Assembly: GCA_011033025.1 (NCBI GenBank)
Contig: WFMF01000169.1
Coordinates: 186,001-250,000, forward strand
Length of the DNA: 64,000 nucleotides
Direction of reading: 5' to 3'
DNA from: Beroe forskalii
Taxonomy: Eukaryota; Ctenophora; Nuda; Beroida; Beroidae
Shown here: in pieces, positions 1-64,000 of the stretch
Layout of the letters: each line of letters starts with the position of its first letter
How positions within the stretch are numbered: the first letter of the stretch is position 1
The notes under the pieces: generated by a model
Told to the model about the DNA's origin: nothing
Seen by the model: only the letters and a program-made list of their open reading frames with translations
Databases searched by the model: none
Made by a program: the position numbers and the translations under genes

Positions 1-244
1 CCACATTACAGTTCGTATAGCTCTGCACAATGCAATACACATATCGCAGTCCGCAAAGCAGCTATACGTACTGTGCTGTGGTTGCTACGCACGTGACTGT
101 GGTTGTTACGCACGTGACTATCCAGTGCCGATTTCCGTGACGTCACAGGCTCGAGTAGATACATATTTTCAATCCGCGCGCGGCTCCCTGTGTATTTTTG
201 TTTAACGCTGACTTTAACACTGAATTGTGATTATTGTCCTGCAC

Positions 245-381
245 CTTCTGATTATGCCATTCTGTGGGAACGGTAGCCATAGACCACCCAGTAACTCCTC
301 CTGTGTTCATGGCAGCACACGAGTCTTTGCACTGGAGATACGTCGCCTTCCTCTCCTCGTAGCACCACGCGTACTCCCAGT
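245..381 (-). CDS. Candidate exon, C-type-lectin-like segment
   Basis: A 137-base open segment has a good acceptor on its 5' side (minus strand ...cattcccag before ACTGGG) and a possible donor (AGAAG|gtgcag). The 45-residue reading contains WCYEERKATYLQCKDSC and then GGVTGWSMATVP, which looks like the opening half of a C-type lectin domain (Cys, Trp-rich stretch, Cys, Gly-Gly, LAxV-like strand). Its entry phase fits the donor of the peptidase exon at 1443-1621, so it could be a later exon of that gene. One phase match in three is expected by chance, and a separate lectin gene running off the window is equally possible. The family call rests on pattern only. Confidence 0.33.
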
Positions 382-404
382 CTGGGAATGTCATTAATTG
401 GGGA

Positions 405-521
405 ACCCATGACATTTGGGGAACTCATGTCATTTAGAGTACCCATGTCATTTGGAGTACGCATGTCATTTGGAGTACCCATGTCATTTGGAGTACCCAT
501 GTCATCTAGAGTACCCATGTC
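405..521. repeat. 18-bp tandem repeat
   Basis: About six imperfect copies of an 18-bp unit with the core CATGTCATTTGGAGTACC. Because 18 is a multiple of three, it gives a false six-residue protein repeat on the minus strand. It lies directly beside the lectin-like exon. Confidence 0.85.
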
Positions 522-551
522 CAGTAGTGGGTACTCCCAATGACATGGGAC

Positions 552-627
552 ATTTCTGATGAAGTGAGCACTCTAACATGGGTAACATGGGCCACTTCCC
601 ATGTTAGAGTGCTCACTTCATTGGAAA
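552..627. repeat. 22-bp perfect inverted repeat (hairpin)
   Basis: GAAGTGAGCACTCTAACATG at 561-580 recurs as its reverse complement ending at 619. The perfect arms are 22 bp around a loop of about 15 bases that itself repeats ACATGGG. Weaker pairing extends outward on both sides. Confidence 0.85.
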
Positions 628-1442
628 TGGTAAGGGGTCACAACCTTAAATTCTTCCCTCATTTTCACTGAACAGGATTTCGTTCCTGAAATTTCATTTC
701 AGCTGACTGCTGAAATTTCACTAGGCAAATCCAGTGTTTTTTATAGTAAATTATTTAGGTCTACCTTGTCGATGGATTAGAGATATAGTTAAAGCGCTTT
801 GGTAGAATCTACAGCTAGCTAAGTAAGGTGAGTCTCGTATGTAGTTCACGTATCCATCATCGCCCCACTGCGTCCCGTAGCTGAAGGGAACTTGGATTAA
901 TGGCCAGTAGTCCACCTGCTCTTATTATCAACGACGTTCTTACGATGACTATTGGAGTTCTTACGATGTTTTATCGATAGTTCTACAATCTGCAATCAAA
1001 AGTTTCTCCAACATAAAGCTTGCTTAATTGGTAACTCGCAGTAAGTGACAGCAGAGATGCCATTCTTGGGCGGGATCATGAGAAAATAGGTTCATTTATG
1101 ACTATCTGGCACTGTACCTTGCTTTAACCCGGAATGTAGTTTCTGTGTAGCCAACTAGTAACATAGCATGGGCTATGTTATCTTGAACACACGTCGAATC
1201 TTGATAGTCTCCTAAAACATTCGAATTCAACCTACGTATCAGTAATTAGGTTTAATTAATAGGTATAATCAGAATGATTACGGAAGGCATTATATCAGAT
1301 AATACCTTGGAACTCTCGACCTAATTTCTAGGGCTCGGCCACAATTCGTCGTGCATTTGAATAATTGAAACCTTCTCACTTCTCGAGATGTAAGACCGCC
1401 TCGACTTCGTCTCGGCGGCATCTGCAGAGCCACCGAACTAAC

Positions 1443-4396
1443 CTCCAGAGTAAGAAGACATGAAATTATTGCTGATGAGGCATGCGAAGGCCACGGGGGA
1501 AGTAAGGAGGCCATTTAGAAAGCTATCCTCGTCATGAGAGAGCGCCGTGTAACTGGCTAGATACATCTTGGTCATGCCGTTGTTTGTTCCGCTGTTGATG
1601 TCATCAGTTATAGCACAGGCGCTATATGAAAGGGAGAATTGAAACCAATAACCCACAATTATAACCGCGATCCTCTCGCTCTACCCCTTCTCCTTCAGCG
1701 TTATTCCTGAACCCTGACACAGGGAGACAGGCGGGTCAAGGCCGCATCAGCAGCAGGCCAATTACACAACCACATATTATACAAGACACAAGTCAGAGGG
1801 CACCGTGACTTATTTACTTACCTTACGAGACAAATTTATAAGGTACGAAATTTAGGGATTTTTCGAAAAAATCCCCATGTTTCGAAAAATCCCCATATTT
1901 TCGAAAAATTTCAAGATGACGTCATCATCATACGTTAACATGCGTAATATTCTAAAAAAATTCCCAAAAATCATGTATTGCCCCAAAATTTGTAGCCCCA
2001 AAATTTCCCATCCGTAGAACAGTACCCTCGGAATTATTGTTCCATGCTTCAATGACCTTTAACATTTCGTTCCTTGTACGTTAATACTTCAATTGCACCT
2101 GTCAGACAGAGTGTGAAGTACTTGCTTCAGTTGTCAAACTACATGACTTACCTGTCATTCAGCAGTGTAAGTCCAGATCTTGCTTCAATTGTCTACCTGT
2201 CAAACATGTGTGTGAGGTTGCTTGCTTGTACGTTGCTTCAATTGCTCCTGTCAGACATGGCAGTTGCTTCAATTGGTCAAACATGCGTGTGAGGTTGCTT
2301 CACGTTGCTTCAATTGCTCCTACCTGTCAAACATGTGTGAGGTTGCTTCCTTGTACGTTGCTTCAATTGTTCTACCTGTCAAACATGTGTGTGAGGTTGC
2401 TTCCTTGTACGTTGCTTCAATTGCTCCTACCTGTCAAACATGTGTGTGAGGTTGCTTCCTTGTACGTTGCTTCAATTGCTCCTACCTGTCAGACATACGT
2501 GTGTGAGGTTGCTTGCTTGTACGTTGCTTCAATTGCTCCTACCTGTCAAACATGTGTGTGAGGTTGCTTGCTTGTACGTTGCTTCAATTGCTCCTACCTG
2601 TCAGACATGTGTGTGAGGTTGCTTGCTTGTACGTTGCTTCAATTGCTCCTACCTGTCAAACATGTGTGTGAGGTTGCTTCCTTGTACGTTGCTTCAATTG
2701 CTCCTACCTGTCAAACATGTGTGAGTGAGGTTGCTTGCTTCTACGTTGCTTCAATTGCTCCTACCTGTCAGACATGCGTGCGATTCCATCAAGTCCTGGA
2801 CCACAGCTCATTAAACTGGTAGTTTTACAGAAGGAAGTAGTTGCGTTAATGGTTTAATAATAAGGAGTTCATTCTTACCCGTTTTACTCCCTACAGTGCA
2901 TAATTTTAAACCGTGTGACTGAGATAACGATAATTGAAGGATTTTATAACGACATCTGGCATTTCACACTTTTACTTCTTTTCATAACGACATTTGGTCG
3001 ACATGTTGCATTTCACACTTCTGCTACTCACCACAGGGAAGCTCCAGCAGGACCCACAACTCTTCTGGTCACTAACAGGAGTAAGTCCGATGGAATCCTC
3101 CCAGAAGGTTAAGGAAGGGTAGGTGGGGGCCCTCTTCTGTCTGCCACCACCACCCCTGACATGCTCAACATGTCCCTGGTGCTGCTCTACCATGTCTCTC
3201 AGTGGGGAGGTGGAGTTGAGGGAGCTCTCAAAGAGGGGCGCCCCCAGCCTCGCCCACTCCTCGTTGTTCTGAAATACGGGGGTGGATCTTTCACTGAACA
3301 GCTCATCAAAACTGCGGGATCCTACGTTTTTACAGCTGATCAAAGTTTTACGCAGTTCAGCCACTTGCAGTCAAACAAAATCACCCATTAACTCACAAGT
3401 CACATCGTATTCCCTAAACTCCGTACAGTACAGGGTGGGTAAAAAGTCTGGACCCCCCCTCTCCAGCCAAAACAGTAAAAGATACGGACTTGTCCTTTTG
3501 AACATAATTAGTACTATCAATTGTGAGTAGAAAAAAGTCATTTTGGATTTTCCAAATTATTTTTGTCGGATTTTATGAAGGAGCATTAAGACGACACTTT
3601 TGTGAGCTAAATTATCACGTGACAAATGATTGTGGATGAGTGAAACTTCGCAAGAAAAACAGAGATGAAGCAGTTAATTTTATGAGGGTTTATCATTGAT
3701 TTAAAGCATTTATACACTATTTGATCGTTGACAAAAGTGGCAAAATTGATTCAAAATGAGTATACAAACAAAATTAAATTGGTTCAAGACACGTTTGCTG
3801 ATTTTAACAGTGACTTGGGAGAAAATAAGCGACTGAGAGGCCCAAGAATGCAAGTTTTGTAAAATTGCTCCTTCATAATCTTTTTTGATTATTTTTTTTC
3901 TTTGACAACTTTTACCGTTGGCTGGAGGGGGTCCAGGTATAAGGTGTCACAGTGCTTACCATGACGGTGAAAATGTTGAGGCTCTCTAGGCGGATATTAC
4001 GGGTTGACAGCTCAACGTTAGCTTGTGCTTGCACGAACCTTGCCCACCGTTCACTGAAAAGAAAGTCAAGTTTTTGAAAATAGATCCAATTTCTACTCTA
4101 TCCAAATTCCAGGGTTTTGGAGACGTCCAGCTCCAAAAATTTAGAATATAACCTACCAAAAGCCTGCCCGACAAAATTGAAAATGAATAAATTAGTTACA
4201 TTCAAATCCGTTAAAATGATTGAAAACTGAAAAGCATCCAATAAGATTTGCACCTTCTGTCCCGATCACTGGAGATTGAGACTCCCCATCTGTTGAGGGT
4301 GTTCTGGAACAGCTTGGTGGTGGGAAGAGTGATTTTGAAGGAAGCAGCAAGGGAGAGCAGGGGCAGGAGAAGAAGGATATGCCGGAGAGAGACCAT
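1443..4396 (-). CDS. Secreted papain-family (C1A) cysteine peptidase, fragmented gene model
   Basis: Exons seen on the minus strand: 4254-4396, 3960-4053, an active-site exon from about 3320-3364 down to 3032, and 1443-1621. Exon 1 starts at ATG 4396 and encodes a signal peptide (MVSLRHILLLLPLLSLAAS). Its phase-2 donor joins exon 2 in frame, giving SERWARFVQAQAN, which resembles the ER-F-N pattern of an I29 propeptide. The next exon holds TPVSDQKSCGSCWSF, the papain catalytic-cysteine motif, ending at a strong donor (CCTGTG|gtgagt). Exon 1443-1621 has DEDSFLNGLLTSPVAFA and ends in SSYSGG, the usual late C1A block. The catalytic His and Asn were not found. The phase from exon 2 into the active-site exon does not match any acceptor I can see, and a MITE fills that intron, so the gene may be damaged or an exon missed. 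Family call is firm; the complete model is not. Confidence 0.68.
2070..2790. repeat. 55-bp minisatellite
   Basis: About a dozen tandem copies of a 55-bp unit (period counted from GTTGCTTCAATTG at 2411, 2466, 2523 and 2578), with degenerate copies from about 2070. Read on the minus strand, every unit contains TTTGACAG|gtaggag or a close variant, a good match to a 5' splice site. It lies inside the peptidase gene. Confidence 0.92.
3431..3953. mobile_element. MITE with CTGGACCCC-type terminal repeats
   Basis: The left end contains CAGGGTGGGTAAAAAGTCTGG followed by CCCC...CTCCAGCC. The right end, read in reverse complement, contains CCTGGACCCCCTCCAGCC and then GGTAAAAG. There is no coding capacity. 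The right end abuts the donor of the peptidase exon ending at 3960. Superfamily unresolved; a TA precedes the left end. Confidence 0.55.
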
Positions 4397-5519
4397 GACT
4401 CTGAGAAACTGCTGGTGGGAGAGACTAAGAAACTGCTGATCTGGTTTGAGAGACTAAGACACTGCTTCTATAAGTTGGAGAGGTCACACAATGTCGGGGG
4501 TGTTTTCACATGCCTCTCATGTCACTGTATCATTCACTGCAGGCAAATTGGATTAAAGCAGGAGATACCCTGCAGTGCAGATCTTAATAAGTAAATACTG
4601 CTGTCATTATCCTCCACAGTTATTAGAACCAACCTTTAAAATGCTTCTGATTTATCAACGTCCTTATGTTTGTTAGATTGGATAATGGCAGCCAACAGAT
4701 CGAAGCCAAAGCCCTTGGCAGATAACACAGTATATCAATATGATTTGCTTGTAGCTGTGGCTGGGAGATAATCACAGTAACGACTAACGCAGACAGTATT
4801 GAACTAATGTCTTATAACTATTCTGGAAATCTGTGACAGTATCGTAGCCTAGCATAGCAATTAAGTAATTTAAAATGGCTCAACCATTATTTGTCATAGA
4901 CTATGCACAAAATAATAATATGTTTGTTCTGTCGGCTACTGATTTTCACTTTTCAGTACAATAAATTGAAAGTAAAAAAGCCAAGAAATTGGGATAATAA
5001 TTCCTCGAGGAACTTCGCAGTGGTCACATATAATCTATACCCAACACGAAGTGCCTAACTCGGACTAGGGATGAACAACGACTAACGCCATTCCTCGCAT
5101 GGCAGTGAACAGAGCTGATTCCTGACTGGAGAACAGAGAGGGAATGTAGACGCAAGTATTCCGCTCACATGCCGAGTATTTGGCAGTAAATAGAAGAGTA
5201 TTGGTGCGAGCAAACTGTCTTCTGCACTGCTCTACATTTAGTGGGATGTTAAACAAGTTGCTGAGAGCAAACATCAAACTGGCTTTTAAAAACCCAGCAA
5301 GATGTAAGAACACTCATTCTTAATCAAATTACCAGAGTGACTAACCGGTGACTACTCTCTTCACTTCACTCCTGGCAAAGTGATTCTCCCTGAGATTCAC
5401 CTCACTGGCATTAAAACAGCGCCAAACATGCATGAAACGACGTCAAACCTGCATAATTTAATCGACACCAAATCTGTATAAAATGCATAAGTAATATTGA
5501 GATAGCATCCGAGGTGCAT
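4397..5519. other. Non-coding stretch upstream of the peptidase gene
   Basis: No open frame here resembles a known protein. It should contain the promoter and 5' UTR of the peptidase gene, but I see no diagnostic element. Confidence 0.5.
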
Positions 5520-5794
5520 TGGACCAACGCTGCACCCGCGCTAAACCAGCGCTGGACCTGCACCAAACCGGCGCTAGACCTGCATTAGAGTGGCACTAGA
5601 CTGGCACAAGACCTGCACCAAACCAGCGCTAGACCTGCATTAGAGTGGCACAGGACCTGCATTAGACTGGCGCTGGCCCCGCGCTAAACCGGCGCTAAAC
5701 CTGCACAAAACCGGCGCCAAACCTGCATTAGACCTGCACTAGACTGGCGTTAGACCTGCATTAAACCGGCGCTAGACCTGCATTAGACTGGCGC
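5520..5794. repeat. 11-bp tandem array, 25 units without an indel
   Basis: The stretch divides exactly into 25 consecutive 11-mers of the form TAGACCTGCAT, TAGACTGGCGC, TAAACCGGCGC and similar, with many substitutions but no insertion or deletion. It is much more GC-rich than its surroundings. Confidence 0.93.
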
Positions 5795-6486
5795 CTGGAC
5801 AAAGTGGCAAACGGATCTATGCCCACGGATTCTAATACACGCTATAAGATGAGCTAACTAGCTCCCATTATTAAGGTAGCGATGGGAATAAAACCTAAAT
5901 TATATATGGAGAGTCGAGAGAAATTTATATATGTAATCGTGATTATAATACCTGAGCTCGATGCTGCAGAGTACAAAGACGTGGTGTTAAATGGTAGGCG
6001 TCTCTTTACATTATGGAACCATATGCAGCCTTAATTTATGGGAGTTTTCATCAAAGGAAAAATATTTTAGAAGTGGTTTTTCAACTTTTTTTGATGACTT
6101 TGGGCTCAACTTTTTGTTATTGTCTCTATAAAGCTCTAAGGAATTTTTCCTTATCTATCTACATATAAATTTGCAAAATATCAACAAAGCTAACAATTAT
6201 TTATGTTTTATTATTAAGTCTCCAAGTCGGTGGAGCTGAAATATGATTCGTGAAAAATGCAACCTGCAAAATGAAATTCGAATTCTAGTACCCGAGCCCT
6301 TATTTGCATTCTATCACGCTACCGAATATGGCCCAACCAAACACGAGATATGCCTGTAATCCAACTCCAATCAATTCACCACTCTGATATACCGTAGCAA
6401 TTAATGAAAGAAAGTGTGACTTTACTAGCAATACGAGTTTGATGGAAAACCACGCACTAATTTCTCAAATTAGAAGAGGAAAAGGA
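5795..6486. other. AT-rich non-coding stretch
   Basis: No supported gene, repeat array or element ends were seen here. Confidence 0.5.
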
Positions 6487-6850
6487 GAGTCGAACGATCA
6501 GATGACATAAAATGATGACAGCATTCGAACAGCACGTTTTATGAAAACGTGTAAGTCATCAAATGATGACTTAAGATAAGAACCAAGTCATATGAATATG
6601 TTGCGTGTCAGTTGTATGTTCTAACCAATAAACTTCTCCGAATGTATGACTATGATGAATGGTATATTCATTGAAATATCAAAAGAACACGACGTTTTAA
6701 TTGTTACAATCGAAGATGTTCGTAACCACTCTACTCGTCCAATTTCTGATTAAATTGACGAAGAAATCCCTATTCTACACACCACATCAAATGATGTATT
6801 CAGTTTAAAGTCAAATAATATATTTATCATCTGACCGTTCAACAGTCCAA
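6487..6850. mobile_element. MITE-like dispersed repeat
   Basis: Imperfect terminal inverted repeats: GTCGAACGATCAGATGACAT at the left, and GTTGAACGGTCAGATGATAA at the right read in reverse complement. About 160 internal bases from about 6607 recur in the first intron of the hnRNP K gene near 56388. Confidence 0.55.
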
Positions 6851-7302
6851 ATATTCTCACTTTTATAAACACTGAATACCGCCTTCAAGCGGATGATTTT
6901 CAAATCTTAATTACAGCTGTGACTGAACTATAAAGACCAATGATCTACTTAATATGTATATTTTAAATTCACCATTAATCATATTTCACAAAAGGAAAAC
7001 CCGAGAAAATGTAATAAAGTTTTCTGTTCAAAGTGCAATACTCCTTGGCATCTGTTCGTTAAGGCCACCTGAAACACAAGGATGTGAGGCACGCACTAGT
7101 AAAGCAGCAGATGTACCTAAAACCTAAAGGTGGAGACCAAGCCAAGAAACGTGATATCGTGACCAATAATCAGTGATGGTTTGGAGTTGACGAGGTCATG
7201 GATCATGAAATTCCGCCATGTACAGTTCGTACTGCTGCATGAAATTCTGCAGCGTTACAGAGTTCGTTATAGCTGCATCAAAAGTCAGTGAGAATGAAAC
7301 TA

Positions 7303-8528
7303 TCGCACGGTTAAGAGACTACCTTATTGTAGGAAATTAAGCACTCAAAAAATTAAGCCTACACGTCAATAAGCACCATGAAATTAGGCCCTTTTGAGAG
7401 GTCTGGTGCTTAATTACATGTTAGCGTAATTAAATGTAGGCTTCATTTCATGAAGCTTAATGCAATGTTTCCATAATGTATTCAATTTACACGCAATTTT
7501 TTATGTGCGTCTGTTATGAACAGATTTGAGTAGCATAAATCAAGGCATTAAAATTTGTTTTATCATAATGAAATGAAACGCAGGTATTTCCTATGTATGT
7601 ATGTATTACGTATGTATAAGTTGATACATGATTCTTTAATTGCCGCTTTTTTACCTTTATCACACAGTGAGTTCATTATATTTACTAGTCGGTTCCCGTC
7701 CTACGGACGGCGAATGATGGCAGCCGCATGAGCTAAGGGCCACATGTCCCTTTGACAGTGATTTGACCGCGCGAGTTTGGAGGGGAAATTCAAAACCTTA
7801 ATTTCTGCGGACAATAATTCGGACAAAATTCTCAAAACTTTTATTCATCATAAGCAACTCAATGGCGAAAGAATTTTGAAAAAATTCGAAAGTTTCATTA
7901 TTGCGAAAAAAAGGGCGTGGCCCCCCACGCCCCTCAGGGTGACCCAATAATTCGGACAAAATTCTCAAAATTTTTATTCATCATAAGCAACTCGATGGCG
8001 AAGGAATTTTGAAAAAATTCGAAAGTTTAATTTTTGCGGAAAAAAAGGGCGTGGCCCCCATGCCCCTCAGGGTGGCCGAAAAAATGTCGCCTTATTTTTC
8101 TGATTTATTGTAACTTTCTTACAACACGATTAAAAGATAATTTTGATGTTAACTTGAAAACGAATCGCCATAAATAAATAAATAAATATATATATATTAA
8201 CAACACGCATTATATATAGTAAGATATGATTACATCATATTCAAAAACTACTGATATCTAAATGACAATATGAAATATGTGGTGGGCTTAGATTTGTAAG
8301 TTGGCAAATTCTGTAATTTCATTGCTTTACATTATCACTGAAAATGTAGCAAAATATCGAACATTTTATGCCATTTTGAATCCCAAAATTAATTGAAAAT
8401 TGAGGTATTCAAAAATTAAGCCAGCACGTCATTAAGCACCATGAAATTAGGCCCTTTTAGAGGCATTGGTGCTTAATTTTCTGAGTGCTTAATTTCATAC
8501 AATAAGGTATAATCTCTTAACCGTGCGG
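7303..8528. mobile_element. TA-flanked MITE with AATTAAGC iterons
   Basis: The left end starts CGCACGGTTAAGAGA; the right end in reverse complement starts CCGCACGGTTAAGAGA. Similarity continues for about 50 bp on each side through ATTAAGCACTC. A TA dinucleotide lies just outside both ends (7301-7302 and 8529-8530). Subterminal words AATTAAGC, CAATAAGCACC and AAATTAGGCC are repeated near both ends. No transposase; non-autonomous. Confidence 0.75.
7813..8078. repeat. 133-bp tandem duplication inside a MITE
   Basis: Two consecutive copies start AATAATTCGGACAAAATTC at 7813 and 7946. Each ends in a GGGCGTGGCCCCC...GCCCCTCAGGGTG block. Confidence 0.85.
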
Positions 8529-9083
8529 TATTTTGATAATATTATTATTCATTTTAAATTAAGGGGCTGGTGCAGGGCTACTACTTCTATACGGGTGATG
8601 GATCTAGAAGAGATCCAAACAGAAACCCCAGCACGGGACCTCCCGCTCGGAAGTCCCTGTTGCCAGGGCAACTGTGGATGGGAGCGAATCCCGTACCTCC
8701 CCAGGGCTGGTGCAGGGCAAACCACAAAACACGCTATCTTCAAGGGGTGGCGGAGAATACCGTCTTCAAGGACATCATCAACACACGTCACATATTGTAC
8801 AAGTACCTAATCACCTACTGCGAATTGTCATATAACGTACGAAAAACAAGATATAACTCGGTGTGGTGGACTTGATAATTAACTAACTGAGGTACAATAA
8901 TATGTCAAATATCCCGACACAGTATACTTCATGTACAGATATATCAACAGCATTCCACGACAGATAAACAGAGCTGGCGATAATGAAGCCGCGATTGAAG
9001 TGGTGAGATCATATTTGATAATGACCAATGCCATGATCATGCCGATAAACAATTCGGCCTTGGCCCCACCAGTAATATAGGAT

Positions 9084-9213
9084 AATCAAACACCCTTAGG
9101 ATACGTTTATATGAATTATCACACGAGCACCGCGAGTGTGATAATTCGAATTATTGCTCGAGCCGAAGGCGAGTGTGATAATTTATATAAACGTATCCTT
9201 AGGGTGTTTGATT
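9084..9213. repeat. 130-bp hairpin with ~41-bp arms
   Basis: AATCAAACACCCTTAGGATA at the left is matched in reverse complement at the right end (9213), continuing through the ACGTTTATAT...ATTATCACAC segment. The loop contains a second inverted pair around GTGTGATAAT and a GAGCCGAAGGCGAG segment. Confidence 0.88.
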
Positions 9214-9216
9214 AAT

Positions 9217-10336
9217 CTATTATATAACGTGAGAAACGGGCGGATATTTACACTGGTTTTCCAATAAAAGAGCAAATTTAGAAGCCTTTAGATATAAAAA
9301 TCCTTTAACATTTAAACTAGAGGGCCTGAAATTGAATGTTGAAAATATCAAGCTTCGAAGTGGCCGGGAATTTTAGATTAGATGGTGAAGAGTGGCTATG
9401 TATATTTGAATTTGCCTAAGAAAGTATGAATAAAAACGCAAGTCCGGAATATTCATAAACTTTGGTCGTATCTTTCGATTCAACAAGGACACAAGGTACT
9501 ATAAAGTGATTGTCGATTGAAATGTACAATAACAAAATAGAAAGGACATTTCCGTGTTAGTGTGCAACGCCGTAACGCCAACGGACGCAAATGTATCGGC
9601 AAATTGCGGTCGGTGGCATTTGTTTAAAATGTAAAGATGTAAGAAGGGAAACATGATTCAAACAAGCGAAATTTCACCAACGTGTACAACAAGTATAATA
9701 CAAAACACCAAGACAAGAAACCTTAACGCCAAAGCAAGAAAATAAATTTGTATATGCTCGTGTATCGTTATTTATACAAGGAGTGAGGGTAAGTGGTCCT
9801 TGTGGCACGTGCGTGCGCGGCTCATATAACGACTACTGAGTATACATAAACTCATTAAATGAAAACAAGATAACATGATAATGTATACACTGATGTATTG
9901 TAATGGATCAGGGAGAGCAAGTGGTCTTCAGGTTTTACTGGCACGTGCGTGCGCGGCTCATATAACGACTAAAGTGGACACATGAAACGAAAACAAGATA
10001 ACGTAATATGTATACACCGTTGTATCGCAAGGGAGTGAGAGCATTAACTAAAACTCTAAAAAATAAGATTTAAATGATTTTACATAGTAGATAAATACTA
10101 ATCACAAAATTCAAAAGTTTTGATTTTTGGGGTGTGATAATTTTTCAAAGGTGGGATAACTGTTCTTTGAGGGGTGTGATAACTGTACAGTTATCACACA
10201 CCTGGAAAAATTATCACACCCCAAAATTTCGAAAATTTTATGAAAATAATTAATTGACCCCTAAACTCCATTTTTGAAGCCGTTATATAACAAAAATTAT
10301 CGGAGCAAGAATTATATAACGATCGTTATATAATAG
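9217..10336. mobile_element. Putative element with CTATTATATAACG ends
   Basis: CTATTATATAACG at 9217 is mirrored by CGTTATATAATAG ending at 10336. Inside are two tandem ~125-bp copies (about 9785-10030, both with GGCACGTGCGTGCGCGGCTC followed by ATATAACGAC) and a hairpin at about 10115-10240 built on TTTGGGGTGTGATAA. No coding sequence. No target duplication recognised, so the boundaries are provisional. Confidence 0.4.
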
Positions 10337-10536
10337 CGCTAATAACAAATGAATTGCTGCTCACTCCGGTATGTAAGCCTTATAATACTTGTTGGTAGGT
10401 GTGATCCTGCCTTGAAGAAATTCCTAATTCAGGAAACCGGTGTTTGGAAAATGGAATTTTGGATGGTGACGGTTTATCGTAAAGCCGGCCTAAACTCTTT
10501 TATGAAAATGATATTCAACGGCATGGAAAAGGTAGT

Positions 10537-10707
10537 CGGACATTTGTCCGACACGGACATTTGTCCGACACGGACAGTTGTCCGACACCCAGTACGAAAT
10601 TTTGCGGACATTTGTCCGACACGGACATTTGTCCGAAAATCCCATTACAATTTTTTCAAACTTATTGGAAGGAGCCTATCACTTGTCCGACACGGACATT
10701 TGTCCGA
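10537..10707. repeat. Cluster of CGGACATTTGTCCG near-palindromes
   Basis: Six or so copies of a 14-bp word with perfect CGGACA/TGTCCG arms, spaced 18 bp apart where adjacent. Partner of the cluster at 11353-11452 on the other side of a MULE remnant. Confidence 0.88.
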
Positions 10708-10844
10708 ATAAGACAGTGATAATGAGGTAATCAATAGTCCTCAACAATCGTCTGCGGGCTCTGATCATATCTGACCCACTTGGCGGCTCTGGGTTCAGAT
10801 GGTTGACGCAGCTGTTTCCTGGTGAGCTTGAGTTCTGTGAGTGC

Positions 10845-11190
10845 CTACTCTGATTTCAGGGCGTCCAGGAACTTCCAGAGAGTGGGTTTGGAGCATGACA
10901 GCATGGGGTGGAAGCCGTGGTGCCACTCCGCCTGGTAGGAGAGGGCCACACATCAGCAACAGCGTTGTGTATTGCCAGCTCGTAGTCCACGAGGATGGAG
11001 GAGGGTTGGTAGGGGCCCCAGGTTTCGACTTCTTCGAAGAGGTTTCTGTAGAGGGTGGTGGTCTTTCCAGGTATAAGCCCGTAGAAGAGAGGGAAATGAA
11101 TGGTGTTAGGGAAGAGCCCGTCCTGCATCATGATCACATTACATGAGAACGTCCCATCTCGTCCAATCTTGTCAGTATCGGGTCCCATCA
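10845..11190 (-). pseudogene. Decayed MULE transposase
   Basis: The minus-strand reading has RDGTF, then FPLFYGLIPGKTTTLYRNLF, then ILVDYELAIHNAV. These are the order and spacing of the MULE catalytic core, with the first Asp in DGTF and the second in LVDYE. After WPSP the frame changes, and a second frame continues WHHGFHPMLS...PTLWKFLDALKSE to a stop at 10845. That block normally lies well downstream in animal MULE proteins, so an internal segment carrying the last acidic residue and the CxxH region has been lost along with a frameshift. There is no N-terminal region. It is flanked on both sides by CGGACATTTGTCCG clusters, which may mark the ends of the element. Confidence 0.75.
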
Positions 11191-11352
11191 CCCCGCATCA
11201 TTGATGGGATGATGTCAAACCTAGGACTGGGGTCGCATCACATGATTTTGTACCCACATTAATCCGGGAACCTTGCCGTATAATCATCACACAGTAGTTC
11301 CACAGTAAACACAGTAGTTCCCCTTTCCTTTTGAATAAAATTGTGTCTGACT

Positions 11353-11452
11353 TTCGGACAAATGTCCGAATTCGGACTGTTGTCCGACACGGATATTTGT
11401 CCGAATAGCTAATTTCAGGTGTCGGACAAATGTCCGTGTCGGACTAATGTCC
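11353..11452. repeat. Second CGGACAAATGTCCG cluster
   Basis: Five copies or variants of the same 14-bp near-palindrome seen at 10537-10707. Together the two clusters bracket the MULE remnant. Confidence 0.88.
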
Positions 11453-11515
11453 TAGAATCCATGGAAAAGAAGCAGTCACTGTGCAGACTCTAGGTGGCTA
11501 TCAAACTGCGCGCAA

Positions 11516-11694
11516 ACATCTCTAAAACTAAAGAAACATTACGGCTCTGTTAGATGGGGACTGCAGCAGACAGTCCCATTATGGGTGGGTAATTAAAGCA
11601 TAATTTTAATTGTTTTAATCATCCACCCATAATGGGGACTGTCTGCTGCAGTGCCCATCTAACAGAGCCGTAATGTTTCTTTAGTTTTAGAGAT
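11516..11694. repeat. Hairpin with ~70-bp arms
   Basis: The left arm holds CTCTAAAACTAAAGAAACAT and, further in, GACTGCAGCAGACAGTCCC. The right arm is its near-perfect reverse complement, with a loop of about 30 bases rich in TTAAT. Only one or two mismatches were seen. Confidence 0.9.
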
Positions 11695-11793
11695 TTATAC
11701 CTTAGACATCAGAGCTTTAAAAAATATAATAGTTTTCATGTTTTATAAAACATAAAACTATTATATTTTAAAACTATGTCTAAGGTATAAATA
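11690..11793. repeat. Adjacent AT-rich hairpin
   Basis: ATTTATACCTTAGACAT at the left is answered by ATGTCTAAGGTATAAAT at the right, with AATATAATAGTTTT and its complement inside. It begins where the previous hairpin ends, so the two form a twin-stem structure. Confidence 0.85.
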
Positions 11794-12405
11794 ACTCGAG
11801 CGACGAGCGTGTCTGTGATAGCAATTTGACAATAAGACACGCTCAAATTCAACTGCCCTTCAAAGGAAAGCACAATAATCATCAGTCTTTAGCTCAACAA
11901 GGGTAGAAACATCTGTTTTCAAACAGATCACACAGGCCTTACTCTGATTAGATTAGGGAATAAAGGCTTTACTTTTTCATCTGATCTCTGCTGGGCCAGA
12001 GTCGGTTGAAATATAAGAAATGTTAACTACGAAACAAATCGACAATTTAATACTGCCCGACGAAACGTGTAAGCCAGTGTTGAACCAATATGGACCCGAA
12101 GAGGTTATATATTATAGACCCGCATGAAAACGTCAGAGGGTTCTATATGCAAGAGGTTTAACTTTACCTATATGCCTAGCCTATTTAAGTGTCATAATAT
12201 TACATGCGGCACCAGGATTACTTGAATATTGAGATTATGGTAAAAGGTTAATAACAACCGACACACAGAAAATTATGTTTGTCAAATCGTCCGTTCAAAG
12301 CGGTGGTATAACATTAGTAATATAATAAGACTTCATGCAATTTCCACGTTTTCGTGATGATATAAAATTTCATAAACCCTACAAAACCATAATGTAAACC
12401 ATATT

Positions 12406-12762
12406 ATGACGGTTTTCTATGGTCGGGGGTTTGACGGTTTACAAGGTTTGATCTCACAGCACAACGACTTGACCTATAAAGAGCCAGGTTTAGCAGTTGT
12501 TTATGCATTTCTTCTTGTAGAGGCCGCTGCAGGAAGAAGCGCGAGAGGCTTAGTAAGTAAGGGGACTCATGACTATTTTACGTCACATTTCAATAAAAGA
12601 AAACGAGTACAGACAGGCACAACCATTAATTTTAGATTATGTACCTGCAGGCTCTCTAACATACATAGAATTAATGCAGAGAAATGTTTTTATTATGAAA
12701 TAAATCTTAAGGAGCCAAATGGAACCAAAAATGCGTATGCCCTATTGGCCCTAATTAATTAA
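12406..12762 (+). CDS. Orphan open frame of 118 codons, unrecognised
   Basis: ATG to stop without repeats. The product includes LAVVYAFLLVEAAAG and a basic FNKRKRVQTG segment. I do not recognise it, and the neighbouring frames at 12020-12300 are broken by stops. It could be a decayed mobile-element gene or chance. No splice sites stand out. Confidence 0.15.
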   Translation: MTVFYGRGFDGLQGLISQHNDLTYKEPGLAVVYAFLLVEAAAGRSARGLVSKGTHDYFTSHFNKRKRVQTGTTINFRLCTCRLSNIHRINAEKCFYYEINLKEPNGTKNAYALLALIN

Positions 12763-14082
12763 TCAACGCTTAAGGAAAAAATGTAATTTTCAATTTTGGT
12801 CCAAAGGGCAGATTAATTTGTGGCCGTTTGAATCAAACACCAGATGATTTGTACCAAATGACACCTATAGTACAGGCATTTGCTACATACATATACCCGC
12901 CTCTTGTTGTAATATTATTCTCAAAATTGAGGTGATACAGTAATCTTGATGAAAGCTCAAAAAAAGAACCCAGGTTGAAAAAAAAGCTCAAATAGTTAGC
13001 TATCTAACGACTTCAGCCATGGCATTTGCAAAAATCTATCATAATTCTGGCCAAGGAAAGTGGCCAAAAAGAACATCAAATAATAATAATAGAAAGCTAC
13101 TACTTACTTTAAACTTCAATAAAAAGCTCCTGGGTGTGTGGTGGTAGCCACTAGAGACGAAGCGGTAAACAAAGAGTGACCAGCATATCAAAAGTCATTA
13201 ACGTTTTGACAAAATGTCAATGTGGAAACTTCCCATCCAATATATCATAATTCTATCATTACCCTCTCAAAGTTTTATAAAACTCACACACGAGTATAAT
13301 AATTTTTGACAATGCGGTGATGTGTCGCCATGTCTGCTCACATACAAATAGGCATGTGTATTCCTACTTGAAGGTATTACGGAAGGAAGTGGGATAAAGC
13401 AGTGCCAATAGGTGAGAAGTAGGGACTGGGGAACAAAACCAAGAACTCAATACAAGAATACAAGCATATAGTATCCAAACCTTTGTCTATCATTGCCTAT
13501 CCGTGTATTGATCTAAACGAGCGTATCCAATCATTAAAGGTACAAGACGCGATACAAAGAAATAAAATAAACAAAGCCCGGAGGGTGGAGCGGAAAAGAA
13601 AACAATAGCACAATATTTCCAAGCATTTCCTATCTATTCGAAACATATCCATTTCCAGGAATGAGAACTTTACACGGCTGCGACTTGATAACTTGTACTG
13701 CACAGTAAGTGTAACCTAATTACCGAGTAAATCTGTGGTGCGGATACAATTAATTCCTGCAGCGATACCGCAAGATGCAAGTCGCTAATATTATTACCTT
13801 GATCTAATCTGCATTATAGGCGATTATCCCCTGAATTCTGACTAATTTCCATACATCCTGTACATTCAGGTACACTGAGACACACGGGTTCAGGAGCTCA
13901 CGAACAATAGAGTTACTGCGTGTACTGGAAAGACGCCCAAACACGTTTGCCTGATATGAAGCAGTTCAGGCAGAATTCCATTATTATAATTCGTTCATTT
14001 TATTTTGCTTTTTGTAACCCTGAGATATGGACTGATCGGACTACAGCACTTCTGTACTGTAGTTCATAGATTAAAATAAGAA
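12763..14082. other. Non-coding stretch
   Basis: Low-complexity AT-rich sequence without a supported gene. A short dispersed word, TTCTGTACTGTAGTT, at about 14049 recurs near 28580. Confidence 0.5.
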
Positions 14083-15681
14083 CAGGCATGGATCCACGGG
14101 GGCGTGCTGGGGGCGTGCTGGGGGCGTGCGCACGCCCCCAAACGAAAATTTGGGGGCGTGCTCTGGGCGTGCAATTCAAAGATTTCAAACTAAAGCATCA
14201 TTAGAATTTAAAATGAAGCCCGAAAAAGGACTGTAGAATTTATGAAAATTAATAGCTTTTTAGACATAAGGTTATAAATTCCGATCCATGATGATGAATA
14301 GTCTTATTTGTCAACTGTCAAGTATCTAGCATTCGTCAGAAATCGATGGCCTTCCATTCAGTGTGGCTGTGTGGGCCTGAAGGATGCTTCAATGATGGAT
14401 ACCAATGAGAACATCAGATGCTGCAGTAATTGTCTCCACGAACAAGCTTTACATGAACTGAATTATTGTTTGGAGACAACATAAAAGTATCAATTGAATG
14501 GAAATACGCTATTGTTGTCACTTCTTCACTTGTTTCTTCCCAAACTCTGGCTTTCTGGGGCTGCCGCCCTCAGAGTCTGAGGGCTCAGACCCCTGCTTTT
14601 CATTTGATTTACAATATTAAATTTATTGAAATTGAGTACGACATTTTCGATCGAGCTGTTGAAATGAAAACAATGCAAAACCCTATTGAGCTATTGAGGT
14701 GACAACAGACATGTCTTACTTCAGACATATGGCTTCTGGGGGCTGCCACCCCAGACCCCTGCTTTTCTTTATTCCTGGTGATTGGTGATATTTTTAGTGA
14801 AATAATGTACGACAAAAACGACGGAGCTGTTGAAAATTGACATGAAAACAATGCAAAAACTCTATCGAGGTGACATTTCTTTAAATTCAAGACCTCTGGC
14901 TTCTGGGGGCTGCCGCCCCCAGACCCCTGCCGTTCTTTATTTCTTTTGATTGTGAATATATTTAGCGAAATTGAGTACGACTACAACGATAAAGCTGTTG
15001 AGATGGAAACAATGCAAAAACCCTATTGAGATGACATATAATTACATTTCAGACCTCTGGCTTCTGGGGGCTGCCGCTCCCAGACCCCTGCTGTTCTTTC
15101 TTTCTTTTGATTGTGAATATATTTAGTGAAATTGAGTACGACTACAACGATGAAGCTCCTGAGATGAAAACAATGCAAAAAACTTTATTGATTTGACATT
15201 TATTTAAATTCCAGACCTCTGGCTTCTGGGGGCTGCCGCCCCCAGACCCCTGCTGTTCTTTCTTTCTTTTGATTGTGAATATATTTAGTGAAATTGAGTA
15301 CGACTAGTACAACGATGAAGCTGTTGAGATGAAAACAATGCAAAAACCTTATTGAGATGACATTTCTTTACATTTCAGACCTCTGAGCTGATAAATTGCC
15401 GCCCAGACCCCTGCTGTTCTTTCTTTCTTTTCATTGTGAATACATTTAGTGAAATTGAGTACGACTACAACGATGAAGCTGTTGAGATGAAAACAATGCA
15501 AAAACCCTATTGAGATGACATTTCTTTGAATTCAAGACCTCTGGCTTCTGGGGGCTGCCGCCCCCAGGCCCCTGCTAGTGCTAATACATACTTGAACTAT
15601 CTTTATTTTCGAAAACCGCACTTACCAGAATGAGGTGCCATATTGTCGTAATTTCAAAAAATTCTGGGCTGGATCCATGCC
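14083..15681. mobile_element. hAT-like non-autonomous element carrying a satellite
   Basis: The left end reads CAGGCATGGATCCA; the right end is its reverse complement, TGGATCCATGCCTG. Outside are AATAAGAA and TATAAGAA, an 8-bp target duplication with one mismatch, which fits the hAT superfamily. A GGGGGCGTGCTG array follows the left end. The interior is mostly a ~162-bp tandem repeat. No transposase was seen. Confidence 0.8.
14490..15580. repeat. ~162-bp tandem array inside the hAT-like element
   Basis: Seven copies, counted by GGCTTCTGGGGGCTGCC at about 14548, 14731, 14898, 15059, 15221, 15385 (degenerate) and 15543. Each unit also has GAAATTGAGTACGACTACAA and AAAACAATGCAAAAA. Confidence 0.9.
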
Positions 15682-18600
15682 TGTATAAGAATTCCATTAT
15701 TATAAGATTATCATTTTAAATAAGCACACTCACAGGGCCGTAATTCCCGGGGTGGCTAGCGGGGCTGAAGCAGTGAAGCCTCCCCAATATTTTGAATTGG
15801 TAAAATGTTCATTAAGATTATATCTTTTCTACTAAAATTATCAGCTCTTTTTTGATCATTTACAATTTTTCGCTCAAATATCAGTTTGGGGCACTGAAAT
15901 GCCCAAAACTTTCTGGAGGCTCCGCCCCAAAACCACCAAATATTGGGCTCACAGCGCTCGTCTAGCCCCCCTCCTCCAGGTCTGAACAAGTGTCAGCCCT
16001 ATCAGTCATCAGGGCATCCTAGCAAGAGTAACTTAATCTAGAGCAATAACGAATAATAAACTCAAAAGAGGGTTATCGAGATAATACCTATCTCGAATAA
16101 TTTTGGACTCCAAAAGGCATAGGTACCAAGATACTTAAAATCATGAAAAACTTCCAGCGACAAATCAGAGAAAAAGGACGATACAAGGCGTACATGTGGA
16201 TTGACGGATGGGCTCATCAGCTAAATCTATTTTCTGATGTAATTTTGCCCCTTTTTCATGAGTTCTCAGAGGGTCTGCAGTAGCATGGGATGCGTCCTGA
16301 GTGTAAATTCTCAGCACCGGTTGAGGGTAGGAAAATACAACGAATGAGTAAGCTTCCTGCAATGACTACCACCAGGCTCAGCTGAGTTCGGAACATCTAC
16401 CAGGATGAGGAACTTCTCAGCTTCTGACTTTCCGAAGCCTGTGGCCCAGTAAAGCATTAATGATGGTAACTGTGAAAATTTCAAATTAGTGCTAATTATT
16501 ATCCAACAACCCGTAATAACAACCGTTACAAAGCTAATGCTGAATATCAAATAATAAAAGCAGCCGCTATCTGGAAAGGTTCCAGGGGAATAGAAGGATT
16601 GAACGTGGTTATAACGGCCCACTAATGCCAAATTTCACACTGATAATCCCTTAACTGACTGAAAATAAGATTTGAGTCGGTGGTCTGTGCTCTAACAACA
16701 AGTTTCATAATTAGATAATTCAAGTGTATCATATTATCTCAGTAGCACTGTCTATCTTCGGCACTATGACGCCGGTAAATAGTTTCTTCGACCGTTTCGG
16801 GGCTTTCACTTTCCTGGATTTCGGCAAATATAATTTGCAACTCCAATTTCAATGAAATTAAAAATTTTTCTTTATGAAGCGAAAAAGTGGAACAAAAGTG
16901 AAGAAGTAACTCAGTATGATGAGTTAAAGAATAGCAACGAAAGGAAGATCAAAATTGAACAATGGGCCTTGAAGATCACGTTCGCCTCCGCAGGAATTTG
17001 ACAGCAGGTGCTTGAATAATTACGGACAACTAGACAATAGTCTAGTAGACGGAGTAGAAGTTGTGTTTTGAATTTCGAGTACTCTTCAACACGTAAGTGA
17101 ATTAATTGCCGTCATGTAAAAACATAATGACTTCATTATTATTTGGAATTGAAATTGATAATTAATAATTATAAATAACAAATTTTTGCCAGACGTTGTC
17201 TCTCCCCTACTCGCTCACTCCGACTCTAGAATAACGGGACATTCTATAACGTTTTTTAGGTTGGTTTATTGCCAAACCTCTTCAATGTGCAACAAGATTA
17301 AGATATTATGAACGGGTGCCCCCAGATGCACCAATACAAGAAGCAGAACATGTGTGCGATGGTAAATTGATATCCAGCAGGGACCTTCAAACTTTCAAAC
17401 AATGCAACTAGAATAGAAATACAGGAGAGCAGAATTAGGAACAGCACAAAATATTCATTAACTTATTAAATTTATATGAAACTGATAAGAAGTAAGAACC
17501 CTTATTATACATGAACCTTATATCACGGACCTTATATCACGGACACTGAAAAGTGTATTCGCTGAAAAGACTAAAACAGTAGAGGAGTAGAAGAAGAAAA
17601 CGGCGTACTAGATATACATCACTTCGTCACTTGGCAGATAAGCGTTAAGCAGCAAGTCACTTGACACTTAAATAGCGCAACTAGTTCACACATTGTACAG
17701 TTCTGAGAAGTCACATATCCGCCATCTCACGAGAGAGAGCTGGAGAGCAAGGTGTTCCTTGGCAAGCATGCGATATGTGTGCTCTGAATCGCGTACTAAC
17801 GTGCTGCCAATTTATGGTAATTGTTTCGGTCATCGGTGGCCTTTTTTTCGACTCAATAGTTCATTCATCTGGGGAGGCAGAGCAGTGTAAAAGCAAGCAG
17901 CAAGCTTGGAGGTAGGGGCTACTGTCTACATGGTACATCCTAACTTCCTATGTTTTTACGGTGTTACGCGTGCTCTGATAACCACATCTTATGATGTTCC
18001 ATAGAACGTATAAGGGAGGGAGAATCAGTGACGATGAACAGCAGTCAGTCGACCTGCCGTCTCCGTGTAAATCATGGGAATCATGCACCATCGTTACAAT
18101 TACGCAGAATCAACTGATGCTCGACTCAACCAGTGCTTGATGGCTCATTGCCCTAAGGTCTGCTAGAGCAAGTCCGCCTTAGGTCCGCCAAAGTTGAGTC
18201 GGCGTTCCTCCAGACTGCCGGAAAATCAATAGCCACACGTATCATTGCATAAACTTTAACCAGTTCAAGCTGATTCGACTGACTTTTATACATATTTCGG
18301 CAGAATCCTGAGGCAAAATTTGCCTATAATGATTCTGCCGAAAAACAAAATCCGATCGGATGAAGAATGAGAATCCCTTACCTTGATGCCTAAAACAAAT
18401 GATCTAGAATAGAATAAATATTTAAGTGTGGATTGTAGATCACGTCTATCAGGCTGCGGATAGGTATCAAGACAATATGGTGAATTCAAGCAGATTGCCT
18501 CTCCAATATCACGATAAGAGAATATTTGATTTTAGTATATTTCATTCAAAGATCCATACGTGATGTCGAATAAAACCAAACGGCTGGTACTCAGCCACTA

Positions 18601-19927
18601 AGAAGCAAGTATTGTGAGTCCATGATGGGACGATCTCACATTCGTCGCGTTCATACCACGGAACATTGATCCAAGCGTGACTTAAAGTCATCAATTCACC
18701 ATTCTAAACCTTGACAATGACACCTCTCCACAACACCTATTACTCACCCGCAGTCCATGCGTTTATAAATTATGAGAGGGGGCTCACAAGCTCGACGTCT
18801 TTATCGTGTAATAGTAGTATAGTACTACCTATTGTAAGGGGTATAATGCCCCTTTGAACCACCCCCTTTGGGAATATTCTAAACCCCCGCGTGTATCATT
18901 AGCAATGCATCTATTTGGTTATGCTCATATAACATGCTAATAAAGCATAGGAGTATAACAAAAGTGGGGAGACCCGTTGGCCAGATGAAATGGTTCGTGT
19001 AAAAGCAAACTGATTTAAATGCAATGCTATTATAGCAGGGAGGGTAATAGGGTATTAATGAGGCCTCCTGGATGCAATTTGAAACATGATCAACGCATGT
19101 CGCATATTCGCATCATTTTGATATGATTTGATGAAGGATATATTCCAATTCCATCCTCATGATGAATCTATTATAATAAACACGCAATGCAATATTACCG
19201 ACCGAAATTTATCGAATTGGCGATCGGCACAACTTCATAGCAATTCTAATCATCATAGATCCGATTCCGATTCCTGTCTAGCCAGCGTTAAAGTTTGAAA
19301 TGAAGAAGGCCTTATTCAGGATATTCTCACAACAAATTATCACCTAATTATCACATTTGCGTCTGACTCGGTGCTGTGGGTTTAACCATTTCTTTTCTGC
19401 CGATCTGCTCACCGCTGAAATTAATACCTATGTCATATAACTTCGCCACCGTATGCGGTCACAGCTGAGAACACCCCACCGAACAACACTACTTCCTCCA
19501 AGTCGGGTTCTTAATTCTACTTTTCTATAACCAAGCCAATATAAGTAATTTGCGAATTAATTTCGTGTTACTAAATACTGAAACTTTTCAGGGTGTTAAA
19601 ACAAGCCTGAGAGGGGGATCTAACGTAAAATTAAAAGAGTTGTGTTAGCCTCCCACTATATAATATAGTCACTCACTAATGAATGTATGGAATCAACAGT
19701 GGGCGCAGTAAATTAGCGCCCTGACGGCAAAGCGGCAATTTCCACCTTGACACGGGTAGAAATTTATCAACTGAGCGTGGTCAGAATTCTTGCTTTCTTG
19801 GATAATGCCCGAGGACAATTCTAGGTCCGACATGAGAAAACGATAGAAGCATAATAAGAACAATATATAGCAAGAACGATTTCAGCAGGATACAGCAAAA
19901 CCCTTAAACGCCAATGCGCTAGGTCTA
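15682..19927. other. Long stretch without a supported gene
   Basis: From 15735 to 15990 there is a CAGGGCCGTAATTC...CAGCCCTA segment resembling an old DNA-transposon copy, with no duplication I can prove. A minus-strand open frame at 16311-16631 has a hydrophobic middle but matches nothing I know. The rest is AT-rich and featureless. Confidence 0.45.
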
Positions 19928-20414
19928 CCTTAGTACCAGAAATATAGGCGACTAATAATTAAGGCGCAAGATATTAAGGCGACAAGATATTAAGGCGATT
20001 TTTCCTGGAATTCAAATTGATTTTTTTTTCGAAAATAAACGATTTTTTTTCATTTAAAATAGCTATGATATGAATGTAAAATTGAACGAAAATGCAAAAA
20101 AATCTTGTTAAGTGGGCCTTCAAAATACAGTACATCATATCCTGAGCTTTTCAAACGGGTCAATCAACATTCTAGAGTCAATACCGGCATCGTTCCACAG
20201 TGCAGTGATACCAGAAGTTGCACTGATAACTGGCTATTAAGTTATTTATTAATTACTATGTTGCTAAATTGAAAAAGTCGATCGGGAGGAAAAAATAACT
20301 GAAAAATTAAGACGACCAGATATTAAGATGACCAGATATTAAGGCGACAAGAAATTAAGGCGATTTTTACAAAATCGCCTTAATTTCTTGTCGCCTATAT
20401 TTCTGGTACTAAGG
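19928..20414. mobile_element. TA-flanked MITE with ATTAAGGCGAC iterons
   Basis: The left end starts CCTTAGTACCAGAAATATAG; the right end is its reverse complement for 26 bp or more. TA flanks both ends (19926-27 and 20415-16). Near each end the word GACAAGATATTAAGGCG is repeated in variants, and the right iterons form a hairpin (GGCGACAAGAAATTAAGGCG and complement). No coding capacity. Confidence 0.82.
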
Positions 20415-20724
20415 TAGTCAACCGTTTAACAAGAACGAGCGAGCAATACAAACGAGCGAGCAGTATACCGTATAGAATATGTAAATTTTAGAAGTACCAA
20501 ATCGTACCTTAGCTGCAGTATATACTATCATAGTATCATATATGATAGAGCCTTCAAATAATAAACATGCTTATGTTCATGACAAAAGGGGCGCAGGGAC
20601 ATTTCACAGCATATTGTTGCTGCTGTCGCAATTTCCCAAGCAATATAATACTCTAGTTGTTTGGGAATATGTTATAGTTGCTCATGGCAACCTTTTAAAC
20701 TTCGTCTAAAATTATTCTTATGAA

Positions 20725-21037
20725 ATGAAGGAGAAAAAGTACCGCCTACATTTTGGGGCTTATGATATATTTAGCGAAATTGAGTACGACTACAACGATG
20801 AAGTTGTTGGGATGAAAACAATGCAAAAACACTATAAAGATGACATTTCTTTAAATTCCAGACCTCTGGCTTCTGGGGGCTGCCGCCCCCAGACCCCTGC
20901 TGTTCTTTCTTTCTTTTGATTGTGAATATATTTAGTGAAATTGAGTACGACTACAACGATGAAGCTGTTGAGATGAAAACAATGCAAAAACTTTATTGAT
21001 TTGACGCCCCCAAAAATTCTGTGCTGGATCCATGCCT
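20725..21037. mobile_element. Truncated copy of the hAT-like satellite element
   Basis: Contains about one and a half ~162-bp units like those at 14490-15580 (GGCTTCTGGGGGCTGCC near 20869) and ends in GGATCCATGCCTG, the right terminus. The left terminus is absent. The open frame at 20725-20919 is part of this repeat, not a gene. Confidence 0.75.
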
Positions 21038-22305
21038 GGGCTTATCCTACGGGTTACGGGTAGGAGGGACGGGTATTGACCTCAGTTGACAATTGAAGCC
21101 TCGAAGAAGAGGAATCGCACTGATTGCTAAGACTACCAGTTTCAACGAGTATACCAAAAAGAAATTAAGGTAATACAGTGGAAAAAAAAAATAAACACAC
21201 AAATCAAAAACACAAACACAGCTTTGGTCATCTGCTACTGATTTGAGCTTTTGCATGCCGTTCCTCCTACTTTATAGATACGTCAAGTACCTATTTCTTC
21301 TAGAATTCTCATAATACCCTAGATTTCTCATAAGTCCACGGCCCATCTTGAAATAGATAGAAGTAGTGGAGGTTTATTTAGATTATGTCTTGGACTTATG
21401 GCTTTTTTTATAATTAGTGCACTGTCGTGAAAAACCTCCTCATTATTAAATGTGGCCGTCCTTACTCTCAGCATGATCACCTCTATCACTTAATAAATGC
21501 CTTTTTATGTTGGTTTTTCTAGTATTGGTATGTTAACAGCTTCCTCTTTGACCAGGAACCCTTTCTCTTGTTCCAGCTTCATCGTAATCAGAGACTGTCT
21601 GCCAGCTCTAGAGAGTGTGGCGACTCTCCAGGTAAGTGGTACTCCTTTCCGCATTGGATAACTCTCCTAAAATTCAACACAATGGGCGCAAAGACGCAGA
21701 AAAGGGAAGGGGAAAGGATGCAATTGGTGAAATTTCTGCTGACTGGAGAAATACATTTAGATGTAAAGGGCGCTAAGACGCTAACTGGATTGTTTTAAAA
21801 CATACTTATAAACCAGCAAACTCACTTCAATAAGTCAATAGATACCTAAGTTATAAATAAAGTTCAATTGAGGAAATAAAGGGGGAAATAAATTGGGAAA
21901 CAAACAGGGGTACATAGATTGTCCGACGTCATCTGACCCCCTCGCGGGGATCAGACAACATCTGGCAATACAAAGGAGAGTATTCCATAACTAAGCCCAT
22001 TGCCAAATTATCCCAATTTAAGAACGGGATTTACTCGGCGAGTCTTGGCTAGCTCAACCAAAAAAAAAAAAAAAAAGAAAAAGGAGGACGGGTAGGAAGT
22101 TGGCAACTCCGACACGATACTCCCTCCTCGTACGTCACCCATTTGATCAGGCTTATTAAAATAAATACGTGCAAGAAAGCATAAAATACGACTTATTTGC
22201 TTCCAGATTTCCGAAGGAAAATACGCGTAGGTATTTTTCTAAAAAATAAGTGACTTACCATGAAAACGAAGAATTTCAATAAAGAAAAAATACGTGAAAA
22301 TACCT
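21038..22305. other. Stretch without a supported gene
   Basis: Unremarkable sequence apart from an A-run near 22063. Confidence 0.5.
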
Positions 22306-22646
22306 GGAGCTCTTCCATGAACGGTTTTTCGTATTCGTAAGTGTACAGTCACGTGACAATTATACATTTCACTTTTTACGTCACGAATAACTCCATAGTT
22401 ACGAAGTAACTCTACGACCACTATGGAGTGGTCTTACGAATACTCGTAAGTCTTTCAGTCAAAAATCGCGCCTTCTCATTGGTGGAAATTTTCCAAGAGT
22501 ATTCGTAAGACCACTACGTAGTGGTCGTAGAGTTATATCGTAACTCATGACCTTATTCGTAACTTTTAAAAGAAAGAAAAGGGAATGTATAGTTGTCACG
22601 TGACTATACACTTACGAATACGAAAAACCGTTCATGGAAGAGCTCC
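22306..22646. repeat. 341-bp fold-back element
   Basis: GGAGCTCTTCCATGAACGG at the left is mirrored at the right end. Pairing continues through TTTTTCGTATTCGTAAGTGT and TCACGTGAC. A second inner pair uses GACCACT...TACGAAGT. CCTGG occurs at both edges (22303-22307, 22645-22649) and may be a short target duplication. Confidence 0.85.
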
Positions 22647-22649
22647 TGG

Positions 22650-25600
22650 CAAAATACGGCTGTTTAAAATTGAAGCAAAATTCTAAAATTAAAGATGAAA
22701 AAATACGGCAGTGTCTGCCAAACAATACGCTTCATGTTTTTGCAGTATTTTTGATAAAATGTAAATTTAATAACAGCTTTGCATTTGATAGAGGAGGGCA
22801 AAATCAAGGACGAGCGTTGGTAGAGAATACACGAAACTTAGGACTCAAAGAAATAAGAAATTAAAAAATGAAGCTTGAGTTACATCACCATCATAAAGTT
22901 TAAGTCATTAATCAAAAAGGAACAACATGTGAAAAAAAAAACTGAAAAAGTGGAATGCTGCATATTTGAGTAACTCAATACATTTAGCCTTCAGCGATAA
23001 ATTGTTAAATTCATTATTCCAATGATGAGTGATTATTCCTTATTTCGAGGTAGGTATAGCGTACACAGCATAGAATTTGAAGCAACAATATTTAATAAGA
23101 CAAATTTCCGTGCTTGAGGACAGGAATGAATCAAGGCAACTGTCGAGATTCTATGCAGATAATATAAAATCTGGAACAACATCCATTTCAACTTAAGAGA
23201 TCGACGTTTCAACGTTAAAACTGATACTGTGATCATCGTCGTCAGCTTATATTCTAATTCCATTTTAATATCTGGAACAATATTGAATGGGATTGCAAGC
23301 AACAACAGAAGCAACAATTTGCTCGAAATCCTCATGAGGAAACACTGACTACCGAGCCCAGCTGAACAATGTACAAACGGATTTGGGTAAAATATGTAAC
23401 AGGGTTTAGTAACCAGCAAATAGCAGTATTAAGTTATTAAGTTATTAAATGATAAGTTAATGAGTAGTAATAAGTTAAGAAGTTAAGTAGAGAGGAAAGC
23501 CGCATAACCATCCAGTAAAAAGAATATGTAAATTAGATGTTCACATTCCTGTGTGAGTAATACAGGCTAATAATAAATAAAACGAGGTTTAATGATAGAG
23601 GGATATGCCCTTGTGCTCATGGCATTAGGCACCCCTCACACGAGTAATAGGTATTCTGAGGCATCCATTCTCAGTTCTAGTCCATAATCATGAGGTCACT
23701 ACCAGTCACCAATTTATCATGAACAGAGACCACTGTGTACGAACCGACTTATAATGTCACTGGTATTTCCTAGCAAAGGGATGAAAATAATCCAATAATG
23801 TGTGATGTACCACCATGGCTTTGTAGAGTCATGATGGTGACCTTATTAACAATTCACGTAAATCTCGATTCCCTCAATCACACAGGAAAAAGCAAACATA
23901 GGATGTGTAGGCAATATATTCAAATGCTCCCCAATGACCAACACCTCCCTTATTGAGGAAGCTGATGGAGCAGTGTGAACCCCTGAACGCACAATGACAC
24001 CATGATTCAGCAATCATATGCCAGCTCACGCCAATAATTATGCTTTGTAATCCCCACGTTCCTTGCTTCCGGTAAACTTATGGGCGAGCTGTGGCGACCA
24101 AAATATGGCGAAGAGCCAGATTTCATAGATTCTATAGGGCAGGGAGAATAACATGAAATAGGCAAGTTGATAAACTTAAATAACTCCCAGTTGAAGGAAG
24201 GAAGAATAATTATTAACATGACATCACTTGGTTATCATGAAATTCACATTGATCCATGCATAAAAGCGTAAACAGCAGAATACTGATTTCACGGATTGGG
24301 TCGTTGAATAGGAGTCGCGTGATTTCAATGAGAAATTCCTTGACTCAGTTTTATTTGTACAGGAACAATAAACTTATAGAACTAGAAAAACCATCTGAGG
24401 CATTATTTCTATACATTAATTGCACCTGCAACTACCTATAATACAAACTGAGCCCAAAGAGAATCAATTAGATTTGCTTCAAGGAAAATTGGCTGATTGT
24501 AACTTTGTAACAACTAACAGCTTGATATTTTGAAAAATTTGATAAGATTTTGCAAAAAAATTCCAAATCCCTCATGGCTAAAAGTACGACATATAGCAAG
24601 TTACTACTATAAACTGACTAACAGTATGAGTAATTACATCTAAACATTCGATACGGAGAGCTGACCATTCCAATCGTTGATGAACAGCTAAAAGTAAAGT
24701 TCTAATATATGAGCATCCCGGAAACTGTACAAGTTACGTCATCAATAGCGTATAATGAGGCATGAAGAATCACGACCGTACAGTGTGCAACACTGAGCAC
24801 AATTTAAGGAAGAGCATGATTGTTTGCAATCCTTAGCCGTAGCGCGCAACACTCGGACGGAGGGTAGGCATGAGACTAAACGGTCCCTCTGGGGGGGGGG
24901 GGCAGGGCCCAAGTTTTCAAAAGGATGCCTAGAAATTGATCCCTAGAAAAATCTTAGGGAGCCTCACCTAGGAAGCCAGGATTTTCTTTAAAATATTTGA
25001 AATGCTCAAATTAAGCTCAGTTGAACTTGAAAGGCACTTTTTCAGGGTTTATAAACTTTAACTAACAAAAAAGTATGATTTTAGTAGTATTTCCATGCTA
25101 TAAAATAGTGGATATAATGGTTCTGAAATCAGTGAAACTTCTTCTTAAAAATGAAAATTTGTTTATGGAAATTTAGAGTTTAGGCCCCTAATTTTCAAAA
25201 GGCTCCTCTCTATAAAATAAGAGGGGCATTGAGCAAGGCCTTATATAACATCTCAAAGGCATTGGGGTAATTTACATATCAGTATCACACTGGAGGGACT
25301 GGGCGATTGGGGGGACGGACTTTTCACCTCACGAGACTTCACCTCGTAATATAAATATTTGGGAAAAGGTTATTATATTTACTTAGGGTCTGTTTTTTGC
25401 CAAGATGTAAAATTCAAATATTGCGACGTGAACTGTCAATGTCGTGAGGCGAAAAGTCCATTCCCCGTAATCATGACCTAAAATTAAAAAAGACTTCATA
25501 GAAAGTTACGCCGCACAGAATTTAATTTTGACACTGACTAATATAGTAATACGACGTACCAATACCATACCTCAACATGGAATCCTTCACACCACTATTA

Positions 25601-26529
25601 TACGTCAGAGTTCGACGGCGTGCCATACCAACTCCAAGTTTAATTCTTGAGACCACTGCGTCAAACTGTCAGTGCCAAAGGGCTTCTATATCTGCCTTTG
25701 CAATCGGATTTGATGTCACTCACGGGGCTGAAAATAAAACTGGGCTAAAGTAGGACTAGGAGTCAATTTCCTCGTGTATCACGAAAAATATAATCACGGA
25801 AAATGGTATAGGCAACCATCTAGGAAGAAGTAGAACTTGTGAACTTATAGCGCGAACAATTCATACATTAATAGATTATCATTAATGATAAACCGAAAAA
25901 TAAACCTTTAAGTTTAAACCTGCAAGTGCAAAGCAACACCATAATTTTTCTTTCTTATAGAATCATCTGCAGTGGTCCAGACAAATCCACATTCAACCTC
26001 CAGAGCTTTAGTATCAGGCTAGGGTTCCTCCACGTCCATTTAATCCACTTCTGTTAGAATTAGACCCTTAGGCCTGATTCCTTATGAGTGATGGCTTTGA
26101 AATAATGTTAGAAAAAGTAAAACCCTCACCCAGGCCATTCAACCCTAACCAGTAACCCTTTCAAGTTTACCCCCAATCTATTTGAATTTTAACTCCAGAA
26201 GGAAATTGAATTTCAAATTCAGCTGTCCCCGAACATAAGATCCCCCATCGACCACTCCCCTATTAGTATTAGTGGAGCAATAAATCTAATTCTAAGCGAA
26301 GGCAAGAGGATTTTAAAATTTAAAATCTAACTTGATCGGCACGAGGAAATTTAGCTAGGTACAATTTCCCAAGAAAGTTTCCGTTATCCCATTTTCAATG
26401 CTTTCCGAAAACTCTGGTTTTAAATCAGCTTTCAATTTCATTTAAAATTAAATACGATTTTATGATTGAGGATCACAACAAAAGTGATTCAGACTGTAAT
26501 TGGAGTTTTTCATAAATTGAGTATGAGAA
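22650..26529. other. Long stretch without a confident gene
   Basis: A minus-strand frame at 23033-23334 could encode a signal-peptide-like start (MRISSKLLLLLLLAIPF), but no domain or splice partner follows. A 12-G run lies near 24890. The 24900-25230 sequence loosely resembles 63400-63560, suggesting an old dispersed repeat. Confidence 0.4.
25315..25463. mobile_element. Small inverted-repeat element
   Basis: GGACTTTTCACCTCACGAGA at the left matches GGACTTTTCGCCTCACGACA read from the right end. About 150 bp, no coding sequence. Confidence 0.5.
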
Positions 26530-27440
26530 AAGGAATTGGATGGTGAGGATGAGGAAGGGAATGAGATGGTGAGTGTGAGGAAGGGAATGAGATGGTGAGT
26601 GAGAGGAAGGGAATGAGGTGGTGAGTGTGAGGAAGGGAATGAAAGGGTGAGTGTGAGGAAGGGAATGAGATGGTGAGTGTGAGGAAGGGAATGAAGGGTG
26701 AGTGTGATGAAGGGAATGAGATGGTGAGTGTGGGGAAGAGAATGAGATGGTGGGTGTGAGGAAGGGAATGAGATGGTGAGTGTGAGGAAGGAAATGAGAT
26801 GGTGAGTGTGACTGTGAGGAAGGTAATGAGATGGTGAGTGTAAGAAAAGGGATGAGATGGTGAGTGTGAGGAAGAGGATGAGATGGTGAGGGTGAGGAAA
26901 GGATTGGGATGATAAGGAATGAGATAGTGAGTGTGAGGAAAGGGATGAGATGGTGAGTGTGAGGAAGGGGATGAGATGGTGAGGAAGGGGATGAGATAGT
27001 GAGTGTGAGGAAGGGAATGAGATGGTGAGTGTAAGGAAGGGAATGCGATGGTGAGTGTAAGAAAGGGAATGAGATAGTGAGTGTGAGGAAAGGGATGAGA
27101 TGGTGAGTGTGAGGAAGGGGATGAGATGGTGAGTGGAGGAAGGGATGAGATGGGTTACAAGAGGTTTAAAGGAGGATGAGATGGTGAGTGTGAGGAAGGG
27201 AATGAGATGGTGAGTGTGAGGAAGGGAATGGGATGGTGAGTGTGAGGAAGGGAATGGGATGGTGAGTGTGAGGAAGGGAATGAAATGGTGAGTGTAAGGA
27301 AGGGAATGGATGGTGAGTGTGAGAAAGGGAATGGGATGGTGAGTGTGAGGTAGGGAATGAGATGGTGAGTGTGGGGAAGGGAATGAGATGTGTGAATGTG
27401 AGAAAGTGAACGAGATGGTGAGGGTGAGGATTAGGAAGGG
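26530..27440. repeat. 26-bp minisatellite, ~35 units
   Basis: Tandem copies of a 26-bp unit with the core GATGGTGAGTGTGAGGAAGG. The complement has no stop in any frame, so a 393-codon minus-strand open frame runs across it with a 26-residue Ser/His/Pro repeat. I treat that frame as an artefact. Each unit carries ATG|GTGAGT on the plus strand, close to the consensus 5' splice site. Confidence 0.95.
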
Positions 27441-27686
27441 ATCGAGATTGTGAGGATAAAGAAGTGGATGATGAGGTAAAGAGTTTCCATAAGTATGGAC
27501 CATTGGTTCCTCTAGGTTCTGGTTAGTCAATATGCGGCTTATCGCGGCCTTGCAGCGTTTTCTTGAGCCTAGCGAGTAAGGCACGCCACGGACTAAAGTA
27601 TTACTATTCGTATTGGAAATTGGAGCAATTCTCAGTAACATCAGACCGCTTCACACGTGACCTATCCAGACCCTTGATTCCAAATT

Positions 27687-27745
27687 GACCAACCAGACGG
27701 TCGAACTGGACTTTGCCAACGTCAGATACAACCGTCTGATTGGTC
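27687..27745. repeat. Hairpin, copy 1 of a pair
   Basis: GACCAACCAGACGGT pairs with ACCGTCTGATTGGTC. The loop contains GCCAACGTCAGATACAACC. Confidence 0.8.
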
Positions 27746-28018
27746 TATTAATTGGTATCACACGTAGAGTTGATCGCTTGAGAAGCAGTGGATTGACCGA
27801 ACAATGCGCCAATTTTCAATACTTTACTTTTAGTCAGGGGCATGGAATTGGAAATTGTTATTATACTCAGCGTATTAGAAATTGGCGGATTACTCGTATT
27901 TTTTACAGCTTATCAAATATCGATACCTGATCTCCTTTGTAACTAGGGTTGTGTTGGGAAACACACTTTGTATATACCAACATCTGACACCATAGCTGTT
28001 CGTATGTGATACGAAATG

Positions 28019-28078
28019 GACAAATCAGATGGTTGTATCGGATATTGCCAACTTCAGATACAACCATCTGATTGGTCC
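28019..28078. repeat. Hairpin, copy 2 of a pair
   Basis: GGACAAATCAGATGGTTGTA pairs with TACAACCATCTGATTGGTCC. The loop has GCCAACTTCAG. Related in sequence to 27687-27745 and in the same orientation. Confidence 0.82.
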
Positions 28079-28189
28079 ATTTGGTATGGAGATAACGCGA
28101 TAAGCTGTCGACAATCCCAGCAATCCAACAATTTCTAATATGCCCAGTAATGTTGTATCGTTCGATTTCTGTCATTGGTTTCTATACAG

Positions 28190-29891
28190 CTGATAGGTAT
28201 CGCATTTGAGCAAAACTTTTAGTTTTAAAAGAAGATTCAGGTTTACTTTTAATTTTATTATATTGAGTTACAGATACTGAGATAGGGCAGGCAGGCAATT
28301 AAGATTCAGTCGCTTAAGGACTCCGACTAGGAAAGAGATAGAACAGCTAACATATGAGTACGCTGTTTAGTAAGACTTTCTCATTGCCCGTCCTATTGAA
28401 ATGCTGCTGCTCAAATCATCTTAGGAGGTAATCACCTAAAAGTGCTATAGGGAAACCGAAAAGACATATCGCCCAAAACACTGGCATCATTCATTCTGCA
28501 TGATTTCAATAACCTTATCGGACATTATTATCACGAAGACGTAACTTTATCACTTGACATGGCTGAACAGACTGCAGCAATTCTGTACTGTAGTTTGTAG
28601 ATAAAATTACAGGCGACAGCCACTGTCCCGCAGAATCTACTATCCCGAAAATTTGAAATTTAGACGATGGTTCGTGAAAGATAATTGTCCTTGATAATCA
28701 TGTCCAACAAGGTAATCAATCATATCGCTGAAAAGTTTTCCTAGGCACATAATTTGTTCCAGAGTTTTCCGAAGTATTGAAAACGAGAAAAACGACGCTT
28801 TTGAAAAAAGGTAAATAAATTAGTCAAATATAAAATTGAAACATATCCACACATCATAAAAACGAAATAAAAATGGAGTCATTTCTGGTATAAAAATCCT
28901 TTGCCTCGCTTAAAATAAAACTTCATAGCAATTTACAATAAAACAATATTCTGATTAAGAATAACAAAATTCATTATCGTACAAATTTTGCAATTTGCAT
29001 GTAAGTTATATGTATATATCTTTCAACCGTAGAAACAATTCGATTGGATTGAACATTAAATTCAAGTACTTATTTGATAAATTCGAGCATCATTTAACAA
29101 TGTAAGCCGTGTGTCCGCATATTTGGATATCAATTGAATGGACAATATCAACGCTGCTTGGCGCGTTGAACATCTTTCATAGATCAGTGACCTCATAATA
29201 TCATCAATGTACAGATATTTGAACAGCAAAAACGAAAATACGCACACTCTTCTCAAATACATTCACAATTTCAAAATTCGAATGAACCACTTAGAACTTA
29301 ATTCCTGATTGGGATGTAATTTGGGGCTTGAGCAATAAACACGAACCAGTGCACTATTTCCATATCCTTCTTACAGGGATTAGAGAGATATCATTTTGTC
29401 TCATTTGACGAAAATCAAAATATTGTACCGATTGGGTATGGTATTGGCCAGGATAAAAGTTCAAAACGATAAAATCAACATCACAAAGGTGACACAACAC
29501 TCAACAGTAATATGCATTATTTGATAATCAAGTTTTAGTTAACCTAAGGCTAAAATTAAAAGGATGTACAAACAGCTACAACAGAATGGGTTTAAAGCAA
29601 TTAATAAAGTGTATTAATCATTTTAATGTTAAAACTGTTCACAAATCAACAATCACATCTCTGATTCTTAAAGCGCACTTTACTCTTCCTGTTCACACCA
29701 CCTTTTATAATTGGTCAAGATGAAACAATATACATTCATTATTAACTATTAAGTCTGTGAAGCTGAAAATCAACGCTCAACAGCTCAACTCTGATCCACG
29801 AGATCTTCTGCCTCACACAGGAAAGCAAGGCTGCTCCTTTGTCACTGAAATCTGAAGAATGTGAAGCTACTGTCACATGATGAAACTGCCA
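28190..29891. other. 3' flank of the PNUTS gene
   Basis: AT-rich, without coding features. The PNUTS 3' UTR must lie here. I did not find a convincing polyadenylation signal. Confidence 0.45.
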
Positions 29892-32800
29892 TCAGATCAC
29901 AGGAGTCGGTGATCTGTTATCCTGAGACTCAGGCGTCTTTTCTTTGCTCGATTTGTTTTCCTTGACATCTTCACTCTTCCTCTTGTCTCCTCCCTCCCTG
30001 TCTTCTCTCCTGCCCCCCGAGTGCTGGGACCCGTGGTGTCCCTTCTCATGGATAAACCGGCAGTTGTCCCCCTCTCTGCAGCCTTGCTTTGTGTTGTAGT
30101 ACGCACACACCCTGGTCCAGGGCCTGTCCCGGGGCGGTCTGTCCCCTCTCTCCGAGCCGTAGTTCCGTCTGTCCATCTCCACCCAATCCCTGTAGTGTCG
30201 CTCCCCGTGCCCCCCTTTCCGGTAGTTCCAGTTCCCGTCAGCCCGCTTGCTCTGCTCCCGCCCGTTCCGGTCGTGACTGGAGAAGTTCCGGGTATCCGGG
30301 TTGTAGGTGTTGTAAGTGGGCTGCTGGTGGGGGAGCGGAGGTTGCGGGAACTGGGGAGGTGGGTAGCGCTGCACGGGCATCACAGGAGGGAACTGGTCAG
30401 GGTGAGGTAGCATGTCAGGCAGGATGGGCAGAGGGGCGGGAGGGTGTCTAGGTGGGTGTCCTGGTGGGAGGGGGGTCTGGGAGGGCAGGGTTTGAGGGGG
30501 AGGGATCATGTTGGCTAGCACCTGAGGGAGTTGTCCAGGTTGTGGCTGCTGCTCAGTGTAGAGGGGCTGGGTGGGCTGGGGTGGGAGGAGGGGCTGGGTG
30601 GTCTCCTCAGGAGGGTGTGGTTCAGCAGCAGGAGCTTGGGAGGTACTGTCTTCCAGTGGGATCACACGCGGGGCTACATACGTGTACGAGAGTTCCTGAA
30701 AGGTTTACTCGCTTCAGGATGGTTTGCGATCCTTATTTGGAATCTATTTAATTTGAATGTAGCATGCACTGCGGACGTTTATTTAATGTACAAGCCGCAT
30801 TACTTTAGAAATAGTCTTTTCTACCGAAAAAGAAGAGAACATGATTGATGATGCACTAACCTCCACATCTGGCTCCTTGGGAGACTCGTCCATCATATTC
30901 TGATCAAACACCAGGACAGCAAGCACGTTCTTCTCTCGCTCCTTCTGCAGCTCCTTTTCCTTGCTGGAGCCCCCCTTTTCTGCTAAAGTCTGCATACTGG
31001 CGTCATGCTTGAGAGGGTGCTTCCATGGTACCTGACAACGTCAGCAGGCGATAAGATGAGGGAATGAAGGGTTTAGTAACGAGTAAAAGTTACTAAACGT
31101 AATATTACACACGAGGGCCGAAGGCCCGAGTGTGTAATATGGCATTGAAAAACCGAGGCCGAAGGCCGAGGTTTTTTAATGCTGAGTTTAGTAACTTTTA
31201 CGAGTTATTAAACTGAATTATGCACCGTAATTACTCGAAAAAATGACAATATTTTCAAACACAAGGAAATGTTTTAAATCAAGATTTGAAGGTACTGTTT
31301 GCTCAACTGTGTGAAATAAATTGTTACGCACTGTTCTACTGCACCATAATAAATTATTATGACCTACAGTGCGTAATAAATTCAGATATCGGCACTACAG
31401 TGCGCAATAATTTATTGCACACGGTACCCTGGTGCCTATAGGGTTTTTGAAGACATAGCATAAACACGCTTGGAAGGTGCATAATATGTGTTGGGGAACA
31501 CGATGCACGGTGAAAGTTTAATACAAACGTCCTCAGACTGCACTGTACAGTGTACCCTGACATGCATCGGGTGATCTATGTGGGTATGTGAGCATTGTAC
31601 ATCAATCTGTCCAGGCGGTGGTTTATGAAAGATGATGACAAGATGTGAAATATACATGTTAACGATTATTTATTGCTCGGTGTACAGTGTACACAGCAGT
31701 ACAAAACGTAAAATACACATTGTATGAATGGGAACTATTTTGCGCGCGCGCGTCTTCGAAGATTGGCACGCATGGAGAAACAGGGTCGAACAGGGACGCA
31801 TAGCATGCGACAATCAACTCGCGCACTGATAGATTCATGCTTTTATGTGAAGTAGAGCTGTGGGCAAGCTAAGAAGTAATGAGATTACATACCATCTCGA
31901 CCATCATGTCCTCCCCCATCTGCCTGCTCCTAGCGTTGAGCTGCCTCTCCTTCTCATACTCCTTAGACATGCTCTCGGAGAAGGACTTGTGACCGCTGCT
32001 CTTTTCCTCACACTCGAAGAACTGGACGTCTTCCAACTCCTCCCTCCACTTTATCCTGCAAGGAAATATTATGTAACTTGACAATTTACATTTTAAAGGA
32101 AATATCATGTTACTTATCAACTTACATTCTAGTGAAACTTTGGATTTGGGAGATAATACAAAAGAATTCAAAGAAGGAAATATTATATTGTTACTTTACT
32201 AGATAAGACTTCGAGGATTTGTGTGCCAAAAGTTATACTATTACGAAGAAGATTGGACTTTAATTGCCTTATTACACACGCGTTTTTCACATTTTTGAAA
32301 ACATCAAATATTGGTGGAATTAATGTGGAGTGCATCATAGGCGCTCCATTCCAGACCGTGGATTGATGGGTATAAATTATAATCCATCCTTAGAAGTTAG
32401 CGCGCAACACTGGGAGTTTGGAAATCTGGGCGCGGGATGGAAGGTACATCGGGGATGAATAATTTCCAGCAGAGAAGAGGTGAAGCTTACCTCCTGCGTT
32501 TCTTGGCACGTCTGAAGCAGAACATGTTGTCGTTGCCGTGACTCTTCTCAGGAAGTGGGGGCGGTGAGTTGGTGAGGAGCATCTCCGGTTTCAGGATAGG
32601 TTCACTGACCTTCGGGGAGGAGACAGGTTTCTCTTGGACTACTGCCAACTTGTCAACCTGATAGGGGAGGGGTTGATATCTGATATAGGGGAGAAGTAAA
32701 CGAGGAGTCGGGTTACCACGAGCAAAATGTAATGAATCCTCCCATTCCTTCAGGGAGAAGAGGAACGATGCTTTCAAGATGAAGACATCGCCAAACAATG

Positions 32801-35800
32801 GCCTTAGTACTCCAATTAAAAAGTGGAGCCAAGAAACGAGCCAACTGCGAATATCTAAGATTTCAAAAAATCATTTTCATCTCCATAGCTCGACTTAGTG
32901 CGGGATGTTTCAGGTTTACCTTGTTAGGTTTGGGTTGCGGTGATGGTTCGGGGGTGTCGGGTTGGTTGAGTTTCTTGTGGTCGGTATCAGTGGAGCTGCG
33001 TTTCCTGATCTTGCGGGGTGCGTTAGTCTTGCTCGTGCTGGTGATAGCGTCCAGGAACCCGAGGCTCTCAGCTGTAGGAGCAAGTGATCAGGTGATTATA
33101 TTGTGATTTGTTATCTTAAAAGATATGATAATGGAACATTGTTTATATGAGTCAAATGATTCGCTGTCATTTTCTGAAACAAGCTCTGATTTTCCTGTAA
33201 TTTGTGTTAAATGAGAAGCTGCTTCTCATTCTGTCTCATTAGAGGAAAATCAGAATCTTTAGCAGATAATAGCCCTCACAGGGTCTTACAAACATGATTT
33301 ATAGGACATGCTGCCCAATTACAAAAATCCGTTTCTAAGCAACGGGAAAACAACCTATTAATTACTGATTGATTACTATTTTGTTAAACTTAAAGTACTA
33401 CAATAAATTACTAAATTAAATTCCACACTTACCCATGTGAACGCTCTTGGAGCTCCCCTTCTTAGGTCCCAGCTGTTCCTTCTTAGAAATACCATCCTCA
33501 GGACCCTTCTTCTTCTTGGTGCCCCCACTCACACTGACCAGCTTCATCCAGGAGTCCATGAGATCACTAGCCACCTTCTTGATCTCCTTGTCCTCCGACT
33601 TGTTGAAACTCTTCACCACTTTGCCCATGTTGCCTTGCTTGAGCAAGGGAAGTGTCACAGGAACGTGGTTTAAGACTTCCAGGATCTCAAGACCAAGAGC
33701 GTTATTCACGGTCTTCTTAGCATCTGAAGGTACAATACAGTAATAGAAATAAGCTGTTAGAAATTAGCAATTATGCACCTTCCAGGCATGTTTTTGCTAT
33801 GTATTCAAAAACCCTATAGGCACCAGGGTACCGTGCGCAATAAATTATTACGCACTGAAGTGCCAAAATCAGGATTTATTACGCACTGTAGCTCATAATA
33901 AATTATTATGGTGTGCGTAATAACTTATTTCGCACAGTCGACCCAGTTGTAGCTTCATATCATTATGATATGAAGCTACAACTGGTTCGACTGTGCGAAA
34001 TAAGTTATTATTATCATAAATTAAAACATTTCCTTGTGTTTGAAATTATTCCCTATTTTACGAGTAATTACGGTGCATAATTCAGTTTAATAACTCGTAA
34101 AAGTGCAAACTTCAATAAAAACCTCGGCCTTCGGCCTCGGTTCTTAATGCGATATAACACACTCGGGCCTTCGGCCCTCGTGTGTTATATCACGTTTTGC
34201 AAGTTTTACTCGTTACTAAACCCTTCAGTATGTACTGTACCTACTATAAGAATGAATGTGATTTAAGAAGAGTTGAGCAATTGCACAATACTTTGATCTT
34301 AAATCTTGATTTATAAAGAGAGAATGATATCTTGACCTAAGATCTTATCTATCTCTCTGAGAGATAGATAAGATCTGAGGTCAATATATCATTCGACTCC
34401 ATACGCCAGGACCACTGGACGTCACAAGGGACAATAGTACCACTATGAAGTCATAATAGCGCCACTCTGACATCACATAGTAGCGCCAGTAGACGCCACA
34501 AGACGCCATAGAAGCGCAAAAAGACACCTTAGTAGTACCACTATGACGTCATTTTAGCGCCACTTTGACATCGCACTGCTATGGTGAGCCACCAACCTGA
34601 CAGCCACTGATTGAGGAGGTCCCAGCCTCCCTTGGTCAGGTAGGTTGTGAGGGTCTTCTCGCTGGCAGTGTTCTTCAGCACCTCCAGATATATAGCCTTC
34701 TGGAACAGCATGGTAGCTTCTTTCATCGAGTCAAGGAGCGAGATGGCTTCATCGTCTCCCTGGCAACGAGTCAAGTATTAGTTATGTATCATCTATCATT
34801 GGCAATCATAGCACACATCTTCACAAGAAGGTAGTACATCGGAATTAGCATGTATACTTATAATACTGTGTGTACTGAGAAATGTACAATGTATGTAATG
34901 TACAATTTATGTATGTATGCAGTATGTAGAGTGTGATGCCTGCCCACTCCAGTAAGTGTAAAATTAATCAAATTTACACTTAACATAGATACGTTTGAAA
35001 TTGGTAATTGTGTATTTCTCTTGTGTATTTTTCTTGCATTTTTAAACAGTAAATACCTTAGTACACTTAAGAACGGCGTCACTTAATTAGTGCGGTTTGG
35101 AAAAAAAACGCACTAATTAAGTGTACAGTATTTAAGTGCGCATAAAATGAAGTGTATGCTAATCAAGTGAACAATTTCGTGAATATTGCGTTTTTTTCGG
35201 ACATGAATTAATGAATGACTATACTACCGGATTTGAATGTATAGGTACTTGATAAGCTTATAGTGGCCAAAACAATTTAGTACAATTACAAAACGAGCTG
35301 TATATCGTGACCATAAGCTAAAACTTAAATAGCTTAAAGAAGGAAATTGTATTGGACACTAAAGGTGACTTATTACTGTAGAAAATGTTATTTATTTTCA
35401 TTATTGCAAAATTTTCGATTGTTGGTCCTATGAATATGATGTCTTCCAATAAAGAGGAACATTTAAAATTTATTCAAATTTCCACATCGTTTTCTAACTC
35501 ATAAAAAACCGCACTAATAAAGTGCTCTGATCTTAATAAAGTGCGCGCAAATTACGTGATGCCGTTCTTAAGTGTACTAAGGTAGTCATGTTAGCACGCA
35601 AATGTAGGTACCTCATATACCTACTTTTCAACCTGTTGTTTTCGACCTATTAAGACACATATGCGGTATAATGGTACCGACAGCAAATTTTTAGATAGCC
35701 TGGTAATTCACATGACCATCTCTCAAGACTTTTGAAAGTCTGGAAATTGGACATCAGGGGCCGGAACATGCACAATTTCCCGAAAAACTAGGTAGTAAAC

Positions 35801-35935
35801 GACCGGATACCATTTTTCACGGAGCCTGGCTGCGGTTCGGTTATGTTTTTGTGCAAAAAATCGCACAATTACCTTGAGTTCCCCGGTTTTGGAGAGAAGG
35901 TGGGCAATACTGTCCACTGCAGATCTGGGCGTCAT
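29892..35935 (-). CDS. PPP1R10: PNUTS, protein phosphatase 1 regulatory subunit 10
   Basis: Eight coding exons, all GT-AG and phase-consistent: 35873-35935, 34597-34759, 33433-33723, 32920-33071, 32491-32657, 31893-32055, 30861-31031 and 29892-30695. They give 657 residues; vertebrate PNUTS is about 940. Residues 1-175 form the TFIIS N-terminal-like domain, including WLSDAKKT and LNHVPVTLPLLKQGNMGK, followed by SLGFLDAI. The PP1-binding RVxF motif is RRIKW at 278-282, completed across an exon junction. Next come KERQLNARSR and VPW (334-336), matching the conserved block after the PP1 motif. The C-terminal exon is proline-rich, then RGG-like and basic, and ends with a C-x8-C-x5-C-x3-H zinc finger at 587-606. 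PNUTS is a nuclear scaffold that directs PP1 to chromatin and the RNA polymerase II termination machinery. Start: the ATG at 35935 is preferred; an upstream in-frame ATG would add ten or more residues. Confidence 0.94.
31065..31485 (+). mobile_element. Intronic repeat, copy A
   Basis: Lies in the intron between PNUTS exons 6 and 7. Landmarks: GGGTTTAGTAACGAGTAAAA, small hairpins GAGGGCCGAAGGCCC and CCGAGGCCGAAGGCCGAGG, then CACCATAATAAATTATTATG, ending at GGAAGGTGCATAAT. The same sequence occurs in reverse complement at 33770-34227. No terminal inverted repeats or clear target duplication; class unknown. Confidence 0.85.
33770..34227 (-). mobile_element. Intronic repeat, copy B (inverted)
   Basis: Lies in the intron between PNUTS exons 2 and 3. 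It starts ATTATGCACCTTCC, contains CCTCGGCCTTCGGCCTCGG and GGGCCTTCGGCCCTCG, and ends ACTCGTTACTAAACCCTTCA. It aligns over its length to the reverse complement of 31065-31485 but carries an extra hairpin at 33917-34011. Confidence 0.85.
33917..34011. repeat. Hairpin inside repeat copy B
   Basis: TAATAACTTATTTCGCACAG at the left and its complement at the right. The inner arm CCAGTTGTAGCTTCATATC closes on a five-base loop with about one mismatch. Absent from copy A. Confidence 0.85.
35056..35582. mobile_element. TA-flanked MITE with CACTAATTAAGTG iterons
   Basis: The ends are CCTTAGTACACTTAAGAACG and its reverse complement, with TA outside both (35054-55 and 35583-84). The terminal CCTTAGTAC is shared with the element at 19928-20414. 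Subterminal iterons are CACTAATTAAGTG and AATAAAGTGC. It sits in the first PNUTS intron. Confidence 0.82.
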
Positions 35936-36789
35936 TCCCTGCGTTGTTTTCTCTTGAAATATCATCCTCAATTAGTTGGAGTGGTTAGTGAATACAGTAA
36001 CAAGGACATACAATGTGATCAATGAAAAAGTAAATAAACTTTAACACAATCAGAGAACTTAAAAAGGATGTCTCTTATATCTTCTGTGGATTGCATTGTG
36101 GCTGTTGAATACAGTGTAAAAATGTTAATAGTTCTATTTGGTCTTCAATCAAACATTCACTTCAGAATTCATAATGAGCCCCCTTTTCGATGGTATTGTC
36201 GGATTGAGAATACTTAAATGGTACAGCTAAATCTAATGGAAATGTGTTGACGTGTTAATCAGCTTTTAATTGACATTGGCTCAAAGAATTCGATGTATTG
36301 TGTCCATATCATTGTCATGGAACACTTTTGCTATGGGCTTGACTTTTTGACTTGAATTCAATGTGGTGATGCTAGCTCAGGAATCAGTCGAACATTCACT
36401 ATGTTATTGTTAATGTAAATGAATTTGACTGACACCACTTTACTCTAGCACCCTGCACCATTTCCTGAGTGGTTATGGTGTCAATTTTCAATAACTTACG
36501 GCGTAAAATCTTTAAGTGAGAAAGTTGCACCCTATTGATTCATGTAAGGGTTCTTTATATAGGTCCAATGCAACACGTTGGAAGGCGGATTGAAACTGAA
36601 AGGACAGGTGGAAAGAACCAGGCACTGTCCTTTGGCCCCTAAGTTCACACTGACACAGTTTTGCTTTACAGCCTTCGGAATCTCTCCCTAAAATATCTTC
36701 ACTGAGATTTCGCCACCTCTTTTTTACATACTTTTGGCGTGTACATTTATATCTATGATCTCATGATTCATAATTCTGTAATCTGTTCT
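35936..36789. other. Upstream region of the PNUTS gene
   Basis: Probably holds the 5' UTR and promoter. No recognisable motif and no other gene. Confidence 0.4.
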
Positions 36790-37620
36790 TAATCATATAG
36801 GGCCAATAAGAGATACTTCCCGAGTTCTGAAGTATCCAAAACCATCATAAACCCCATATAAATACTCGGATTGTATATTAATAGTTTAGTCAAAGTCTGA
36901 GCGACATAAGAGGCTCTAAAGTACTGAAGTTAGAAATATACCCAATTAAGGCCAATTGGTGGTGCTTCGTTTGTTTAGAAGGTCAAAAAACCATCACAAA
37001 CCCCATAAACCCATGGTATCTACATAGCTTAGTCGAATACTCGACTCCAGAGGCTCTAAGATACCGAAGTTAGAAATTTACCCAATTAAGACCAATTAGG
37101 GGGTCAATTTGAGGTAGTTACTGGGGTCAAAGGTCCCTGAAACCATCATAAACCCTACTAACCCGTGGAGTCTACGTATTTTAGTCGAAGTCCCGACATC
37201 AGAGGCTCTAAAATACTGAAGTTCGAGATTTACCCAATTAAGACCAATTAGGGGTCAATTAGACGTAGTTACTGGGGTCAAAGGTCCCAGAAACCATCAT
37301 AAACCCTACTTACCCGTGGAGTCTACGTATTTTAGTCGAAGTCCCGACATCAGAGGCTCTAAAATACCGAAGTTCGAAATTTACCCAATTAAGACCAATT
37401 AGAGGTAGTTACTGGGTCAAAGGTCCCTGAAACCATCATAAACCCTACTAACCCGTGGAGTCTACGTATTTTAGTCGAAGTCCCGACATCAGAGGCTCTA
37501 AAATACCGAAGTTCGAAATTTACCCAATTAAGACCAATTAGGGCCAATCAAAGGTACTTCCTGAGGTCAGAGGTCGCTAAAACCGCCATAAACCCAACAA
37601 ACCCATGGGAAAATGTTTGA
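36790..37620. repeat. ~150-bp tandem array
   Basis: Six imperfect units, counted by ACCATCATAAACCC at 36841, 36990, 37142, 37293, 37432 and 37582. Inner units are the most alike, with AGTCTACGTATTTTAGTCGA and TACCCAATTAAGACCAATTA in each. Confidence 0.9.
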
Positions 37621-38024
37621 TAGCTAAAACTGGATCTTCAATGCAGCTATGGTCAAGCTATGGTCAATTTCAAAAATAATCTAATTATACCCAATTAGAC
37701 CCCGATCACGTCGAGTTTGGGCTCGTGAACGGGCCTACATCGAAAGTATTTTGGTACCCTCATCTGAACTGTGCTCTCAACTGAAGTATCTTCCCAATTT
37801 TATGTGCTAAGAACTCCCACTTCCTCCCCATTCTAGGTTACCCACTACTTCCCAAAATCGAGTAGCGGAGGATTCACGAAATGACCAAACGTAGAGCAAG
37901 CTGTCAACCTGCACTCAATTCAAAACGTGGTCCATCGAGACAGATGCGCGAAAATAAGTCTTTTAAAATGACTGGATCCCCATCAAAACAACACATTCAG
38001 ACTGGAGCGGTCCGGCGTCCATAA

Positions 38025-38327
38025 AGTGGTCAGTTGGTGTAATGGAATTCAGTCTGGATCGTGATCGAAAGATCCCGGGTTTGATTCCCAGCCATTCCCA
38101 CTGAGCTAAGAGTGAAATATACCTAGGTATCTCAAGCCTATGCAGCCACGCGGTTCACTCAGCCGAACGTACAGGAAACTGTGCGGGAGGGTAAAATGAG
38201 AAGCTGTCCATGGCAGCTAAGTGTCGGGCGATAAAGTATGAATTACACTTCCTAAATTACTTCCCTTCGATTCCTGTCATTTGTCGTGCGGCTGTTGGAG
38301 TATTAGTAGAACCTTCAAAATAAAAAA
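38025..38327 (+). mobile_element. tRNA-derived SINE, copy 1
   Basis: The head has a box A-like TGGTCAGTTGG and a box B-like GGTTTGATTCC at tRNA spacing. A unique body follows, then a tail GATTCCTGTCATTTGTCGTG CGGCTGTTGGAG and an A-rich TAAAAAA end. The same layout occurs at 42902-43184. Confidence 0.78.
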
Positions 38328-38606
38328 GGACCGCGTTGAGGGGTCTGGCCAATATTTCGGAAGAGGCCGAAAATTGACCACCAAAAATGGTACCACTTTA
38401 AAGAAATTTCCCAAAAAATGCCGAACAAAAATTATGAAAAAGACGAAAAAACCGAACAAGACCTCCTCAAACCCCCCATCCACAAAAAATCAAAGATCCC
38501 ATTTGCCGATTTTAAATCCAATCGGGCTTTTTGGGGTTGCCAGAAATTTTAAACCTGGTTTGATCTAATTCTGCGGAATTCTTCTCGAAATCAAGTCCAA
38601 TTATTG

Positions 38607-39984
38607 GGGGGCAACCCCCTCAAACCCCCAAAATAAAGCCCCTATTGGCAATTTGTTATATAATCCACCTGGGGTTAAACTAAACCCCCCAGAATTAAAC
38701 CCACTATCGAGAGCAAAAATGAGTCTAGATGGGCACCCACCCATAGTATGATTCAAAAAAGCACCAGAATTAATCAACAAAAAAGGAACCATTTGTAAAA
38801 TTGCCTTAAATCACGAAAAAAAGGTACCATTCCAAAAAGGCGCAAAAATTCGGAAACAAATTTGGTACCAATTAAATTCAAAAGGGTACGTCTTAAAAAT
38901 CAGAAAAGAAAAAGGTACCAATTGACAATGATGCCATAACCAAAAAGAAAATTGGTACCATTTTAAAAAAGGGCTGAAAACCTGAAAAAAAAACGGTACC
39001 ATTAATGGTACCGTTTTTGTTTCAGGTTTTCAAAATGGTACCATTTTTCGTTTCTGATTTTTGCCCCATTTTGAAATTTCAAAAAGGTGCAAAAATCAGA
39101 AACAAAAAATAGTACCACTTTGAAAACGTGCCAAAAATCATGAACAAAAATGGTACCATTTGGAAAATCTGTCAAAATAATACAAAATGATACCATTTCA
39201 AAAAGTCGCAAAAATCATTTCCAAAGAAAAAAATTGATGAAAAAATGGAACCATTTGGAAAATGTGTCACAATTTGGAAACAAAAATGACACCATTTCAA
39301 AATGGTAAAATTTTGAAATCGTTTTCAAAAAAAAAAAAAGTCAAAAAAAATGATACCATTTTAAAATCCTGAAAAAATCAGAAACAAAAAAGGGTACCAT
39401 TTGGAAAATGTGCCAAAAACCGGAAATAAAAATGTTACCATTTTTTGTTTCATTTGGAAATTTTGGCATTCAAAACATAAAATCAGAACAAAATGGAACC
39501 ATTTCGAAAATGTGTCAAAAACTGGTAACAAAAATGGTACCATTTTGAAATGATGCAAAAAATCAGGAACAAAAACGGTACCATTTCAAAAAAGTGCCAA
39601 AAATCAGGAACAAAAATGGTACCATTTCAAAAAGGTGCAAAAATCAGAGACGAAAAATGGTACCATTTGGAAAATGTGTCAAAAATCAGGAACAAAAACA
39701 AACGGTACCAGTTTAACAAAGTGCCAAAAATCAATAACAATAATGGTATCATTTCAAAAAAAAAGTACCAAAAATTTTGAACAAAAATGGCACCATTTTA
39801 AAAAAACGCCAAAAATAACCAAAAATGGTACCATTTTGAAAAGGTGCAAATAATCAGAAACAAAAATGGTACCATTTGAAAAAGATCCCAAAAATCAGAA
39901 GCAAAAATGGTACCATTTGAAAAAATGTTCCTTTTTGGCGATTTTTTCCATTCAACAAATTTGAGGGGGTTGCCCCCCCCCCCC
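38607..39984. mobile_element. Non-autonomous transposon carrying a GGTACC satellite, copy 1
   Basis: The termini are GGGGGCAACCCCCTCAAA and its inverted match, with an expanded C-run at the right. CAATTATTG lies directly outside both ends (38598-38606 and 39985-39993), a perfect 9-bp target duplication. This length suits MULE-type transposition; a hAT 8-bp reading is also possible. The interior is a ~41-bp array. A shared 200-bp left segment and the array recur at 59147-60225. Confidence 0.85.
38820..39925. repeat. 41-bp array of AAATGGTACCATTT palindromes
   Basis: Units recur every ~41 bp (GGTACC at 39577, 39618, 39659). Most carry the perfect 14-bp palindrome AAATGGTACCATTT joined by A-rich GTGCCAAAAATCAG-type spacers. 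Around 39000 the orientation flips. Open frames across it are by-products of the repeat. Confidence 0.93.
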
Positions 39985-40207
39985 CAATTATTGCATTGAG
40001 TTTTCTTTGTCGGCTGATTTATGAAAATGGAGCAAAATGGTAAAAACGTGGGAAACGGGCGGGGCATAATCATATGGCGATGCGAAAAATGGGAGAGGAA
40101 TAAAAAAATTGCCAAATTTTGCGGATGACAGACGTCTTGCAGCCTGCAGGGGCGCTCACAGAAGTTGTTTAAGACGTGAAAAATACGGACGCATGCAGTG
40201 TGTGTCC

Positions 40208-40432
40208 CGAGAGTGCCCCGGGAGCCCAACGGGAGTACCCCGGGAGTCCTACGGGAGTACCCCGGGAGTGCCCTGGGAGTCCTACGGGAGTCCTATGGGA
40301 GTGCCCCGGGAGTCCACGGGATTGCCCCGGGAGTCCACGGGATTGCCCGGGAGTCCACGAGAGTACCCCGGGAGTCCTAAGGGAGTACCCCGGGAGTCGT
40401 AAGGGGATAACCCGGGATTCCTACGGGAGTAT
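40208..40432. repeat. 11-bp array, GGGAGTACCCC type
   Basis: Some twenty units alternate GGGAGTACCCC and GGGAGTCCTAC, with a few 10-mers near the middle. Very GC-rich. The encoded PGSPTGVPRES-like frames are not treated as a gene. Confidence 0.92.
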
Positions 40433-40582
40433 TAAGCGGTTAAGCGATGATCAGCCACTATGACATCATCATGACAAACTTAGTGAATTTTGCTGCATTT
40501 GTGGCCTACACTCGAGCCGATTTTTCGCTAAGAAGGACTAGATTGCCAAGAAGGAAGGGCCAACCCGGAAGAAACATAAATC

Positions 40583-40930
40583 CTGATAAGGGGCCATGTC
40601 CAAAAAGGACGTCCGCAATGAGGGGGGAGTCTGGCTAATGCGGACATAGGGGGAGGGGGTTTGGTCAAATACGGACGTCCGCAGTTTATGGAAATTTTGG
40701 TCAATTTGACAGGTGATACACTAGAAAATCGTGAAATTTTGGGCCAAAAAATGATGACCCTCAAGAATTCGCAAAATTTCGGCCATTTTAGAACCCTCCC
40801 TCCCCCTCGTCCGTATTCAAGAAATCCTACCCCGGACGTCCAGCGCCCGCATTTTTCTTTAAATTCTAAAGAATTCCTAAGAATTTGAAGAAAAATGCGG
40901 ACGCTGGACGTCCCGTTATGGCCACTTAAC
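40583..40930. mobile_element. GGGGCCAT-ended MITE, copy 1
   Basis: The left end GGGGCCATGTCC leads into AAAAAGGACGTCCGCA. The right end in reverse complement reads GTGGCCATAACGGGACGTCC. Shares AATGCGGACGTCCGCAGTT-like and CATGGAAATTTTGGTC-like words with 41904-42171. Confidence 0.6.
40835..40912. repeat. Hairpin at the MITE right end
   Basis: GACGTCCAGCGCCCGCATTT at the left matches the complement of AAATGCGGACGCTGGACGTC at the right, extending to arms of about 33 bp with two mismatches. Confidence 0.85.
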
Positions 40931-41903
40931 GTAAATGAAACACCCATCTGACCTTTTAAGTAGCCAGATAGGGTTTTTGCGGGGTTAAAATCTGCGGGTA
41001 AACTTAAAAATATGACTAATTTGTTGATGAGAACGATATCATGAAAGGTAAAGGCTAAAAAGGGGCCAAAATTACCGGAAAAAGGTAGTGGTACCATTCC
41101 TAAAAAGGTCCGCATGTTCTAAACGAAAATTGCACCATTTTGTGAAGAGCCAAAATTTGACCGACAAAAATGACACCTTTTTCAACGAATTTGGTTAAAC
41201 CTCTTCGAACACCCAAAAACCGAAAAATTATTTCGAGATTCGTGATACAGCTGAAAGTTTTTCGAAAAAAGCAGTAAAATCATACACATTTTTCAAACTA
41301 CAGCCTAAAACGATACGTGTTTTTTGGCAGAAACTTCCGTATTTTTTCTCTCCAATTTTGAATTCAGCCGCATTTTTCGCGTATTTAACAACCTTAATCG
41401 AAATTGTTCGTTTTTATAGTGTCTCTTTTTTGTAGAAAAATACGCATATTTTTCTTCAAATGCAAAGACGTCGTATTTTTGACGATTTTTCGACGTATTT
41501 AAGTTTAACAGCGCTGAGTAAAATTGATTTCAGGAAAACAACCTTGGTGTCTCGTCCTATCATACGCCGTTGTTTACACGCAGCGAATCACGCTTTTCCA
41601 TGCGGTACTTAATTTCGCTTGATAAATTCGCTCGCCTAACACATTACCCAACACCCTAAATTGAATTCCGTACCCTAAGCATTCTAAATTGGGGTCGTTC
41701 AATATAAGGGGTTTCTCGGATGCGGACAAAGAGGGCCGGAGGGAGGGATCCAAAATGGCCAAAATTTTGCGGCCGTCCTTTATGGATGGCCCCTAATGAA
41801 ATCCCAATTAACTCGATACGAATTTGACAGGAAATTTGGTTAATTTGACGGATATGATCTTCAATTAAATCATAGCCATTGACAATATAATGCGGAAGAA
41901 TGC

Positions 41904-42171
41904 GGGGCCATCCGTAAGAAACGCCGCAATAGGGGGGGGAGTCTGGCTAATGCGGACATATGGGGAGGGGGTGATTGGCCAAATGCGGACGTCCGCAGTT
42001 CATGGAAATTTTGGTCGATTTGACGGTTATTTCACTAGAAAATCGTGAAAATTCGGGCCCAAAAATGATGACCCGAAAGATTTTCAAGAAGGGATTTCTG
42101 AAATGCGGACAAGGGGGAGGGAGGGGTTCAAAATGGCCGAAGTTATGCGGACGTCCTTTTTGGATGGCCCC
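41904..42171. mobile_element. GGGGCCATCC-ended MITE, copy 2
   Basis: The left end is GGGGCCATCCGTAAGAAACG; the right end in reverse complement is GGGGCCATCCAAAAAGGACG. A right-end-only fragment of the same family lies at about 41700-41793. Confidence 0.68.
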
Positions 42172-42901
42172 TAGTGTTGCAGACAACGTGACATACAACG
42201 TGACATACAACTTGACAAATTGCCATAATATTGCTTTAATGAACAGCCGCAATGTGCTTCTGGACAGCGGATATAAGAACAACTTGTATATCCCCTTGAC
42301 ATTGCAAATGAGCGTGTGGAACCGTAATTTACTTTTAGTTCTTATCTAATCACTATGAGCTTCAAGCCAAAATCTCTACTTTAATTCCAGTCTTTGAAAT
42401 CCGGAGATACCTCTATAGTCGTCATAGGCAGGCAAAGATACAGTCAACATTATTCTCTTGTTTCAGTTTTAAATAGCTTCAAGCTAGAAAAGCTTCAATA
42501 GGTTACTTATTTAACTGCAGTTTTGCGATTTGATCGCACAATTATTAAAAGAAGGGAAAACCTTAGTAATAGTATTCAACTTCGAGAAAGTTGAACGGGT
42601 TTCGGTACTCCATAGATTTAACATGGAATGTTCAGAAACTGTGGTAATGTCGATTTTCATAGCCTGTCTTGGCGTCAGGAGTAATTAAGCATGAGGTATA
42701 TTACAACTTTTTCATGAAACATGCAAGGTAATTGAGGTAGTTCTTGCTAACTTACCAAAAACTTGCGTATTGGTGCCAGTAATCAATGAATTGTCAGATA
42801 CAATGTGTTAAAATCATTATCATGGCATGCTAATTGTGTAATCTGGACAAGGCTAGTGGAGTTGCATTGGCAGTGGTACCAGGTACATCCAGAGGTTTTT
42901 T
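42172..42901. other. Non-coding stretch
   Basis: No supported gene or repeat between the MITE and the SINE copy. Confidence 0.45.
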
Positions 42902-43184
42902 AGTGGTCAGTATAGGTATCAAGTCTGACTTGTTTAATCGAAAGATCCTGGGTTCGATTCTGTACCATTTCACACTGTGCTAAGGGCGAGAGAATTATCT
43001 CAAGCCAAGTGTACATAAAACTCTGCAGAAGAGTAAATAAATGAGGAGCTGCCCATTATAATTACAGCGAAGTCTTGGGCGATTAAACCTTTACCGTCAC
43101 TGGCTTAGTTATTCTTGAATCATTCGATTCCTGTCATTGGCCGTACGGCTGTTGGAATTGAAATGAAACCTTGTAAATAAAAAA
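42902..43184 (+). mobile_element. tRNA-derived SINE, copy 2
   Basis: Box B is GGTTCGATTC at 42951. Box A is degenerate (TGGTCAGTATAGG). The body and the tail GATTCCTGTCATTGGCCGTA CGGCTGTTGGA match copy 1 at 38025-38327, ending in GTAAATAAAAA. Confidence 0.78.
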
Positions 43185-45603
43185 CTAGCTGCAAGATTTA
43201 TTACATTGGCCTTAGGTGCGTACTGCGTAGCCGGTAGCATCAGACTTTGCACTTGCTCACTTAGGTGATTTAAGACGTACGATTTGTTAATAACCATCGG
43301 GACTTGGGGAGGTGAGTTCTCACTAGCTGCCTAAGTACATAATAGTTACATTTAATTCGAATCAATACAGGATTTAAATAAAATTCTAATGGTGTCACTA
43401 CCTAGTGTAAAAGAAAAAGGTGTGCTCATGTACCAAATATCTTTACATAGGAATCATAGGGTTTAGAAAGTTTGAAAATGGGGTTTAGTACTTAGTATAG
43501 TGCAGCTAATTCTACCAGCCAAAAAGACAATAATTCTCAACAAAATGATTTACATTCTAAGGACTTAGAGGCGATTGAAACGAGAAATTGATGAATTGGT
43601 TATAACTGAGAACTAACATTTGACAAGGGGATCGCCATAAAATAGTAAACAAACTTTTATCAACTTGTGGGATTCAAAATCACTTTCTGCAAGAATCGAT
43701 AAGAAACTCAAAATAATTTCTCGCACGGTATCATGATTAATGAATTGCAATGATGCACAATTTTCACTCATCTAGGCAATAAAAGTTTTAAAAAACATTG
43801 TTATCTTAGCGGATCTGAGCAGTTTGAAAGAGATATAATGTTCATTTGCAACTTTTAGGTTATCGGATAATTATAGGAAATTCAAAATATCATAACAATT
43901 TAATTAGATATCACTCGAAGTCCAATTAAAAATTCCAGCCGATAGGAAAGATAATGATCACTTAATGAGAAAACCACTGAATGAGATAAATGAGCCTGTC
44001 GTTCATCAAATTGAATCCATATCCTTTAAAAACAAGTCAAGTTACTCAATGACATCGATGAATCACAGTGCTGCGTCCCTGATTGCCACACTTCCAACAG
44101 AGGCAATGATCTGAGACGGGGGTATCAGTATTCTGATGTGATATATACCACTCTGCCAGTAGGTCCTTCGGGATAACAGAAACATAGTGGAAGTTAGATA
44201 TTAGTATGCAGTGATAATATCTCATGTATTCCTGAAAGATTCATACGAATACGTTAAAATGGAATACGTAAGAAAATTTATGTGATGCTGTCTAAGATGA
44301 TCCAACAGTTATTATCATAGGGCCCAATCCAGAAACATAACGATAAATTTAGGCGTCGTCATTCAAATTTGAAATTTTCGATCGAATATCAATGCCATTT
44401 AAATCAAAAATAATTTGGAGGATATTTCGGATTTCTGAAGTTTAAATACAAACCCAAGAATCAGCAACCCAATTTTATAAAATTATAGCATACCTGCATT
44501 TTAAGTTATTTCGTTTCTGACATTTGGAATTTGGAGATATTATTTTATCATAAAATCTGCAGAGTCATCGTTTTTCTGACATTGATCAAGATAATTTTTG
44601 ATCACACGATTCTGAAAAGTTGAAATTTATATTGTATCACATTTTTCGAAAATTCAGATTGACATGGGTAAAGTTTACGAGATAAGAACATTTAGATTCA
44701 TTCTAAACATATAAAATTTCAGCAATTTTGTCTGAGTATTGATTGATAAAGATGATAGATGATTTTATTATTTATAATTTCATGAATTTTAAAGTTGAAA
44801 ACTTCTCAAAACAAACATTAAACATTGAAGAAATTATATAATTTTATATACCTGAGACGTTTCAAGAGAATTCTTTGAATTTTGCTACATTTTGAAATTT
44901 CCTCTGAAATTTCCTCGTGACAAATTTCCTCCGAATACCAAGTGAATTTAAAGAATACATTTCTGAAAAGTTGATTAGAATCCCGGGGAAAAGATTTCAC
45001 CGCACTTTAATTGGAAAATCTTTAATTTTGCAGCCAAATGATAGATAAAAACGTACCTAACTACAACTGCATTTTAAGTTTTCACAATGAAATTGTGACG
45101 ATTTTATCTACAATTAATATGAAGAATATTCTAATTAAATCAATAAAATTGTTACGATTTTATCTACAATTAATATGAAGAGTATTCTAATTAAATTTAA
45201 AATATTAATTTAGATAATTTAAACGATAATTTTTGCATCTTGACCAAAGTTTGATGTTGAAGTGAAATTAAATCCAAGGCAATTGACTACCTTCAGTCCA
45301 GACCTGCAAAATTTATTTTCAACAATTATTATTCAAGAAATTGTTAAAAAGTTAAAAGCAACGCCATGATCCATGTTATCTAACTTTATACAGTCAAAGA
45401 AACCGAACAGGTAAACATGGCTCAGTTGATGCTATGTTGTTGTGTAAGGTTCTATTGTTATGCGATTCAATGCTAAATTGAAATCTTTAAATCGTGGCAA
45501 AAGTAGTACGCCTAGTCAAATAAAGAGGACCAGATTCCTGGGTCAAATATAGAAATTGGTTAAGAACCAAGTAAGTCTTACAAGTTACATTCTTACATAC
45601 AAT
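43185..45603. other. AT-rich stretch without a gene
   Basis: Nothing supported except a ~52-bp direct duplication at about 45095-45200, with ATTTTATCTACAATTAATAT in both copies. Confidence 0.5.
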
Positions 45604-45609
45604 TTTATT
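45604..45609 (-). promoter_or_regulatory. Possible polyadenylation signal
   Basis: AATAAA on the minus strand, about 240 bases after the stop of the 385-codon hnRNP K paralogue. Position is reasonable, but the hexamer alone is weak evidence in AT-rich DNA. Confidence 0.35.
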
Positions 45610-45845
45610 ATCAAATTTAAATATCAACAATTCAATTTAAACACAAATCCAGCCACAAAAACATACAAGCATGTCAAATATGATATCTGTTCGTTACTTT
45701 GAAATAATAAATAATTAAGGCAAATTTGACCTTTCATCAATTTGAACCTAAGGATAAACAGACTTAAGAGCTAAAGGAGCGAACCAGCATCGGCCACAAC
45801 GCAAAGCAAACATCCTCAATAAAAACAATCTAAAGCTTTATAAAT

Positions 45846-47003
45846 TCACTCATAGCAGTCTTGTCCATAATAAGCAGTTTCCGTGACATCCATAGCCTCG
45901 TGCTTCACAGCAGGGGTCACATTCCTTCCTCCCCGGAAGGAGCCTCTAGAACCCTCCCTGCTGTAACCTCCTCGTCCACCCCTCCCAGCCATGCCTCGTG
46001 ATTGAGGGAATGCTCGACCACGAGGCCTCCGACTAGCTCGTGGGGGCACGTACTCATAGTAATTATACGGGTCCTCATACCCTTCATAGTCCTCATATCC
46101 GTACTCTCCGTACCCGTATCCCTCGTACTCGTACACTTCCTCGTAGCCATACCCTGCTGTGTCATACCCTGGGGGTACTCCCCCTTTCATGCCCCTCAGA
46201 GCTTTGTACGGAGTGGGCTGAGCCACGCCACTCCGCAACGCCTCCTGGTACCACTCCGTGTCTATGTAGCTGCCTGTGTCTCCGTACTCCCCGTGCTCAA
46301 AGTAGATGGGGTCGTACATGATGATGGGGGATCTGCCCTTGATGTCTGCAATGGAGTCGAACACCCTCACTGCTGTCCTGATCAGATCCGACTGCTCAAA
46401 GTTCTGAATCCTAACGCAGTACTCCTCAGAGAGGGGCAATGGCAAGGTGTACACCTGAATGTAAGACTTGGTTTCCTCCTTCATCTTCTTGATGAGAGAT
46501 CCTCCCTTGCCAATGATGCCACTACAGCAGTGAGACGGCACGATGAGTCTCAGTTCTAGTTTCTGAGTGGAGGAGCCTCCCCTCACTCCCCTCCTCCCAC
46601 CACGGCCTCCCCGGTGGATCTGGATGGAGGGAACCAGGTGCTGGAGGGCTAACTCCAGACCCTCAATCGTGGTCTGTACGCTCATCACTCTGTCCTGGGC
46701 ACCTTCCATCAGAGAAACCCCATTCGCTCCCTGAGCGTAGATAGACACTTTAGTATCAATACCTTGCTCCTTGGCTTCATCCTTGATGAGTTTAATGTGC
46801 TCCCCGCCTCTACCGATAATGCTTTTCACTAGATCTGCTCTGACAAGAAACCTATACACATCGTCCATAATCTTTCTTTTCTTGGAAAAGCCATCGATAC
46901 CAGAAAACTCATCGTAATCGTAGGACTCAATCGGGCGCTTTTGACCAAACACATTGCCTCGAGAAGCACCTCGACCTCGGCCACGAGTCCGGGACTCCGC
47001 CAT
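45846..47003 (-). CDS. Intronless hnRNP K-like protein with two KH domains
   Basis: One uninterrupted 385-codon frame from ATG 47003. An N-terminal RGRGRG stretch precedes a KKRK basic cluster (41-44). KH1 has GRGG at 64-67 and KH2 has GKGG at 165-168, the GxxG loops that hold single-stranded RNA or DNA. After KH2 comes KGRSPIIMYDPIYFEHGEYG, which parallels the KGRAQPYDP segment after KH2 of vertebrate hnRNP K. A Tyr/Gly-rich stretch and an RGG tail follow. There is no third KH domain, unlike the nine-exon gene at 50249-56893 on the same strand. A 5' UTR intron is possible (ttag just upstream of the ATG). Likely a nucleic-acid-binding hnRNP arising from retroduplication and tandem duplication; function beyond RNA binding is unknown. 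Confidence 0.9.
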   Translation of the reverse strand: MAESRTRGRGRGASRGNVFGQKRPIESYDYDEFSGIDGFSKKRKIMDDVYRFLVRADLVKSIIGRGGEHIKLIKDEAKEQGIDTKVSIYAQGANGVSLMEGAQDRVMSVQTTIEGLELALQHLVPSIQIHRGGRGGRRGVRGGSSTQKLELRLIVPSHCCSGIIGKGGSLIKKMKEETKSYIQVYTLPLPLSEEYCVRIQNFEQSDLIRTAVRVFDSIADIKGRSPIIMYDPIYFEHGEYGDTGSYIDTEWYQEALRSGVAQPTPYKALRGMKGGVPPGYDTAGYGYEEVYEYEGYGYGEYGYEDYEGYEDPYNYYEYVPPRASRRPRGRAFPQSRGMAGRGGRGGYSREGSRGSFRGGRNVTPAVKHEAMDVTETAYYGQDCYE

Positions 47004-47743
47004 GGTGAGCTAACAATAAACAATAGAAGTGAGACTTTACATTACTAGTTGACTGAGTAACATGTCACATGTATTACTACACTACACTACCGAGTCCTCT
47101 AACATGAAATATGTAACTACGTATCGTCAATTTTGCCTATAATCAGCATTGCTTCATCCACTCTAAAAAATAGGGGGATGAACATGTTTGGCCTGAAAGT
47201 GAAATGTAGGCCTAAGTGGGGTGGACTAAAAACAAGGATTCTGGGGGAAGCTGTAAAATGCAGATGGCGGATTTTTGAAAATCCAGGGGGGAGTTTCAGT
47301 TTTCGAAAGGAGAACTTGAAAAATTCAGGGGTTTTAACCCATGATGAAGCTAAACAACCACCATCCATTACGGCATCGTGGTTTTAAAATTAAAATCTCG
47401 GACATCTAATTCAGTTAAATTTATAGTTGAACGCATCCATAAGTTCTATATTTCACGAAATTTAAATCAAACTCAATTTTCATAAAAATAAAAAGATTTC
47501 AGTACCTATTGCATATTTTCAGTATTGCATTTATTTTAGTACGACAACGGATGGCAATACATAATGAAATTCGAGACTTAAATGTAAAGTATACATGAAA
47601 ATTGAAGATTACAAAACTTATTCGCTTAAATGCACCGCCTTAGCTCGAAATAAGTCAGATACCACATGAAAGTTTGATAAATCAGGAATGACGAATCATT
47701 GTTCAAAATTGATATAGCTTGCCAGCTTGGAGCACGGTAAAAT
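47004..47743. other. Intergenic region between the two intronless paralogues
   Basis: No gene. A minus-strand AATAAA at 47530-47535 could serve the gene at 47744-49033. The open frames on both strands around 47120-47390 match nothing I know. Confidence 0.4.
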
Positions 47744-49033
47744 TTAAGAAAAGGCCAGCATGGTTTGTAAGAAATAAGAAAATAAAAGCCAGATCAATGA
47801 ACTCGAGCCGAAAGTAGTCCTTCCGTTACTCGGTTCGGATGTCAGCAGTTCACTCTGCGGCCTCATCAGCAGCATGAGACGGGCCTCCCCTGCCTCTGCC
47901 ATAGCCCCCGCGAGGGGCGCCCCTGGCACGAGGGGCGAGTGGTCTGTGAGGGGCGCCCCTCTGCCGCCCCGGGCCCCAGCACCTCTAGGACCCCGAGCTC
48001 TGAAGGGAGCGCCGCGCGGCGCAGCACGGCGCGGGGCCCCCATGCCACGAGGAGCGGCGCGAGGCCTGGGCGGCGGGTAGTACCACTCCTCGTACTCCTC
48101 CGCCTCCTCGTAGCCGTAGCCGCCGTAATCCTCGTAGCCGCCTTCCTCGTAGCCTGCGTAGGGGTCCTCGGCGGCTGCGTAGCCACCTTCAGATGCAGCA
48201 GACCTGATCTGCTTGAAGGGAGTGGGTTTAGCCACGCCACTCCGCAACGCCTCCTGGTACCACTCCGTGTCTATGTAGCTGCCTGTGTCTCCGTACTCCC
48301 CGTGCTCAAAGTAGATGGGGTCGTACATTGTGACGGGGCTTTTTCCTTTGATTTCCGCAATGGACTGGAATACTTTTACTGCTGTCACTACAAGTTCATC
48401 GGCTTCAAAGTTCTGAATTCTGATGCAATGTTCGTCTGAGTTAGGTAGAGGAAGAGTGTAAACTTGGATATAAGAGTTCGTTTCCTGCTTCATTTTCTTG
48501 ACGATGCACCCACCTTTGCCAATGATACCACTACAGCAATGAGCAGGAACCATTAACCTCAGCTCCAACTTGACGCGTCTCTGTTCGCCAGATGGGGCGC
48601 CGCCCCGTCCTCGGCCTCTGCCGCCAGGTTGGAACTGCCGGTGAGTCTGGACGTGGGGGACAATGTGGTTGAGAGCCATGGCCAGACCATCCTCGGTAGA
48701 CTGTATACTCATCACCCTGTCCACTGCTCCATCCATCATGGGCCCGCCGTTAGAGTTCTGTGCGTAGATGGAGACTTTGGTCTCAATGCCGGCCTCTTTG
48801 GCCTCATCCTTGATCTCCCTGATGTTGTCTCCTCCTTTTCCAATGACAACTCTCACGAGGTCCTCCCGAACAAGGAAGCGATACACATCGTCCATGATCT
48901 TCCGTTTCTTTGAGTACCCGTCAGAGTAGTCTTCGTAATCATGGGCCTCGTACATCGGCCGCTTCATCCCACCTCGGCCTCGACCTCGGCCCCACGAACC
49001 ACGTCCGCGTCCTCTCGGCTCTGCTTCGGCCAT
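47744..49033 (-). CDS. Second intronless hnRNP K-like protein with two KH domains
   Basis: ATG at 49033 opens with MAEAEPRGRGRG, parallel to the neighbour's MAESRTRGRGRG. It has KKRKIMDDVYRFLV, KH1 with GKGG, KH2 with VPAHCCSGIIGKGG, then the same YDPIYFEHGEYGDTG block, a Tyr/Glu-rich stretch and an Ala/Pro/Arg/Gly-rich tail. In the frame as given, the last ~77 residues lose the RG pattern and end in a hydrophobic LIWLLFSYFLQTM. The alternative frame keeps RGGYGRGRGG and stops at 47850 with an acidic AADEAAE end. A missing base in a GGGG run around 47950 is therefore likely, and the natural stop is probably 47850. A 98-bp block is identical to the sister gene at the nucleotide level. Confidence 0.88.
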   Translation of the reverse strand: MAEAEPRGRGRGSWGRGRGRGGMKRPMYEAHDYEDYSDGYSKKRKIMDDVYRFLVREDLVRVVIGKGGDNIREIKDEAKEAGIETKVSIYAQNSNGGPMMDGAVDRVMSIQSTEDGLAMALNHIVPHVQTHRQFQPGGRGRGRGGAPSGEQRRVKLELRLMVPAHCCSGIIGKGGCIVKKMKQETNSYIQVYTLPLPNSDEHCIRIQNFEADELVVTAVKVFQSIAEIKGKSPVTMYDPIYFEHGEYGDTGSYIDTEWYQEALRSGVAKPTPFKQIRSAASEGGYAAAEDPYAGYEEGGYEDYGGYGYEEAEEYEEWYYPPPRPRAAPRGMGAPRRAAPRGAPFRARGPRGAGARGGRGAPLTDHSPLVPGAPLAGAMAEAGEARLMLLMRPQSELLTSEPSNGRTTFGSSSLIWLLFSYFLQTMLAFS

Positions 49034-50248
49034 GCTGTTCAATGCTCAAATTTCGTGGGAATTAAAGATTCGCAATATTTTTTTCAAATAAGTTTCAAGT
49101 TTAGGAAATGCATTTAGAAAATTGTCATTGAAATTGTCATTGAAATTTGAAACATATTTGATTAAATTTCGCAACTGGACAAAACTTTGGATACGAAATA
49201 TTATTTTCCATTAAAATTCCATTATTTCCGCGTCAAAATATGAAACCTTCAGAAGAAAACAATACATTGATAAATACCAATTTCATTATTTTAAAAATTC
49301 AAAACTCAGCAAATTCTAACATTTCACGCGGGAAGGAGACTGGTTTTGACCTCACCACAGATAAAATAAGATCAGCACGCTGCACACTAAACATTGTTCT
49401 AACTTTAGAACATTTTGGTTGGTCTAGACGCTAACAAATAAATTTCCCCATGATTTCTTTAAAGAGTTTTGACAGGTCGAGTTTCGAGCATTCGAGAAGA
49501 TTCAGGAGTCCTAGTTCTGATTAAGATTCTGAAATTCAATTTGCAGCGGGAGCTGAACTCGAGAAAATTAGATGTATGGGTCTGCCAGATGGCGGAATTT
49601 GGCAGGAGAGTTTCGTAAGTCGGGCGCTCTAACACGATGAACATGACTGATGACAATATACCAACTACCTTAGGTAAAGGCATCAGAAGCCAACACATCA
49701 ACATCAGGTTAGATACCCTAAGTCCTAACATAACGAAACTCTTTGTCAGTTTCTACAACTGTTGACTCGCTTGTAAGTGTACGAATACAGTAAAGAATAG
49801 GATTATATTAGGATAAAGTGGAGTAACCAAACTGAGATAGTGTCACAGAAATTTCGCTCAAAAAGGGAGAAAGTCAGAGGTGAAGTGGATATAAGGTATC
49901 TCAGCAATCTGACTGAATCCACAAAACCAAAGATTACCGGTGTAACAGAAGAAAAAAAGATCTAAGTAATGTTTGGACAGTGAAAAATAACCAGAGCCAG
50001 ACGAGAAACGTCGCGTTTTACATATTCAAATAGTAAGCCTCAAGAACAACGGATTCTAGTGAGGCTTTCAGAACGAGACTCGGGGATGTCAAAAGATATT
50101 AAATCGGATTTGATGACTAATAAACAATAAGTTCTTTAGATGAATTATCGAATATTATTGGCAAGATAAAATTATGATTAAAAGGCTTCAAATAAGCTGA
50201 ATTCGATATCCACCCACCAGAGGTTTCAGGGGTGAGGGAAGGGTTTTT
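49034..50248. other. Region between the paralogue pair and the three-KH gene
   Basis: AT-rich, no supported gene. It should hold the promoter of the 47744-49033 gene and the 3' UTR of the three-KH gene. Confidence 0.45.
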
Positions 50249-53200
50249 CTAGGAGTTCCATGACTGTTCAGGTCTCAGTTTCTTGCGAGGGGGGCCGTCT
50301 TTAGGAGGCGGGTATTGGGGTCTCCCGGAGAAACTTTGGACGCAACACTGCAACATGTACTCGGCTAGGTGGCACTGAATGTTGGTTCCCTCTATAGTTA
50401 TCAGCCTCTCTCCTTCACCGGCAGAGTCAAACTCACCTGCGTTAGATGCATCTTATTATTACGCCAAGAATTAGGTACTTTGGTATTATTCTAACAAGTT
50501 CTTGTTTACACTTTCCAGATAAATCAATGAATAGTTAGTGTAGTGTTCCATGCCCGGTTTTTGACAACTGTGCAAAAACCGAGAAAAACTTATCGGATGA
50601 AATCAAGGTTTTCTCAAAAAACTATGATTTTTCCTATTTCATCCAATGGCAAAAAGCTCCTTGTTGGCTAAAATCGAGATTGCAGGAAGTACTTGAACTG
50701 AGCCCTAGAAATTCAATTAACGCAATCCGTAGGTGGTTATTATCATGTACATAGCAGATAAACATTACATTACAGCGCACATCTCCTCTCAACTTTCAAA
50801 GAACAAAAAACAAACATAGATTATGGTAAATTGGTCAATGAATTTTAAAGCCTGAAACACAATCTAGGTACTGATCTGAAGTTTTCAACTCCATTGATAG
50901 CCGTACACTTGTTAGATTCATAACTAGACAACAGTTTCCTTTCAGCTTACAAACAAATGGTGAGTTAGATGATTTTAGTTGGTATGGCTAGGCTATTGAA
51001 ACTTTACTTCGATCTCTCAACTTCTATGAGTCCAAAATTCTAGATATATTTTTCTAGATAATTTTCCCGTTTCCGACATAATTTTCAAATTCTATCGGCT
51101 AGCACATCACATACATACCAGGTCATCGGCGATTGGTCATGGTACCAGACTGGTGTCAGTGATACCAACGTCAGCCAGACTGGTGTCAGTGATACGTAAC
51201 GTCAAAGCTGACTGTGCCAGATACGTAACGTCAATGTAACGTCAATGTACAGACTGGTGTCAGATACGTCAGTGTGCCAGACTGGTGTCAGTAATACGTA
51301 ACGTCATTGTCCCCCTCCTGGTGTCATGTTACTTTGGTCAGTGTCAACCCCTGGTGTCAGTGATACGTAACGTCAATGTGCCAGACTGGTGTCAACATAA
51401 ACGTCAGACTGTGCCAACTGGTAGTCATGTCAGTGATACGTAACGTCAGTGTGCTAGCCTGGTGTCAGTGATACGTAACGTCAATGTACAGACTGGTGTC
51501 AGTGATACGTAACGTCAGTGTGCCAATTGGTGTCAGTGATACGTAACGTGTTACCTTCTTTGGTGTCAGTGATACGTAACGTCATTGTGCCAGACTGGTG
51601 TCAGTGATACGTGACGTCAGTGTGCCAGCCTGGTGTCAGTGATACGTAACGTCAATACCAGAAAGTGGTGTCAGTTCTATGTAACGTCAATATTGCCAGA
51701 CTGGTGTCAGTGATACGTAACGTCAATGTGCCAGACTGTTGTCAGTGATACGTAACGTCAGTGTGCCAGACTGGTGTCAGTGATACGTAACGTCAGTGTG
51801 CTAGCCTGTCAGTGATACGTAACGTCAATGTGCCAGACTGTTGTCAGTGATACGTAACGTCAGTGTGCCAGACTGGTGTCAGTGATTCTAATACACTTAA
51901 TACTTTAATAAAACATCGAAATGTGTTCGCTGCGTCGCAATGGTTTAAGTCATCAGTGAAGCGTCAGAATGGTTTCAGAGAGTCAGAGAGTTACAGATAT
52001 GCTATAATTGATTTTGTCAACTCTAGCTTTCTGACAGTCTTTTCATGTCCCAAGAAGTGAGTCTGTAAATAGGTTGCGCTTATTTGCAGTGTCCTGCACC
52101 CAGAATCACCTGTACACATTACACAAACTACACAGATATTAATTGTTACACACATTTACACTCTTGCATGACAATAATTCAATTTCAAATTGGCTGATTC
52201 GGAATTTCGTTGCATGGAACAACCCAAGCTTTTTCCGGGTTTTCAAAAGGCGGAATTCCGCGCGGATTTTCGAGTCGGTTTTCCGGGCGTGGAACACTAC
52301 ACTTATAATCGTAATAGTTGTCCACCGAGACAAAGAAATTGGGACAAAACTTATTATTGAATCAAGGCGTTCTCAGAACTATGATCTAAAACTACAATCC
52401 ACTGGCATACCGATCTTGATGTTGGCTCCAGACGACTGTCTGACGTCTCTGATTCTGGAGCCCTTGTCCCCGATGATGCAGCCCGTCAGGTGGTTCTCTA
52501 GCGTCACTTCCTTGACAGTGCGTGCCTCTCCGTCCGAACCAGCGTACGTAGTGAAGGGAAACTTAATGATGAACTTGGAGAGAAGACCTCCTATCTCGTC
52601 TTGGTCACTGCTCTGGTGAGTTAGACTCCAATACACGGTGCTATTGACAGTCAAGAAACTAAATATTCAAACTAACGTCTAACACTTGATGAAGTCATCA
52701 AATAAAATTGAGTGAAGCAGCGTTTCAACTAGTACACTTAATTGGCAGGAGGCGTTAGCCGAGTGCAAACGATACAACTACTGACATATGACCTGAAATC
52801 AAATGAATAACTATAGGGTAAAGCTACAGGTAACTCACCTCTGGTGATGTGGCGGCTGGTGATGGTAAGGCTGAGGGGGACCACCGTAACCATGGTGTTG
52901 TTGATGATGTTGCTGATGATGGTGTGGTGGCTGCTGGGAGTTGTAGGAATCTGATCCGTGCTTTCTAAAGGGCGGAGGATGCCCCATACCCCTCCCTCCA
53001 CCTCCCCCTCCTTGCATGTTTCTTTCGGGTCTTCTCAATCCTGAAGTGGCAAACACTAAACATAAATACACCAATAGGCTCAATTTATAATTTCTATGCA
53101 CTCTGAATTAGTGATCATCAGTCATTCGTTAATTAAGTATCCTGTTTCCAGTTTTTGATAAAGTTGGGTACAGAACTGCAGCCACTTTCCATAACCGTTT

Positions 53201-56200
53201 TCTTAACACTGACAATAACCCTTCTTTTTTTCCTTCTTTTTTCCCAAAAAATCCATTTTGGCCATCGACATCATGAGGAAACCCCCTGTGCTTTTACCGA
53301 TACACATATATACAGGAAAGTGGTAACAGTTCTGTGTACCTCAATATTATACCACAGTCCACACGAATAAAATTGTTCGTTCCGCACAGAAATATTTCGG
53401 GGTACCTGAATCGAAGCCGTCTACAGAGTCCTGGTAGCCTCCGACTCCAGCATCCCGGGGGACGGTGGCTCCGTCCGCAGGGTCGTATATCCTGCAGGGC
53501 AGGGTGTCCAGTTCCACGGTCGCTGAAACGGCACATTTGATATTCTTTCCTATTCTTGCGAGACATTTAAACCAAGGATTTTATTCAATTCAGTAGGGGT
53601 GCGATACCGTTGGGATATCCAGGGGTGTCGTAGATCCTAGAGGTAGCGAATGGGGGTTGGGGCAATTATAAGTCAAATATTTCGTTATTAGATCTGATCG
53701 TGGAAGGATCTAGTCAGTAAGATCTACATCACTGCAAGACTTACAGTAGATTTCTGAGATAGCGCTGATGATCTTATCCACCTCTCCCTTGATAAGCAGG
53801 ACTCTCTCATCCGAGCACTGTAACTTGTTGGGGAAGGCCTTGAGGGAGGCGCCCGACTTCTCCCGAATTCCGTTGATACTCTTGCCACCCTTTCCGATGA
53901 TGCTTCCCATGTTTGTACTGGAAAACAGACAACACATCTCGGGCTCATTGACGTTAGCAAACCCATTCTTTGACAATCCCTGCGGATTTAAATAACACTA
54001 TATCACGAGGCGGTATGACGTGGGTCATTGGTAGAAAATAGCTATAAATTGCAAAGAATATTGGAATGTAACATTTCAAAACAATCCAATAAGGTTGGTT
54101 GACAAAATTGAGCACCGGAACCGTGAGATTTTGTCTGTCAATCAATAGCTACTCTAATTTTTCACTCTTTTCTGCGGGCACCCACGTGGTATTCACGTGG
54201 TTACTCGCGGAAAAGAGTCAAGAATTATCTTAGTAATTGCAATCATTCCATTACATTCATTCCTTATAACGGCCACTACGCATCTAGAAGAGCGTTGCAT
54301 GTATCACCAATTGATCAATTGATCAATTAGGTATGGTCATAGGCTCATTATCACTGACCCGTGGTTATAACAAGGGTGTGATAATTACTGATATATCACT
54401 CCTTTAAAACTGACATGAATAGTCAATATATAACTCACATCAAAGATTTGTGGGATGAGCTGGGAGAAGATGGCGTATATTTCCGAAGGGTCACACTCCA
54501 CGTGAATCACTCTGAAAATAGAAACTGTGAAACATACAGGTCATTTCAGAGTTAAAAGTTATTTCAGAGTTAAAAGTCATTTCAGCGTTGAAAGATATTT
54601 CAGAGTCAAAACATTTCAGAGTCAAGACATTTCAGAGTCAAGACATTGCAGAGTCAAGACACTTCAGTGTCAAGACATTGCAGAGTCAAGACATTGCAGA
54701 GTCAAGACATTGCTGAGTAATCAACTCTTTGGAAAGAAAAAATGGATCGGCGGCCGTGAGTAATATAAGCTTCATAGTAACACATTTCGAATCTGTTGCA
54801 TCATTGAGATACTAGATATTCATTCATTAAGATCATCATTTTCATCATTTTCTTATACATCCATCCATATATCCTCTATTAACAATATGATACGATTTAC
54901 TCAGACGTTTTCCTTAGGCACGAAAAGGGGTTTAAATCTGGAACGGTAATTATTAGATATTCATTCGCTGTAACCAAGCTAGAGGCGCAAATACACGTCA
55001 TTATATCATCATTTTATTAATCATTCATAGGTTATGGCCTCAATTAACTGTAACATTATTAAAAATTTTGAAAATGTACCAGGGTACCCAGCAAAAAATG
55101 TCCGCTTGAGCAATATTACAAAATGCCCCTAACAAGTAACGTATGTAAGGACGAAATCGGAAGCATAAGCCATAACTCATTATGTCTACAAAATTGAGAA
55201 CCAAAGCTTCATTACACATTATGGAAATATAGTTTTGATTGAAAATACCTACAATCAAGCTGAGTACCCTGCTTACTATTATCTACCGAGCACAATTAAC
55301 AGGCAATCAAGTGGAGTGTCACAATCATGGTTAAAGAAGGTATATTGATGACGTTCCACCGAGCCTGTTTTTCGTGCGCGGTCTACTGAAGAAAGTGGGA
55401 TGTGGGAGTTACCTTTCTTCGGCATGGGGGCACGTTGGGGTTTCCAAAACTTTGATTGTGGCCTTGCGGGAGGGATGGGGTTAGGGGATTGGTATTTGTG
55501 GGCACCTTGTTGTACATGGGACTCTTCAGCATGTAAAAATAAGAGTTGTTAGGAATAAAACTTTTGATAAATGACCACTCTCAGTATATTTGTGAATTGT
55601 TGTATCATAAGGGAAACCGTTTGTAAAAGGAATATAAGTCAAGCTATGGACGGCATGGCATTAAGGGCTAAGAAAAACCGCATCAAGGAAGATTTGGGAT
55701 TGACTGCGTACCAAGGGGTGGGGATTAGGGACTGGGGATTAAAAGGTGCTTGGACTAATTCAAATTCTTCCGCCATAAATAAACAACCATTCCGTGTGCT
55801 GCTAATTTATAATTACACTTTAATCACCTCAATTGTGAGATTAATTATTCACTTAATTAATCTTCTAATGTTGGAAGTTAATTTAGGATAAATAGCTCCA
55901 AATTGAGAGAATTGATGAGTGGTAGCACTGACCGATGAGCGATATATAATAAATCATACTACAAAAACTACGCACTTGTATGGCGTGCGTAGCTCATGCA
56001 GTATCAAGTTTTCTGACAGACACATTATGTTTATTGACGGCAAAATAGAATATAATCAACAGCAGTGATATCTATGGTACTCACCTCTGGACAAGAAGAT
56101 CGGATATTCTTGATGTTGTCTCCCCCTTTCCCAATAAGTCCGCCAACGACCTGCGATGGAAAATGAAATTAAAACTAAGAAAACTTATTGGGCCGGCCTT

Positions 56201-56893
56201 TTTAACCGGCACAAAATATGGAAAATCGAAACATGTATGAACCATTTTAATCAGCCACTTGGACATGAATTTTTCAATCACATCAAGTCTGATTTAAGCA
56301 CCAAAGCCCACATACAACCAATGAATTGCAACAACAGACCCAAATCCCAAACTGATTTTTGACTTGGGTCATCATAACTTTACGTAGTATGCCAGTTGTA
56401 TGTTCATTGTTCTAACCAAGAAACATCTCAGAATGTATGACAATGATGAATGAAGAAACACGGCCTTTTTAATTGTTACAATTAAAGATGTTCGTCACCA
56501 CTCTAATAGTCCTATTTCTGATGAAGTTCATTATCTACGTCACATAGATATTAAGGTTCAAGTTTATCTGAAACTTTTAACCCGAGTTAAAATCACTTGG
56601 CCTCTAATTCAACCATCCCTACCTTAACCGACCTTTTTCAACCGGCCCTTGAAAAATAAAAGTCGTTTGTCCGTAAATAATACGATAATTGTCATGGGTT
56701 GTCATTCAAAGGTTTACGACGAAGGTCGAAGTTAGATTGTAAGAAAAATAGCAATATCGACGATAGTAAGGAGACAATATAGTTTAAAATCGTATCTCAC
56801 CTTGTTGGGTATCAGGCATCGGATCACGATGTGGTTCATGTTTGAAGTGGACTTCCTCTCGGACACCACATTGGCGCCTTCGAAATCAGACAT
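50249..56893 (-). CDS. HNRNPK: hnRNP K orthologue, three KH domains, nine coding exons
   Basis: Exons 56801-56893, 56085-56150, 55413-55462, 54439-54511, 53745-53979, 53406-53522, 52839-53040, 52411-52610 and 50249-50436. All are GT-AG and every phase closes, giving 407 residues (human hnRNP K is about 460). KH1 is assembled from four exons (GLIGKGGDNIKNIR, loop 38-41; TIKVLE; RVIHVECDPSEIYAIFSQLI). KH2 has GSIIGKGGKSINGIREKSG (loop 123-126). A linker with CRIYDPADG corresponds to the YDP region of hnRNP K. A Gly-rich then His/Gln/Pro-rich linker follows (HHHQQHHQQHH). KH3 has GCIIGDKGSRIRDVRQSSGA (loop 326-329) and is completed by GERLITIEGT in the last exon, ending PPRKKLRPEQSWNS. The KH1-KH2-linker-KH3 order is shared by hnRNP K and PCBP; the YDP linker favours hnRNP K. 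It acts in nuclear and cytoplasmic poly(C) RNA binding in known members. Confidence 0.93.
51130..51890. repeat. 35-bp minisatellite in the last hnRNP K intron
   Basis: About twenty copies, some shortened, of a ~35-bp unit with GTGCCAGACTGGTGTCAGTG and ATACGTAACGTCA. Each unit holds the odd-length palindrome CCAGACTGG and the palindrome TACGTA. It occupies much of the 2-kb intron before the exon that completes KH3. Confidence 0.93.
54164..54218. repeat. Intronic hairpin with CACGTG repeats
   Basis: ACTCTTTTCTGCGGGCACCC and the complement of CGCGGAAAAGAGT form ~25-bp imperfect arms around CCACGTGG-type words, in the intron between KH1 and KH2 exons. Confidence 0.75.
54540..54720. repeat. 16-bp tandem repeat in an hnRNP K intron
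   Basis: Best copies are GAGTCAAGACATTGCA in a row from about 54615 to 54715. More diverged TTTCAGAGTTAAAAG-like copies precede them. It starts about 30 bases from the exon ending at 54511. Confidence 0.85.
56175..56670. mobile_element. MITE-like element in the first hnRNP K intron
   Basis: The left end has GGGCCGGCCTTTTTAACCGG; the right end in reverse complement has GGGCCGGTTGAAAAAGGTCG. The middle (about 56388-56545) matches 6607-6760, although the outer ends of the two elements differ. Confidence 0.6.
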
Positions 56894-58869
56894 TGCCTAT
56901 GAAATATTCATTAATCATTGGGGGGCTGATTGCTACTTATATGGGTTATGAAACCATTTAACATCATTGTAAAATTCAGTCGAAGCAGATTTATCATCAA
57001 AGCAACGATCAAACTCGCTGCTAAAATGAAAAGCCCGAACATACCATGTTCATATTTGGCCAAGTTACAGGATCAAATCAACAACACCACGTAACTCAAC
57101 CGAGTACTTTGACATCGAATAGAGCTTCGATGGGATTGGCTAGAAGAAGCATATGGGCTGGCTTGAAAACAGCCGATGAATAGGTTCCTATCGGATGTAC
57201 ATCCCCCATCGCCACAATAGAACGATTTCGAACATGTTATTTTAGAGAAACTTCGCTCTCCTTTTAACGATGTCCACGGTTTTTTTTATACTATGGGAGC
57301 TGGAGGATTCACTGCCCCAAGCTGCCTGAATTTTATGAGACATCGTGACGCAGATTGAAACTGTTGGTTACGAAATTGCACATGAGCCGCGCAAACATAC
57401 TGCATACGACTTGTATTTTTGCACCAATATATTCGCAAAATTTGCTAGTACAAAAGCTCATTTGCGAAATTTGTCCCAATCTGGGAACCATGATGCGTAG
57501 CCAAGAAACAGCTGTCCAATCGTCCTCACGTGACCAAAAGTTCAATCCATCGATAGAAATTCTTGACTGATGGTGACCATTCCTCTCTGTTATGAGCTTA
57601 CTGACGTGATCACACTGTCCTTGCACCGAGCAACTATTACTGCAAAATATCACATTACAGATTAGGGGTATTAGGGGTATAAGGACTATAGCCCGTACAG
57701 TTTTTTACCTCAATAATTCGTTAACCGGTAGACACGGCCAATTCAAGTGGCAGTCATAATTTGCAAATTGTACAAGAAACTAAATCTCGTGCGTTTTGGT
57801 ACGTTTTTCAAACGCCCATAATTACTGTTTCACATATTATGATTGACAAAAGTTTGTAGGAAAATGAAGATGGGATTTTTCCAGAAACCATCCAAAATTT
57901 TTCGGAAAGTTTGAAATATTCCTTAATTAATTTTTTTTAAAATGCAAGCCCACCCAAAGATTTGATTGTGAAAAGGGCAACCAATCGCATGCCCGAGTGG
58001 CAATAAAAAGAATCGTTATTTGTACAGTGGGAGCAAAATGTATTCATCGTTTTCAAAAATCCGCCTTACACTGTAAATACTGTAAAATTGCTTCATTCAA
58101 ATGCTCGCTACTTTTGATTCAATGACCAATAATTCAAAAACCATACGTAAATTACGTGATCAATGATCATTTAATATTATACGTGAGGTTTCAAATACGA
58201 CAATTGGATGTTACAACAAGAGAGACGTATCATGGATAAAATACATGATAACACGATATAGGAGAAGTAAGGGATCGTTCACTTATTAGTTATAACGTAA
58301 CCAATTTTTTGGGCATTTTCCTCCCCCCCCCCCTCCTCCGTAATCAAAAGTAATGGCGGCCATACCGCCCCCCCCCCTATTTTGGAAAATATTACGTTAT
58401 CATGGCCCGACCCCCCTCCCTTCAGAAAGAAAATTCTTCACTTTCGCATGTCATATTTGATAATCATTATCATAAATGTAAAGTGAATAACGATCGCTGT
58501 TTTTTCATAGGCTAGCATGGAAATATTATTAGAACTATTAAATGGTGAGAAATTGCCATTTTTACAAGTTTAGCCCATTTTATGAACAAACATCGTATAT
58601 AATTCGTCCACGCAAAAATCTTGAACATATGACTTATCCTATAAAAACTACATTTTGCCCCGAATTCATGAAAATAGTAGGGTGCAACTTTCGTTTACAT
58701 CAGTTTTTTCGAAATTTGAAAAAATGGTGTTTTGGATGTTATGAAATTTTGTCTATTTTTCTGAAAACCGACACTTTTTCGGTGTTCTAAATCCTTCAAA
58801 ATGTATATGAAAATTTAGATATTCTAGGTATTCTGATTACGTAATGAAACACTAACTTCGAATCAAACA
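56894..58869. other. Upstream region of the hnRNP K gene
   Basis: No supported gene. From about 58270 to 58420 there is a C-run-rich fragment with GGGATCGTTCACTTATTAG and ATTACGTTAT, which looks like an old DNA-transposon piece. Confidence 0.45.
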
Positions 58870-58910
58870 CAATTCGAACTTCCGTCGTTTCGAACTTCTG
58901 TCATGTTCGA
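58870..58910. repeat. GAACTTCCGTCGTTTC words, left cluster
   Basis: CGAACTTCCGTCGTTTCGAA then CTTCTGTCAT. The same words recur at about 60690-60800, so they bracket the MULE remnant and the inserted array element. Confidence 0.7.
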
Positions 58911-59146
58911 TATCCGGGGGTAGCCGTAGTTCAGATTATGGTCCCAGTGGGACATGCGAGGAGCTTCTCACATATCGCAGCTTGTGGTTCCAATCATTGG
59001 GCTGATCAGGTGATGGGAACTGATTCTGATTGTGTATATGACACACTGAAAGGGACATTGCGATTCACTTTATTGCTCGTGGAAGAACTTTTCGCATATT
59101 GCACCATTGATTACGCGATGGGATCCCATAATGCTTTCCTCTTCAG

Positions 59147-60225
59147 GGGGTGGGGGGCAACCCCCCAAAACCCCCCCAAAATTAAGCCCCTAATGGCAAT
59201 TTTTATATCCACCAGAGGGGTTAAATTAAACCCCCCAAAATTAAACCCCCTATCGACAGCAAAAATTGGTCAAGATGGGCAACCAAACAAAGCATCAAAA
59301 AAGGTAACATTTCAAAAAAATTGCCAAAAATCGCAAAAAAATACCATTTCGAAAAGGCGCAAAAAATCAGACACAAATTTGGTAACATTTCAAAAGAGTA
59401 CGTCTGAAAACCCGAAACAAAAAATGGTACCGTTTGAAAAAGATGCCGAAAATCAGAAACAAAAATGGTACCATTTCAGAAAAGTCCCAAAAATTATGAA
59501 CAAAAATGGTACCATTTCAAAAAGTGCTAATAATCACAAACAAAAATGGTACCATTTTGAAATCGTGGAAAAATCAGAAACAAAAAAGGGTACCATTTGG
59601 AAAATGTGCCAAAAACCGAAAAACAAAAATGGTACCATTTCGAAAAAGTGCCAAAAAGTATGAACAAAAATGGTACCATTTCCGAAAAATTGCCAAAAAC
59701 CGGAAATGGTACCATTTGGAAAATGTGTCAAAAAAGGAAACAAAAATAGTACCATTTCAAAAAAGTGCCAAAAATAAGGAGCAAAAATGGTACCATTTTG
59801 AAATGGTGCAAAAAATAAGAAACAAAAATGGTACCATTTCGAAAAAGTGCCATAAATCATGAACAAAAATTAAAAAGGTACCATTTAGAAAAGGTGCAAA
59901 AAATCGGACACAAATTTGGTACCATGTCAAAAGGGTACGTCGGAAACATCAGAAACAAAAATGGTACCATTTGGAAAATGTGTCAAAAACCGGAAACAAA
60001 AATGGTACCATTTTGAAATGGTGAAAAAATCAGAAACAAAAATGGTACCATTTGAAAAAGATGCCGAAAATCAGAAACATAAATGGTACCATTTGAAAAA
60101 AATAATGTCCCTTTTTCATAGTTAGGGTTGTTTTGACACTGAGAATTAAGCCCCCTCAAACCCCCCAAAATTAAACCCCTATTGGCGATTTTTTATATCC
60201 ACCAAAATTGAGGGGTTGGCCCCCA
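59147..60225. mobile_element. GGTACC-satellite transposon, copy 2
   Basis: The left segment GGGGCAACCCCCCAAAACCC onward matches copy 1 at 38607. The right end has GAGGGGTTGGCCCCC. Flanking TCTTCAG (59140-59146) and TCTTCAA (60226-60232) may be a worn target duplication. It lies immediately before the FLYWCH-MULE remnant. Confidence 0.75.
59290..60105. repeat. 41-bp AAATGGTACCATTT array, copy 2
   Basis: Same palindrome and spacers as 38820-39925, period 40-41 bp (GGTACC at 59467, 59508, 59548). Long open frames on both strands arise from the repeat. Confidence 0.93.
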
Positions 60226-60231
60226 TCTTCA

Positions 60232-60555
60232 AGTCCATCTCCTCCAAAGCTAGTTGATTGGCGCACTCGTGGACGCCAGAACCTGCTCTACCACTTCTTC
60301 CGCTTCACCCTCAACAAGCAGAAAGGCGACGTGTGCTACTGGCGGTGTGTGGACAAGTCCTGCAATGGCGAGTTCATCATCTCCCACGGAACCAACGTCA
60401 CTGGGTACGACATGGTCCACTGCCGCTCCATCCTCTTCGGCACAGTGGACTGCTTGGACCTCCTTGGGAAGGCTCCTCATGTGGTAATTGATGGCACCTT
60501 CAAGTCCGCCTCTAAGCTCTTCTTCCAACTAATGACGGTGCATATATCTGACTAA
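60232..60555 (+). pseudogene. FLYWCH-MULE transposase remnant
   Basis: The frame reads LVDWRTRGRQNLLYHFFRFT followed by KQKGDVCYWRCVDKSCNGEF, a FLYWCH zinc-finger pattern (aromatics, YWRC, second Cys, His near the end). After a short junction comes HVVIDGTFKSASKLFFQLMT, the opening of the MULE transposase core with its first catalytic Asp. The linker normally found between FLYWCH and MULE domains is missing, and the frame stops soon after. It is complementary in content to the remnant at 10845-11190, which has the later part of the core. Confidence 0.72.
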
Positions 60556-60689
60556 TATAATATATCACCGATTCAAAGCTTATGAGCTTTCTCTTGTAAA
60601 GCTACAGCCAAAGGTAAAAGCTGATGAGCTTTCCCTTATGAAGCAGAAGTAAAACCTAAAAATATAAGGAGCAATGAGCAATTCAAACC

Positions 60690-60800
60690 TCCGTCCTTCA
60701 GACTTCTGTCATATTTGGCGATGGAAGTCAGAACTGCTCATTTTTTTTCCGAACTTCCGTCGTTTCTGACTTCCGTTGTTCGAACTTCTGACATACAATC
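60690..60800. repeat. GAACTTCCGTCGTTTC words, right cluster
   Basis: Several copies or variants (GAACTTCCGTCGTTTC, GACTTCCGTTGTTCG, GAACTTCTGACAT), in the same orientation as 58870-58910. Confidence 0.7.
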
Positions 60801-61139
60801 ATACAGGAGTCAGTATTATCCAGCCTACAAGTGGAAAACGGCGGGGGAAGTATGGGGGAAACCCCATAAATTCCCAAAAATTAAACCCCCATATGCCCAC
60901 TTGGGGACTTAATTTCCCAGGTACCATTTCCTAAAACGATCAAAATTTCAAACAAAAATGGCTCAATTGTGGTATAATTGTGTAATTCTTGCGATCCTTG
61001 CTCAGTTTTAAAGCCAGTTTCTCAATTCAATTCAATTCAATTGATTTTTACAGAACAAAACTTGAAATATATTTTTCTCTGGGTTAATTAAAGAAGCATC
61101 TGGGATGTGCTGGTTGATGCGACCTTTTACCAACCCCCC

Positions 61140-63020
61140 CCCCCCCCGAATTTTAAACCCTGACCTTTTACCACCCTAGGGGGTAGTGTCACTGTCCCAA
61201 TTGTCCCTGTCCCAATTTACAGGGACAATTAGGACAACTGGGACAATTGGGACAAACTAAAAATTGAAAAAATCAGTCATTCATCATTTTTTACATTGAT
61301 CCAAGTTTTTCTATCATTTAAATGAAAGTTATATTCACACTACAGTAGAGAGTACATATTTTGGTTGTGTTTGTTTGCAGTGGTGAAGTATTCCCACTTC
61401 CCTATCCCAAAACATATGATAGGAAAAAGATAGTGGCAATTGCAACGCAGCAAGTGCTGCTATGTAACAGGGTGTGAGACAAAAACACTAAGCTACCGCT
61501 CAAAAACATCATCATTTGAGCCCCATTTGCCTCTGTCACTTTTGTCCCAAATGTCCCATTTGGCCCAATTGTCCCATTTGTCCCAGTCGGCATTCACTTT
61601 TTTCAGTCGCATTTTTTCCATTTTCTCTGTCCCATTTGTCCCAAATGTCCCAATTGTCCCAGTACACATTTACTTTTTAGAGTTCCATTTGTTCTATTTT
61701 CTCTGTCTTGTTTGTCCAAATTGTTCCATTTGTCCCAATCCACTTTTTCTTGAGTTTGGGACAATTGGAAGTTTCACTGTCCCAATTGTCCCTGTCCCAA
61801 TTTACTTTTTTTGAGTTTGGGACTGGTTTTTGGGACATTTGGGACAAACAAAAAGTTGAAAAATCAGTCATTTATCATTTTTACATTGATTCAAGATTTT
61901 CTATCATTGAAATGAATGTTATATTCACATAGTATACTAAGTACATATTTTGTTTGCAGCTGTTAAGTGTTCCCACTTCCCTATCCCAAAACCTATGATG
62001 GAAAAAGACCATGTAAAAAGAATGATTTAGTAAAAAGAATGATTTTTATTCATCTCCACAATATACAATTCAAAACACACACACACAAAATACAAATGAG
62101 GTCTTGCTGTTAGGATAATTATTTCTGCAAGCCTAGAATAAGTCAAAGTAAGCTTGAAAGGTACTTATTTAACTATTTAAATACAAGCTCTATAATAGAA
62201 TGTCTTGGGTATAACAAGTTAAATGAAGGAATTTGTGGGGCAATCTGTTAAATTGATGCGTTTTTACTTATTAATTATCAATGAATACAGTATTTCTATA
62301 AAAATTAGATATTTTACTTGCATTCTTCATGGTCGAGCTTAGATACAATTTGATGATATCTAAATTTGAAAATAATCCTAACATGTCCACATTTGTAGAA
62401 CCCATGTCTCTGGGTTAGAAAAGCAAACTAGACAGTTAATAAATGGTATAGGGCACTCTTATACCAATGTGCAGTGTGGGTGTGTGTGTTATACATTCAC
62501 AGTTGAAACACAGAAAGTGCTGCTAATTGCTATGTAACAGGCTCTGAGACAAAAACCACTAAACTGCCGCCTAAAAACACAATCATTTGAATCCCAGTTG
62601 TCTCTGTCATTTCCGTCCCAATTGTCCCAAATGTCCCAATTGTCCCAGTCTGCATTTACTTTTTTGAGTTCCATTTGTTCTATTTTCTCTGTCTTATTTG
62701 TCCCAATTGTTCCATTTGTCCCAATCCACTTTTTCTTGAGTTCGGGACAATTGGAAGTTTCACTGTCCCAATTGTCCCTGTCCCAATTTACTTTTTTTGA
62801 GTTTGGGACTGGTTTTTGGGACAATTTGGACATTTGTTCCATTTTCTCTGTACCATTTGTCCCAATTGTCCCAATGTCCCAATTGTCCCAGTCTGCATTC
62901 ACTTTTTTGAGTCCCATTTGTTCTCAATTGTCCCAGTCTACATTCACTTTTTTGAGTCCCATTTGTTCTCAGTCCCATTTGTCCAAAATATCCCATTTGT
63001 CCCTGTCCCAATCCACGTTT
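61140..63020. repeat. TGTCCCAAT-rich simple repeat with duplicated segments
   Basis: Long stretches of TGTCCCAATTGTCCCATT in both orientations. Unique pieces are duplicated: 61255-61440 resembles 61850-61995 (ATCAGTCATT...TTCCCACTTCCCTATCCCAA), and 61440-61560 resembles 62510-62630 (GTGCTGCTA...TATGTAACAG). Encoded NWDNWD-type frames are not genes. Confidence 0.88.
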
Positions 63021-63584
63021 TCTTGAGTTAGGGACAATTCTTCAGGATCTTTATAGGATCTCAAAGGCTGAGGAATGCCTCTTAAGAAAGTTACCGCTTA
63101 GTTGCCTAGAGAATTAAGTTTCTTAATTATGGTTTTAAGCGGGTTATAAATGTGTGCTTTATTATTATTATTATTATTAATTGGGACAGTGAAAACCCCA
63201 CCAATGCAAGTTTAAGGGTGACACTTATTAACATGAGCTTGGCTACCCCTCAGTTACTAAGGGTCACACTAAAAAAGCTGATTGGTTCATATGAATCGAT
63301 ATTTTAAGGGTGAGCTGATTTAGGCACAGTTAAGGATGAACTTATAATTGTATTATATGGCCCTAAATTTAGTTCAGTTAAACAGAAAATTTCTTCAAAT
63401 TCACCTTTTTGGAGTTAAATTAATCATCAAAACATGATTTAAGTAGTATATTTATGCAAAATAGTGAAAATCAGGGCTATGAAGAAAGGAAAATTTGCCT
63501 ATGTAAATTTGGACCCCCACCCTAGTTTTCATATGGCCTATGACAAATCTAGGGGGCCTTGGCCCCCACTAGCTTGAACAAGTG
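63021..63584. other. Non-coding spacer with an ATT microsatellite
   Basis: ATT repeats near 63160-63180. The 63400-63560 part loosely resembles 24900-25230. Confidence 0.45.
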
Positions 63585-64000
63585 AGTATGGCATGAAACT
63601 CCCTGATCCTGGGACCGAAACAGTCCCTGATCCTGGGACAAAAACCTTGATCCTATGACACTCTCCTTGTTCCTGGGAGAAACTCCTTGCTCTTGGGAGA
63701 AACTCCTTGATCCTGGGACACTCCTCTTGATCCTGAGGCACTCTCCTTGATCCTGAGGCACTCTCCTTGAAATAAATAAATAAATAAATATATCTACATG
63801 GTACACAGTATGCACCTGCCTCTTATTGTAGGCGAAAGAACACTCTCCTTGATCCTGGGTCACGTTTGATGTTCATGGGACACTCTCCTTGATTTTGGGA
63901 CAGACTCCTTGATCCTGGGAAATTCTCCTTGATCCTACATGACAAACTCTTTGATCTTTGTAAAAACTCCTTTATCTTGGAACACTATCCTTGATCCTGG
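63585..64000. repeat. 20-bp minisatellite running off the right edge
   Basis: Imperfect copies of ACTCTCCTTGATCCTGGGAC, interrupted at 63768-63840 by an AAAT microsatellite and unique sequence. The array continues beyond the window. Confidence 0.9.

Follow-up and report, generated by a model that had tools for sequence, protein, structure and literature searches.

Gene conversion is a well-known process, and the tandem genes A and B of Beroe forskalii described here can be set beside a few documented cases of it. According to the excerpted portion of PMC3924818, conversion has been reported mainly above 80% identity; the mean tract length estimated by likelihood was about 100 bp throughout one group of data sets with a single exception, and many direct experiments gave tracts of 200-300 bp. 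The fog-2 and ftr-1 genes of C. elegans, as presented in the extracts of PMC3966223, lie in tandem and in the same orientation 763 bp apart; their longest tracts measure 102 and 93 bp, and in experimental lines a stretch of 77% identity was converted. They resemble A and B in tandem arrangement, orientation, spacer length (763 versus 740 bp) and short tracts, but are less diverged overall (KS 28%, 82% identity) than A and B, whose silent sites are saturated outside the identical block, and unconverted alleles are known for fog-2/ftr-1 whereas A and B are known from one assembly (PMC3966223). A low starting identity is therefore possible, though in fog-2/ftr-1 conversion began beside approximately 70 bp of perfect identity, and that 70-72 bp identical stretch probably helped to start the event, as stated in the same extracts (PMC3966223). 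The GOT1 paralogues of the copepod Tigriopus californicus, in the available part of PMC3728101, share with A and B a patchwork of identical and diverged sequence and GENECONV calls, but come from four populations with several predicted tracts, as against one tract in one assembly. In mtrA-1/mtrA-2 of methanogens a conserved domain is, as in A and B, homogeneous between otherwise different paralogues; that case is however archaeal, involves a whole domain and was repeated over very long time according to the sections of PMC4632066 at hand, whereas in A and B only about 100 bp are involved and the identity is absent from a sister pair on contig C466.

The window, by which is meant the whole stretch of 64,000 nucleotides analysed, holds gene A (45846..47003, 385 aa) and gene B (47744..49033, 429 aa) as uninterrupted open reading frames on the minus strand, defined by reading frame, KH search and alignment and lying in tandem, in the same orientation, with 740 bp between them. 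Both are laid out as an RG-rich N-terminus, two KH stretches, a conserved segment after KH2 and a Tyr-rich and RG-rich tail, and the RG-rich tail of B appears to leave frame near the C-terminus. Positions 46221-46319 in A and 48230-48328 in B, both on the minus strand, are identical base for base over 99 bp, which correspond to 33 whole codons from ATG to GCT, MYDPIYFEHGEYGDTGSYIDTEWYQEALRSGVA. A preliminary description had reported 98 bp of identity (46222-46319 and 48231-48328); the identity is real and gains one base on the low side. Its statement that both edges are sharp holds for the adjoining base, which is a mismatch on either side, but the 3′ coding edge is slightly less clean than was claimed, since a Q/K codon with two mismatches is followed there by 8 matching bases, CCCACTCC, in the A-B alignment. 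The block and its nearest flank are spanned by a repeat of 174 nt at 89% identity, an additional A-B repeat stretch covers 161 nt at 74% identity, and the spacing stays constant at 2009 bases, without indel, from the block into the matched stretch beside it.

By the NG86 method no synonymous difference between A and B was found over the 19.0 synonymous sites inside the block, as against 178.7 differences over 237.7 sites outside it, where silent sites are saturated. When only codons with the same residue in both genes were compared, M and W left out, 31/31 were identical inside and 80/182 outside the block (Fisher p 1.6e-10). This codon-by-codon comparison, proposed earlier as a check, bears out the claim that synonymous sites are identical in the block while flanking third positions differ, and similar identity across the entire genes, named in advance as an outcome contrary to that claim, is absent.

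A homologous locus was found on contig C466 of the same assembly (216 Mb, 1134 contigs). It carries two tandem open reading frames homologous to the block-bearing genes, A2 (C466:131844-130606) and B2 (C466:133875-132475), followed by stretches matching the KH-containing exons that also accompany A and B in the window. Silent sites of the two-KH genes are saturated between the window copy and the C466 copy. A family search of the assembly with a 50-residue query gave 6 matches, of which A, B, A2 and B2 are strong, with E values of 7e-24 or lower, and the other 2, at E 0.19 and 0.29, are weak; no relative outside the assembly was confirmed among 60 viral_contigs and 34 genome_contigs pattern matches (one scan each). 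The assembly contains two copies of a cluster of about 8-10 kb, made up of two uninterrupted two-KH genes and the exons of a PCBP/hnRNP K-like gene with three KH domains; one copy lies at 45846-56168 and the other at C466:130606-138907, and some KH exons seem to occur twice within the C466 copy, at 135.8-136.4 kb and 138.1-138.9 kb. With 720 window peptides of at least 40 residues compared to all of C466 (E up to 1e-6), the remaining matches were few and local, near 1.7, 39-42, 58.8-60.1 and 61-63 kb of the window; the stretch 61177-63039 is rich in repeats and matches C466:140.4-144.1 kb many times over, in either orientation and at about 69-100% identity. The C466 copy may stem from an old duplication, of a segment or of the genome, or from a second genome within the assembly, and the argument on the block holds in each case. 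The R/G/P-rich tails of B (approximately 47744-47965) and B2 (approximately C466:132475-132700) both appear to continue in another frame after an apparent shift by one base, ending at their own stop in that frame; this may reflect assembly indel errors, a small intron or genuine frameshifts in the two genes.

Each of A and B contains two stretches matching Pfam KH_1 (E up to 0.1), and no third KH domain was found in either by KH_1 at that threshold, so that both fall short of the three KH domains that make up the classical hnRNP K / PCBP layout. The best solved-structure relative was PCBP2, both for B (E 6.8e-12, 13 sequences listed) and for the four-gene profile (E 1.2e-13, 9 listed), and no hnRNP K chain was among the matches listed for either. 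The KH_1 and PCBP2 matches mark the KH domains of A and B as PCBP/hnRNP K-related, and on sequence grounds the label that suits the two genes best is that of PCBP/hnRNP K family relatives with two KH stretches. The earlier designation as hnRNP K paralogues is right about this kinship, but approximate for proteins with two KH stretches and PCBP2 as best solved relative. PCBP/hnRNP K-like exons neighbour the pair at 50249..56168 on the minus strand, recognised by KH matches and by matches to C466: the KH search gave 56034-56168, 53713-53997 and 52379-52666, and the comparison with C466 gave the common stretches 54388-54540, 53350-53580 and 50252-50452 (to the stop), all on the minus strand. The stretch 53350-53580 contains a YDP motif, in line with the motif at the corresponding place in hnRNP K, and an open reading frame at 52835-53107 lies within the exon region. 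We infer that these neighbouring exons form one three-KH gene. For the two of them that were searched, the best solved relatives were PCBP1 and PCBP2, with hnRNP K chains lower in both lists. Tandem minisatellite-like repeats, seen as repeated peptides in the translations, occupy approximately 51030-51850 between the last two exon matches of this gene.

The second locus allows the block to be viewed against homologues that took no part in its history. The protein of the block region is conserved, with 33 identical residues in three of the four genes and 30/33 in B2, yet the 33 residues of A2, identical to those of A and B, are encoded with 24/99 bases different. Bases equal to A and B number 75/99 in A2 and 72/99 in B2, and informative block codons are in common with A in 9/31 (A2) and 10/28 (B2) cases, so these uninvolved homologues lack the silent sites of the tract. 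Among the five pairs other than A-B, 72-78/99 bases of the block are identical and no exact run exceeds 14 bp, and none of these pairs shows an excess of identical codons there (Fisher p 0.46-0.92). Of the four genes found, only A and B share the identical nucleotides. A GENECONV-style permutation was performed on the alignment of A, B, A2 and B2 (342 gap-free codons, 580 polymorphic columns shuffled), and none of 20,000 permutations attained the A-B run of 33 columns, the longest run obtained being 17; the A-B run was likewise reached in 0/20,000 when the 147 silent polymorphic sites were shuffled. Together with the codon counts given above, this makes the tract longer than the flanking divergence predicts. 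With all columns, and in counts left uncorrected for the six pairs compared, a concordant B-B2 run of 9 columns was reached in 205/20,000 permutations and an A-A2 run of 10 columns in 743/20,000, and long runs of these two pairs were absent at the 147 silent sites. These somewhat long runs indicate that the permutation null is imperfect, but the A-B run is still far beyond it.

Tree tests gave different histories for the tract and its flanks. Within the block the grouping (A,B)(A2,B2) was preferred (AU p 0.028 for both alternatives), whereas outside it (A,A2)(B,B2) was best with DNA and with protein, the (A,B) grouping faring worse there without being firmly rejected (AU p 0.064 for DNA and 0.057 for protein); the conflict is clear on the inside and moderate on the outside. 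All 12/12 two-against-two informative bases in the block group A with B, other patterns being impossible once A equals B. Outside the block 34/117 informative bases do so, the three groupings being split 50, 34 and 33, and informative residues are divided among them as 11, 2 and 8. Residues just past the block are gene-specific, Q..Y in A and A2 and K..F in B and B2. From the best outside tree the tandem pair is probably older than the split of the window and C466 loci, a conclusion of moderate support. Whichever tree is correct, saturated flanks beside a block identical at silent sites call for copying between A and B.

A short interlocus (non-allelic) gene conversion, in which one of two tandem paralogues of equal orientation overwrote part of the other some 2 kb away, is in our view the highly probable source of the 99-bp identity. 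Conversion between the local genes had been put forward in the preliminary description and draws support from the saturated flanks, the permutation and the C466 pair without nucleotide conservation. The description had also offered a nucleotide-level constraint such as an RNA element or an autoregulatory binding site, to which an overlapping function can be added; any of these would hold the 99 bp identical. Such constraint would suit a segment strongly conserved as protein in genes whose products carry RNA-binding KH domains, but A2 with its same 33 residues should then share the constrained nucleotides, and its 24 differing bases contradict this; both A2 and B2 share the silent sites of A no more in the block than elsewhere in the genes. 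The structure check suggested for the RNA segment gave a block that folds slightly worse than its shuffles (z +1.36; 189/200 shuffles at least as stable), and no unusual folding was seen in it or in the homologous stretches of A2 and B2 (z +1.02 and −0.91). As neither nucleotide conservation beyond the protein nor stable structure was found for the block, an RNA element or autoregulatory site was dropped, and constraint in general has next to no probability. The sole Rfam match within the window at the gathering threshold lies away from the block: it is a borderline match to the C/D-box snoRNA SNORD36 at 56929-57005 on the minus strand, approximately 0.8 kb upstream of the KH1 exon match, with 30.3 bits against a cut-off of 30 and E 0.85.

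With the protein conserved in the C466 pair and the nucleotides not, copying between A and B remains. An error of assembly, gap filling or polishing could have placed the block of one gene in the other as well, 99 bp being close to one short-read length and the RG-rich tails of B and B2, which both appear to leave frame, perhaps holding indel errors. Both copies however lie in one contig 2 kb apart with no N in the window, mis-mapping needs near identity where the nearby flanks differ at about a quarter of bases and the upstream and downstream coding parts at 35-53%, and gene-specific residues are back within few codons on the 3′ side, which makes an artefact improbable. Replicative template switching, or conversion by reverse-transcribed mRNA of the other gene, is given slightly less chance again: the low prior identity hinders a classical homology search and a cDNA template would look alike in uninterrupted reading frames, but the patch is exactly in register, as ordinary conversion gives, and nothing observed requires another route. 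About as improbable as an artefact is a recurrent conversion hotspot in the segment after KH2; homogenisation would then have been repeated there even though the genes outside it, and perhaps the segment too before it was converted, had dropped below the level of identity usually regarded as necessary. Interlocus conversion is the simplest route, given two tandem genes of like orientation, a patch of about 100 bp in register and edges that lie at diverged sequence.

By such a conversion, a break or gap in one gene would have been repaired with the other gene as template across the conserved coding stretch after KH2, about 100 bp with all silent sites would have been copied, and copying would have halted where the flanks diverge. 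We infer this repair mechanism, as well as a single event and its age, from the aligned sequences. The event was earlier called recent, a dating only loosely supported by 0 changes over 19 synonymous sites, for which the 95% upper bound is approximately 0.15 changes per silent site since the event. Codon usage did not separate A from B as donor (log-likelihood −33.1 and −31.7). The three residues in the B2 block that are absent from A, A2 and B fit copying from A to B, and equally a change along B2. Third positions are G or C in 27/33 block codons versus 137/228 upstream in A and 136/235 upstream in B, which would fit a GC-biased copying step. What departs most from typical cases is the likely starting identity, which, judged from the unconverted pairs, was low at about 73-79%.

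The tract is ordinary though clean, an event of known kind that implies no new function. It adds a likely case of conversion between tandem genes saturated at silent sites, below the approximately 80% identity usually quoted. It illustrates cleanly how an ultraconserved coding element can be mimicked by a short conversion tract, and how comparison with a second copy of the locus, left unconverted, can decide between conversion and constraint.
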